A stretch of DNA of 43,356 nt. It comes from a virus. Numbering within the stretch: the first letter of the stretch is position 1; the number at the start of each line of letters is the position of its first letter. The notes under the pieces are model-generated. The model had not been told where the DNA came from. It was given only the letters and a program-made list of their open reading frames with translations, and did no database searches. The position numbers and the translations under genes are program-made. Location of the stretch: positions 1 through 43,356 of IMG/VR virus record IMGVR_UViG_3300002460_000061; one strand, written 5' to 3'. Positions 1 to 43,356 of this stretch are shown piece by piece.

Positions 1-767
1 AATCCCGCTTCTTTGGCACGTTTAAAAAACTCCTGCTCGTTCGGTATCCACTCACCAGTACGGCTATCGTAAATCTTAGGGCTATTCGGGTCTTTTACGA
101 AGGGTATTGAGCTTTGCGCCGTCTGTGGGGTTTGTGATGTTTGCGCGCGCGCGGGCGTGCTCACAGGGACTTGTGTAGTTTGTGTCTGCGGCGCAGAAAC
201 TAAATCTTTAAATTGATTCCAGTAAAACTCAAACTCATTATCGCTTCCTTGTGCGCTTTTGAATGCTTGCCGTGCCTTTTCTTCTGTTGGAAATATCCGC
301 GCAAGTTGTTCTTTTGCGCTTTGTGTTAAATTCCCTTCTCTATCCGATGATCTTTCATTTTGACTTCCTCTTATGCCTCCAGTTATTCCAAAAGGAGTAT
401 TTATATCGTAATTACCATAATTTTTAGGTGATGGTATTATTGTAGATTGCGTGCGTGATGTTGGCACAGGTGCGGGCGTATTTATTGCAGTTGGCACAAA
501 AGGTTTTTTTGAGGTTTGGGTAGGCGCGCGCGCGGATACAGGAGTTTTCACTGAATATGGTGGTGCGGATACGGGTTTAGCTTGAGTAAACTTTGATATT
601 TGCTCTGCCGTTCCTATTCTAAAATTAACTCCCTGCTGGAATTTAGTTGACGGTAATCCCGCTTCTTTGGCGCGTTTAAAAAACTCCTGCTCGTTCGGTA
701 TCCACTCACCTGTACGAGAATCGTAAATCTTAGGGCTATTTGGGTCTTTTACGAAGGGTATTGCCAT
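1..767 (-). CDS. Virion-associated low-complexity protein, N-terminal part (continues past the window edge)
   Basis: The frame starts at an ATG (765-767) behind an A/T-rich leader and is still open at base 1. The protein begins MAIPFVKDPNSPKIYDSRTG. A unit of about 36 residues (VKDPNSPKIYDSRTGEWIPN and the following EQEFFKRAKEAG) occurs twice, at the N-terminus and again at the left edge. Between the copies lies a Pro/Thr/Gln/Ala-rich linker that includes alternating GC runs encoding Ala-Arg. The broken codon at bases 2-1 is completed by base 43356, and the frame then joins the open ORF at 42546-43356. The intact product would be 525 residues. No known domain is recognised. Its place beside the 1561-residue internal-type protein and the fibre genes suggests a virion protein. 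Confidence is high that it is a gene and low on its function. Confidence 0.75.
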   Translation of the reverse strand, partial: MAIPFVKDPNSPKIYDSRTGEWIPNEQEFFKRAKEAGLPSTKFQQGVNFRIGTAEQISKFTQAKPVSAPPYSVKTPVSARAPTQTSKKPFVPTAINTPAPVPTSRTQSTIIPSPKNYGNYDINTPFGITGGIRGSQNERSSDREGNLTQSAKEQLARIFPTEEKARQAFKSAQGSDNEFEFYWNQFKDLVSAPQTQTTQVPVSTPARAQTSQTPQTAQSSIPFVKDPNSPKIYDSRTGEWIPNEQEFFKRAKEAG

Positions 768-785
768 ATATTTTAATAAACTACG

Positions 786-2438
786 TTATGAAATTTCTAT
801 TGCCTCGCTCCCGCTTGAAAATCCGCTTGTATTTCCTAAATTATCTACTGCTTTAATCCAGTAGTATTGCGTGGAAGTAGAGCCGTCAAATTGAATTGTT
901 ACTAATTTTAAATCGGAATTTGTATCTTGATAAGCTAAAAGATAAATTCTATTTTTTATCTGTATTATACTTCCGTTATTAACTGCATTTGCAGTATCAA
1001 ATTCGTAACTGCTTATTGCCGTATCGGTAATTGTCCCGTTATCTGCGATTGTATAAGTATCTAAAAATCCGTCATCATCTGCACCCGTAGAGGAAAAAAC
1101 AAAAGTATTGTCTGCAATTTTTTTTCCCAAAATAGCAGGCGTAGCAGTTGTAGAGCTTCTTATGGTTTGCGTATCTGTTGCCGCATTTGTGATATTTCCT
1201 ACTCCGTCTATAATATAAGTATCTATAATCACACTTGAGCTGTCATTGTCGTATCCCAAAACAAAAATATTGCCTGCAACATGATCAATGTATAATGGCG
1301 CACCGTTTGTAGTTGTTTGAGAAGAAATAAGCTGTGTATCAACTCCCGTAAAAATACCCGTTGCAGAAATAGTATGGGTTTTTAAATATAAATCGTTATC
1401 GGTAGTAGTTTTATAAAACAACAAAATAACATTATTAGAGGTTGGGCTTGGATGTTTAAATAAAACAATATTTCTATTTAAATCAGATGTACTTACCACG
1501 TTAACCGTGTCCGCCAAAGATGCTGTAATTACCCCCGTGTTACTTATATTGATTGATGATAAATTAATTTGACCCGAGCTGTGATAAGCTATTGCGTAAT
1601 ATGTGTCAACTGCGTGAATTACATCACTTGTTGTCATATCTACAGTTGAAAATTCATAAGTATCCGTATTTGTAATTGTCCCCCCAGAACTTATCGTAAA
1701 GGTTTTAATAAAACCGTCATCGTCTGTGCTTGTAGAAACAGCAACAAATATAATTGTATTTGGTATTTGACATATTCCTCCCTTGTAAGTAAAAGAGGTT
1801 GATGCTAAAAATTCTGAAGTGGAAATTGCACCAGAAGAAAAAGGGTCTATATTTCCAGTATTATCTATCCAGTATGTTGCAAGTCTATAGGTACGGGTAA
1901 AATCATCAAAAAGAGCAATTAAATAAATTTGATTTGAAATTTTAAAAACTCTCGGATTTCTTATGACGGTATAAGACACTGTAAAAGTATCTATATTCGT
2001 AGGAATAATAACCCCGTTTGGACTATCTGCATTATTATTTGGCGAAATATCAACAAAAAGAGTAGTATTGATTGTTGCTATTTTTTCTGCGGTACTACTG
2101 TCGTCTGATGTATTGCGCCAAACTTCGTAAGATTGTATATCCGTTTCTGCGTTTTTACTCCACTGTAATAAAACACCAAGAGTAGTTTCCTCTCCAGTTA
2201 GTCCCGTTGGCACGGCTGGCGTTGCACCATCATTTACTACCGTAGAAAATCCAGAGATATTTTTTCCGTCAATAGTGCTGGTATCACCTTTTACCACAAG
2301 ACTATTCATTCTTATATCTTCATCAATTTCACCATAAAGAAGATTCTCCGATGGAATTTCTTTGTTATAAATTGAAACAGGATTATCTGTAATTTTGTAT
2401 AAATTTTTATCCAGTCCAAGCTGTTCTAACTCTGCCAT
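786..2438 (-). CDS. Fibre/receptor-type protein: FN3 domain interrupted by a beta-repeat domain
   Basis: This is a 550-residue protein. Residues about 75-130 look like the first half of a fibronectin type III domain (PTGLTGEETTLGVLLQWS, SYEVWRNT). The missing second half appears at the C-terminus (STQYYWIKAVDNLGNTSGFS). The roughly 390 residues between them contain repeated strands such as DTYTIADNGTITDT and THTISATGIFTGVDT, typical of beta-propeller or beta-solenoid proteins. This reads as a domain inserted into a surface loop of the FN3 fold. FN3 and propeller modules are common in phage tail and adhesion proteins, so a role at the virion surface is inferred. The gene ends 18 bases before the next late gene and starts one base after the preceding stop. 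Confidence 0.7.
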   Translation of the reverse strand: MAELEQLGLDKNLYKITDNPVSIYNKEIPSENLLYGEIDEDIRMNSLVVKGDTSTIDGKNISGFSTVVNDGATPAVPTGLTGEETTLGVLLQWSKNAETDIQSYEVWRNTSDDSSTAEKIATINTTLFVDISPNNNADSPNGVIIPTNIDTFTVSYTVIRNPRVFKISNQIYLIALFDDFTRTYRLATYWIDNTGNIDPFSSGAISTSEFLASTSFTYKGGICQIPNTIIFVAVSTSTDDDGFIKTFTISSGGTITNTDTYEFSTVDMTTSDVIHAVDTYYAIAYHSSGQINLSSINISNTGVITASLADTVNVVSTSDLNRNIVLFKHPSPTSNNVILLFYKTTTDNDLYLKTHTISATGIFTGVDTQLISSQTTTNGAPLYIDHVAGNIFVLGYDNDSSSVIIDTYIIDGVGNITNAATDTQTIRSSTTATPAILGKKIADNTFVFSSTGADDDGFLDTYTIADNGTITDTAISSYEFDTANAVNNGSIIQIKNRIYLLAYQDTNSDLKLVTIQFDGSTSTQYYWIKAVDNLGNTSGFSSGSEAIEIS

Positions 2439-2439
2439 A

Positions 2440-3861
2440 TTATAATTTCTTAATCTTACCCTCTGTTACCATATTCAATACTTCCCACCCTCTGAAAATA
2501 AACGGGCTTCCCGAAGACGACCCCGATAATCTAAAACGTATTCTTGTAAAATCCTTTGCGTTCAATTTATCCACTTGATATAAATCTTTTTGCAAAGAGC
2601 CTATTGGTCTCCATTTGTTTGGTGTATCCGTATCAATCTGATAACTTAAATTTCCACCATTTGCGTTTTCGTGCAAAGTACCTATTTCACTGATTGTTTT
2701 TTTATTGCTTTTGATGTTAGTGAAATAAATCCAGTGTGTTTGTAAATCGTAAAATATCGCTGTTCCATTGTCCGTTGTACCGTTATCAAATTTAAAAATC
2801 TTACCCGCGTCATCTCCTATCAGTTGAATCAAATCTGTTCCGTCATCATAAAGAACAGAGCTTCTTGGCTCGCTTGCATAAGAGTAAATGCTCCATACTT
2901 GCGTTGAAATCGTGTAACGCACAACAACATTCGTAAAATCTACTCCTTCAAGAGTTATATCCCCTATACTCCAAAATTTATGGTCGTCATCACTCCACCC
3001 GCTTATATTCTCATAATATGAACGCGGAATAGCCCGTACAATATCTATAATAGGACGCGATATTTCTTCTTGTTGCCCGTCAAAAACAAAGTTATAAAAT
3101 CCAGTCGGGTGGTGATACGAAATGCCATTTTTCCCCTCAATAATACTCTCTTGTGAATATGTGCCTCTGAATATAGAGGGGTCGGGGTCGGTAGAATTTA
3201 TAGAGAATACTCTATAAATATAGTTATTTTTGAATACCAGTAATGCCCTCGGGTGTCTTTTTAACCCTGTTATTTTATCGCCGTCCTGCGGTGATACTTG
3301 AATAAAAGACGTTCCACCAGTAATGGTATTGCTCGTTGTAACTACATCGGAATAATATAATTTATCTGAACTAGCCACTGCCGCCCATACACGAGACCGA
3401 TAATTTTCTATAAAATCCGCGCCAGAGGGTAAGTCCGCAACATTTATGCTTCCAAAACTCCCCGATCCATTATATGTGCTGATGGCTTGGTTGCCATTTG
3501 CCATGAAAATATAGTCAACAAAATTGGTATATCTTGCTTTTGAAGTAGAGGTTAAGGCTGAACGAACAGCACTCCACGATGATCCGGTATAAGAATACAC
3601 AGAACCGTCCATGTTTGCTAAAGCGGCAAATGTGGTTCGTGCGTTGTTGCGGTATGCCCCAAGTCCTAATATAGCAGAACCGCCTATTTGACTTCCTAAA
3701 AGAGTCAAACCTTTACGCAACTCTACAGCTCCCAGACGGTCAAAATGAACATTTAAAGCAAACTCCACGCTGTCTTGCGGGGATAAAACTTCATCTATTG
3801 CCGCAGTTCTTATAATTCCACTTTTAAGAAACGGGATGGGAATTGAAGGTATTGCCGCCAT
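2440..3861 (-). CDS. Tail/neck-type beta-propeller structural protein
   Basis: This predicted protein is about 473 residues if it starts at the ATG at 3859-3861 (MAAIPSIPIPFLKSG). A longer version would start at a GTG at 3906 and overlap the upstream membrane-protein gene by 83 bases, so I chose the ATG, which leaves a 38-base overlap. The N-terminal stretch with ALNVHFDRLGAVELRKG followed by repeated blades resembles packaged-DNA stabilisation or tail-hub propeller proteins of podovirus-like phages such as P22 gp10. That assignment rests on pattern only. It lies in the late operon beside connector-like and fibre genes. Confidence 0.6.
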   Translation of the reverse strand: MAAIPSIPIPFLKSGIIRTAAIDEVLSPQDSVEFALNVHFDRLGAVELRKGLTLLGSQIGGSAILGLGAYRNNARTTFAALANMDGSVYSYTGSSWSAVRSALTSTSKARYTNFVDYIFMANGNQAISTYNGSGSFGSINVADLPSGADFIENYRSRVWAAVASSDKLYYSDVVTTSNTITGGTSFIQVSPQDGDKITGLKRHPRALLVFKNNYIYRVFSINSTDPDPSIFRGTYSQESIIEGKNGISYHHPTGFYNFVFDGQQEEISRPIIDIVRAIPRSYYENISGWSDDDHKFWSIGDITLEGVDFTNVVVRYTISTQVWSIYSYASEPRSSVLYDDGTDLIQLIGDDAGKIFKFDNGTTDNGTAIFYDLQTHWIYFTNIKSNKKTISEIGTLHENANGGNLSYQIDTDTPNKWRPIGSLQKDLYQVDKLNAKDFTRIRFRLSGSSSGSPFIFRGWEVLNMVTEGKIKKL

Positions 3862-4066
3862 TGTTTTTGTACTTATATCCGTTATTAAGCCATTTTGAAA
3901 TCTCACCTAAAACCAAACCAGCAAGAACAACGTATTGATTTGGAATTTCAATACTCATTAAACTATTAAGTAAAAAATCAATAATCGCGGCTAACCCAAC
4001 CATTCCCGCGCGCCAAATAAAAGACTTTATTCTTCTCTCAATAATTTTTTCATTTTTCTTATCCAT
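3824..4066 (-). CDS. Small two-helix membrane protein, possible holin
   Basis: This 80-residue protein has a charged N-terminus (MDKKNEKIIERRIKSF). Hydrophobic segments lie at about residues 18-37 and 43-58, followed by a basic, Asn-rich tail. Size and topology match phage holin-like proteins, which form membrane pores for the endolysin. The endolysin gene, however, lies far away near the other end of the late operon. A second small membrane protein sits next to the endolysin at 36231-36536, so either could be the holin. The 3' end overlaps the start of the following propeller gene. Confidence 0.6.
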   Translation of the reverse strand: MDKKNEKIIERRIKSFIWRAGMVGLAAIIDFLLNSLMSIEIPNQYVVLAGLVLGEISKWLNNGYKYKNNGGNTFNSHPVS

Positions 4067-4089
4067 AGATAAAAATTAAATAAATAAAT

Positions 4090-5502
4090 CTAACATGGTA
4101 CATCAACATTTAAACGTAAATGTTGAGGGCTATATTCTTTCATAATTTGGGCTTCTTTTAATTCAGCCCATTTTTTATAGTCATCGTCTTGTTCTCTTAT
4201 CATCTGCGGGTTTTTCCGCAGTTTTACTCTATAGCGTATATACGGACGATAAATGGCATAAAACGGTTCATCAAAGGTGTCCGCTTCACTGTTTAAAACT
4301 GTCTTTTTTTTATAATAATCAAGCCAAATATTTTCACCCGCCAAGTCGTCGGAAAACGGCTGTGAAAAAGTTATCTTGCTTTCAAAAACAGTAAATTCAA
4401 CAGGAAGCCCAAAACTCGCGCTCTGCCATACATCTATAGCGGTTGAATGACCCCCGCTCACTATATTTGTTACCCCGCTTATTACATTTGTGCTTTCGTT
4501 GTTTGCGGTATAATCCACAACATCTATTGTTCCAGTTACAGCTTCTGCCGCAATATCAACAGCGCCAGATTCGTCAAAGTCCCCGCTTGAAGTGAGAGTG
4601 ATTGAAGTATCAGCCGCTAAAACCGCACCATTTAGAGTTGTGTGCGCGACACCCTCATACCATTTATTTAAAGCCCTTTTATCAATTTTAAACACCTCAT
4701 ATTTATTGCGTCCAATTCGCAAAGATAATACGTTTTCAAAAGTATTATCACCTCGTATATCTGTTGGAAGAGTGAGCTGAAATTTACCAGGTATAACATC
4801 TCCCGCGTCATATTCAAATACGGTGCGAAAACTCCATCGTTTCACACGGACATCTAAATCAATCTCATCACGCCCTTCATCTAAAGCGCGAAGTAAAAAT
4901 TCTTTTGTCAAAACCTCATTGTCAATTTTTTCTCCGAGAGAAATAAGAGCATCTCGTAGAATCATACCAACAGTCCCTTCCGCATATCCTGTTGCAATAA
5001 TGCCGTCTGAATTTTGTGATACATTGGTTGTGGCGGAATTGCTGAATTTTGCTCTATAATAATCAGTTGACGCGCCAGAGGTATGATTATAATAAGTTTC
5101 TCCAGCGTCCGCTCGTATATCAATAGTTGCTAAATCGGAATATGTTGACCCGCTATCAGTGGATCGTTGTATCACTATTTGGTTGTATGGAATTGTCTGA
5201 AATCTGTCTCCCCTGTTATGAGCAAAGTTAGTTATTGCGTTTAAAGTGATTGTTCCAGCTGACGGCGCAGAAGACGCATGAATACGAATAATCTCTGTTT
5301 TCTCCGCACCAAAATTTCCCACAACCGCGTATTCACCAACCGCAAACTTTAATCCGTTATCAGCACTAAAAGACGATGCACCCGCGCTTGCATCTGTAAT
5401 AATAAAAGTACTTTCGTTTTCACCGATGTCGGGATGTTGAACTAAAATCTCTACACCAATTTGCTCACCATATTTTGTACGAATTTTTGGAAGAATTTGC
5501 AT
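4090..5502 (-). CDS. Connector/adaptor-like virion protein
   Basis: This 470-residue late-operon protein has no domain I can name with certainty. Residues about 60-130 contain a small beta module (VGEYAVVGNFGAEKTEI, GTITLNAI). The centre contains the helical stretch MILRDALISLGEKIDNEVL. The C-terminal third has YRPYIRYRVKLRKNPQMI followed by a charged helix (YKKWAELKEAQIMKEY). Helical segments bracketing a beta-rich middle are typical of head-to-tail adaptor or tail-tube-associated proteins. The call is inferred from position and composition. Confidence 0.5.
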   Translation of the reverse strand: MQILPKIRTKYGEQIGVEILVQHPDIGENESTFIITDASAGASSFSADNGLKFAVGEYAVVGNFGAEKTEIIRIHASSAPSAGTITLNAITNFAHNRGDRFQTIPYNQIVIQRSTDSGSTYSDLATIDIRADAGETYYNHTSGASTDYYRAKFSNSATTNVSQNSDGIIATGYAEGTVGMILRDALISLGEKIDNEVLTKEFLLRALDEGRDEIDLDVRVKRWSFRTVFEYDAGDVIPGKFQLTLPTDIRGDNTFENVLSLRIGRNKYEVFKIDKRALNKWYEGVAHTTLNGAVLAADTSITLTSSGDFDESGAVDIAAEAVTGTIDVVDYTANNESTNVISGVTNIVSGGHSTAIDVWQSASFGLPVEFTVFESKITFSQPFSDDLAGENIWLDYYKKKTVLNSEADTFDEPFYAIYRPYIRYRVKLRKNPQMIREQDDDYKKWAELKEAQIMKEYSPQHLRLNVDVPC

Positions 5503-5503
5503 A

Positions 5504-5968
5504 TCATTCTATTGAAATCTTTACCCAACCTCCAGTATCTCTGTATGTTTCATCTCCATAATTCATTACTCTTTGGTATTTCACCCCATCGTCAATCACT
5601 TTTGCCCGCAGTTCAAGCCCCCAGCCAATCGGGCTTTGATATGGCGATTCTGAAATTGAACACGGCATTTTAGCGGGCAAGACAAGCCCAAAGTCGGTAT
5701 AATTCTCGCTCTGGTCTGTTGGTGTTTTTCCGTCAACATCTTCTGCAACGGTTACATTATCAGCGGGTATCACTGTATGAGTTTCTAAAAGCTGAAAGAA
5801 TTTATCGCGCGTGTATGTTCTTGTAATCGGATTGCCTTGCTCATCAGTCCCCAAATCTTCCGTTACGTTTTCGTCTTTATAAATCGGCTGTTTTATTTTT
5901 ATCTGTTCAAAAATGTCATCAAGCAATGTGTCGCAGTCGGTTTGAAGTTGTGTATTTTTTAGAGGCAT
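5504..5968 (-). CDS. Hypothetical late protein
   Basis: This 154-residue protein starts at ATG 5966-5968 and ends one base before the next late gene begins, so the two genes are tightly packed. It has a helical N-terminus (LLDDIFEQIKIKQPIYKD) and a beta-rich C-terminus with WGLELRAKVIDDGVKYQRVM. No known motif is visible. Its position between adaptor-like and lectin-like genes makes a minor virion role plausible. Confidence 0.55.
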   Translation of the reverse strand: MPLKNTQLQTDCDTLLDDIFEQIKIKQPIYKDENVTEDLGTDEQGNPITRTYTRDKFFQLLETHTVIPADNVTVAEDVDGKTPTDQSENYTDFGLVLPAKMPCSISESPYQSPIGWGLELRAKVIDDGVKYQRVMNYGDETYRDTGGWVKISIE

Positions 5969-5986
5969 AAATTATTGGGTTTTGTC

Positions 5987-6163
5987 TTAAATGAATATAA
6001 AAGCTATATTCCAAGCCAAAATTTCTATAGTTTTTTTTGTTAATTTCTCACTGATACTTTCACTGGTAATAATAATCAAATCCTCAATTTTTTTGCGGTT
6101 ATCATCAAAAGATTTTTTTTGCACTTGGGTTAATGGTTTTTTATTTATTTTTGGATATTTCAT
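5987..6163 (-). CDS. Small hypothetical protein with hydrophobic C-terminus
   Basis: This 58-residue protein starts at ATG 6161-6163 (MKYPKINKKPLTQVQKK). An upstream TTG in frame lies inside the duplicated 20-bp element and is less likely. A basic N-terminal half is followed by a predicted helix and a short hydrophobic tail (ILAWNIAFIFI) that could touch a membrane. Function is unknown. Confidence 0.45.
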   Translation of the reverse strand: MKYPKINKKPLTQVQKKSFDDNRKKIEDLIIITSESISEKLTKKTIEILAWNIAFIFI

Positions 6164-6196
6164 ATAACTATGAAACGGCAATGCCGTATTTAGGTT

Positions 6197-6439
6197 TTAT
6201 AATTGCGTCTTCTGGCTTCCCTTTTGGTATTCTGTCAAAGCCTTTATTTCAACCCTCACAGGTTCTAAACGATTCAACTTCCCTGAATTTTTAAGCAAAT
6301 CTTTTTTTCTTCCAAATATTCCATAACCATCTTGCCATCTGGTATGACTGATGCCGTCTCTATCACTAAAAGGCTCTAATTCTTTGGTGTCTTTATAGCG
6401 ATAACACCAAACATATATAGTTTTATTTTCTTTAATCAT
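6197..6439 (-). CDS. Small hypothetical protein (inserted cassette)
   Basis: This 80-residue protein begins MIKENKTIYVWCYRYKD and is rich in Trp, Tyr and charged residues. It overlaps the upstream 67-residue gene by 8 bases, which suggests coupled translation. The pair lies between identical 20-bp repeats, so both genes are probably a recently gained module. No family is recognised. Confidence 0.5.
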   Translation of the reverse strand: MIKENKTIYVWCYRYKDTKELEPFSDRDGISHTRWQDGYGIFGRKKDLLKNSGKLNRLEPVRVEIKALTEYQKGSQKTQL

Positions 6440-6635
6440 AAGGAAATAATTTTAAGTGCCTTTCATTCAAAGAATCATCAAAGCGTTTCTTCCAATCTCT
6501 CCACTCTTCTCTCATTCTGTCTGCCTCCCCATCTGACAACATACCGATAAAAGACGGGCGCGGATTACATTTCTCGCATCCTCCCGTAAACTCGCAATCA
6601 CATTTATATATTGTCTGTGTTTTTATATTTTCCAT
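6432..6635 (-). CDS. Small Cys-rich protein (inserted cassette)
   Basis: This 67-residue protein has a CDCEFTGGCEKC motif at about residues 12-23, a plausible zinc site. A charged helical C-terminus follows (MREEWRDWKKRFDDSLNERH). It is the first gene of the two-gene cassette flanked by 20-bp repeats. Function is unknown; binding to nucleic acid or protein is possible. Confidence 0.5.
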   Translation of the reverse strand: MENIKTQTIYKCDCEFTGGCEKCNPRPSFIGMLSDGEADRMREEWRDWKKRFDDSLNERHLKLFPYD

Positions 6636-6648
6636 ATTTTATTATCAA

Positions 6649-8133
6649 TTAGGAAACGGCAATGCCGTATTTTCTTCCGTAGTATCTAAAAGCCCTTTTT
6701 AACTCGCCCGCATTCATTACACGATTATGAAGTGAAGGTTCAGCTATCAATCCGTCAAATGTTCTTGTGCCCCCTGGTTCATTCCCAATATACAAATTGC
6801 TTCCAGCATCTGTAACCCTATCTCCAACCCCATTTATGGGTGTCCCGTATGATACTTCTGTTCCATTCAAATAGATATGGATATTTGTGGCTGTCGCTGA
6901 ACCGTCCCAAGTCAAAGCCAAAATCATTGAAGTCTCCATTGTAACAGCATTATTTGCGGAAACCCTTTCTAAATCTGTAGTCGCATAATCTACAATAAAT
7001 CTAACTGCGTTAGTTGTTTGAAGAAAAAATAACCAGCCATTATCTATGACTCCATCAGATTTATGTAAAATTCTTCCCGATGTCCCCACAGTGGTAGGTT
7101 TAATCACCGCAAAAATCGTCATCGCCGCTAAATCATTGATGGAGCTGTTTTGAGTTATTGTCAAAACATCATCTACGTTGTCAAAACTGATCGCGGGCTT
7201 CCCATTTATTTGAACGGCTTTATGCAGTGGTTTCGTTGTTACATTTCCCGTTCCAACAGCGTCATTTTCATTTCCACTCAAATCCGTTGCCTGCCTTACA
7301 TTATCGCCATCAACAGGGTCTTTCAGCGATACGCCGTCATTCTGGGTTACTGTTGCGTTATCAGTAAGCGTATTCGCCCCCCAACTGTCCGCCCTTGTTC
7401 CGCTTTCTTCGCCAAGTTTGAAGTATGCCACTCCTCCGCTTGCGACATTGATATTTGCTCCGTCTGTTCCAGCAATTCCTAACTCCTCAAGCTGTCTGCC
7501 ATTGCCGTCGTTATAAAGAAAAGTTCTCTCTGCGGCGGTATAAATTTGCTTGGCAATGATAACATCGTGCGACCTGCCAGTTAAAAAGGATGTGGGTATG
7601 GAATCTTTAGCCCCTATCCGAAAACCGGCTGTTGTATCAGAGGGAATACCAGTGGTCGCCACACTATTAACCGTTCCGTTATTGATTTGTATGTTAACCG
7701 TATTTGCGGTTGCATTATGCCAAAGTACGAAAAAATACCATGTCTGAATTGCAGGAATGCCGAGATTATTAGCAGTTGCGATACCTACTGAATTTCCCGA
7801 AGAATCAAAAATCAGAAAACGAAATCTATCTGTCGTTGAAAAATAATCAAGTCTGTACTCTCTCACTGTCCCGCTATTTTCCTGACTAAATATGGCTATT
7901 GTGCCCGAAAGTACATCAAAATACACCCACCCCGCAATCGTAAAATCAATATCTCCCATTGAGAGAGCGGCATTGTCAGCAATAGAAAGATACTCACTGT
8001 TTAACGCGGTGTATTGGGCAGAGTTGCCTGATTTGACGCCGTTATGCTGAAACGATGAATCAAGCCATAACTTGCAGTCTGGTATCATAGTGAGTCGGAA
8101 TGTTTTTCTTTTTCTTAAATATGGAAATGACAT
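6649..8133 (-). CDS. LamG/concanavalin-like lectin virion protein, apparently nested domains
   Basis: This is a 494-residue protein. A short strand typical of the start of a LamG-like jelly roll (IPDCKLWLDSSF, about residues 17-28) is followed by a complete LamG-type module at about 40-235 (SEYLSIADNAALSM, FTIAGWVYF). The first fold then seems to resume with DLSGNENDAVGTGN, KPAISFDNVDDVLTI and GLIAEPSLHNRVM. Such modules bind glycans and are frequent in phage tail proteins, so host-surface recognition is inferred. It ends KYGIAVS. That 3' end is duplicated on the far side of the inserted cassette. The start is ATG 8131-8133. Confidence 0.75.
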   Translation of the reverse strand: MSFPYLRKRKTFRLTMIPDCKLWLDSSFQHNGVKSGNSAQYTALNSEYLSIADNAALSMGDIDFTIAGWVYFDVLSGTIAIFSQENSGTVREYRLDYFSTTDRFRFLIFDSSGNSVGIATANNLGIPAIQTWYFFVLWHNATANTVNIQINNGTVNSVATTGIPSDTTAGFRIGAKDSIPTSFLTGRSHDVIIAKQIYTAAERTFLYNDGNGRQLEELGIAGTDGANINVASGGVAYFKLGEESGTRADSWGANTLTDNATVTQNDGVSLKDPVDGDNVRQATDLSGNENDAVGTGNVTTKPLHKAVQINGKPAISFDNVDDVLTITQNSSINDLAAMTIFAVIKPTTVGTSGRILHKSDGVIDNGWLFFLQTTNAVRFIVDYATTDLERVSANNAVTMETSMILALTWDGSATATNIHIYLNGTEVSYGTPINGVGDRVTDAGSNLYIGNEPGGTRTFDGLIAEPSLHNRVMNAGELKRAFRYYGRKYGIAVS

Positions 8134-8135
8134 AA

Positions 8136-8645
8136 TTAGTAAGTCAAATAGGTCAAATCATCACCCACATTAGTAGAAATACGATAAAATCTGTTCAGAT
8201 TATCAACTGGAATAAATCCAGTTTCATCTCCAGGCCCAAGTTCAAACCCGCTCGTTGTGTCGGTTGTTCCATTCACAGCGGTAACTCCGCTGATACCGAT
8301 ATACACGTTTCCTGCATTAGAAAGAACAGCTTTGAAATTCACCATACTACAAGAAATATCAGGCATTTGGAATGCAGTTGTTGACCCTGTAAGTTCTCCT
8401 GTTTTTATGTCGGTGTATTTTTTAATTGAAATTCCATCTGCAACAATATTATCAATCGTTTCAACCGCTGTTTTAATTGCAGAAGTGTCAGATTTAACAT
8501 TTGCATCTGCAACAGCCACGGCATTATCCCCTACTGCCATTCCACTGCCTGCACCAACTTTCGCGCGCGTATCATCATCAGCATTTTTAATCTCTACTGA
8601 CCCCACTTCAATATCTCCAAATGTTCCCGAACCCATTGAACTCAT
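8136..8645 (-). CDS. Minor virion/decoration-like protein
   Basis: This 169-residue protein has a Gly/Ala/Asp-rich N-terminus (GSGTFGDIEVGSVEIKNADD) and a C-terminal beta domain with ISGVTAVNGTTDTTSGFELG and YRISTNVGDDLTYLTY. Short proteins ending like this are common beside phage fibre genes. The stop is three bases from the LamG-like gene start. A structural role is inferred from context. Confidence 0.6.
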   Translation of the reverse strand: MSSMGSGTFGDIEVGSVEIKNADDDTRAKVGAGSGMAVGDNAVAVADANVKSDTSAIKTAVETIDNIVADGISIKKYTDIKTGELTGSTTAFQMPDISCSMVNFKAVLSNAGNVYIGISGVTAVNGTTDTTSGFELGPGDETGFIPVDNLNRFYRISTNVGDDLTYLTY

Positions 8646-8703
8646 AGAATTTTAATAAATTGATAGCACGCAAAAATTACCTTTCCGCATTATCAATTTA
8701 TTT

Positions 8704-9042
8704 TTAGGTTACTTTTCTGTATTTGATGTATCCTGTTACCTGTGTTGCGGCGGATAAATTCAAATTAAATGCAGAGTTAGAGGCACAGGTAAGTATTCCT
8801 TCAGGATCGTGAATAGTATTTTCCAAAACAAACGGTTGTCCCTCATCAAGAATTACCCTGAATCTTTCCGTTGAACCGCTTTTGAGGATTAAGGTTTGAG
8901 TTCCGCCATTTGGATTTACCAAAATAAAATCCACTGCCAAAAAAACACCCGCCCCCGGTGCCGCGATAATTTCGTTGTCTCCACTCGTAGAGGTATTTAT
9001 TCCTACAGATAACCTTTTATCGTTTGCATAAGGCATATACAT
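8704..9042 (-). CDS. Small beta-sandwich-like virion protein
   Basis: This 112-residue protein is rich in beta strands (NEIIAAPGAGVFLAVDFILV, GTQTLILKSGSTERFRVIL). It resembles in style the 169-residue protein next to it, and both may be decoration or fibre-associated folds. The start MYMPYAND allows either of two Met residues. No catalytic motif is seen. Confidence 0.55.
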   Translation of the reverse strand: MYMPYANDKRLSVGINTSTSGDNEIIAAPGAGVFLAVDFILVNPNGGTQTLILKSGSTERFRVILDEGQPFVLENTIHDPEGILTCASNSAFNLNLSAATQVTGYIKYRKVT

Positions 9043-9107
9043 AATTTAATTATCCCAATAGAAGCGGTTCTGCTTAAAAAGAGAGCCACCAAGAGAAAAA
9101 AAATCTA

Positions 9108-12100
9108 TTAAACAGTGGCAGAGAACGGGGTAACTTCTGTTCCAGAACAATGCGTAACACCCTTTACCAGCCACAAATCAGTCGCCACATCAACTAGTTC
9201 AAACCATTCACCTCTTATCACAGCAGAACCACTAGTGGTTCTATTAAGCGTGATGGTGTCATCACCAGCAGTAGCAATCCAAGGTTGCCCTAAATCAGGA
9301 GTATCCCCAGTGGATACTGCCCAAATTGTCCCCTCAATGGTATCGCTCGCATCGCCAACCTTAATTATGTGAGAGTTTGTGGTTGCAAGCACGGTAACAA
9401 GAAATTTAAGTACTGCACCTGTACCAGTTGCAACAGGTAAGGTAATTACCGACCCCGTAGCAGTATCAAGAGCGATAATTTTATCGCTGTGCAGGGCTAC
9501 CGTAGCTGATAAGGTAGAGCCACCCGCGACCAACCGTCCAGAAACATCACACGCTCTGTTTAGCTCCAATGCCGTAGCCGCAAGAGTAGTTGTACTGTCA
9601 TTGAGTGTCGTGTAGGTAAGCACACCAGTAACGAGTAATGTTTCATCAAAGACAACTGCGCCGTCATCAACTTTCAATCCTTCAACATTCGCGCCAGTTG
9701 CAGAAATATAAACCGCATAAGCTCCTGTCGTTCCTGCTCCTGTTCGTTGAGTAACAGACAAAACATTTGACGTGGCAGAAATACTGCCAGTTGAATCAAT
9801 GCTCACTACGTCAGCTCCAGCAACTAATACTCCCGTGTGTGCAATATCTATTGCATTGCCTTCTCCAGATACACCTGTACCCGCAGAGCTGATATAAATA
9901 GCCCTGCCAGCCACATTTGTACCCATTGCAAGGCTTATTGCCTCACCTGTCGCCGCAGAAGTCCCAAAGGTTACATCAAGTACATTTCCAGTAAATATGC
10001 TATCAATATCTACATTCCAGATATGTCCCGAACTTGTAGAGGTTGAGGTTATCTGAAAGACATCCACCGCACCCGCGCTAGAATCGGTAATGGTGAAAGC
10101 GTCTGCTGTTCTTGTTCCTGCTAATGTGTAGTTGCCGAGTTTTGCCGCTACGGCGTTAGTCATATTTACCTCAAATATCGTCCCGGTTGAGGCTTGATTA
10201 GTCGCAAAGTCAAATATATTTCCTGTATGAACACCACCTGTTATGTCAATGTCAATGAGTGGCGAGCAAGCCGCTCCTGTCAAAGTTGAAATATCAATGT
10301 TAAACAAAGTTCCACCCGCGCCTGAAGCAAACGTATGATCAAGAGTGAAAAGGAATAATTCCCCAGTTCTTGCACCAGCCGTATCAACAGTCATTACTTT
10401 TCCAGCAATATTAGACGAACCAGTTTCTAGGTGAACCAATCCGCCGGTAGTGCAAGCGCCAGTCGCAGAAACAGTAAGAACATGTCCTGTAAAAATACCA
10501 GTAGTTTGAGAGAATAAAACTATTCCATCAATGCTTCCTGTTTCTACTGTTACAAGGTCAATGATACTGTCGGTTCTTGCTCCCGCGCCTGTGATAACGA
10601 GCGCGCCGCCAGCCACATTATCAGCCATTACTACTTTTAGGGCATCTCCTGTATCAGCCGCTGAATAGGTAATATCTATAATATTTCCAGATCCAACTCC
10701 CGAAGAATTGATGTCAAAAACATGCTGTGTTCCAGTATTGGAGTCGTTGATTTCACAAAAATCAGTGTTCCCTAATGAATCATAGGTTACAGTAATTAAG
10801 TTTGCTGTTCTGGTGTCGCCCCCTGCATCCAAGAATAAAAACCGAGCCGCTACGCCTAAGTTCATGTCAATTGCCATTACATCGCCAGTTGCTGCCGCAC
10901 CAAGTGCAATATCAAGAACATTCCCCGTGTAAACCCCAGTAACGTCAATATCTATCCAAGGACTTGCGGAGGCACCAGTCATTGTAATATTGGCATCCAA
11001 AAATGTACCTCCTCCTCCCGAAGCAAATGTGCCATCAAAAGTTGCAAGAATTGTTGCAACTTCTCTTGCGCCCGCATGGTCAATGGTGATTGCCTTATAT
11101 GCAACACCAGCATCAAGGTCAAGATGTACAAGCCCCCCAGTTGTAGCCGCCGCAGATGAAGTGAGCGTAACAACATGTCCTGTAAAGACACCAGTTGCGT
11201 CTACCCTCATAATTCCGTCCACGCTTCCCGTTTCAGAGGTTGATACTTCAATAAGATTATCAGTGCGAATGCCCGCACCTGTGATGTTTAAAGCGGCTCC
11301 TGCGATGTTGTCCGCCATTACCACATTGATTGCGTTTCCTGTGTTTGCCGCAGAATAGGTAATGTCCAAAAAGTTACCCGAAGCAGTCCCTGAAATGTTT
11401 ACATCAATGTAAGCCGCGGAACCCGCACAGTCGGTGATAATTTCCACATATGGCTGTGTGCGTGTTTCTGTCGTGGTGTCTTGAATGCGAAGCGAAGTCG
11501 CCGCAACTGCCCCATCCATGTCCAAGAGAATTAAATTTCCTGTTGCCGCCGCAGAAGTAACAATGCTCAAGACATCTCCAGTATAAACACCAGAAACATC
11601 TATATTGATAATATCAACATTTCCTGTCGAAGAATCAGCGATTGCAATTGCATTATCTGTTCTTACTCCAGTTCCGCGAGTGATTAAAATACCTCCTGTT
11701 GAAAGACCAGCCGCGTTGTCAAATGTCAAAGATATTGCATTGCCTCCTGGCGAACCAGTGTAAGAATTTGTGTAATCAAGTCCCGTGCAAGCACCTGAAC
11801 CCGAGGCATTTATGTCAATAACACTGTGCGTTCCAGTAGAATCCGCAGTAATTAAAAAATCCGCTGCTGTTCTTGCACCCGCCGCGTTATCAACGTGAAT
11901 TGCGGTTGCACCTACGGCAGAGGTCATATCAAGATTTATAGCCCTGCCTGTATGCGCCGCCGAAAACACTATCTCAATGACATCTCCTGAACCAGCTCCT
12001 GACTTATTTATAGTCAAAACATTTAACGCTCCAGCCGAAGCGTCATTAAACACAATAGCTCCGTCATCTATAGTGATGGTATGTCCTGAACCATAACTTG

Positions 12101-12314
12101 CATCCAGCGAACCGCCAGCTCCCGCCGCACCTAATGTTGTAATGCTTGTTTTATTCCAAAAAACAAGCTGGTTTGAAGAATTGGTATACAATCCCCAGCC
12201 TTTTGAATCATTCACCAGGGGATTTGACGAATGCGATTTATCAAAACGTAATATACCTCCCCGTAAATTTATATTTCTCGGAGTGGAATATGATTTACTT
12301 GCTATAGTTGCCAT
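9108..12314 (-). CDS. Large repetitive beta-solenoid tail-fibre-like protein
   Basis: The ATG at 12312-12314 gives 1068 residues (MATIASKSYSTPRNINLRGG). A longer GTG start at 12362 adds 16 residues and has no better leader. After a short N-terminal module (GWGLYTNSSNQLVFWN), most of the protein consists of more than ten imperfect repeats of roughly 60-70 residues. Recurrent elements are GNVLDIxxSAAATG, LDMxxAVAA and ITGAGxRTDxIxE. The regular short strands predict a long beta-solenoid. The C-terminus (TITLNRTTSGSAVIRGEWFE) is a non-repetitive cap. Repetitive solenoids of this kind form trimeric fibres in phages. The repeats make this gene prone to recombination and misassembly. Confidence 0.75.
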   Translation of the reverse strand: MATIASKSYSTPRNINLRGGILRFDKSHSSNPLVNDSKGWGLYTNSSNQLVFWNKTSITTLGAAGAGGSLDASYGSGHTITIDDGAIVFNDASAGALNVLTINKSGAGSGDVIEIVFSAAHTGRAINLDMTSAVGATAIHVDNAAGARTAADFLITADSTGTHSVIDINASGSGACTGLDYTNSYTGSPGGNAISLTFDNAAGLSTGGILITRGTGVRTDNAIAIADSSTGNVDIINIDVSGVYTGDVLSIVTSAAATGNLILLDMDGAVAATSLRIQDTTTETRTQPYVEIITDCAGSAAYIDVNISGTASGNFLDITYSAANTGNAINVVMADNIAGAALNITGAGIRTDNLIEVSTSETGSVDGIMRVDATGVFTGHVVTLTSSAAATTGGLVHLDLDAGVAYKAITIDHAGAREVATILATFDGTFASGGGGTFLDANITMTGASASPWIDIDVTGVYTGNVLDIALGAAATGDVMAIDMNLGVAARFLFLDAGGDTRTANLITVTYDSLGNTDFCEINDSNTGTQHVFDINSSGVGSGNIIDITYSAADTGDALKVVMADNVAGGALVITGAGARTDSIIDLVTVETGSIDGIVLFSQTTGIFTGHVLTVSATGACTTGGLVHLETGSSNIAGKVMTVDTAGARTGELFLFTLDHTFASGAGGTLFNIDISTLTGAACSPLIDIDITGGVHTGNIFDFATNQASTGTIFEVNMTNAVAAKLGNYTLAGTRTADAFTITDSSAGAVDVFQITSTSTSSGHIWNVDIDSIFTGNVLDVTFGTSAATGEAISLAMGTNVAGRAIYISSAGTGVSGEGNAIDIAHTGVLVAGADVVSIDSTGSISATSNVLSVTQRTGAGTTGAYAVYISATGANVEGLKVDDGAVVFDETLLVTGVLTYTTLNDSTTTLAATALELNRACDVSGRLVAGGSTLSATVALHSDKIIALDTATGSVITLPVATGTGAVLKFLVTVLATTNSHIIKVGDASDTIEGTIWAVSTGDTPDLGQPWIATAGDDTITLNRTTSGSAVIRGEWFELVDVATDLWLVKGVTHCSGTEVTPFSATV

Positions 12315-12396
12315 AAAATTGTTAAGGGTCGGGTGTATAGAATATTGGGGTATTCCCCTCACCCACTTCCCGCCCTTATAAAGTTAAAATTATTAA

Positions 12397-13395
12397 CTAT
12401 GATGTTGTGCTGTCTCCCGCGCTGAATACCCATGTCCGTGTCACGTCATTGTGTCCCTGCTGAAAGAGAGTATGTCCTGTGAATTGCATTTCACGAGTTT
12501 TTGCAACGATATTTACAGGGTCAACATTATTTCCCTCTGATTCTATGTGTTGAAATCCGTATCTATCTGTGAGTGCCGTTGAAGAATCAAACATTCCCCA
12601 ATAAGCATCTTGAGAAAAAAACGGAGAATCAATAATCTTAAACGGAGGAGTTCCCGCACCATCGTTATCGTTTGACTCTGGAATTTGTCCTTTTTTGATT
12701 GCACCTAAAATTTCCATTGCTTTCATATGGACTGAAGAACCAGTCTTACAGACGAGTGTGTCTAAGCGTGCTGGGTCTGGATTTCCTCTTGGGTCAACAA
12801 ACAAAGAGGCTGTTCTGATTGCCGCCTTATATCCCGAATAATCAAATGGCAAAGAATAAGTCGTACCATCGTAAATAACATTATTCATGTTTGATCCCCC
12901 ACTCTCACTCGTATGAGCCGTACTCCACGGTTCAAGCCCGTCTCCGCCTGTGACCGTAATGGTTGTACTTTTCCCTACACCTGAATGCGCATAGGTTGTA
13001 TTAAACCCATTGGTAATCCGTTCAGACGCCAACTTTTCTTTTTTACGGCTTAATGACCGATTTATTTCCTGCGATATGTTTTCAAGATTTCGTTTTTTAA
13101 TCGCAAACTTCCAAGTCATATATGACATTGGATACATCACATGAACTTGTTGCTGTGTATACGTTTGGTCATATCCCTGCACAGGCACGTCTTCCAACAT
13201 TTCCGCATTTTCTGTTGTAAATTCTGCCTCTTTCAAACCAGAAAGAGATGAATCCTTCTCTATGTAATCTTCGGTAGTGCGGAAGTTGTAATACTTCTTA
13301 AACTGCATATCTATTTCCGCGTCTTTTTTGAAGATTTTTTGTATTGCCAGATTAGTCGCATCGGCAACTTGTCCTAAATTTAGTGGTGAAGCCAT
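12397..13395 (-). CDS. Major capsid protein
   Basis: A start at ATG 13393-13395 gives 332 residues (MASPLNLGQVADATNLAIQK). An upstream TTG would add 12 hydrophobic residues and is rejected. The N-terminal helix, the middle region with VMYPMSYMTWKFAIKK and the C-terminal block (KIIDSPFFSQDAYWGMFDS, MQFTGHTLFQQGHNDVTRTW) follow the pattern of HK97-fold capsid proteins of phages with separate scaffold genes. It lies directly after the decoration-type and scaffold genes. The leader is AAATTTATATGG, with no Shine-Dalgarno sequence. Confidence 0.8.
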   Translation of the reverse strand: MASPLNLGQVADATNLAIQKIFKKDAEIDMQFKKYYNFRTTEDYIEKDSSLSGLKEAEFTTENAEMLEDVPVQGYDQTYTQQQVHVMYPMSYMTWKFAIKKRNLENISQEINRSLSRKKEKLASERITNGFNTTYAHSGVGKSTTITVTGGDGLEPWSTAHTSESGGSNMNNVIYDGTTYSLPFDYSGYKAAIRTASLFVDPRGNPDPARLDTLVCKTGSSVHMKAMEILGAIKKGQIPESNDNDGAGTPPFKIIDSPFFSQDAYWGMFDSSTALTDRYGFQHIESEGNNVDPVNIVAKTREMQFTGHTLFQQGHNDVTRTWVFSAGDSTTS

Positions 13396-13436
13396 ATAAA
13401 TTTTTAAAACAAAAATAAAACAATAAGACAAAAGCC

Positions 13437-13862
13437 TTATGCTCTATCCTGTCGTGTTACAAACTCAATAATAATTTCCTTGTCTCCTACCGCTCCTAAT
13501 GTATCAACCTGCATAATAATCGCGGCGTCTGATGTGGAATCAGTTCCTGTGTTGTTCACAGTATTCTCATCGGTCAAAACCATGCGATGAAACCTATGCT
13601 CGGCATTGCTGTTATTCGCACTGCCTACTTTAAATTTGTCCTTATCTATAATTTTCTGATACTTTACCTTGGTATCCGATGTGGTCGTTGCCTCTGCCGT
13701 AATTCCAAGTACATCTTCCATTGAAGTAGTTGATGTTGCTTTAATTGCAACAAAGTTGGTTCGGTCGTAAGCGAGGCAATCTCCAACTACCAAAGCAAGA
13801 GACGATATGGTTGTGTCATCAAATCCTCTGTCGCTCCCTGAAATACGTTCAAATCCCGCCAT
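13437..13862 (-). CDS. Capsid decoration/stabilisation-like protein
   Basis: This 141-residue beta-rich protein lies 41 bases upstream of the major capsid gene and downstream of the scaffold gene, the usual place of a head decoration protein. It has GDCLAYDRTNFVAIKATSTT and VDTLGAVGDKEIIIEFVT, reminiscent of small capsid-stabilising proteins. The same leader type (AAATTTATATGG) precedes it. Function is inferred from gene order. Confidence 0.65.
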   Translation of the reverse strand: MAGFERISGSDRGFDDTTISSLALVVGDCLAYDRTNFVAIKATSTTSMEDVLGITAEATTTSDTKVKYQKIIDKDKFKVGSANNSNAEHRFHRMVLTDENTVNNTGTDSTSDAAIIMQVDTLGAVGDKEIIIEFVTRQDRA

Positions 13863-13888
13863 ATAAATTTTGCATTAAAATTAAAAAA

Positions 13889-13905
13889 GGCTCGTGTAAC
13901 GAGCC
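13889..13905 (-). terminator. Intrinsic terminator/attenuator between scaffold and capsid genes
   Basis: The perfect 6-bp stem GGCTCG/CGAGCC with loop TGTAA is followed on the minus strand by six T residues. It would reduce read-through from the scaffold gene, or set the ratio of scaffold to capsid transcripts. The plus-strand side has only a weak T run. Confidence 0.7.
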
Positions 13906-13935
13906 TTCTTAAATGTTTTTGCGTTATGTTACACG

Positions 13936-14763
13936 TTAAAAATCATCTTCACTAAAACCCTTAAATTGCACTCCACCAGAAACAAAATTTGTCGGAACAT
14001 TACTTTTAGGTTTTCCCTGTGATGATGAAACCGTGCCTCCTGAATGTGAAACGCTTTTAATTTTTTGGGTTTGCGCGTTAAGATTATTTTTTTGTGATTC
14101 TTTAGTCGGAATTTCAGATACTCCCAATTCTTCCGATACGTCTCTATGAACCTTCACAAAAATGTTCTTAATCTGTGAAGGAGTTTTTGATGAAAGATTA
14201 TAATCAGATTTTATAATTTGATTGAATAATCCCCACCGAACATCGTTTATGTCGTTTTCCGCTTTGTATTCCGCATGTTCATTTAAAAACTCATCAAGAA
14301 AATTATTTACGGCGCTCGCATAGGTATGTTCTTTTTTGACATATCCCTTCTGTTCCGCAAGAACATCTATCGCTTCCTCCATTACCCTTAACTCATCTTC
14401 AGTATAAGATTCTTTTAATTTTTCAAGTCGTTCATTGGTGGAAGATGATACTGTCTCTGGAGGTTCAGCAATGTTTTCTATAATCTCTTTCTTGTTTTTT
14501 TCGCGGAGACGTTCACGCAAACGCTCATTCTCTTTACGCAAACCAAATTCTCTGTTCGTTTCACCCTCAATCGGCTTTTTTGGCAAAGAACTATCAGGAA
14601 TTTCTTCCTGTTTTTTCTGGATAATTGGTAATGTTTTTTCTTGTTCAAAAATATCAGGAGGAACTTCTACTATAATTTCGTCATCATCTTCTGTTTCCTC
14701 CTCAATAGGAGTTATTTCTTCAACACCATGATCAATTTCCAGCTCTCTGTTTTTTTGCTCCAT
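13936..14763 (-). CDS. Capsid scaffolding protein
   Basis: This 275-residue protein is very acidic at the N-terminus (EEITPIEEETEDDDEIIVEV). It has a coiled-coil-prone centre (RKENERLRERLREKNKKEII) and a Ser/Lys-rich tail ending VQFKGFSEDDF. Composition, length and position immediately upstream of the capsid genes fit a scaffold that guides procapsid assembly and is then removed. No protease gene is recognised next to it. Confidence 0.75.
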   Translation of the reverse strand: MEQKNRELEIDHGVEEITPIEEETEDDDEIIVEVPPDIFEQEKTLPIIQKKQEEIPDSSLPKKPIEGETNREFGLRKENERLRERLREKNKKEIIENIAEPPETVSSSTNERLEKLKESYTEDELRVMEEAIDVLAEQKGYVKKEHTYASAVNNFLDEFLNEHAEYKAENDINDVRWGLFNQIIKSDYNLSSKTPSQIKNIFVKVHRDVSEELGVSEIPTKESQKNNLNAQTQKIKSVSHSGGTVSSSQGKPKSNVPTNFVSGGVQFKGFSEDDF

Positions 14764-14785
14764 ATTTTTACTTCCGTTATTTTGA

Positions 14786-15004
14786 GTTCCCCGAAGACGG
14801 GAACATGGGCAAAGGTCTTTATTTAAAAATAAAGGTTTTACTTCTTTTTTTTACTTCTTTGAAGATAAGAAGGCTTTTTTAAAACAAATACCCCTGCTTT
14901 CAAAGCAGGGGTATAAGGCGAATACTCTTTTAAACAACATTGATGGTGAATGTCAAAAGCGTAATCGCCTCAAACCTCTTTTTTGAAGAGCCATCAATGT
15001 TGTT
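14786..15004 (-). other. Chain of strong RNA hairpins in a non-coding gap
   Basis: The 272-base gap upstream of the scaffold gene has no gene but holds four stems. They are GTTCCC/GGGAAC at 14786-14804; CTTTATTT/AAATAAAG at 14817-14834; a 13-base inverted repeat ATACCCCTGCTTT/AAAGCAGGGGTAT at 14888-14914; and a 14-bp stem AACAACATTGATGG/CCATCAATGTTGTT at 14933-15004. The last stem encloses about 44 bases that include a small CTCTT/AAGAG hairpin. The 14888-14914 stem is followed on the minus strand by ATTTGTTTT and could terminate transcription. The set may be a processing, attenuation or leader element for the head genes. Confidence 0.7.
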
Positions 15005-15035
15005 ATAAGTTTTCAAGTTTTTCTTGTCTTTTTTA

Positions 15036-15377
15036 TTATTCTTGTTTTTTCGCTTCCTCAAGTTTTTCTTTCAGCGGAGTAACCGTTCGCACTTCGTCCA
15101 TTGCCCAGTCAGCTTTTTTGTCTTTTTCCTCAATAGAAGAGACAAGCAGTGTAAATTGCTCATCAGACAATTCAATTTCTTTCTCATAATCCGTGTCTTT
15201 CCATGTAATCTGATTCCCTGTGGACACCAACCCCACTTTTTCTCTTTCTTCCTGCAAAACGGCGATTTTATCAGTAATTTTGAGAGCGAGATTAAGCGTT
15301 TCAAGTGTTCCTTTTTTTTGATTCAGAATAGATAAAATCACTAAACGCTCCCCTATTTTCAATGATACTTTCTTCAT
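15036..15377 (-). CDS. Hypothetical protein
   Basis: This 113-residue protein has a strand (KKVSLKIGERLVILSIL), a long helical middle (LALKITDKIAVLQEEREKV) and a charged C-terminal helix. No family is recognised. It lies in the head-gene part of the late operon, upstream of the hairpin-rich gap. Confidence 0.55.
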   Translation of the reverse strand: MKKVSLKIGERLVILSILNQKKGTLETLNLALKITDKIAVLQEEREKVGLVSTGNQITWKDTDYEKEIELSDEQFTLLVSSIEEKDKKADWAMDEVRTVTPLKEKLEEAKKQE

Positions 15378-15407
15378 AAAATATATTTTAAATGTAATTA
15401 AATATTA

Positions 15408-15602
15408 TTATTTTACATTATTTCTTTCTATCATTCCTTGTATGTCTTTCATTGTATCCATAATCTCTTCCATTTTGTACATCATATCGCTCATTTCAGG
15501 TTTTTTCGCAGACATTTTCTTTGATTTATTTCCTTCAGGTATTGACCTCATAAACCCATTGGTTGTTTTAACGTCCCTTCCGATGTGTTTTGCGTGTTTC
15601 AT
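15408..15602 (-). CDS. Small Met/Lys-rich hypothetical protein
   Basis: This 64-residue protein has a basic N-terminus (MKHAKHIGRDVKTTNG) and a helical C-terminal half rich in Met, Asp and Glu (MSDMMYKMEEIMDTMKDI). Function is unknown. It is followed 30 bases later by the next late gene. Confidence 0.5.
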   Translation of the reverse strand: MKHAKHIGRDVKTTNGFMRSIPEGNKSKKMSAKKPEMSDMMYKMEEIMDTMKDIQGMIERNNVK

Positions 15603-15605
15603 GGA

Positions 15606-16139
15606 TTAAGTTTTTAAATTATATTTTTTGTCATACCGCAAGTTTTGCGCCACGAGTTTACACCAATCCTCTATTCCTTTTGCGATGTTGTGCGCAGACA
15701 AGGCCTTGCTTCTTAAATCTTGTTTATAAAATTGTTTCTCCGCATCCGACCTGTTAGAGAAATTCCCTGGTACAAAAATTGTGAACATAATACCTCCCTT
15801 TTCTCTTCCTTTCTCATCGGTTTCTGGAAAATTTAATCTCGCTTCAAATCCGTCAGACGTATCAAAAATTTTCTCAAAAACTTTCTGGTACTGACTTGGC
15901 ATAAACGAATTTTCGTCTCCCGATCCTTGCGGCTCTGTACTTGGATTGTCTTTAAGTTTCCCCGCCTGTTGATTTTCTAAAATATCTAAAATGCGATTTT
16001 GTGTATTCTCTACTGATTTTTTAAAATCTTCAAATTCTTGTTTAGAAATAACTTGATTGCCTTCCTGCTCTCCTCCATTATCAATATCTTGAACTTGTTT
16101 TTTTGGTCGTCCTCTTTTTTCTTTTTGCTCTATATCCAT
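15606..16139 (-). CDS. Hypothetical protein with AT-hook-like N-terminus
   Basis: A start at ATG 16137-16139 gives 177 residues (MDIEQKEKRGRPKKQ); the longer TTG start is rejected. KRGRPKK resembles an AT-hook, which binds the minor groove of AT-rich DNA. It is followed by a helical region and a C-terminal domain (GGIMFTIFVPGNFSNRSDAE) without a known match. DNA binding is inferred from the short motif alone. Confidence 0.55.
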   Translation of the reverse strand: MDIEQKEKRGRPKKQVQDIDNGGEQEGNQVISKQEFEDFKKSVENTQNRILDILENQQAGKLKDNPSTEPQGSGDENSFMPSQYQKVFEKIFDTSDGFEARLNFPETDEKGREKGGIMFTIFVPGNFSNRSDAEKQFYKQDLRSKALSAHNIAKGIEDWCKLVAQNLRYDKKYNLKT

Positions 16140-16266
16140 ATAAAATTTATTTTTTGCCCCCCCTGCAGAGAGGACAAAAAAAAGAAGCAACTATAAACAC
16201 AAAAATAATTTCCTTTTTGTATTTAAAAATTGCTTCAAGTTAATAATATCATTATATTTAAAAGTG

Positions 16267-16644
16267 TCAAATACCATGTTTTTTTTTCATTAAATTTTTA
16301 CGATTATCCAAAACAATTTTCTGGATTGTCATAGTCGGGATAAAAATACTGTAATCATGGTATAAAATCTCTCCTTTTTTCATGTCTTTTTTCAACCGTA
16401 GCTTTAATCTTCTGTTAAACCGTTCAGTTTGTGTGCTTTGGACTGGGATAATTGACTCTTTTTGTTCTTCTGTAGAAAAGAGGAAAAGGATTTGAAAAAT
16501 ATGCTCTCTATCAACAATCACTGACTGTTTTTTCCCCCCGTCATAAACAGTAAAACGGAACTTTTGCGCTGGTTTAACCGCTTCATTCCAATTTGCTTCA
16601 ATCGTTAATGCCCCGTCTTTGAATTGAACGTAATCGTCAATCAT
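16267..16644 (-). CDS. Hypothetical protein, 5' end duplicated upstream
   Basis: This 125-residue protein begins MIDDYVQFKDGALTIEANW. Its first 57 bases are repeated exactly 300 bp upstream. It contains a beta-rich half (FRFTVYDGGKKQSVIVDREH) and a basic stretch (RFNRRLKLRLKKDMKKGE). The start codon overlaps the stop of the upstream one-helix membrane gene (ATGA). Function is unknown. Confidence 0.55.
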   Translation of the reverse strand: MIDDYVQFKDGALTIEANWNEAVKPAQKFRFTVYDGGKKQSVIVDREHIFQILFLFSTEEQKESIIPVQSTQTERFNRRLKLRLKKDMKKGEILYHDYSIFIPTMTIQKIVLDNRKNLMKKKHGI

Positions 16645-16867
16645 CTTTTATCTCTTTAAACTCTTTAAAAGATTCTTCTAGCATAATCAAACGAATTTCA
16701 AAGTTAATAACTTTTTTAGCGTTAATATCTTTTTCAGATTCAAATTTGTAAGCTACCCATACAACAAAAGCAATACACAAAAAAAGAATAGCTGATACAA
16801 ATAATTGTTTTAAAATTTCTATCCTTTTCTCTAACCTTTGCTGATATAAATAATAAATAGATTCCAT
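16637..16867 (-). CDS. One-helix membrane protein A
   Basis: This 76-residue protein has a basic helical N-terminus (YLYQQRLEKRIEILKQ), one membrane segment at about residues 22-41 (LFVSAILFLCIAFVVWVA) and a charged tail. Its stop overlaps the ATG of the 125-residue gene. It lies inside the 300-bp block bounded by the 57-bp repeats. Function is unknown. Confidence 0.55.
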   Translation of the reverse strand: MESIYYLYQQRLEKRIEILKQLFVSAILFLCIAFVVWVAYKFESEKDINAKKVINFEIRLIMLEESFKEFKEIKDD

Positions 16868-16869
16868 AT

Positions 16870-16944
16870 TTAATTATAAATTTTTAGCCAATTTGCTTCA
16901 ATCGTTAATGCCCCGTCTTTGAATTGAACGTAATCGTCAATCAT
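16870..16944 (-). pseudogene. Truncated copy of the start of the 125-residue gene
   Basis: ATG 16942-16944 opens a 24-codon frame whose first 19 codons are identical to those of the downstream gene (MIDDYVQFKDGALTIEANW). It then runs into LKIYN and a stop, within sequence that matches the 3' end of the 75-residue gene. It overlaps the stop of membrane protein B by ATGA, as the full-length gene does with membrane protein A. It is best read as a leftover of cassette insertion. Confidence 0.7.
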
Positions 16945-17138
16945 TTTTTTATATTTATATCATATTTGCAGTCTCTCAAGAGTAATCCCATCTTCTCCGC
17001 ACTATATTCCAAGACGTGGTCTTGTATATATTCTTCTTCTTTAAGCTCTTTTTTAATTTCTCTAAAAATTAAAGCTACAAACAGAGAAACCAATACAGAA
17101 ACAGTAGTTGATAACAATAAAAGTTTAAAAATATTCAT
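16941..17138 (-). CDS. One-helix membrane protein B
   Basis: This 65-residue protein has an N-terminal hydrophobic segment (LLLLSTTVSVLVSLFVALIF, about residues 6-25) and then a charged helix. Its gene position and the 3' overlap with the duplicated ATG mirror those of membrane protein A. The two may be alternative versions of the same slot in the operon, although their sequences are not obviously homologous. Confidence 0.55.
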   Translation of the reverse strand: MNIFKLLLLSTTVSVLVSLFVALIFREIKKELKEEEYIQDHVLEYSAEKMGLLLRDCKYDINIKK

Positions 17139-17140
17139 AA

Positions 17141-17368
17141 TTATAAATTTTTAGCCAATTCCTCTAAATCGCTGAAAAATTGCTCTAAATATCTCTTGCC
17201 TCCTTCTGCTTCAGCTAAATACCACATCGTATCAAACTCCGTATCTCGTTTTGCACTCGGTGAACCAAAATTTATCTCTTTGAAATCTCTCAAAAATTCT
17301 TCCATCGCAGACCAACGCGGGTCTTGCATAAGCCCTAAAAGTTGTTGTGCTGTCCGTTTGTCTACCAT
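17141..17368 (-). CDS. Small virion-operon protein
   Basis: This 75-residue acidic helical protein (RTAQQLLGLMQDPRWSAMEE, FFSDLEELAKNL) is of a type frequently found beside portal genes in environmental phages. I cannot assign a function. It starts 4 bases after the upstream stop and ends two bases before the next gene. Confidence 0.55.
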   Translation of the reverse strand: MVDKRTAQQLLGLMQDPRWSAMEEFLRDFKEINFGSPSAKRDTEFDTMWYLAEAEGGKRYLEQFFSDLEELAKNL

Positions 17369-17372
17369 AATT

Positions 17373-17699
17373 TTATATAATTTCTATTTTATTCTTTGGT
17401 AATTTTTCAATATATTCGTATGGAAAAGGATTATCCAGATAAAAAGGAAATGAAAATGTCATACTATATTCGTCGTCATTTTTGTTTATTTTTTTAATTT
17501 TAACACCTTTATTGTTTATTCCTAACCATCCGTTTTTTTTCTGACAAGCGCGAATAAGCGCATTTATACATTCTTGAATAACATAAGATAATTTTTCTGT
17601 AGATATTTCTTGACCATTATCAGCCGATAAAAACTTTTTCTTAAAAATATAAGAAATTTCTAAATTTGATTTTGATTTTCTTGTTTTTTTGTCTTCCAT
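17373..17699 (-). CDS. Hypothetical protein next to portal
   Basis: This 108-residue basic protein has a helix (KLSYVIQECINALIRACQK) followed by beta strands (YSMTFSFPFYLDNPFPYE). It begins 3 bases after the portal stop. No family is recognised. Confidence 0.5.
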   Translation of the reverse strand: MEDKKTRKSKSNLEISYIFKKKFLSADNGQEISTEKLSYVIQECINALIRACQKKNGWLGINNKGVKIKKINKNDDEYSMTFSFPFYLDNPFPYEYIEKLPKNKIEII

Positions 17700-17702
17700 A
17701 CA

Positions 17703-19868
17703 TTATCGCGCTTTCTCAATTTGACCTAAACTCGCCCTTAAAGGATTGGTTACCTCGTTCTGCGGAACAACTGTTTGCGCTTTAGATGATGGCAGAGGTT
17801 GTGTTCCTTGTCCGCCTTCCACTGGTTCTTCCTGATCAACCATAAGCTCTTGTTCGGGATTCATTATCTGTTCCATCATTTGAGGATTTTTTTCCATTTC
17901 TAAAACTTCATCAGGAAGCCAATTCTCTGGCTTCTCATCTTGTATCTCAAGTATCTGCCGTACTGGCTTCAAGAGTGCGACCGCCCCTTTAGGATTAATC
18001 TGCAAAAACTGAATAATCAGCTGAATTACAGGCATAATTATATTAAACAACTCAAGTTTTCTCTGCCTATCAATCTCTTGAGACGGCGCAATCATGGATT
18101 GTACCTTTACGGTTATAACCCCTTCCCACTTTAATTGATCGGGCAGAATGTCAACACCCACCTGAAAAAACCTGTCTTCTGGTGATTCAATCAGCACTCC
18201 TTCCCTGTCTTCCGTAAGCGATAAATCCAACACAGGAAAAAACTCTGCGGAAATACCCTGTTCGTCAATAGAAAGTTCATTAGGTGTCAATTCTCCTTCT
18301 TTGGTTCGGTTAGCTGAACCTTGACTCGTTGTAACCTTGACGGCTCTGTTTCCAGTTTCTTCCTGATATTCATTCAATTCATTCTCATCAACAAATTCAA
18401 GAACTTCAGGAGTAGAGTATATTTGGCTCATCCACGATAAGGATATATACGCCTCATCTTCTATTGCCTGCGCTATGTTTGTGAGCGGAATATTCAATCG
18501 CTTAAGCGCGGCATCCTTCGCGTGTAATACCTCACCCAATGTCTTCCCTTGAACTTCCCCCTGCAAAGTAGGTGTTATCCCTGTGTTTTCGTCAATTCTT
18601 TCTTGAATAAATTTCAGCCCCTCAAACCCTCTTTGGTCATATTGAACCTTGACTTGCTCTATTGTTGTTCCCGGCAATTTTTGCTTAATCAGTCCGGGAG
18701 AAATTGTTATGTCTTCTTGTTTTGCCCCGCTGTAAAACAACATCGGATATATCGCCATAATCATCTGGTCAAGGCTCATATTCATAAGACGATCATATAA
18801 AACTTTATCATGCTTTATAATCTCATATAATCCTATTCCATAAGGAGTACGTGGGTTCCGTTCAATCCAATACGTCCACCAACAAGATAGTTTTTTACTG
18901 TCATTGGGTAGAGGAGAAAAATATAGAACTATATTCTGTTTAGGAATAAAAATTGAGTATAAATCCTTGTTTTTACTTTCGTAAAATCCAACTGTGATTA
19001 TGTCATTTCGGTCAACTGTTTCTTTGTTATTCTCAATATTGTATGTCTCGGCTGTACGGTATGCCTGTCCTTTTTCTACATATTTCGCGTTATCATAAAT
19101 TTCAAAAATTCTTTTAAAACTATCTTTTGAATAATCTTTTTCAAAATACCAATCGTCCATGCTGAACGGATCGGTTAGATTGGTCATGTCGTCAATCCAC
19201 GTACGATACGGATCAAGCTTCTCCCTGTATACATCATTGTATTCAACAATTGTCTTTTTCTTATATTTATTTTTTGACGGATTTTCATTCAATGAAACTA
19301 AAATTCTACCCTCTCGTGATTCCTTGCGCGGATATGTCCGACCTATTGCCCATCCATATTTTGCAAGGTCAAAAATAAATAATTTAAGCTGATTCGTGGA
19401 TTTACCTTTGCTCCAGCTTCGTCTCCAAAGCGCCTGCGCCATCCCTGCTGTATTTTTATACTTTTCTTTTGTCGCTTTAAAAATTGCTTCAGGGTTACGA
19501 TCAACAAGAATTGATAACGCAGTTTGTATCTTAACCAATAAAGATGGTTCGGATATATCGCTTCTCCACTCTTCACCTTCTTTCCAGTTTGCCCGCTGAA
19601 TACGTGAGCCGCGCAGTCCCGTTGACTCGTCTTGAAGAAGATATACACCTCCGCTTTTTTGCCATAATTTTGACGACAATAATCTCGGCTGATATTCTCT
19701 GTCCGCCTCACGCATAATACTTTCAAAGTTGATTCCATCAAGAATACTCTGCTTTGACTTTTTCAAAACTTCAATGCGAGAAATTAAATGTGTCTGCACA
19801 TCTAATTCTTCACCCTGCGGATTATATGCTTGTACGGATTCGTCTTCTTGTTTTAGGTTTTGAGGCAT
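17703..19868 (-). CDS. Portal protein
   Basis: At 721 residues it is long enough for podovirus-type portals, which form the dodecameric DNA channel at the capsid vertex. It has the usual order of an N-terminal helical region, a central domain with long runs of Trp, Arg and Tyr (LWRRSWSKGKSTNQLKLFIF, WAIGRTYPRKE) and a helical stem region (LYDRLMNMSLDQMIMAIYPM). A Pro/Gln-rich C-terminal extension follows. It lies directly downstream of the terminase genes. The stop and start spacings to its neighbours are 3-4 bases. Confidence 0.8.
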   Translation of the reverse strand: MPQNLKQEDESVQAYNPQGEELDVQTHLISRIEVLKKSKQSILDGINFESIMREADREYQPRLLSSKLWQKSGGVYLLQDESTGLRGSRIQRANWKEGEEWRSDISEPSLLVKIQTALSILVDRNPEAIFKATKEKYKNTAGMAQALWRRSWSKGKSTNQLKLFIFDLAKYGWAIGRTYPRKESREGRILVSLNENPSKNKYKKKTIVEYNDVYREKLDPYRTWIDDMTNLTDPFSMDDWYFEKDYSKDSFKRIFEIYDNAKYVEKGQAYRTAETYNIENNKETVDRNDIITVGFYESKNKDLYSIFIPKQNIVLYFSPLPNDSKKLSCWWTYWIERNPRTPYGIGLYEIIKHDKVLYDRLMNMSLDQMIMAIYPMLFYSGAKQEDITISPGLIKQKLPGTTIEQVKVQYDQRGFEGLKFIQERIDENTGITPTLQGEVQGKTLGEVLHAKDAALKRLNIPLTNIAQAIEDEAYISLSWMSQIYSTPEVLEFVDENELNEYQEETGNRAVKVTTSQGSANRTKEGELTPNELSIDEQGISAEFFPVLDLSLTEDREGVLIESPEDRFFQVGVDILPDQLKWEGVITVKVQSMIAPSQEIDRQRKLELFNIIMPVIQLIIQFLQINPKGAVALLKPVRQILEIQDEKPENWLPDEVLEMEKNPQMMEQIMNPEQELMVDQEEPVEGGQGTQPLPSSKAQTVVPQNEVTNPLRASLGQIEKAR

Positions 19869-19871
19869 AAA

Positions 19872-20177
19872 CTATTTTTTGTATTTTATCCGCTGACTTA
19901 TGCAAATAACCGCATTATTCTCTTTATTATCTTTCGGAGTTGAAATAAATTCTGGTTTTCCGTCTTTCCAAACAAGGGAATAATCATCTATTACTATTTT
20001 TTTTTCTTCTTTTTTGTATGTAATCCAAAAATTGTCGTTTTCTCCAGCAAGAATTTCCCTTGAGAATAAAACATTAAAATTTCTTAACAAATTTCTAATA
20101 CCCTTTTTAAAAGAAAATTTTCCCCCTCGCCTTTCTTCTATTACATCAAATCGTAAAACTCTTAAAATAGTATTCAT
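19872..20177 (-). CDS. Hypothetical protein
   Basis: This 101-residue basic, beta-rich protein (FWITYKKEEKKIVIDDYSLV) lies between terminase and portal. Its ATG overlaps the stop of the small basic gene upstream (ATGA), so translation is probably coupled. No family is recognised. Confidence 0.5.
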   Translation of the reverse strand: MNTILRVLRFDVIEERRGGKFSFKKGIRNLLRNFNVLFSREILAGENDNFWITYKKEEKKIVIDDYSLVWKDGKPEFISTPKDNKENNAVICISQRIKYKK

Positions 20178-20245
20178 TTTCGCTTCTTTAAAGTACTTAT
20201 ATTTTTTGAAATTGTCTTTTTTGACTTTCCTTTTTTTAAAGGCAT
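20174..20245 (-). CDS. Small basic peptide, MPLKKGKSKK type
   Basis: This 23-residue ORF (MPLKKGKSKKTISKN, then ISTLKKRK) starts at ATG 20243-20245. It ends in TGA that overlaps the next start. It resembles the N-terminus of a very common small basic phage protein that continues with a longer tail elsewhere, so this may be a shortened form. It probably binds nucleic acid. Confidence 0.5.
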   Translation of the reverse strand: MPLKKGKSKKTISKNISTLKKRK

Positions 20246-20278
20246 AATTTTAATGTTAAAAAAATTAAACATACTATA

Positions 20279-21619
20279 TTAAAAATAATCTTCCTGTTTT
20301 ATCACTGCATTTTTCTTATGATAAAGCGCATCCAACCGCGCCCTCACATATTCTTCACCTCCCCATCGTATTTCTTTTTTAGGCTCAACGGATTTATTTT
20401 CCCGCACTGTTTGCAAGCCATACCTTAGGGCGTCCGCGCAATGGTCTTCCCCATCAGTATCTAAATCATCAACATTACGATCGTCATGCACCATTGCGGG
20501 AAGAGTACGAATGAGATTATGGCACGAATTGAAAATTTTCATTCGCGGCGGCAAAACATCGTTATACCGCAAAAAGGAATGCACAATAGCCCAACCCGCT
20601 ACCCTGTCCTTACTACAAGGTATCAGTCCCTGCACCCCTTCTCGCATATACAGCTCCGCCATTGTCTCGGGCAATCCCAGCTTACTCCACGCAGAACTAT
20701 CCATCACGGTATATTCATAATCTTCGGAACATGATAATCGTACTATCTCGCGCGCGTGCTCGTCAATGTCCTTTCCGGTCGCATAATATTCTCTATAAGC
20801 GTAAGCATTACCATCGTAATCTACCGCAAGCCATAAACATGCAGTAATGCCGTGATGTCCGCTTATATCTATTGAACGAAATTTTTTCCATGTTTCTGAA
20901 ATTGTAAACGGCAAAATTACATGAACAGATTCGCTGAACTCTGTAAAAAATTGCCCCTCAAATATATTCCAATCTCCATCATAATATGCCTTTCTTTGTT
21001 TTTCAGGGAGTTTTTTAAGATCTTCTAAATAGGAGAAAGAATTATATGGGTTGTCCGACGGAAGAGATTTTACGAAAATAACTTGAGATGGATCAGGGTC
21101 TTCAATACCAAAATCCCTATCAATCCATAATTTTTTAACCCACAAATGTCCAATTTGACCGGGGTTAGTCGCACCCCAAATTCCTGTAAGCTCTATCTTA
21201 GGCCATCTTACAATGCTTCTGAACTGATCTAAAATCTCTCTTTTGTTTTTGGTTAATTCGTCGATAGCGGCAACCGCGAATTCCGATGAGGAATATTTTG
21301 AACTATCGTCAAGATTACGTAATGCAATCACTCCGCCACCGAATTGTTTATGAATTTTAAAACTCATTCCTTCGGTCTGACTGTCCGAGAGTTTTCCGAG
21401 CCAATCAGGAAATTCTTTATCAATTTTAGTGATTTGCCGATCTTTAAGCGCGGGATAATCCTCGCAGAAAAGTCCGACCCTTACTGATAGATGTCCCTCC
21501 TTCGCCCAGCGAACCAGATGACGAACCAGCGCCCAGCGCAAAATATAACTCTTGCCCCCCCCCTTCGCACCGCCATAGAGACAATACTTTTTTTCATCAA
21601 CGGCTTTCAAAAATTCCAT
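20279..21619 (-). CDS. terL: Terminase large subunit (ATPase/nuclease), N-terminus beyond an A10 tract
   Basis: This motor protein translocates and cuts phage DNA during packaging. The 446 residues from the internal Met show Walker A GGAKGGGKS at residues 16-24 and a Walker B-like FAVAAIDE near 115-122. RNase H-like acidic positions are in SIDISG near 245, in TVMDSS and in the C-terminal DLDTDGEDHCADALRYG. The conserved TerL beginning (KLINPTPRQ) lies upstream in the same frame, but that frame has no ATG. The only good ATG (21679-21681, MYQ followed by Lys codons) is out of frame by one base because of a run of ten A residues at 21665-21674. Either a base is missing there or slippage restores the frame. 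Confidence 0.85.
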   Translation of the reverse strand: MEFLKAVDEKKYCLYGGAKGGGKSYILRWALVRHLVRWAKEGHLSVRVGLFCEDYPALKDRQITKIDKEFPDWLGKLSDSQTEGMSFKIHKQFGGGVIALRNLDDSSKYSSSEFAVAAIDELTKNKREILDQFRSIVRWPKIELTGIWGATNPGQIGHLWVKKLWIDRDFGIEDPDPSQVIFVKSLPSDNPYNSFSYLEDLKKLPEKQRKAYYDGDWNIFEGQFFTEFSESVHVILPFTISETWKKFRSIDISGHHGITACLWLAVDYDGNAYAYREYYATGKDIDEHAREIVRLSCSEDYEYTVMDSSAWSKLGLPETMAELYMREGVQGLIPCSKDRVAGWAIVHSFLRYNDVLPPRMKIFNSCHNLIRTLPAMVHDDRNVDDLDTDGEDHCADALRYGLQTVRENKSVEPKKEIRWGGEEYVRARLDALYHKKNAVIKQEDYF

Positions 21620-21693
21620 TTGTCGCGGCGTTGGATTGATCAGTTTTCTTAATGAGATTTCTTCTTTTTTTTTTGGTACATTTTTAAAAAAAA

Positions 21694-22092
21694 TTACAAA
21701 TCAATCTGTAAAATCACCTGCCTTACGTCTACCTCATGCGTATCGCGCCACCCCATTTGCTTGAGCGAAAAAATCGCCATTGCGGGATTGAGTTGTCCGC
21801 TCAATGTGCCGTGCTCCAGTTGCGCCTGTTTTTTAGAAATTAAAAAATCATGTATAAGAGAAAGTTTTTCATCACCATTTTCAATTCTCGTAAAAAATCT
21901 CGTTTTGGGTACTCTGTTTTTATAAAAAAATTCATGCAAAATCGGCACTGTAGTAACCTCTGTATATTCTTCTAGCTTCTGCCTGATTGCGACCCAGTCG
22001 TAATGTGTATAATCTTTTTTAGATAAAGTTTTTTTATAAATGCCACGCTTCCCGCGCAATTTTTTTTGCGGAATTACCGCTAAAGTTTTCAT
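21694..22092 (-). CDS. Terminase small subunit-like DNA-recognition protein
   Basis: A start at ATG 22090-22092 gives 132 residues (MKTLAVIPQKKLRGKRG). The C-terminal stretch LNPAMAIFSLKQMGWRDTHE is typical of phage DNA-packaging small subunits, which bind the packaging site and activate TerL. It is the first gene of the leftward late operon and ends 12 bases before the TerL ATG. The function rests on motif style and position. Confidence 0.65.
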   Translation of the reverse strand: MKTLAVIPQKKLRGKRGIYKKTLSKKDYTHYDWVAIRQKLEEYTEVTTVPILHEFFYKNRVPKTRFFTRIENGDEKLSLIHDFLISKKQAQLEHGTLSGQLNPAMAIFSLKQMGWRDTHEVDVRQVILQIDL

Positions 22093-22180
22093 ACACAATT
22101 TTTTATTTTTTGTAGAGTACTAAATTTAAAATCAAAACAAAGACGATACAAAGTACCACATTGCCCATTCTCTCGCGTCC

Positions 22181-22200
22181 TAGCGCATTGTAGTGCGTCA
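22181..22200. promoter_or_regulatory. Degenerate third operator
   Basis: The half-sites TAGCGCA and TGCGTCA are spaced by six bases and match the half-sites of the two perfect operators at 22275-22320 with small changes. The site overlaps the predicted start of the leftward promoter. Confidence 0.45.
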
Positions 22201-22201
22201 T

Positions 22202-22230
22202 TTTTTACCAATTTCCTTACTTTTTGTCAA
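22202..22230 (-). promoter_or_regulatory. Candidate leftward late promoter
   Basis: On the minus strand TTGACA (22225-22230) is followed after 17 bases by TAAAAA (22202-22207). The predicted start falls in the palindrome at 22181-22200, about 100 bases before the TerS start. It would drive the packaging and structural operon. Confidence 0.5.
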
Positions 22231-22266
22231 AAAACCCCTAAATTACCGCTCAAACTAAACAAAAAG

Positions 22267-22275
22267 TTATCCACA
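22267..22275 (+). promoter_or_regulatory. Perfect DnaA box
   Basis: TTATCCACA is identical to the consensus DnaA-binding 9-mer and lies directly against the first operator palindrome. A near match (TTATCCACT on the minus strand) is at 31076-31084, beside the second non-coding region. The host initiator may act at either place. Confidence 0.5.
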
Positions 22276-22320
22276 TAGCGCAATCGGTGCGCTATTGACA
22301 TAGCGCAATCGGTGCGCTAT
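22275..22320. promoter_or_regulatory. Tandem palindromic operators
   Basis: ATAGCGCA-ATCGG-TGCGCTAT occurs at 22275-22295 and identically at 22300-22320, a 25-bp period. Each has perfect 8-bp arms. One lies upstream of and touching the -35 element, and the other fills the spacer between -35 and -10 of the rightward promoter. This is the arrangement expected for a repressor. The RHH protein encoded at 29407-29661 is a possible ligand. Confidence 0.8.
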
Positions 22321-22323
22321 CAT
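22295..22323 (+). promoter_or_regulatory. Rightward early promoter
   Basis: TTGACA (22295-22300), a 17-base spacer and TATCAT (22318-22323) make a near-consensus sigma70-type promoter. Its spacer is an operator. Transcription is predicted to start at about 22330, only two bases before an ATG. Confidence 0.8.
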
Positions 22324-22331
22324 ATATATAG

Positions 22332-22493
22332 ATGAGAGCAGGGACATATCACACACGACATAGCCCGCCGCTCGGATCATCTACACGGCATATAGAGCCG
22401 CCTAGCACTATCCCCGATCGCCTCAACAGCCACAAGGGACGCGCCAGACGGCTCACGACATGCCACACACATCAGCTCATTGACATTATATAA
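22332..22493 (+). CDS. Possible leaderless 53-residue basic ORF in a GC-rich leader
   Basis: The frame runs from ATG 22332 to TAA 22491-22493 (MRAGTYHTRHSPPLGSS and on; rich in Arg, His, Thr and Pro). It starts about two bases after the predicted transcription start, so it would be leaderless. The segment is far richer in C and G than the neighbouring genes, and no homology is recognised. It may equally be a structured RNA leader. After it a second TTGACA (22480-22485) and a T-rich stretch follow before the first zinc-finger gene. Confidence 0.3.
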   Translation: MRAGTYHTRHSPPLGSSTRHIEPPSTIPDRLNSHKGRARRLTTCHTHQLIDII

Positions 22494-22520
22494 TCACAGA
22501 CAATCTCAACGGCTTTTTTT

Positions 22521-22549
22521 ATTTTAAAAGTTTTTGAGAAAATTGTCAA
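22521..22549 (-). promoter_or_regulatory. Candidate leftward promoter antisense to the leader
   Basis: On the minus strand TTGACA (22544-22549), a 17-base spacer and TAAAAT (22521-22526) are present. It would transcribe leftward through the GC-rich leader and operators towards TerS. The -35 part belongs to the AATTGTCAAAAAAAATATG element that also precedes other start codons, so the match may be incidental. Confidence 0.4.
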
Positions 22550-22556
22550 AAAAAAT

Positions 22557-22760
22557 ATGTATAAGCAAATACTAGTTTGCGATTTTTGTTTCTGTGGCTC
22601 TCTCTATGAAGATGAAAACATCGCGCCCTGCCCTTCATGCGGTAAGGATATGTGCGATTATTGTAGCGCGGGTATCTACGAAAAAAACGAATGGAAATCT
22701 TATTGTGTATATTGTGCGGATTTGAAAGAAATGAAAATGGATATGTCAAAAAAAATCTAA
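22557..22760 (+). CDS. Small multi-Cys zinc-binding protein
   Basis: This 67-residue early protein has CDFCFC, CPSCGKDMCDYC and CVYC, enough ligands for two zinc sites in a RING-like or double-ribbon fold. It is the first clear gene of the rightward early operon and is preceded by TTGTCAAAAAAAATATG. A protein- or nucleic-acid-binding regulator is likely. No family name can be given. Confidence 0.6.
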   Translation: MYKQILVCDFCFCGSLYEDENIAPCPSCGKDMCDYCSAGIYEKNEWKSYCVYCADLKEMKMDMSKKI

Positions 22761-22834
22761 AAGTAATACTTAATGAATATCAAGGAAGCATATATTTCAT
22801 TTTTTTAAAAAAATAATTTAATTGTCAAAAAAAT

Positions 22835-23206
22835 ATGAACGAGGTAAACAAAGTTTTCGCAGAACTTCAAAAAAAAGAAATTGAAAAAATAATCAATGTA
22901 GTAGGGTACGGATCTGCTGGTCCGGGCGCGAGAATATACATAAACGATGAGCTCGCAAACAGGAAAGAGTATTATATCGGCGAAATTGGAGAATATGAAC
23001 TTCTGCGAGATGTCGTAACGGAAATTTCTAAAAAATATGACACCAACGGACACTTCTGTGCGATACGCGACGCAAGGAGGGAAGCTATATTACAATATGA
23101 GGAAGACGCAGAAGAGATACACACGCAAAACAAAAACACCTACTACGGCTATTGTATGAACGGCGGAGGCGGAAGAAAAGAATTCCGAAAAATGTATAAA
23201 AAATAA
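22835..23206 (+). CDS. Early hypothetical protein
   Basis: This 123-residue protein has VVGYGSAGPGARIYINDELA, a helical acidic region and a Gly-rich C-terminus (YGYCMNGGGGRKEF). It has the same A-rich start leader as its neighbours (TTGTCAAAAAAATATG). Function is unknown. Confidence 0.55.
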   Translation: MNEVNKVFAELQKKEIEKIINVVGYGSAGPGARIYINDELANRKEYYIGEIGEYELLRDVVTEISKKYDTNGHFCAIRDARREAILQYEEDAEEIHTQNKNTYYGYCMNGGGGRKEFRKMYKK

Positions 23207-23260
23207 AAACTAAACACCTTCCCTCGCGTCCCGCGATGCGGGGGAAAAAATTAAAAACAT

Positions 23261-23500
23261 ATGAATATAAAAAAAGTAAAAGTAACAAAAGAAAAATATA
23301 TGGAGATGTTAGAGGTTTTGCCCCCGCGACTATTGGAGGATAACGGCTTTCTTGTGGGAGAACCTTACGACCATAACGAAAAAGGTACACCACGCTATGA
23401 CTGTTATATACAGAATAGCGAAGACGAATGCTATAACATGGGTTTCAAAACTTGTGGGGAATTTCGTCAAATTCTAAAGGCTAGGAAAATAATCACATAA
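23261..23500 (+). CDS. Early hypothetical protein
   Basis: This 79-residue protein begins MNIKKVKVTKEKYMEMLEVL. It has a compact middle (PYDHNEKGTPRYDCYIQNSE) and is preceded by a GC-rich hairpin (CCCGC-GAT-GCGGG, near 23230-23242). No family is recognised. Confidence 0.55.
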   Translation: MNIKKVKVTKEKYMEMLEVLPPRLLEDNGFLVGEPYDHNEKGTPRYDCYIQNSEDECYNMGFKTCGEFRQILKARKIIT

Positions 23501-23510
23501 TTATACGCAT

Positions 23511-23538
23511 CCCCGGCTGTCCGCAAAGCTCGCCGGGG
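23511..23538 (+). other. GC-rich hairpin before an early gene
   Basis: CCCCGGC (23511-23517) pairs with GCCGGGG (23532-23538), with a 14-base loop. It sits just upstream of the AATTGTCAAAAAAAATATG leader of the 23557 gene. There is no T run, so it is more likely an mRNA-stability or translation-control element than a terminator. Confidence 0.5.
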
Positions 23539-23556
23539 GAAATTGTCAAAAAAAAT

Positions 23557-24096
23557 ATGTCTTACGATATAATTCACGCAATTAAAATAAAAAATAATAA
23601 AGTTGAAATAAAAAGTTGTTGCAATAATGTGTATCCGAGAACTCCGCATGTTCAAGAATGCATAAGCCTTTCTCGTATTTTTCAAGAAAAAGGAAAACAA
23701 GCCCTAGAGTTGGAAATAATGAAAGAATATGAGAGCGGCAATTTTCAAGCAGGTGCTAAAAATAAATACCATAGAGCATTGAAAATTCTTTTGCATGATC
23801 CTGAATATGAATCCTATGATTGGCGTAAAGATGTTGATGATACAAAAAGAGAAAGCAAAGAATTTGATGCTTTGTTGATGGAAGCATTATCAGCAAAATT
23901 ACCGAAAGAGAAATTTATGATAACAAAAATTGCAGAAAATGGTAGAAAAGTTTATTTTGTTATGAGAAAAAACTCTAACTCCTGCAGATGGTATGAAGAT
24001 ATAGAAAAAGCAAAATGTTTTGACTATGAAACTGATGCAGAAAAATGCAAAAAATGGTTTACGTCAAGCGAGGTATGGAATATAGAGAAAATATAA
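23557..24096 (+). CDS. Early hypothetical protein
   Basis: This 179-residue protein begins MSYDIIHAIKIKNNKVEIKS. The N-terminal beta part and DWRKDVDDTKRESKEFDALL suggest a small globular fold. A C-terminal motif (KCFDYETDAEKCKKWFTS) is typical of small phage proteins of unknown role. The conserved A-rich leader precedes the start. Confidence 0.55.
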   Translation: MSYDIIHAIKIKNNKVEIKSCCNNVYPRTPHVQECISLSRIFQEKGKQALELEIMKEYESGNFQAGAKNKYHRALKILLHDPEYESYDWRKDVDDTKRESKEFDALLMEALSAKLPKEKFMITKIAENGRKVYFVMRKNSNSCRWYEDIEKAKCFDYETDAEKCKKWFTSSEVWNIEKI

Positions 24097-24130
24097 AAAA
24101 GGAAACTTAAAAACTTAACTCAAAAATAAT

Positions 24131-24334
24131 ATGCAGGAAGAAAACTGTACAACGTGCGGGAAAAAACTCACGTGCCTCTCGTGCAGAACACGAAAAGCAA
24201 GAAACTCGGTCAAAAATCATGTACGCGGAGATTCCGCGTACTACTCCAAACTTGGAAAAAAAGGAATGAAAAAACGATGGGAAAATCATAAAAAACTTAA
24301 CCCAAAAATTATATGTCAAAACAACGCTCAATAA
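24131..24334 (+). CDS. Small zinc-finger-like protein
   Basis: This 67-residue protein has CTTCGKKLTCLSC at its N-terminus and a very basic remainder (RKARNSVKNHVRGD, KLGKKGMKKRWENHKK). Zinc plus basic content suggests nucleic-acid binding. It is the last well-supported gene of the rightward early operon. Confidence 0.55.
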   Translation: MQEENCTTCGKKLTCLSCRTRKARNSVKNHVRGDSAYYSKLGKKGMKKRWENHKKLNPKIICQNNAQ

Positions 24335-24387
24335 GAGGGACGTCAATCTATCAACTCCATTATAATCCAATATGGAAATGGAAGTGA
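24313..24387 (+). CDS. Possible 24-residue peptide
   Basis: This short frame (MSKQRSIRGTSIYQLHYN and on) overlaps the end of the 67-residue gene and has the typical AAAAATTATATG leader. It is basic and aromatic. There is no further support. Confidence 0.25.
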   Translation: MSKQRSIRGTSIYQLHYNPIWKWK

Positions 24388-24408
24388 AAGAGGAAATGGG
24401 GTAAAACC

Positions 24409-24672
24409 TTATATAGAGAATAATAAAATCAAAAAAAAGAGAGTCCATAACGCGGGCTCTTTTTTTATTTTGCGTTTCTGTTTATCAAGAAAACATTCAG
24501 GGCAACCCCCAGATATAGAAAAAGAAGAGGAATTATGTTTTTGGCATTTCAAAGCACACCATTTTGTAACTAGTTTTCTTCCTGCGTCTTTTCCCTTTCC
24601 TTTTTCTGTATGGACATGCGAAACTTTGAGTATTCTCTTTTTCCAAAAACATTTTAAATTTTCAAATATCAT
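24409..24672 (-). CDS. Small Cys-containing protein running through the terminator
   Basis: This 87-residue frame has WCALKCQKHNSSSFSISGGC followed by PECF, a possible zinc site, and a basic remainder. Its last 18 codons are encoded by the terminator hairpin and give a hydrophobic tail (LWTLFFLILLFSI), so the tail may not be under selection. The start overlaps the stop of the next gene. Confidence 0.4.
   Translation of the reverse strand: MIFENLKCFWKKRILKVSHVHTEKGKGKDAGRKLVTKWCALKCQKHNSSSFSISGGCPECFLDKQKRKIKKEPALWTLFFLILLFSI
24431..24466. terminator. Bidirectional terminator between converging operons
   Basis: AGAGTCC (24440-24446) pairs with GGGCTCT (24454-24460). The stem is extended by an A run on the left and a T run on the right. 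It works for either strand and sits where the rightward early operon meets the leftward operon. Confidence 0.8.
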
Positions 24673-24893
24673 TTCTTGTATTTCTCCAATCTTTTTATCA
24701 TAAAATCTATAATTTCAGATCGTTCCTCATCTGAAAGCCTGCGGTAATCCCCGCCCGTAGCCTGCTCACTATTATCTAATTCTCCATCATATCCTTCCAT
24801 TAAGTTTCCATCTTCATCAATGCTGATAAGCCCGCAATGGGCATAAGCTTTTCTTCCCGAAGAAAAAACTAACTCACTATCTATAATTTTCAT
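24669..24893 (-). CDS. Hypothetical protein of a common phage type
   Basis: This 74-residue protein has SSGRKAYAHCGLISIDEDGN and MEGYDGELDN, a pattern I associate with small phage proteins of unknown function. It ends with a charged helix. It lies in the leftward operon downstream of the metallopeptidase. Confidence 0.5.
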   Translation of the reverse strand: MKIIDSELVFSSGRKAYAHCGLISIDEDGNLMEGYDGELDNSEQATGGDYRRLSDEERSEIIDFMIKRLEKYKK

Positions 24894-24911
24894 ATTTTTT
24901 TAAGATAAAAT

Positions 24912-25496
24912 TTAATCTAAAAATCTCACAATACCCCAGCCCACATCACCATAAATCCTCTGATAGGTTTCCTCGTCAATTATAAAACGTAAAACACCTT
25001 CCTCAAACCGATAAACCTCCGCGCGCGCGCGATACTTGTACGGCATTCCCTCAAACATGCCGCGATTGTAATCCATGCGGCAACGCTCTGCGCGTTCTTC
25101 CACCTTCTCGTCTACACGATTATTCCACAATTCACTATCAAGATAATGGCACACCTCATGGATCATCGTCTGCCGAACGCCAGCCCAGCCAAATTCCGCA
25201 ATACCTCCGGAGTCGCTGACAAAAACAGTCTGATTGTTCCACGTATAACAGCCACCGGAAGGCAACGCTAAACCGCACGAAATTTTAAGTTTTGTAACCG
25301 GCACAAACTGAAAATCATGTATTGGCATGTTCGCGGTAATCTCATTCATTGTAAGCTCCCATTTCGTCCTTTTCCATTTCTCGCCGAGTGTGTAGGCGTT
25401 TGCAGAGGGAAGAATCAGCAGAAACAATACCGCAAAATAAATCAAACTTATAATCGCAAGAATTAAATAAATTGAGTTGGAATGTTTGAATTTCAT
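24912..25496 (-). CDS. Exported zinc metallopeptidase-like protein
   Basis: This 194-residue protein has an N-terminal signal or membrane segment at about residues 9-34 (ending SANA, a plausible signal-peptidase site). The zinc-protease signature HEVCH is at residues 113-117, and acidic residues that could be the third ligand lie at about 130-134. Two Cys residues near 74 and 83 could form a disulfide outside the cell. It probably acts in the cell envelope or outside, on host surface proteins or during entry or lysis. It shares the leftward early operon with SPFH and RecT genes, not the virion operon. Confidence 0.65.
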   Translation of the reverse strand: MKFKHSNSIYLILAIISLIYFAVLFLLILPSANAYTLGEKWKRTKWELTMNEITANMPIHDFQFVPVTKLKISCGLALPSGGCYTWNNQTVFVSDSGGIAEFGWAGVRQTMIHEVCHYLDSELWNNRVDEKVEERAERCRMDYNRGMFEGMPYKYRARAEVYRFEEGVLRFIIDEETYQRIYGDVGWGIVRFLD

Positions 25497-25530
25497 AAAG
25501 TAATTAAGTTAAAATTCATAGACACCGCGC

Positions 25531-25962
25531 TTATAATCCTGCTTCGTGTGCCTCTCTTTCTTCTCTTCTCTCGTTCTCTAGTTCGCCATACGAAGCTATA
25601 TATATATCTTTTTTGATTTCTTCAAGTCGTGTATAGATTTTTTTTTCTAGCCAGCTAGTAATCGTTAAATCTGCGTGTCTTTTTACAATATCATCTATGT
25701 CTTTTTCATTAAATTTTTGTTCAATCAATTCTTTTATTTTTGCCTCTATCTCTTTGTAAACTAGATTTGAAACTTCCGAATATAACGATTCTTTATTGCT
25801 AAAATAAGATTTTTCAACAAGTTTATCTTTTATCTCTTTTACCGCAATACCAACGGCTTCTCTTTTCGCTTCAAAAAATATGCTGCTCGGCAGTTCATCC
25901 ATTGAAGCCGTTTTTGCGAGTTCCAGTATTCTGTCTTCGTTTATATCTATAGTTAATTTCAT
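25531..25962 (-). CDS. Helical hypothetical protein
   Basis: This 143-residue protein starts with a strand (MKLTIDINEDRILELA) and is then almost wholly charged alpha helix (KIKELIEQKFNEKDIDDIVK). It ends two bases before the start region of the SPFH gene's coding neighbour and is co-transcribed with it. No family is recognised. Partnering with the SPFH protein is possible. Confidence 0.5.
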   Translation of the reverse strand: MKLTIDINEDRILELAKTASMDELPSSIFFEAKREAVGIAVKEIKDKLVEKSYFSNKESLYSEVSNLVYKEIEAKIKELIEQKFNEKDIDDIVKRHADLTITSWLEKKIYTRLEEIKKDIYIASYGELENERREEREAHEAGL

Positions 25963-25964
25963 AT

Positions 25965-26789
25965 TTATTTTAAATTTAAAAGCGGAACGGAATCACCCAA
26001 AGAATACACGGGCAATTCCCCATCCCATTTTTCTATAGTTTTTAGGCGCACATATTCCGCGCCGCCTTGTTGTTGAATTGCTTTTGCTTGGATATTGATC
26101 GCTTCCGCCTCTCCCTTAGCTTCTGCAATCCTTTGCTCTGCTTCATATTTAACCTGCTCAAGTTTGTTCTTTGAGGCTAACGCATTTTGCTCCGCCGTTA
26201 CCTTCGCCTCAATCGCCTGATTAAATGAAGTAGAAAAATCAAAATTAACTATTGATAATTCATCAACTAGAATGTATTCTTTTGCTAATCTTTCAGACAA
26301 CGCAATTTTTGCATCGTCTTTCACTCGTGGTCTTTTTGTTATCAATTCTTCCGCAGTATATCTGGCAGTAACGGCTTTAATCGCCTCCTGAATTGCAGGA
26401 TCAATTATTCTGCTCTTGTAATCCGAGCCAACGGATTGCCATAACTTATTAACTTTGCTCTCATCAAGATGATAATTTAATGCAATTTTTGCGGTAACAA
26501 TCTGCAAATCTTTACTTGCCGCGCTTGCATCAATTTCCTCTTTTTGTATTTTAATGTCCATTTTAATAATTTTTTGGAAAAGAGGAATTTTGAAATTCAA
26601 GCCCTCCGTGAAAATCCGTTCCTCTACCTTTCCGAAAGTCAATAATATCCCTCTTTCCCCGGCGGAAACTACCACAAAAATATCTAAAAAAATACCAATT
26701 ACTATAAAAATAAAAATCAATAATGCGGTGTGTTTAATTATTTTTTTTCTAAGAAATTTCCCTGCTTCGTTTCTATAGTTAAAATTCAT
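25965..26789 (-). CDS. SPFH/prohibitin-like membrane protein
   Basis: This 274-residue protein has a basic N-terminus and one membrane helix at about residues 18-41. It continues into the band-7 sequence GERGILLTFGKVEERIFTEG, FKIPLFQKI, and a long Ala/Glu coiled coil (EQRIAEAKGEAEAINIQAKA). This is the prohibitin/HflC pattern. Such proteins build large membrane rings and in bacteria often control the FtsH protease. A phage copy could shield phage proteins from proteolysis, alter the membrane or exclude other phages; that is inference. Confidence 0.8.
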   Translation of the reverse strand: MNFNYRNEAGKFLRKKIIKHTALLIFIFIVIGIFLDIFVVVSAGERGILLTFGKVEERIFTEGLNFKIPLFQKIIKMDIKIQKEEIDASAASKDLQIVTAKIALNYHLDESKVNKLWQSVGSDYKSRIIDPAIQEAIKAVTARYTAEELITKRPRVKDDAKIALSERLAKEYILVDELSIVNFDFSTSFNQAIEAKVTAEQNALASKNKLEQVKYEAEQRIAEAKGEAEAINIQAKAIQQQGGAEYVRLKTIEKWDGELPVYSLGDSVPLLNLK

Positions 26790-26827
26790 ATATTATTTTT
26801 TGGTTATCATAATTAAATTTTTGAATT

Positions 26828-27109
26828 TCATTTCTCTTTAATAAAATTATGTTTTTTAAGCCATTTTTCAATACTTTGCCATTGTTCTTCTCCGTAATCT
26901 GCGCTATCAATCCATTCAATGTCGTGGCATTGAACGGCAATTTCTTTTAATGCCCTCGCCATTTTGTTCCTGATTGGCTGATATTTTTTCGCGTATTGAT
27001 ACCATTTGTCTTCTTCTTCAGATTCTTCAGAATTTGATAAATAACTAAAAAGTAAATCGGATAGTTCTTCAATGCCTTCGTATTTATAATCGTAGCTACC
27101 GCCGCTCAT
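26828..27109 (-). CDS. MSGGSYDY-type small phage protein
   Basis: This 93-residue protein begins MSGGSYDYKYEGIEELSDLL and contains RALKEIAVQCHDIEWIDSAD, a pattern shared by a widespread small phage protein family of unknown function. It lies between the SPFH gene and the zinc-ribbon/RecT pair. Confidence 0.6.
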   Translation of the reverse strand: MSGGSYDYKYEGIEELSDLLFSYLSNSEESEEEDKWYQYAKKYQPIRNKMARALKEIAVQCHDIEWIDSADYGEEQWQSIEKWLKKHNFIKEK

Positions 27110-27113
27110 ATTT

Positions 27114-27281
27114 TTATTTTAAAGATTCCTTTTTAAGTTTTACCCGAACGCGCAAAACTTGATTGCATTCCCAGCATGGACAATCTTCTCTTGGCCTGCA
27201 ATGCTCGCAATGAAAGCCCGACACGAGACAACAACAAGTAAGCTGATCCGGGTATTTTTCTGAATGAAATCTTAGATTCAT
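27114..27281 (-). CDS. Small Cys-rich zinc protein coupled to RecT
   Basis: This 55-residue frame (MNLRFHSEKYPDQLTCCC) contains CCC, CEHC and CPCWEC, with spacing suited to one or two zinc sites. Its ATG overlaps the RecT stop (ATGA), which supports real translation. It may assist the annealing protein. No family is recognised. Confidence 0.55.
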   Translation of the reverse strand: MNLRFHSEKYPDQLTCCCLVSGFHCEHCRPREDCPCWECNQVLRVRVKLKKESLK

Positions 27282-28237
27282 AATTTCAGCAAACCCAAAT
27301 TATCATTTATCATTTCAATAATTTCTTTTTTCCCCTCAAATTCATTTTTTGAAATTGTAAGCTTAAGGGTATTAAGACGGTAGACGGTTTTTGAGTTAAG
27401 TTTTTCTTTCAAAATTGCATCTAATTCTTTCTCGTATTTTGTTTTTATACTTTCATCAACGGCGGAAATAACCTCCTGCTCGGTAACCTCTCCGTCATCT
27501 GCTTCTTTGCTCTTTTCTCTATTTTCGCCATTGTTAAGTTTGTATTTTTCTGCCATATTTTCGCATTCAGGACATAGTTCGTAGCTGTGTTCTTTTTTTG
27601 TTTTTTGGGCTTGTTCATCAGAAATTGCAGTAAACTTTCCATTTTTCGTACATCTATTACAAAAAATCTCTATGGCAACTATGTCTTGGGTTTTGCCGTC
27701 ATCTGTTTCGGCGACCATCTCCTCAAAAGAATAATAGCCGTCAAGGGCTTCGGGACAAAAAAATCGTGCCGCCTCGCCAAACGCCTTATACATCAGCATG
27801 TTTTTTTTGTGTTTCACCCAAACATCTTTCTTTATTCCGTTTTTTGTTGTGGTTAAGCCTCTTTTTTCTGCCTCTTGAAAGGTGAATACGGCCGAATACT
27901 TCCCTCTGTCATCGCGCGAAAGCGTAACGGATGCTGTCTCGTCATTACAATCTCCCCAGTCCACCCGATACCCCGCCTTAATTACCTGCGCAATCTGCCT
28001 TTGCCCATAGAGCGTTAATTTTCCATTGACAAAATAAAAGGACTGCAAAGATTCTATCGGCTTAAGTCCGATCTCACGCCCGGCCTGCAAAACCATGAGC
28101 ACTTTCGCAGGGTTATCAATACCTTCCGGCAGGGCTTTGCTTTGATAAAACGCCTGCGCCATCACCGTGAGCGTGTTCCACAATGCAGGCGCAAAGTATT
28201 TATCTATATCGTTTTTACGAATTATTTCAGTCGTCAT
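27278..28237 (-). CDS. recT: RecT-family single-strand annealing protein
   Basis: This 319-residue protein contains the typical RecT core: MVLQAGREIGLKPIESLQSF, FYFVNGKLTLYGQRQIAQVI and KHKKNMLMYKAFGEAARFF. RecT proteins anneal complementary single strands during phage replication and recombination. An insertion with CNRC and CPEC in the C-terminal third looks like an added zinc finger. No exonuclease partner is obvious next to it; the VRR-NUC protein at 31804-32172 is the only nuclease candidate in the early genes. Confidence 0.75.
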   Translation of the reverse strand: MTTEIIRKNDIDKYFAPALWNTLTVMAQAFYQSKALPEGIDNPAKVLMVLQAGREIGLKPIESLQSFYFVNGKLTLYGQRQIAQVIKAGYRVDWGDCNDETASVTLSRDDRGKYSAVFTFQEAEKRGLTTTKNGIKKDVWVKHKKNMLMYKAFGEAARFFCPEALDGYYSFEEMVAETDDGKTQDIVAIEIFCNRCTKNGKFTAISDEQAQKTKKEHSYELCPECENMAEKYKLNNGENREKSKEADDGEVTEQEVISAVDESIKTKYEKELDAILKEKLNSKTVYRLNTLKLTISKNEFEGKKEIIEMINDNLGLLKL

Positions 28238-28267
28238 ATTTTTCTTTGTAATATTAAATTAAATCAG

Positions 28268-28287
28268 TTAGGTGAACCTCCACCTAA
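28268..28287. promoter_or_regulatory. Inverted repeat upstream of RecT
   Basis: TTAGGTG-AACCTC-CACCTAA has perfect 7-bp arms and lies about 30 bases before the RecT start. It could be an operator or an mRNA hairpin that limits translation. Confidence 0.5.
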
Positions 28288-28304
28288 TTTCTAAATCTAT
28301 TTTC

Positions 28305-28427
28305 TTATAGTATTTTTTTTTCCCATTCACGATATTGGACAAATTCCCTAAAAAGGGAATCAATGACTTGGTTTGGGGTGATGTCTCCTATCGGTTTTTT
28401 TTCTCGTTTTTTTAACAATTTTTTCAT
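28305..28427 (-). CDS. Small basic hypothetical protein
   Basis: This 40-residue frame (MKKLLKKREKKPIGDITPNQ) ends with VQYREWEKKIL. Its ATG overlaps the stop of the upstream gene (ATGA) and it has a normal A-rich leader, so I consider it real. Function is unknown. Confidence 0.45.
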   Translation of the reverse strand: MKKLLKKREKKPIGDITPNQVIDSLFREFVQYREWEKKIL

Positions 28428-28729
28428 ATTTTTAAATTAAATTTTTCCCTAAAATAAACTTTAATTTCCTCTGCTTTTTTTTCCAGTTCCTCATCGTGCG
28501 CCTCACAAAGCTCCCTACCTATAGATCGTCTTGTTTTTTGCGCCTGCACGAAACCTATGATCATTCTATTTCCTTCTTTTTCGCATCGCTCACAAAAATA
28601 TTCCTTGTCAAATTCTATTTCACCGCCCAAAACTTTTTTCTTGTATATTTCATTCAAGCAATGCTCACATTCACAAGGCGCCCAAAATTCTTCCTCATCA
28701 TCCTCCTTCGCAAACGGCTCTCTGTTCAT
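28424..28729 (-). CDS. Zinc-ribbon-like hypothetical protein
   Basis: A start at ATG 28727-28729 (MNREPFAKEDDEEEFW) has the AAAAATATG leader. It gives about 101 residues with CECEHC and CERC, an apparent four-Cys zinc site, and a C-terminal charged helix. The same zinc-ribbon flavour is seen in the RecT insertion. It overlaps the upstream gene by 32 bases. Confidence 0.5.
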   Translation of the reverse strand: MNREPFAKEDDEEEFWAPCECEHCLNEIYKKKVLGGEIEFDKEYFCERCEKEGNRMIIGFVQAQKTRRSIGRELCEAHDEELEKKAEEIKVYFREKFNLKI

Positions 28730-29042
28730 ATTTTTCTTTTGGATTTTCTGCATGGGTTTTTTGGGCCTGTTCCCTTGCGTATTCGCCGTGATCAATTAAA
28801 AGGGCAAAAAGAAATTCATAATCAAGCCCTGTGCCGATTTTTCCGCGCTCATACTCTCTCCATTCAGTACAAAATTCCTCAAGCACCATCGGGTTTTCTT
28901 CTATGCTTTTTTTTGCGGAAAAAATTTTATCCATATCCGTTGTAACGCGCGCGCTCTCATTCCGAAAAAATATCTCCAACTGCGGCAAACAAACCTCATT
29001 CAAAAAATCTTTATAAAATTTGTAGTTAAAAGTTTTGTCCAT
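28698..29042 (-). CDS. Helical hypothetical protein
   Basis: A start at ATG 29040-29042 (MDKTFNYKFYKDFLNEVC) gives about 114 residues, mostly helix. It includes EFCTEWREYERGKIGTGLDY. It overlaps its neighbours at both ends, as is usual for this operon. No family is recognised. Confidence 0.5.
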   Translation of the reverse strand: MDKTFNYKFYKDFLNEVCLPQLEIFFRNESARVTTDMDKIFSAKKSIEENPMVLEEFCTEWREYERGKIGTGLDYEFLFALLIDHGEYAREQAQKTHAENPKEKYEQRAVCEGG

Positions 29043-29202
29043 ATAATTTTCGCAGGGACTTGACCTGTTGATCAATTAAATCCCCAAAAATATAATCAAG
29101 GATATTTTTTTGTTTTTCTATGTTTATTGCGCGGCTTCTTATTTCATTGTGCCGCTGAACTGAAGGGTGCGACCACCCTCTTGGTGCAATAATTTCTGCC
29201 AT
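29026..29202 (-). CDS. Small hypothetical protein
   Basis: This 58-residue frame from ATG 29200-29202 (MAEIIAPRGWSHPSVQRHNE) has the AAAAAATATGG leader. It ends 17 bases inside the next gene. It is basic and helical, with unknown function. Confidence 0.45.
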   Translation of the reverse strand: MAEIIAPRGWSHPSVQRHNEIRSRAINIEKQKNILDYIFGDLIDQQVKSLRKLYGQNF

Positions 29203-29235
29203 ATTTTTTAAAACCTTTCGTATATCACAAAATTG

Positions 29236-29290
29236 TGCTATACTACTTGGTGAAAAGAGCCGTCCGACTAAAAACGGGCGGTTTTGTTTT
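29236..29290 (+). ncRNA. Candidate tiny plus-strand RNA
   Basis: An extended -10 element TGCTATACT (29236-29244) is followed within 25 bases by a 7-bp hairpin (CCGTCCG 29260-29266 with CGGGCGG 29275-29281) and TTTTGTTTT. The predicted RNA is about 40 bases, mostly the terminator. It is antisense to the gap between two leftward genes. The -35 region is poor. Confidence 0.35.
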
Positions 29291-29372
29291 AATTCTCTTC
29301 CTCTTCCTTCTCTGCCTCCTCCTCTTTTTCTTCCTCATCGCCAGGAAGGTCTTTGTCTTTTTCCTCGTCCAT
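29289..29372 (-). CDS. Highly acidic 27-residue peptide
   Basis: The frame from ATG 29370-29372 begins MDEEKDKDLPGDEEEKEEEA and continues EKEEEEN. More than half of its residues are Asp or Glu. It has the usual A-rich leader and its own stop. It could be a DNA mimic or simply a low-complexity frame. Confidence 0.35.
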   Translation of the reverse strand: MDEEKDKDLPGDEEEKEEEAEKEEEEN

Positions 29373-29406
29373 ATTTTTTTTGGTTAGATAAATAAAATTT
29401 ACTATT

Positions 29407-29661
29407 TTAATCTCCTCTGTCATTTCTTATTTTGCGCAAAAGCTCCTTTTCCTTTGGTGTGTAATTATGTCCTTCCTCCTCATTGCGCGGTACGGGCAAA
29501 ATCTTTAAAGAGTTGTTGAAAACAATTTTTCTGCTGATAAATAAATCTATCAACTTTCGCAAAGCCTCGTTCATCGTTATCTCTTGTTTCGCCGCTTCAA
29601 CCTTCAGCCCGCGATGCTGTTCTTTATTTAGATGAAGACCTAAAATTATTTTTTCTTCCAT
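29407..29661 (-). CDS. Ribbon-helix-helix DNA-binding protein
   Basis: This 84-residue protein starts with a strand-helix-helix unit (KIILGLHLNKEQHRGLKVEA, MNEALRKLIDLFI) typical of Arc/CopG/MetJ repressors, which bind palindromic operators as dimers. The C-terminal part is charged. It is the only clear regulator in the genome and is encoded near the start of the leftward early operon. The operator is unknown; the palindromes at 22275-22320 and 30000-30024 are candidates. Confidence 0.6.
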   Translation of the reverse strand: MEEKIILGLHLNKEQHRGLKVEAAKQEITMNEALRKLIDLFISRKIVFNNSLKILPVPRNEEEGHNYTPKEKELLRKIRNDRGD

Positions 29662-29688
29662 GTTTTTATGCTTTATTTAAAATTATAC

Positions 29689-29934
29689 TTAGTTTTCTCT
29701 TACTGTTTCAACAAATTCTAAATCCCACGCAAATTCTTCTTTTCTCCAAAGTTTTCCCGGGGGCGGAGCGTTATAGGTTGTTTGCATCTTGTCTATTCTC
29801 CCATAAAGATTTTCTTTCCAAGAAAGAAATTTCTCTGCTTCTTCCAAAGACTCCGACCTAAACACTTCCTCTACTTCCAGTTCGTGAATTTCGTCTCCAA
29901 CCCTTTCTTTGTAAACTATATATACAGTTTTCAT
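29689..29934 (-). CDS. Small acidic hypothetical protein
   Basis: This 81-residue protein (MKTVYIVYKERVGDEIHELE, FRSESLEEAEKFLSWKENLY) is of a common phage type with an alpha/beta pattern and unknown function. It is the first gene after the strong leftward promoter at 29972-30000. Confidence 0.55.
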   Translation of the reverse strand: MKTVYIVYKERVGDEIHELEVEEVFRSESLEEAEKFLSWKENLYGRIDKMQTTYNAPPPGKLWRKEEFAWDLEFVETVREN

Positions 29935-29971
29935 AATTCTTTTTTTACTAATTTAATTTTACGGTAAATAC

Positions 29972-30000
29972 AGTATACACCATTTTTTTACTCTTGTCAA
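29972..30000 (-). promoter_or_regulatory. Strong leftward early promoter
   Basis: On the minus strand TTGACA (29995-30000), a 17-base spacer and TATACT (29972-29977) are present. The predicted start leaves a leader of about 30 bases before the 29934 start codon. It should drive the operon down to the bidirectional terminator at 24.4 kb. Confidence 0.75.
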
Positions 30001-30024
30001 GTTATTCGGAAATCCCGAATAACT
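30000..30024. promoter_or_regulatory. 25-bp palindromic operator beside the leftward promoter
   Basis: AGTTATTCGG-AAATC-CCGAATAACT has perfect 10-bp arms and touches the -35 element. Its sequence differs from the 22.3-kb operators, which suggests a second regulator. Confidence 0.7.
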
Positions 30025-30136
30025 GAAATTCATCAAAATTTGCCCGCTGGTGAGAAAAAAATACTCTCAAGCGCTAATACACTACCTGAAACCATTATAA
30101 AACGCTAGGAAGTGCCTTTTTGGATAAATTTGCCTA

Positions 30137-30811
30137 TCATGGAACGATGTCGGACAGACTTTGAGCGATAGAATTTGCATACGCGCCCTTATTTTTAAGT
30201 TTTTCTATGTCGCGGACGTCAATTATTACCTTCAAACATTCATCAAAACCTTTTTTTTCGCATAAAAGTATCCAATTATTCAAACTTTTTTCATCATCAA
30301 TCTTTTTAAGCTCATAACTTAATTGCTCTTTTTGCGCTGGCGTTATCTTGACGTTCCCCTTCTTTTCTGTTTTTTTTAAAATTTCGCTCTTTAACGTTCT
30401 TTTATTACTTTCTCTTTCATTACTATCTCTGTACATCAACTGATGATACCTTGACACATCATTTGGTGATACATCAACTGATGATACATCAACTGATGAT
30501 ACCTTCTTATAGGCAATTAGTGTTTGTGTTTCTAGCCTCACTTTCTTTCTTTTATCCTTGAAAACTCTTCGTATATATCCTTCGTTTTCTAGCCTAGAAA
30601 GTGCGTTTCCAACCGTAACAGAATTTTGAAGGTTTATGATTTTTCCAATAACTTCGTTGGATGCCGTGCAATGTCCATAGCGAAGATGCTCAAACCAATA
30701 TATTACCGCATAAATCATCTTGTCTAACGGATGCAATTTTTTATCTACCGCTATCTGAAACGGAATAATTAAAAAGTCGGGGTGGAAAACAGGCTGGGAT
30801 TCGTTCGGCAT
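30137..30811 (-). CDS. Replication initiator with N-terminal winged helix (lambda O-like design)
   Basis: This 224-residue protein has a winged-helix region at about residues 25-85 (LDKMIYAVIYWFEHLRYG, NSVTVGNALSRLENEGYIRR). Residues 104-126 are a repetitive linker encoded by DNA iterons, followed by a charged C-terminal helical domain. Phage initiators of the lambda O type bind iterons inside their own gene and recruit the helicase. No helicase gene is seen here, so host DnaB is the likely partner. It has no promoter of its own that I can fix with certainty; a candidate TTGACA lies upstream at about 31045-31050. Confidence 0.65.
   Translation of the reverse strand: MPNESQPVFHPDFLIIPFQIAVDKKLHPLDKMIYAVIYWFEHLRYGHCTASNEVIGKIINLQNSVTVGNALSRLENEGYIRRVFKDKRKKVRLETQTLIAYKKVSSVDVSSVDVSPNDVSRYHQLMYRDSNERESNKRTLKSEILKKTEKKGNVKITPAQKEQLSYELKKIDDEKSLNNWILLCEKKGFDECLKVIIDVRDIEKLKNKGAYANSIAQSLSDIVP
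30434..30499. repeat. Iterons inside the initiator gene (candidate origin)
   Basis: CATCAACTGATGA occurs at 30434-30446, 30472-30484 and 30487-30499, and a variant (CATCATTTGGTGAT) at 30457-30470. The last three are spaced at 15 bp and encode a Val-Ser-Ser-Val-Asp type repeat. Each has inverted CATCA/TGATG arms, which suits binding by a dimer. Confidence 0.75.
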
Positions 30812-30840
30812 ATTTTAATTTGTTTTAAACTAAATAAAAA

Positions 30841-30923
30841 AACTCCCTAATGACTTTGCCCGCTCTCATGGCGGATTACTCGCCATACCGCTTTCGCGGT
30901 ACGGGCAAAATCACTAAAGAGTT
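30841..30923. other. Large branched inverted repeat (cruciform)
   Basis: The 22-base arms at 30841-30862 and 30902-30923 pair in 18 of 22 positions (AACTC/GAGTT and TTTGCCCG/CGGGCAAA are perfect). The interior holds two further stems, GGCG/CGCC and CCGC/GCGG. T runs on both outer sides allow bidirectional termination. It could also serve the nearby origin. Confidence 0.7.
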
Positions 30924-31084
30924 TTTTGTAAATGTAATCGCTTTGAGAGATTTGAATTTTTATATTATATATCATTTTGTTTTTGCTTGCAAGCCTGTAC
31001 AATCAACCTTAATTGTTTCAGATTAAGAATACATTAAATAATTTGTCTGAATTGTCAAAAAGTTGTGGGGTAAAAGTGGATAAC

Positions 31085-31227
31085 AAAAAAAAGCCCCTTA
31101 AGACTAAGGAGCTTTTCCGCCTATGCAACCTCCACTATAAGCGGAAGGAAGGCAAATCTAATCTACAAAAGTAGAAATTGAGAATAATCCACTCGGCACT
31201 GTACAGAAATGAGCTGTTAAATTCATC
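31085..31227 (-). ncRNA. Short RNA carrying a solitary Cas12a-type crRNA handle
   Basis: The predicted transcript starts at about 31227 and ends in a terminator (AAGC-x-CCTTA/TAAGG-x-GCTT with loop AGAC, 31091-31114, then eight U). On the minus strand 31179-31161 reads AATTTCTACTTTTGTAGAT, the mature Cas12a crRNA handle with stem TCTAC/GTAGA. It is followed by a 24-base guide-like segment (31160-31137). The 5' half of a full CRISPR repeat is absent. A second stem TTCCGC/GCGGAA overlaps the end of the guide. Solitary repeat units in phages are known to act as RNA anti-CRISPRs; a functional guide is the alternative. Confidence 0.75.
31161..31179 (-). repeat. Cas12a crRNA handle sequence
   Basis: AATTTCTACTTTTGTAGAT on the minus strand has every conserved base of the type V-A processed repeat. 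These are AAUU, the five-pair UCUAC/GUAGA stem and the final U, with a UUUU loop. Confidence 0.85.
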
Positions 31228-31233
31228 AAGTAC

Positions 31234-31262
31234 AGTATAGCATACTTTTTTTTAAAAATCAA
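31234..31262 (-). promoter_or_regulatory. Promoter of the Cas12a-handle RNA
   Basis: On the minus strand TTGATT (31257-31262), a 17-base spacer and TATACT (31234-31239) with an extended TGC before it are present. The 29 bases match the promoter at 32453-32481 at 25 positions. Confidence 0.8.
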
Positions 31263-31276
31263 GCCCGATACAAAAA

Positions 31277-31450
31277 AACAAAAAGCCCCGCTTCTCATAG
31301 ACAGGGCTTGTTGGGCGATGATATGTTTGCCATCTTATTGCAAAAATACCATCGCCCAAACAGCCTACCAGCATCATAACATATTTTTTTTGCCATTGCA
31401 ATCAAGGTGGTGCCCCCCTGGCGGAATCCCTTCACCGAGAGGGGCTTTCC
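31277..31450. other. Structured non-coding segment with long stem and pseudoknot
   Basis: No gene is seen here. TTGGGCGATG (31311-31320) pairs with CATCGCCCAA (31350-31359). AAGCCC and GGGCTT form another stem just before it. Further on, GGTG (31406-31409) can pair with CACC (31433-31436) while GCCCC (31412-31416) pairs with GGGGC (31441-31445), an interleaved pseudoknot, followed by CTTTCCCTTTT. Confidence 0.55.
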
Positions 31451-31472
31451 CTTTTATCTCTTTTGAAATTTT

Positions 31473-31500
31473 TTGTCAAGAATTTTAAACGTGATAAAAT
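31473..31500 (+). promoter_or_regulatory. Promoter of the structured RNA
   Basis: TTGTCA (31473-31478), 16 bases and TAAAAT (31495-31500) preceded by TGA make an extended -10 promoter. The predicted start at 31507 is the first base of stem P1. Confidence 0.6.
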
Positions 31501-31506
31501 AAATTC

Positions 31507-31790
31507 TGTGTCCGCGCGGCGCGGGGATAAGCTCCCGCAGAACGCAACAACAACGAGGTTGGTCGGTTATGATGTGCTAGTACATTTTTCCGACTTCATA
31601 ACGCAAAGCTCTCCTGCGCCATCTCGTGCGCTAGTTTCAACGGAGAGGCGGACACACATTATGGGAGGGTAGACGATCCTGTGAGCCGTCTGCGGTGCAA
31701 TTCCGCTTTGCCTCTGGGGTATAAAAGAACAACCAACGCGCGCATTGCAAAAGTTGTTCATCCCTGCGGGTCAAACCCCGCGCCCTCCCA
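31507..31790 (+). ncRNA. Large structured RNA with tRNA-like 3' domain
   Basis: This GC-rich segment lies in AT-rich DNA. The 5' domain is closed by TGTGTCCGC (31507-31515) and GCGGACACA (31648-31656). Inside it are hairpins GCGGG/CCCGC, GTTATGA/TCATAAC and CTCTCC/GGAGAG. The 3' domain (31663-31790) has the exact tRNA order: acceptor GGGAGGG/CCCTCCC, TA, a 4-bp D stem GACG/CGTC, a 4-bp stem with loop TGCAATT, a 49-base extra arm (GGGGT/ATCCC and GAACAAC/GTTGTTC), a T-arm with TCAAA, and A73. The loop lacks U33, so decoding is unlikely. It also lies 13 bases upstream of the VRR-NUC gene. Confidence 0.65.
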
Positions 31791-31803
31791 CTTCAAACCC
31801 CAA

Positions 31804-32172
31804 ATGATATCAAAAGAATCCATGTTGCTGAAAAGTTGTTTAGAGTTATTATCGTGGAAAAAAATTTTTCATTATCGCAATAATTCGGGAGCATTTAAAA
31901 CAGACAGGGGGGGGTTTTATAGATTTGGAGAAAGCGGGTCGCCAGATATAATCGCCATATTGAGAATAGGAGGATTATCTGCTATTCTAGGACTAGAGCT
32001 AAAAGTAAATAAAAATAAAGCAACGCCCAATCAAACTAACTGGGGGAAAAGATTTGAGAGCGAAGCCAACGGATTTTGGTTTATTATAAGGAATCTTGAG
32101 GATTTAGAGAAGTCGCTTAAATATGTCCATACTGAAGCAATGCAAATTATGCAGAAAGGGATTTTACGTTAA
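31804..32172 (+). CDS. VRR-NUC-type nuclease
   Basis: ATG 31804-31806 gives 122 residues; an upstream ATG would read through the structured RNA and is rejected. The PD-(D/E)XK core is visible: GSPDII with Asp48, LELK with Glu65 and Lys67, and Gln77 in TPNQTNWGKRF. VRR-NUC proteins cut branched or structured DNA such as Holliday junctions and often stand alone in phages. It is the only nuclease gene among the early genes. Confidence 0.8.
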   Translation: MISKESMLLKSCLELLSWKKIFHYRNNSGAFKTDRGGFYRFGESGSPDIIAILRIGGLSAILGLELKVNKNKATPNQTNWGKRFESEANGFWFIIRNLEDLEKSLKYVHTEAMQIMQKGILR

Positions 32173-32227
32173 ATTAAGTCATTTTAGCAGAAAATTACGT
32201 AGTAATGTTTAAAGTAGAAAAGATACT

Positions 32228-32389
32228 ATGAATACGGATATACAAAAGTTCGGGAATCATTTTATAGAAGTTACACCAGATAAAACAAACGGATTGCCAG
32301 AAAAGGCTTTTTGTTTAGTGTGCGGAAACTTGAAAATTGTAAAAGGCAACATACTTCACCCTTCCCCTGCCCCACCCCCGCATTCTTGA
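32228..32389 (+). CDS. Small CxxC-containing hypothetical protein
   Basis: This 53-residue frame (MNTDIQKFGNHFIEVTPDKT) has a single CLVC motif and a Pro-rich tail. It might form half of a zinc site or dimerise. No family is recognised. Confidence 0.45.
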   Translation: MNTDIQKFGNHFIEVTPDKTNGLPEKAFCLVCGNLKIVKGNILHPSPAPPPHS

Positions 32390-32408
32390 ATTTAGTTTTT
32401 AATTTAGT

Positions 32409-32444
32409 TCAAAGATATTTCATATTACAAAGAGTGTTACAGAG
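32409..32444 (+). repeat. Degenerate copy of the mini-array repeat
   Basis: The last 16 bases (AAAGAGTGTTACAGAG, 32429-32444) match the 3' end of the mini-array repeat at 34708-34871 in 14 positions, and the whole 36 bases match in 22. It lies just upstream of the promoter at 32453. It may be an array relic or a binding site, or a chance match. Confidence 0.35.
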
Positions 32445-32452
32445 AGACATGC

Positions 32453-32481
32453 TTGATTTTATCCAAAAAGTATGCTATACT
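32453..32481 (+). promoter_or_regulatory. Promoter of the 197-nt RNA
   Basis: TTGATT (32453-32458), 17 bases, TATACT (32476-32481), with extended TGC. It is nearly identical to the promoter of the Cas12a-handle RNA on the other strand. Confidence 0.8.
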
Positions 32482-32487
32482 AGTTAG

Positions 32488-32684
32488 GTAATGCGGAAAA
32501 CAGTAACAAAATAAAGAATACTTGCAAGTGTTCTTTAGGGACACCAAAAATGCCGCTCCGCATTACAGTAAAGCGGTATTTTTAATTGCCGCGACTAACG
32601 TGGTTAATGCTCGTGGAGCTATGATAGAGGTGCGCTTCTATCAGGCTATGAAGCGAGAATCCTGCATAAGCGGGACTCTTTTTT
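32488..32684 (+). ncRNA. Candidate 197-nt non-coding RNA
   Basis: The predicted start (32488) is the first base of a 9-bp stem, GTAATGCGG with CCGCATTAC (32558-32566). This stem encloses a 10-pair hairpin (AAAGAA and TTCTTT, tip loop TGCA). Downstream are GCGG/CCGC and TGATAGA/TCTATCA hairpins. It ends in a strong terminator (32656-32679, ten pairs with one mismatch, loop ATAA, then T6). No ORF of note lies within it. It could be a guide scaffold, a regulator or a decoy. Confidence 0.7.
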
Positions 32685-32743
32685 GGTAATATGATTGGAC
32701 GCGGATACCCGTAGAAATATGGGTATCCAGTTCAAAAAAAACT

Positions 32744-32929
32744 ATGGGAGAAAGAACACAAAGAATAATAAACTTTTACGCGCATGACTACAGAGATATA
32801 GCAATGAAAGAGGACGACTTGGGAAACATGCTAGAGGGGTTTTTTGAGAGTATAGATTGCGATCATGAATGCACTTCAAATTGCCGTAGAAACGGCTGTA
32901 ATTGCGATTGTGGCAATTTTCATTTTTAA
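32744..32929 (+). CDS. Cys-rich small protein
   Basis: This 61-residue protein has a C-terminal cluster CDHECTSNCRRNGCNCDCG, seven Cys plus His, suited to two metal ions. The first half is helical and acidic. It follows the 197-nt RNA on the same strand. Function is unknown. Confidence 0.5.
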   Translation: MGERTQRIINFYAHDYRDIAMKEDDLGNMLEGFFESIDCDHECTSNCRRNGCNCDCGNFHF

Positions 32930-32933
32930 AACT

Positions 32934-33206
32934 ATGAATTATAAATCATTAAAAATTGAACAGGTTGAAAATGGATACGTTGTTACCTATCTTGAAGAAG
33001 AAGATGACGGAGTTTTTGCGAAGGTTATCAGGCTTTTTGAGTTTGAGGAAGATGACGAAGAAATTGCAGAGAAAAAAACAATGGAAAATTTACTCTATTT
33101 TGTATCTGATTTTTTTGGCTTTTTTGATGATAAATTTTCATGTGATAATCTAAATATCAAATGGGATAAAAAAGGAGATGAACACGAAGACGAACGAGAG
33201 CCCTGA
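32934..33206 (+). CDS. Acidic hypothetical protein
   Basis: A start at ATG 32934-32936 gives 90 residues (MNYKSLKIEQVENGYVVTYL) with a run of acidic residues (EFEEDDEEIAEKK) and an acidic tail. A longer frame from 32865 would add a hydrophobic segment but would overlap the Cys-rich gene in another frame. The shorter start has the normal leader. Confidence 0.5.
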   Translation: MNYKSLKIEQVENGYVVTYLEEEDDGVFAKVIRLFEFEEDDEEIAEKKTMENLLYFVSDFFGFFDDKFSCDNLNIKWDKKGDEHEDEREP

Positions 33207-33258
33207 AAGAATAGTCAAGAAAGGAATTTTAGCCAATGGATTAAGAGTTTCTACGTAG
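33178..33258 (+). CDS. Possible 26-residue peptide
   Basis: This frame (MNTKTNESPERIVKKGIL and on) overlaps the end of the acidic gene. It fills the otherwise empty gap before the zinc-ribbon gene. Weak support only. Confidence 0.2.
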   Translation: MNTKTNESPERIVKKGILANGLRVST

Positions 33259-33288
33259 CCGATCATTCAATAAGAAAAATAAAAAACT

Positions 33289-33549
33289 ATGAAAAAAATA
33301 ATACAAAAAAATATGAATTTGATGTGTTGTGTTTTTTCGGAAAAAAATCTAAAGATAGCCATTGAAGTGTGTAAAGAGCTAAAAAATCAACAGAATAAAC
33401 CCTTTACTTGGGGAAAAGATAATGTATACCTAACAACCTGTCCCCACTGTAGAAAACATCTTCAATATCCAAGTATGGTACCCAAAGTAATTTGCTATAA
33501 GTGCGGGGAAATTATAGATAATATTTTAAAGTTCTCTGATCTCCTATGA
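33289..33549 (+). CDS. Zinc-ribbon protein coupled to the TnpB-like gene
   Basis: This 86-residue protein (or 78 from the second Met at 33313, which has the better leader) ends with CPHC, a 13-residue loop, then CYKCGEIID. The spacing and the CG-x-x-x-D ending recall the C-terminal zinc ribbon of TnpB/Cas12 proteins. Its stop overlaps the start of the TnpB-like gene (ATGA). That neighbour lacks its own zinc ribbon, so supply in trans is a testable inference. Confidence 0.55.
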   Translation: MKKIIQKNMNLMCCVFSEKNLKIAIEVCKELKNQQNKPFTWGKDNVYLTTCPHCRKHLQYPSMVPKVICYKCGEIIDNILKFSDLL

Positions 33550-34607
33550 AATATCTTTTACGCGGATATAACTTAAAAATATATCCAACTGAACAACAAA
33601 AGTGTACTTTCCAAAAATACTTCAACGGCGTTAATTTTGTCTATAATTGGGGACTTGAACAAAGAATCAAACACTATCAAGAAACACAGAAAACACTATC
33701 TTTGTACGAAACTCAAAAATTATTAACTTTGCTTAAAAAAGAGAAGGGGACTGCATGGCTGAATGAAGTGAACGCGCAATCATTAACCTTTGCTCTACAA
33801 CGCGTAGATAACGGCTTTAGAAACTTTTTTCGTAGAGTTAAAAAAGGTGATAAAGAGCTTGGTTTCCCCAAATTTAAATCATCAAAGATAACTGAACAAT
33901 CTTTTTATTCTCAACAGGGCAATTCCTTGAATCTTAACCAAAAGAACAAAATAATTGTTTACAGGCATAAGAAGGGAGGCAAACATCTGAATTTTTTGAA
34001 CATAATGAATGTAAAAAATATCGCTGTTTGTATCTCTTCGGTGAAATATAAAGAGGAGTTGGAGAAGGGGATTGTCAAGGGGGTTACAATCACAAGACAG
34101 AAAGACGGTAAGTTTTTTGCTTCATTGTGTGTGAATATTCCATGCGCGGCTCTGCCTAGAATAGACAAAGCCAAAAAAAGCAGTATTAAGATTGATCTTA
34201 ATACATGCAATCCTTATGTTGCATTCTCTAAAAATTTAGGGTTGCCGATAAACCATTGGGATTTTTTAAACGTAGACTTGCAAAAAATAAAAAGGCTAGA
34301 TAGAAAATTACCGCGTCAAAAGCAGGGGAGTGTGCGGCGCGAAGAGACAAGAAAGAAGCTGGCGCGGCTTCATTGTAAAATTGCAAACCGTCGAAAAAGT
34401 TTTCTAAATAATATCAGTAAAAAAATAGTTGAGAATTATAAAAAAATAGTAATAAATGATATGTATATTGCTGGTTCACTTTTACCAAAACAACGCAAAA
34501 AAACACGGGACTTTAATCGCACATTGTTGGATAAGGGAATGGGGGAGTTTAAAAGGCAGTTGGTTTATAAGGCGGCATGGTATAAACGCAAAATAATTTT
34601 GGTTTAA
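33546..34607 (+). CDS. TnpB-like protein with inactivated, truncated RuvC domain
   Basis: This 353-residue protein has the normal TnpB N-terminus (GYNLKIYPTEQQK, FVYNWGLEQR) and a wedge region with FPKFKSSK. The RuvC-I strand is SIKIDLN, keeping Asp217 but replacing the usual Gly residues. The bridge-like helix is present (RETRKKLARLHCKIANRRKS style). At the RuvC-II Glu site it reads IVIND, with Asn304 in place of Glu. It stops at YKAAWYKRKIILV, where the zinc finger and RuvC-III Asp normally follow. It should bind RNA and DNA but not cut, like the TldR repressors. A 36-nt repeat array starts 100 bases downstream. Confidence 0.8.
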   Translation: MKYLLRGYNLKIYPTEQQKCTFQKYFNGVNFVYNWGLEQRIKHYQETQKTLSLYETQKLLTLLKKEKGTAWLNEVNAQSLTFALQRVDNGFRNFFRRVKKGDKELGFPKFKSSKITEQSFYSQQGNSLNLNQKNKIIVYRHKKGGKHLNFLNIMNVKNIAVCISSVKYKEELEKGIVKGVTITRQKDGKFFASLCVNIPCAALPRIDKAKKSSIKIDLNTCNPYVAFSKNLGLPINHWDFLNVDLQKIKRLDRKLPRQKQGSVRREETRKKLARLHCKIANRRKSFLNNISKKIVENYKKIVINDMYIAGSLLPKQRKKTRDFNRTLLDKGMGEFKRQLVYKAAWYKRKIILV

Positions 34608-34707
34608 CCCTAGTCTTTATTTTTCACGATGTGTATTTTAAAGCAAAAAAAGAATATGAAGGAAAAATATGATATTAAAAATTTCCTTTAAAATAAAGGT
34701 TTTAAGT

Positions 34708-34871
34708 GTCTAATCATGTTATCCTAAAAAGAGTGTTGTAGAGAAGTGGTCTGCCCAGTAATCGTCAACGAGTCTAATCATGTTATCCTAAAAAGAGTGT
34801 TGTAGAGTCCGACGATTTCATACCATCGTCGGTTTGGTCTAATCATGTTACCAAAAAGGAGTGTTGTAGAG
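34708..34871 (+). CRISPR. CRISPR-like mini-array, three repeats and two spacers
   Basis: Two identical 36-nt repeats (34708-34743 and 34772-34807; start GTCTAATCATGTTATCC, end AGTGTTGTAGAG) are followed by a changed 35-nt last repeat (34837-34871). Spacers are 28 nt (34744-34771) and 29 nt (34808-34836). Both ends of the repeat resemble type V-A repeats (GTCTAA and TGTTGTAGA), but the left stem TTTCTAC is missing. The second spacer contains a hairpin, CCGACGAT/ATCGTCGG. A weak hairpin with T4 (34685-34703) lies before the first repeat. No adaptation genes are present. Confidence 0.75.
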
Positions 34872-34910
34872 CTATGGAGCTCGTGCTTATCTAAAAACTT
34901 ATTTTAAAAT

Positions 34911-35123
34911 ATGAATTTTTGCGTAAAACATTCTCAATATTATTCAGAGTATTGCGTGTATTGCGGCTATCCTGTGGTAATGCAAACCACAACAAATACC
35001 TACACTTGCGACCCCACCGACCCCACCGTAGGCCCCTGCGGATCCACCGGCCCCAACAGATTTGGTGTAGATTGCAATATTAAAGGGGGAGTATGCCCGA
35101 CACACAAAGCCTTACATGATTGA
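34911..35123 (+). CDS. Small Cys/His zinc protein after the array
   Basis: This 70-residue protein starts 39 bases after the last repeat. It begins FCVKHSQYYSEYCVYCG, a likely zinc site, and continues with a Thr/Pro/Cys-rich segment. Two more Cys lie near the end (GVCPTHKALHD). It is of the small phage zinc-protein type, with unknown role. Confidence 0.5.
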   Translation: MNFCVKHSQYYSEYCVYCGYPVVMQTTTNTYTCDPTDPTVGPCGSTGPNRFGVDCNIKGGVCPTHKALHD

Positions 35124-35173
35124 ACAATAAATATGTTCGCATAATGTATATTAAGCGAATATATCATAGCTGA

Positions 35174-35362
35174 ATGACGCGGGCCCGCGTGCGCGTGCGT
35201 GGGCGTGGTCTTCGTGGTCGGGGGCGCGGTCGCGGTCGGGTTCGTGAGTGTAAAAAGCAACTATAGAGGATTACTCTACAGTTCAAAAAGTATGTAGAGA
35301 AACTTCCTGATGTAACACATAAAAAAGATTGGCTTGAAATTGCAGATTACTTGAGTAAATAA
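35174..35362 (+). pseudogene. Arg/Gly-rich ORF with an in-frame amber stop
   Basis: From ATG 35174 the frame encodes an Arg/Gly-rich stretch (RARVRVRGRGLRGRGRGRGR) and VRECKKQL. It then meets TAG at 35264-35266 and continues in the same frame for 31 ordinary-looking residues (FKKYVEKLPDVTHKKDWLEI) to TAA. The first part is a GC-rich low-complexity tract. It is either a broken gene, an amber read-through product or a gene with a recent repeat expansion. Confidence 0.4.
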
Positions 35363-35388
35363 AAAACACGCGTATCCACGTGTTTTTT
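35361..35388. terminator. Bidirectional terminator closing the island and the late operon
   Basis: AAAAAACACG (35361-35370) and CGTGTTTTTT (35379-35388) form a perfect 10-bp stem with an eight-base loop. It serves the rightward island from one side and, from the other, the leftward late operon and the RNA below. Confidence 0.8.
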
Positions 35389-35487
35389 AAACCTCTGATA
35401 AGTTTTTCTGATAGTTGCTGTTTTTTAGCTATTCTTTTTTTGCGGAAAAGAAACTACCATACTTTAACTAAAACGAGAAGTAATTAT
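35361..35487 (-). ncRNA. Candidate small minus-strand RNA
   Basis: A full-consensus promoter directs transcription from about 35487 into the terminator at 35361-35388, giving about 125 bases. The only ORF is 11 codons. It has no Cas12a handle. A short regulatory RNA is the simplest reading. Confidence 0.55.
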
Positions 35488-35493
35488 TACTCC

Positions 35494-35522
35494 ATTATAC
35501 ATCATTTTTTGCCTTTTGTCAA
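35494..35522 (-). promoter_or_regulatory. Consensus sigma70-type promoter
   Basis: On the minus strand TTGACA (35517-35522), 17 bases and TATAAT (35494-35499) are present. This is the most consensus-like promoter in the window, placed directly after the endolysin stop. Confidence 0.8.
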
Positions 35523-35524
35523 TC

Positions 35525-36223
35525 TTAATCCCCTGTTAAAATTTTAAATCCTTTTGGTTCAACTTCTTCTATCTCCCTTACAATATACGAAGGAAAAAGA
35601 ATTTTAAAATTATCAAAATTCATATCAAGATGATGATATTTTTTATCCTCTCCGAATAAATATAAAGCTGGTCTCCCTATTATTTTATAAAAAACAGGCT
35701 GTATGTCCGCCATAGAACTTTTGAAGTTAGATATAAGTAAAGTTGAGCTTTGTTTTGGCTTTATGAGATTTGCCGCCCAATCATCATCAAGCATTGTGCC
35801 GTAACAGCTTTTGGAAGGGTTGAATTTTCTATGTGGAACAATATATTTGATTGTCGGATATATACGCTTTAGGTCAAGCATGAGATTTTTAAGCGCATCT
35901 CTCAATTGTAATGACGGATAGCCATGATCATAATCCCCTACCATGCATATACCTATAGAGTTCATATTAACCCTATAACTACTCGCATGGTATCCGACAT
36001 CGTGTAAATCCCTTGTATTCTTTTTCTCCCCTTTTGCTCCGACAATAAAATGGTATGCGATGTTTAAGCCCATGCTTTCTTTTTGCGGATTATCTTTTAT
36101 CTCATTTACAAACCTTCTTTTATGCGTATTGTTTATGCTTGCAATAGTTTTATTAAAATCAAGACTGGCGGGTGTTACGCTGTGATGCACTACGATCGTG
36201 TCAATTTGTTTTAAATTTCTCAT
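35525..36223 (-). CDS. N-acetylmuramoyl-L-alanine amidase endolysin
   Basis: This is a 232-residue protein of the Amidase_2/PGRP fold. The zinc ligands are His14 (VVHHSVT), His131 (IVPHRKF) and Cys140 (SKSCYG). The helper Tyr is in IAYHFIV, and GICMVGDYD is typical of the family. It cleaves the amide bond between MurNAc and the stem peptide to release progeny. The C-terminal 80 residues are a non-catalytic part without a known wall-binding motif. There is no signal peptide, so a holin is needed. It is the last gene of the late operon. Confidence 0.9.
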   Translation of the reverse strand: MRNLKQIDTIVVHHSVTPASLDFNKTIASINNTHKRRFVNEIKDNPQKESMGLNIAYHFIVGAKGEKKNTRDLHDVGYHASSYRVNMNSIGICMVGDYDHGYPSLQLRDALKNLMLDLKRIYPTIKYIVPHRKFNPSKSCYGTMLDDDWAANLIKPKQSSTLLISNFKSSMADIQPVFYKIIGRPALYLFGEDKKYHHLDMNFDNFKILFPSYIVREIEEVEPKGFKILTGD

Positions 36224-36230
36224 AACTTTT

Positions 36231-36536
36231 TTACTTTTCCAAAATAGTTAAGATCCTTTCTATTTTTTTATCTATCTCGTTAATTTTTTTTGTGTTTTCA
36301 CTTTGCTGAATTTTCACATCAGCTATTGCACTCTGTATATGCGAAAGCTCATTTTGAGAAATAGTGTCAATATCTTTTTGTATGGAGATAATTTGTTTTT
36401 CTATCTTATTGACGGGATTTGTGAGGTAAAGAAAGCCTATCAAGATAAAGCCAGTTACTGATATAAAGAGGCTTACTTCGTTAAAAAGTACCTTGCGAAT
36501 TGCGGTATCTTCTAGTTTGTCTTGAGTGGGATTCAT
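36231..36536 (-). CDS. Membrane-anchored coiled-coil protein, possible holin/spanin
   Basis: This 101-residue protein has one membrane segment at about residues 21-40 (VSLFISVTGFILIGFLYL) and then a long coiled coil (VNKIEKQIISIQKDIDTISQ). It lies 7 bases upstream of the endolysin start and overlaps the giant gene's stop. Neighbourhood suggests a lysis role, either holin-like or as an inner-membrane spanin. Confidence 0.6.
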   Translation of the reverse strand: MNPTQDKLEDTAIRKVLFNEVSLFISVTGFILIGFLYLTNPVNKIEKQIISIQKDIDTISQNELSHIQSAIADVKIQQSENTKKINEIDKKIERILTILEK

Positions 36537-39500
36537 TCTTTAAATTTCAATGCTCCTTTTTTAAGCTTAAGCCCTCCACCGATTGGTTGTGTTTTTCCTT
36601 TCTTGGAAGGGATTGATTGACGTATAATTTGTGTCGCTTGTGATGCGCCAGGTACTCCAAATAAAGAACCAACCGCGCCAGTAGCTCTCACACCGCCTTT
36701 TATTTTTGTTTTTAATGCCTTTCCTTTAACAATTTGTCCCGATCCGCTTACCACGTCATCTATTGCGTTTATAATTGGAACAGGATTAGACGAATATTCC
36801 AGAGAAGAAATAATTTGTCCCGCTATGGGTACGGATTGAAGGGCATTTAGTGTCATTGCCGCCTCAAAAGACATTCTGTCTTCATCTTGTTCATCATCTC
36901 CAAAAATAGAACCAACAAAAGAAATAGCTCCTTTCGCGGTACGGCGCAATCCTTCTTCTAATGCCGCCGCGACTACAATAAGAAGTAAAAATGATGTCGC
37001 GGCTTTTTTATAATTTTTTTCTTTAATTCCCAGTCGCCAAATTTGCCGATTGATATTATCCCATCTATTAAGCATAAAACTCTGAAAAGTCAAAATGGCT
37101 TTATTAAGTGAGCGATTCTCGGTTATGCCCATTCCCGTTGTCAACGCAAGAGGCTGGTCTTTGAAAAAAGACGATCCCTGCGATTGCCTCATTATCCGTG
37201 TTGCCTCTTGTATCAATGCTTTATCAGGTTTTGCCCAATCAATCGTTATACCCTTTTTTAAGGCAAGTTTTTGATATGTTCCCGCTACTGAAACAGCACG
37301 CATTAAACCGTCTAAAATCTTAAGAGGAGTCATCCCGATTTTGGTAGCTTTGGCAAAAAATACATCTTCTAATTCACGAAACGCTATATCGTCTCCGATA
37401 GCTTTCTTTGCTTCAGGAAAATTATCCATTACAAACGCACGCCATTCTTTTGACGTTGCTATGGAATACGCGCCTTTGCTCGTCCATTCTACTCCAATGG
37501 TCGCGGCGGTGTCGGCAAAAGATGAAAGCTGAACTAACGCGGAAGACAATCTAAATGCAAGCACGCCGATAGATAAATTTTTACGTATCACATCTAACGC
37601 GGCAATTCTTTTTGCTCCCTCTGAACCACCTTTACGCGCCATCAGGTCAAGCCACTCCTTCCAAGCCAATGCTCCCACATCGCCTAATTTAGTCCGCATT
37701 TCAGGTGAATTAACTATCTCAAAATACATCTTCGTGTCGCGTCCCATTGTGAGCATATAAGCGACATCATCAGAGTGTCTTTGGGCTATTTTCCTAGCGT
37801 CAATCTGAATTTTTTGCTTCCCTGCCCCCACTCTTTTTTTTGTAAATCCCTCCTCAACTTTTTTCGTTAATTTCCGAACAGCATCATAAGAACGGTCGCC
37901 AAATCTGTCAAAAATTTCCAATTCATTCATCGCGTCAAAGTCGGTCATAAAGGACATATAATTTTCAACTTTGCCGACATCAACATTATACTCGTCAAGC
38001 ATATACTTCTTTACGGCGGGGTAGGTCGCCTCGTTGAATTTTTGAATTGCATCATAAAATTCTTGTTCCTCGCCGGTCAAAACAATCGCGTCTGCCTCCT
38101 CTTTTGTTATCTCGTTATTTGCTAACCTTTCATAGCCGCCATTCTGTACCCGTGCGCCGTAAACCCCTACCCTGTCTACCTGTCCCTGCGACAATATGTT
38201 CCCCAATTTCAGCATTTCTTCCTCTAACTCCTTAAAATTGGGTATATTGATGACTTCTCTCTGTAGGTAACTTCCAAAACTTAAATCTAAATCCGCTTTC
38301 ATTGGTTGCATTCCAGTAATTTCAGCAAGTCCGTCAATGGGGGTAAGCCCTACTTTGCTTCTTCTTAGATAGTTTCTTGTTTTAATATAACGCTCCGCCC
38401 ATCTTCTCAGTTTTTCTCCAATCAATCGCGGAGGCGGTTGAAATGAATCCATTCCCGATACTATCCCAAGCAAATTTTCTTTCCGTGTTTCTTTCTCAAA
38501 ATTGTAGATTGCTCGTTTTGCTTTGAGCACGGTTTTGCCTTTTCGCGCTTCAAGCTCTATTGCCTGCTGAAGTCCTTGTATTTGAGACAAAGTAATTTTA
38601 TCTTTTGGAATTCGTCCAAGAATTTTTAATTTATTAAGTACTCGTTTTGGCATTTCTACATCTTTGCCAAGCGACGCTTGGCGTGCAATAAAGTCGGCTG
38701 TCGCCTTCAATCTTTTTATTGTTTTTTCGCTGTGTCCGATTAACTCATACCCTTCAACAATCTCTTTAATTCTATTTCTATAATCCGCAGAGATTGACGG
38801 GCTATCCTTTAATTTCTCAATAGACATCTTTAGTTTTCTTATTCCTTCATCAATTTCTATCTGTCCCACTCGCGCTTCAACTCTCATAAATGCCTTTGCG
38901 ACATCTTTTTTATCTTTGGCATTTGTTGCCATTGTGATAAATTTACCCCTCTCTTTCAAAGGCAAATTTTCTTTAATATAATTCACAACCTCTCCCCTGC
39001 TCTGCTTTGCATCAACGATTTTATTTTTAAGATTTGAGATTATATTCTCCTTTTTAATTCGCATCTGTATTCCTTGCTTCAAACTTTTAAGCTGTTCAGC
39101 TCTTATGGCTGTTTCAAGCTTAATCGCTTGCCTGTTAAGCGTCTCCGCTTTTGCGCGTTCGGCTCCTGTTTTAAATCCAGCTTTTGCGCCGAATGCTTGT
39201 TGTTTAAATCGTAAAGCCAGCAGTCGTTTATCTGTCAAAGTTTCTTTTTGCGCGGCGGTTGTTGGTTGTAAGAGTCCTTTTTTTGTAAATTTTACTTCGG
39301 GAATAGTTGCCTCTTTTATTATTTTTCTCGCGTCAACTATCGGCTTTACTTCAGCAGGTTTTATAAAAGTAGGCGCAAAGGGTTTAGGCGCGGGTTGTTT
39401 CACCGCATCCCGCTCTGCTTTTAGTTGAGAGCGGGTTGGCTTTAGTGATAGAAAATCTTCTGCTGATTTTTTAGGCCAGTAAACATTTTCACCTTTTGTT

Positions 39501-41218
39501 GCTTTCTGGGCAGTTTCAATTATATCATTCCATCTATTTGAAATTTCTCTAATAATTCCATCTGTCCTATATTCTAATGCTCCGTTAGGTGTGTGTATTT
39601 CTGAAGTAAAAAGGTTATCAAAAATATAAGCATCTTTTTTCCAAATTGCTCCTCCGTGTGCGTGCCATTCTTCTGATGGATTTATTCCGAGAGTTTTTAA
39701 GAAAGATGATTGGCCTTCCACCATTTTTTTAACCCTGTCTATGTTATCACCCTCAATCTTTTTAACATTTACCGAAAAACTATCCCAGTTTTTTTCTATT
39801 TGTTGAACATTCCTTTTTGCTAAATCAAAGTTTATATCACCAATTTCTTTATTTTTCATTGGAACAATCCCCCCCCGTACCCACTCATCAAAAGACATAC
39901 CAGAGGCTTTGGCTTTGGAGATTGAGGAGAAGTCTTTAGAAATTGCCAACGGAGTTTCCTTAACGGGTTGCATTTGGACTCCTCTTGGCAATACTTTTTC
40001 TCGTGGCAACGCATCGGCAAAATCTTTCAAATCAGCCAATCTTTCTTTTATCGGTTCTATAATTTCATCTCTATATTTATCTATTTTGAATGACCAATCT
40101 AAAAATTCCTGCAGGTTATAATCAGGATGCATTTTTGATTTAATTTTTCCATTCCATTTATATCTAGGATCGTCTCCAATAACCTTATACATCCTTTCTA
40201 TAGCATTATCTAAACTCTTTTGCATCGTCCCTACTCTTCCATACGCTAAATCAAGATTTTTAGAAATAACGTCTGGTGTGCCTGTTGGGAGTAATGGCTT
40301 TATAACTCTCCCTTTTGTTTCAATCGCGCTCACTAATAATTCAGATTGTTTCATCAAATCGTCTATAGTTCGCACTCCGCTCGTATTTCCTCCAGCTTTT
40401 ATATACTTATTCGCTAAATTTTTTAACGCTTGATCCCGTGTGGTTTTCGTCAATATGCCTTTTCCTATCTGTGGAGTAATTTTAGATTTAAATTCGCCTA
40501 AAGCCTCTTTCAATAAATATTTTTCAACACCCACCTTTTTAATTGGCGTTATTGCTCCAATCGCGGCTTGCATTATTGCTTCCATTGCCGCGCGATCCGC
40601 AACTGCGGCATATCGCGGAAGCAAGTCAATTTGTGAGCGTAAAACTTTTTTTAAATCAGGAGCAAACATTTTGACCTGCAACATCTCCAAATTTGAAAAA
40701 ACATCGCTGTTTTCTAAAAAGTCTATAAACTTTTTATCAATCACAATAATATCCTTCTCGTTGGGCGGCGGGGGAACATATCCTTTTTGCGCTAATTCAG
40801 GGCTTATAAAATACGTTGGCTTTGTTAAAAGAGAATGCAGTCTTTGTTTCTCTTTTTGGCTTTCTGGTTCAACTAAATTCCTTATAATTCCCAACGCTCC
40901 CGATACTCCTTGTTTTACGCTTTGGGGCAAAGTCTTGGTCAAAGGTTCAAACCCTTGTGATATATTTGATTTGAGGGTTGAGAATAAATTGTCCTTTCTT
41001 TGCGCCATGTTCTCCCGCGCCGACTTCTGCGCTAATTGATGAGTAATTGTCCTGCGAATGATTAAATCAAGTTCTGCCTGCGGAATAGGGGTCATTATTT
41101 GCGGCTTTGAAACAGGCGTCATCGGGGCGGGTTTGAGCAATGGCAAAGAAACAGAAGACATGCGAGCAGGCAACGGCGTCATGGGGTATTGAGTTGGCAA
41201 AGGAGTAAAATTTGCCAT
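36533..41218 (-). CDS. Giant internal/ejection-type virion protein (1561 residues)
   Basis: The N-terminal third is Pro-rich with helices. The centre holds long coiled coils (RKIIKEATIPEVKFTKKGLL and on). From about residue 1000 a helical domain follows (LEEEMLKLGNILSQGQVDRV, EEQEFYDAIQKFNEATYP) that resembles domains of large polyvalent or inner phage proteins. The C-terminus has hydrophobic helices (FLLLIVVAAALEEGL) and a Lys-rich end. Such proteins are packed in the head and ejected with DNA in podovirus-like phages. One region (EWHAHGGAIWKKDAYIFDN) might hold a small enzyme domain; I cannot name it. Confidence 0.65.
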   Translation of the reverse strand: MANFTPLPTQYPMTPLPARMSSVSLPLLKPAPMTPVSKPQIMTPIPQAELDLIIRRTITHQLAQKSARENMAQRKDNLFSTLKSNISQGFEPLTKTLPQSVKQGVSGALGIIRNLVEPESQKEKQRLHSLLTKPTYFISPELAQKGYVPPPPNEKDIIVIDKKFIDFLENSDVFSNLEMLQVKMFAPDLKKVLRSQIDLLPRYAAVADRAAMEAIMQAAIGAITPIKKVGVEKYLLKEALGEFKSKITPQIGKGILTKTTRDQALKNLANKYIKAGGNTSGVRTIDDLMKQSELLVSAIETKGRVIKPLLPTGTPDVISKNLDLAYGRVGTMQKSLDNAIERMYKVIGDDPRYKWNGKIKSKMHPDYNLQEFLDWSFKIDKYRDEIIEPIKERLADLKDFADALPREKVLPRGVQMQPVKETPLAISKDFSSISKAKASGMSFDEWVRGGIVPMKNKEIGDINFDLAKRNVQQIEKNWDSFSVNVKKIEGDNIDRVKKMVEGQSSFLKTLGINPSEEWHAHGGAIWKKDAYIFDNLFTSEIHTPNGALEYRTDGIIREISNRWNDIIETAQKATKGENVYWPKKSAEDFLSLKPTRSQLKAERDAVKQPAPKPFAPTFIKPAEVKPIVDARKIIKEATIPEVKFTKKGLLQPTTAAQKETLTDKRLLALRFKQQAFGAKAGFKTGAERAKAETLNRQAIKLETAIRAEQLKSLKQGIQMRIKKENIISNLKNKIVDAKQSRGEVVNYIKENLPLKERGKFITMATNAKDKKDVAKAFMRVEARVGQIEIDEGIRKLKMSIEKLKDSPSISADYRNRIKEIVEGYELIGHSEKTIKRLKATADFIARQASLGKDVEMPKRVLNKLKILGRIPKDKITLSQIQGLQQAIELEARKGKTVLKAKRAIYNFEKETRKENLLGIVSGMDSFQPPPRLIGEKLRRWAERYIKTRNYLRRSKVGLTPIDGLAEITGMQPMKADLDLSFGSYLQREVINIPNFKELEEEMLKLGNILSQGQVDRVGVYGARVQNGGYERLANNEITKEEADAIVLTGEEQEFYDAIQKFNEATYPAVKKYMLDEYNVDVGKVENYMSFMTDFDAMNELEIFDRFGDRSYDAVRKLTKKVEEGFTKKRVGAGKQKIQIDARKIAQRHSDDVAYMLTMGRDTKMYFEIVNSPEMRTKLGDVGALAWKEWLDLMARKGGSEGAKRIAALDVIRKNLSIGVLAFRLSSALVQLSSFADTAATIGVEWTSKGAYSIATSKEWRAFVMDNFPEAKKAIGDDIAFRELEDVFFAKATKIGMTPLKILDGLMRAVSVAGTYQKLALKKGITIDWAKPDKALIQEATRIMRQSQGSSFFKDQPLALTTGMGITENRSLNKAILTFQSFMLNRWDNINRQIWRLGIKEKNYKKAATSFLLLIVVAAALEEGLRRTAKGAISFVGSIFGDDEQDEDRMSFEAAMTLNALQSVPIAGQIISSLEYSSNPVPIINAIDDVVSGSGQIVKGKALKTKIKGGVRATGAVGSLFGVPGASQATQIIRQSIPSKKGKTQPIGGGLKLKKGALKFKE

Positions 41219-42540
41219 TATTGTTCAAATAATTCTTTCATAATTTCTTTATCGCTGTATTGCTGTTTCCTTAATTGCTCAACTTTTATAATCAGTTTAT
41301 TTAATTCTTTTTCCGAAATTTTAAGTCCATTCTCTTTTAAAAACTCCCTCGTTATAAATTTTTTAGCCTCCTCTTGGGTTTTTCTATACTCAACTACTTT
41401 TTCTACTCTTACGTTTTGCGAATCTTCCTGTACTGCGCCCGCTTGTCTTTCTTCTATAGAAAGTGGGTTGTTTAGGTTCTCTTCGGCTTTATTAAATTCT
41501 TGTAAATAAAAAAATGCATCTTCTAATTTTACGGGTCCTGGCAGAGCCCGCCTGTCTTTATTGAAAGACACCATTGCCCGCGATATTGTAGCTTGAGCTA
41601 TACCGCTACCGAGAACAGATCTTTGATATGTTTCGGGAATATCAGAAATTCCCCATCCGTCAATTTTTCTCTTTTCTGTTGGAGTAACATTAGGCGTTTT
41701 AGTACCAGTAATTATTCCTCCTGTGGTTTTTGACGGCGTCGAGGGCGCGGTATATACCGCTTCCCCTGTTACGGGATCGTAAATTGATGCGCCTGGACTT
41801 ACTTCTATTGGTGCTTGTTTTTTCTTCATTTTTGTATAATCCAAAGCACTTATAACCGCTTGTCTTGTTTTATCATTCAACCCTGTGAGATACGTTGCCA
41901 GCTTTTCGGGATCGGCTTCTATAGCTTTTGCATAATTCTCTATAACGCTTTGAGGCGCGACCATCTTTTCCGCAAATTCTTTATTAAATGATGTCGCTTT
42001 TGCATACACATCTTCAAAATTAGCAATCGCTGTTTCAGCTTGTTTCATTTGGAATGCGTTTTCGTCAAATTCGGGTCGTAAAGCAGATATGTTTCCTGCT
42101 CGCATAGCTGATTGTTGCGCAGGCGAGAATGTTCTTAATTCTTCAGGTGTTATTTGTTCTTGCTCACCTAGAGCCGTTCTTTGCAAAGCACGTTGTCTTT
42201 TAAGTAATTCATTCGTATTTACACCCTTTGCTTTTTTTAATAAATCGATCAAAAGCATATTAAAATTGTCTGACGGGTTTTGTGTTTGAGGCGTTATTGG
42301 CGGAGTGGCTGTGGCAGAAGGCAGGAAAGGGTTTGCTGTATTATTCATTGTCATACTATTTATTTGAGCTTGTGGTTGTATAGTATTCACGGATAATTGT
42401 CTTGGTGCTTGCGGGCTCCACCCTTTTTGTTTTGCATAATTAAGATTTTTGATGTCTTCGGGCGAAGGTGTACCTTGATTCAGTCTTGTATTTGCAATTT
42501 CCAATCCTTTTAATTGTTGCGGTGTAAATGTAAATGCCAT
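41218..42540 (-). CDS. Virion-operon protein with Pro/Gln-rich N-terminus
   Basis: This 440-residue protein has a low-complexity N-terminal region and a helical middle (NFEDVYAKATSFNKEFAEKM). A short beta hairpin (GASIYDPVTGEAVYTAP) is similar in style to the VKDPNSPKIYDSRTG units of the edge-spanning gene. The C-terminus is a charged helical domain. Its stop overlaps the giant gene's start. An inner-virion role is inferred. Confidence 0.55.
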   Translation of the reverse strand: MAFTFTPQQLKGLEIANTRLNQGTPSPEDIKNLNYAKQKGWSPQAPRQLSVNTIQPQAQINSMTMNNTANPFLPSATATPPITPQTQNPSDNFNMLLIDLLKKAKGVNTNELLKRQRALQRTALGEQEQITPEELRTFSPAQQSAMRAGNISALRPEFDENAFQMKQAETAIANFEDVYAKATSFNKEFAEKMVAPQSVIENYAKAIEADPEKLATYLTGLNDKTRQAVISALDYTKMKKKQAPIEVSPGASIYDPVTGEAVYTAPSTPSKTTGGIITGTKTPNVTPTEKRKIDGWGISDIPETYQRSVLGSGIAQATISRAMVSFNKDRRALPGPVKLEDAFFYLQEFNKAEENLNNPLSIEERQAGAVQEDSQNVRVEKVVEYRKTQEEAKKFITREFLKENGLKISEKELNKLIIKVEQLRKQQYSDKEIMKELFEQ

Positions 42541-42545
42541 AAAAT

Positions 42546-43356
42546 TTATAATCCCTTTAAGTCTAAAATTCGTTGTTGACGATATGCTTCTTCCAATGCT
42601 GATTTTCTTTGGCTTATATCAACAGTTCTTTGTTTTGGAATTTCGCCTATTAACTGACCCTGCGGATTGTATAAAACCCGACTGCTCTGCGGTGTGAATT
42701 GCCCTCTTGTGTCAATTCCGTATTGAGTTAATGACGGAATAGAAAGCCCCCCAAATTCAGTACTTCCTATTCTTCTTTCTGCTTGCCGTGCGGCATCCTC
42801 TCCTGCCCGCTGGGCTTGTCTAAATGATTCATCAAGTAAGTTCCCCTGCTCTGAAAACAGTCTGCGTTCTCTGTTTCCTCGCTCACTGCCAAAAGCAAGC
42901 CCGGCTTGCGCTTCTGCTTCTGCTTGTGCGCCAATCTTCTCTTTAAATGGCTCTTTGGACTGTTGTATATTTTTTTCATAATCTTCTTGTAGTCTTTGAA
43001 AAGAAATATCCAAATCTTTTTGTATAAATCCAATCTGCTCTTGGTAATAAGGGTCAAGTTCAGTATGCGCTTGAGTTAAAAATTTAGCGGCTTGTTCTGG
43101 CGTAATTTCTATTTTTGGGTTCACCATTTTACCCTTTTTTATAGTTTCTGCCGTTGTTCTGGCAACATTGAGATAAGTTGATTTTAATTCATCTGGAAGC
43201 GCATCAAACATTGCTTTAGTTTTTGGGTCTTTTAACTGCTCACTTAAAAAAGGGTCTTGCGTTATCAACTCATTAAGTAATTGAGCAAAAGATTCATTTA
43301 GTTGCTTTGGCGTGAGGATTGTCTGTGATTGCCCTCTCTCGTATTCTGCGACAAGA
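42546..43356 (-). CDS. Virion-associated protein, C-terminal part (open at the window edge)
   Basis: The frame is open to the last base. A TTG at 43266-43268 is not a convincing start, because codons upstream encode a normal sequence (AEYERGQSQTILTPKQLNES). The region continues with long helices (LDISFQRLQEDYEKNIQQSK) and a C-terminal part with TRGQFTPQSSRVLYNPQGQL. The codon phase matches the open gene at 1-767 exactly, so the two are parts of one gene on a circular molecule. Confidence 0.75.
   Translation of the reverse strand, partial: LVAEYERGQSQTILTPKQLNESFAQLLNELITQDPFLSEQLKDPKTKAMFDALPDELKSTYLNVARTTAETIKKGKMVNPKIEITPEQAAKFLTQAHTELDPYYQEQIGFIQKDLDISFQRLQEDYEKNIQQSKEPFKEKIGAQAEAEAQAGLAFGSERGNRERRLFSEQGNLLDESFRQAQRAGEDAARQAERRIGSTEFGGLSIPSLTQYGIDTRGQFTPQSSRVLYNPQGQLIGEIPKQRTVDISQRKSALEEAYRQQRILDLKGL

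What the first reader, a model, noticed from the sequence alone, without database searches (positions are those of the whole stretch)
31085..31262. Solitary Cas12a crRNA handle expressed from its own promoter and terminator
The minus strand at 31179-31161 reads AATTTCTACTTTTGTAGAT, the full processed handle of type V-A crRNAs. A strong promoter (31234-31262) lies upstream, and a strong terminator (31091-31114 plus U8) lies about 50 bases past a 24-base guide-like segment. The 5' half of a normal 36-nt repeat is missing, so what has been kept is the part Cas12a binds. The phage may use it as a decoy (RNA anti-CRISPR) or load host Cas12a with its own guide to attack rivals or host genes.
Basis: partly seen in the sequence, partly recalled or inferred. 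Interest (0 to 1): 0.95.

Follow-up and report, generated by a model that had tools for sequence, protein, structure and literature searches.

The report
Phage RNA mimicking Cas12a's guide handle
A virus of an unknown bacterium carries a tiny gene for an RNA with the exact grip that the CRISPR enzyme Cas12a holds on its guides, most likely a decoy that jams the host's immunity, and it appears to be switched on by the same promoter as part of a stripped-down CRISPR system that the virus carries itself.

Summary
The minus strand at 31179-31161 is the exact 19-nt Cas12a crRNA handle (expected by chance about 2e-6), the only one in the window, with its own promoter and terminator and no upstream half-repeat.

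It belongs to a class. Of 75 distinct exact handles in IMG/VR virus contigs, 61 are non-coding (about 15 expected). Of 57 with full flanks, 17 have a terminator (1.2 expected) and 8 have promoter plus terminator (0 in 1,140 control sites). Most lack the 5' half-repeat, so the published Racr screen (at least 90% repeat coverage) could not have listed them. At least four are composites that also carry a type I-C repeat tail.

The 'guide' has no target that I could find, and its 3' half folds into a hairpin. A decoy (RNA anti-CRISPR) is therefore favoured over guide use.

The tracrRNA promoter is a near-copy of the handle RNA's promoter (exact 17-mer core), so the two RNAs are probably co-expressed.

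New variant of a known kind. The host is unknown and nothing was tested experimentally.

The parts
31234..31262 (-). promoter of the handle RNA (TTGATT-17-TATACT, extended TG); near-copy at 32453-32481
31161..31179 (-). exact type V-A (Cas12a) crRNA handle AATTTCTACTTTTGTAGAT
   Evidence: stem pair probabilities 0.79-0.90
31186..31192 (-). GTGGATT just upstream of the handle; possible remnant of a type I-C repeat tail, suggestive only
   Evidence: 6 of 61 non-coding viral handles have GTGGATT within 120 nt upstream, 0.43 expected; 4 of them are clear I-C tails
31137..31160 (-). 24-nt guide-like segment TAGATTTGCCTTCCTTCCGCTTAT, no target found
31119..31153 (-). hairpin that covers the 3' part of the guide-like segment
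31087..31118 (-). intrinsic terminator of the handle RNA
32453..32481 (+). twin promoter TTGATTTTATCCAAAAAGTATGCTATACT
32482..32702 (+). predicted tracrRNA, strongly structured (z -5.4)
32674..32700 (+). anti-repeat at the 3' end of the tracrRNA; 23 of 26 complementary to repeat 3 (next best place in the window 16 of 27)
33546..34607 (+). 353-aa Cas12f/TnpB-like effector; RuvC-I Asp kept, RuvC-II Glu replaced by Asn (VINDM), ends before Zn finger and RuvC-III: predicted nuclease-dead
34708..34871 (+). three-repeat CRISPR array (36-nt repeats at 34708, 34772, 34836/7; spacers of 28-29 nt)

Best explanation
The unit is a small non-coding RNA gene (transcript about 31227-31087, minus strand) that acts as a decoy for host Cas12a: an RNA anti-CRISPR of type V-A reduced to the part Cas12a binds. 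Cas12a should bind the handle, probably cut just 5' of it, and hold a short RNA whose 'guide' matches nothing relevant and is half locked in a hairpin. That takes Cas12a away from the host's phage-targeting crRNAs. Shown here: the exact handle, promoter, terminator, recurrence of the architecture in unrelated viruses, lack of a detectable target, and the twin promoter on the tracrRNA of the phage's own compact type V locus. Inferred: transcription, Cas12a binding and processing, inhibition, and that the host has Cas12a. The shared promoter suggests, but does not show, that disarming host Cas12a and switching on the phage's own presumably silencing-type effector happen together.
For: Exact handle, chance about 2e-6. 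Own promoter, duplicated elsewhere in the phage, and terminator. Non-coding place between divergent operons. Class evidence: 61 of 75 distinct viral handles non-coding vs 20% at random positions (p 6e-30); promoter 11 vs 0.95 expected, terminator 17 vs 1.15, both 8 vs 0 of 1,140 random intergenic sites. Control word in reverse order: 3 stretches against 14 for the exact handle. Terminated units have more structure right after the handle than 1,020 real spacers (p 0.003-0.006). Composite units pair the handle with a type I-C repeat tail in one transcript, which makes sense for decoys and not for guides. V-A RNA anti-CRISPRs RacrVA1-3 block Cas12a experimentally (PMC10651486), and the 5' pseudoknot handle is the primary element Cas12a binds (PMC10200996).
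Against: No RNA or protein experiment. The host is unknown: no phage capsid relative in 380 Patescibacteria genomes and no convincing spacer match among 1,020 V-A spacers (the best, 22 of 23, lacks a TTTV PAM). No relative of this phage covering the region was found, so conservation at this locus is untested. The first 13 guide nucleotides are largely unpaired, so seed pairing with DNA is not excluded. The window's promoter is only 9 of 12.
Confidence: 0.66

Rival explanations
1. The RNA is a real guide: the phage loads host Cas12a with its own 24-nt spacer to cut a rival phage, plasmid or host gene, as viral mini-arrays do.
For: The segment after the handle has spacer-like length before the terminator; mini-arrays used against rival viruses are known (reviewed in PMC11656645); handles spaced like mini-arrays occur in L009, L178 and L245.
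Against: No match in phages or plasmids, in 9 array-bearing genomes, in 287 Patescibacteria genomes at up to 3 mismatches, or in the window; the 3' half is in a hairpin; only one handle, so no second repeat defines the 3' end.
Confidence: 0.13
2. The handle serves the phage's own type V effector as an extra crRNA or a regulator of its assembly.
For: The handle RNA and the tracrRNA share a nearly identical promoter and lie 1.3 kb apart.
Against: The phage's own repeat lacks the Cas12a stem (its 3' end is GAGTGTTGTAGAG) and uses a tracrRNA; handle plus guide does not pair with the tracrRNA or array better than shuffles. Cas12a needs no tracrRNA.
Confidence: 0.08
3. Ordinary phage small RNA or leader whose sequence equals the handle by chance, or a dead remnant of a host array.
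For: In AT-rich DNA the word is not impossible: the control word in reverse order hits 3 virus contigs.
Against: 2e-6 expected in this window; placed between promoter and terminator; same arrangement in many viruses far above chance; a remnant would keep the half-repeat rather than a promoter and terminator.
Confidence: 0.08

Closest known systems
RNA anti-CRISPRs (Racr), RacrVA1-3, from solitary repeat units (Camara-Wilpert et al. 2023, PMC10651486)
   Same: Non-coding place in a viral genome, promoter upstream, a single V-A repeat element, no cas genes beside it, expected to sequester Cas proteins.
   Different: Only 19 of about 36 repeat nt are kept, below the published limits (at least 90% coverage and 41.1 bits); closed by its own terminator; hairpin in place of a guide; some relatives are fused to an I-C mimic.
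Viral mini-CRISPR arrays (reviewed in PMC11656645)
   Same: CRISPR repeat elements in viral DNA that would use host Cas proteins.
   Different: One truncated repeat, no second repeat, no detectable protospacer.
Subtype V-F (Cas12f) and TnpB-derived V-U systems, for the neighbouring locus
   Same: Compact TnpB-like effector, tracrRNA with 3' anti-repeat, array.
   Different: 353 aa, RuvC triad broken, Zn finger and RuvC-III absent, no adaptation genes, in a 43-kb phage contig.
Cas12m (V-M) and TldR, natural nuclease-dead Cas12/TnpB repressors (PMC11656645, PMC13418256)
   Same: Inactivated RuvC suggests binding and silencing without cutting.
   Different: Here a tracrRNA plus a CRISPR array is present, unlike TldR guides or Cas12m as I know them; the truncation is more severe.

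Membership tests
Racr / solitary repeat unit, type V-A | Match of at least 90% of a known repeat, bit score at least 41.1 (SRUFinder) | tested here: not met
   Only the 19-nt handle, 53% of a 36-nt repeat; upstream 17 nt unrelated to 59 natural half-repeats
Racr / solitary repeat unit, type V-A | Solitary, intergenic, no second repeat within 100 bp | tested here: met
Racr / solitary repeat unit, type V-A | Promoter within 250 bp upstream | tested here: met
   31262-31234, 54 nt from the handle; near-copy elsewhere in the phage
Racr / solitary repeat unit, type V-A | Sequence and structure Cas12a recognises (pseudoknot handle) | tested here: met
   Exact handle word, stem formed in the full transcript
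Racr / solitary repeat unit, type V-A | Host carries the cognate CRISPR subtype | tested here: inconclusive
   Host unknown; the same handle is used mostly by Patescibacteria arrays; no capsid relative there
Racr / solitary repeat unit, type V-A | Expressed as small RNA and inhibits Cas12a | not testable with these tools
   Needs RNA-seq and interference assays
Viral mini-CRISPR array | At least two repeats around a spacer | tested here: not met
   One handle in the window
Viral mini-CRISPR array | Spacer matches a related virus | tested here: not met
   No match in phages or plasmids at useful E-values
Subtype V-F-like CRISPR-Cas (neighbouring locus) | Cas12f/TnpB-like effector | tested here: met
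   PADLOC Cas12f 4.5e-37, NCBIfam TnpB family 1.9e-51, solved TnpB structures 1e-36
Subtype V-F-like CRISPR-Cas (neighbouring locus) | tracrRNA with anti-repeat | tested here: met
   23 of 26 to repeat 3, -43.7 kcal/mol; best shuffled-repeat scan -28
Subtype V-F-like CRISPR-Cas (neighbouring locus) | CRISPR array | tested here: met
   Three 36-nt repeats, period 64-65
Subtype V-F-like CRISPR-Cas (neighbouring locus) | Intact RuvC triad and Zn finger | tested here: not met
   Asn in place of the RuvC-II Glu; ORF stops before Zn finger and RuvC-III; no continuation in other frames

The most novel reading that the evidence does not exclude
Disarm and replace: from twin promoters the phage co-expresses a Cas12a decoy RNA that blocks the host's type V-A immunity and the tracrRNA of its own nuclease-dead compact type V system, which silences chosen genes. 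More widely, handle-only decoys, some fused to a type I-C mimic, form a large class of RNA anti-CRISPRs that repeat-based screens cannot see.
Probability: 0.35. Interest if true: 0.9.

Novelty: new variant of a known kind. Interest (0 to 1): 0.74.

Why it matters
Published counts of RNA anti-CRISPRs rest on near-full-length repeats. The handle-only class would be missed by design, and Cas12a may be the enzyme most easily decoyed this way, because it binds and processes its crRNA through the handle alone. Composite I-C plus V-A units suggest multi-system RNA inhibitors. A review calls it an enigma why viruses recruited CRISPR RNA pieces, but apparently not Cas proteins, as inhibitors (PMC11656645); a phage with both a decoy RNA and its own degenerate type V effector, apparently under one promoter type, makes the question testable. 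A short natural Cas12a off-switch RNA would also be a useful laboratory tool.

Tried and rejected
Guide against the window, all fetched loci, phages, plasmids, 9 array-bearing genomes and 287 Patescibacteria genomes: nothing. 1,020 V-A spacers against the phage: best 22 of 23 (L120, Azambacteria) without TTTV PAM and of low complexity; L092 23 of 26, PAM TCTG; rejected as host evidence. Host by capsid profile in 380 Patescibacteria genomes: nothing. Relatives with the early region: replication protein none, terminase only L140 as a true relative, capsid L159-L166 but only structural modules. Rfam: nothing at gathering; weak BTnc231 and Phe_leader hits reflect hairpin plus terminator. Handle RNA pairing with tracrRNA or array: no better than shuffles. 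Full-repeat solitary unit: rejected. Relatives of the effector in virus contigs: none confirmed; in phages under 32% identity; one distant TnpB in 333 Patescibacteria genomes. Array spacers against phages: chance-level hits, best E 0.8. Caveat: the set of natural half-repeats comes mostly from T-type handles, so a few A/G-handle units counted as handle-only (L218, L245) have a natural 5' half; L245 continues into a second repeat.

Full report
What is there. On the minus strand at 31179-31161 the window reads AATTTCTACTTTTGTAGAT, letter for letter the processed handle of Cas12a crRNAs. It is the only match in the window even with three mismatches, and a first-order Markov model expects 2e-6 exact copies. 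It lies in the non-coding region between the leftward operons and the rightward block. A promoter TTGATT-17-TATACT with TG extension lies 54 nt upstream, and a 14-pair terminator with U8 begins 42 nt downstream. The predicted transcript is about 141 nt, and its handle stem has pair probabilities of 0.79-0.90. The upstream half of a normal 36-nt repeat is absent. The window is a virus record with terminase, portal and capsid genes.

It is one of a class. Scanning IMG/VR for the exact handle with any loop base gave 14 plus 88 stretches. The same T-loop word in reverse order gave 3 stretches against 14. Of 75 distinct places, 61 are non-coding although 80% of random positions in the same contigs are coding (p 6e-30). 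Of 57 with full flanks, 11 have a promoter of at least 10 of 12 within 60 nt (0.95 expected from random intergenic sites), 17 a terminator within 110 nt (1.15 expected), and 8 both (0 of 1,140). In L208, L177, L240 and L178 the -10 box ends 6 nt before the handle, so transcription should start about at its first base, leaving no room for the 5' half-repeat. Only about six of the 61 carry a recognisable natural 5' half, with the caveat that the comparison set is biased to T-loop handles. The published screen kept only matches with at least 90% repeat coverage and 41.1 bits (PMC10651486), so a 19-nt handle would never be listed.

Composite units. L007, L195, L180 and L216 carry GTGGATTGAAAC, the 3' end of type I-C repeats (my knowledge of that subtype), after a small hairpin and 14-16 nt before the V-A handle, followed by a hairpin; a terminator is scored for all four. 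L198 has a one-mismatch version. The hairpin stems differ in sequence but still pair (CAAGCC/GGCTTG, CAGCC/GGCTG), which speaks for a real RNA. The window has GTGGATT 6 nt upstream of its handle (31192-31186). Six of 61 units have this 7-mer within 120 nt upstream where 0.43 are expected, but for the window alone this is only suggestive.

Guide or decoy. The 24-nt segment has no target in phages, plasmids, 9 array-bearing genomes, 287 Patescibacteria genomes or the phage itself. From nucleotide 14 it is paired in a hairpin. Among terminated units the first 24-26 nt after the handle are more structured than in 1,020 real V-A spacers (p 0.006 and 0.003), partly because of higher GC (0.42 against 0.36). 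Racrs of type V-A inhibit a Moraxella bovoculi Cas12a system experimentally, and the 5' pseudoknot is the primary element Cas12a binds (PMC10200996). I therefore favour a decoy, with guide use as the main rival.

A second CRISPR element in the same phage. From 32453 a near-copy of the handle promoter (TTGATTTTATCCAAAAAGTATGCTATACT; exact core AAAAAGTATGCTATACT, 1.4e-5 expected by chance) precedes a structured RNA, 32482-32702 (z -5.4). Its 3' end is an anti-repeat: 23 of 26 complementary to the third repeat of a three-repeat array at 34708-34871; the next best place in the window scores 16 of 27, and the duplex is -36 to -44 kcal/mol against -28 at best for shuffled repeats. Between them lies a 353-aa protein, best matched by TnpB and Cas12f models. 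It keeps the first RuvC Asp, has Asn where the second-motif Glu should be, and stops before the Zn finger and third motif. This is a phage-borne, tracrRNA-dependent, probably nuclease-dead compact type V system. Viral compact type V effectors near arrays are a known kind (PMC12607003), and natural nuclease-dead Cas12 and TnpB repressors are known (Cas12m, PMC11656645; TldR, PMC13418256). I found no report of this combination in the library searched.

Mechanism, step by step. Shown from sequence: RNA gene anatomy, exact handle, class-level selection for promoter-handle-terminator, twin promoter, tracrRNA and array. Inferred: transcription, capture of host Cas12a, loss of interference, and co-regulation with the phage's own effector, which by its broken RuvC would silence rather than cut. 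Not known: the host. The same handle occurs mostly in Patescibacteria arrays, but the phage uses the standard code (so not Gracilibacteria, which read TGA as Gly, my knowledge), and capsid and spacer searches gave no link.

Verdict. As a single element it is a truncated relative of a known kind (V-A Racr) and fails the published membership criterion on repeat coverage. The handle-only and composite class, and the pairing with a phage-encoded dead type V locus under a twin promoter, are the new and testable parts.

Noticed in passing
window 32453-34871: Phage-encoded tracrRNA, truncated RuvC-degenerate Cas12f/TnpB-like effector and three-repeat CRISPR array; not mentioned in the finding and perhaps the more unusual feature of the window.
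   Followed up: yes
window 33289-33549: 86-aa ORF with CPHC...CYKC zinc ribbon overlaps the start of the effector gene by 4 nt. The effector lacks its own C-terminal Zn finger, so this could supply one in trans (speculation; only weak Pfam zinc-ribbon hits).
   Followed up: partly
window 31401-31270 (minus): Another small-RNA-like unit directly upstream of the handle promoter: promoter TTGCAA-17-TATGAT, long near-perfect hairpin, terminator (fold z -4.9). Function unknown.
   Followed up: partly
L007 9354, L195 5703, L180 2659, L216 3545, L198 1624: Composite viral RNAs with a type I-C repeat tail upstream of a Cas12a handle in one predicted transcript.
   Followed up: partly
L009 7594, L178 4613/4655, L190 4628/4668, L245 288: Viral contigs with two closely spaced Cas12a handles (mini-array-like); in L178 both lie between one promoter and one terminator. 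L245 is a true two-repeat array.
   Followed up: no
L005/L013 and L199: Full-length 36-nt V-A solitary repeats of Patescibacteria type in virus contigs.
   Followed up: no
L163-L166, capsid gene: Capsid gene of relatives is interrupted by an insert that encodes an HNH-type endonuclease, likely a self-splicing intron.
   Followed up: no
window 34744-34771 vs 30866-30893 (minus): Array spacer 1 resembles (20 of 28) the big hairpin leader upstream of the replication gene; a self-regulation target or chance.
   Followed up: no
window 31916-31927 (plus): TTTA PAM followed by an 8-nt match to the handle RNA's seed (TAGATTTG) inside the endonuclease gene; probably chance.
   Followed up: no
window 31506-31668 (plus): GC-rich region closed by GTCCGC...GCGGAC, upstream of the rightward operon; fold z only -1.7.
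   Followed up: no
window 29216-29244 (plus): Weaker third copy of the promoter (AAAATTGTGCTATACT) directly followed by a terminator-like hairpin.
   Followed up: no
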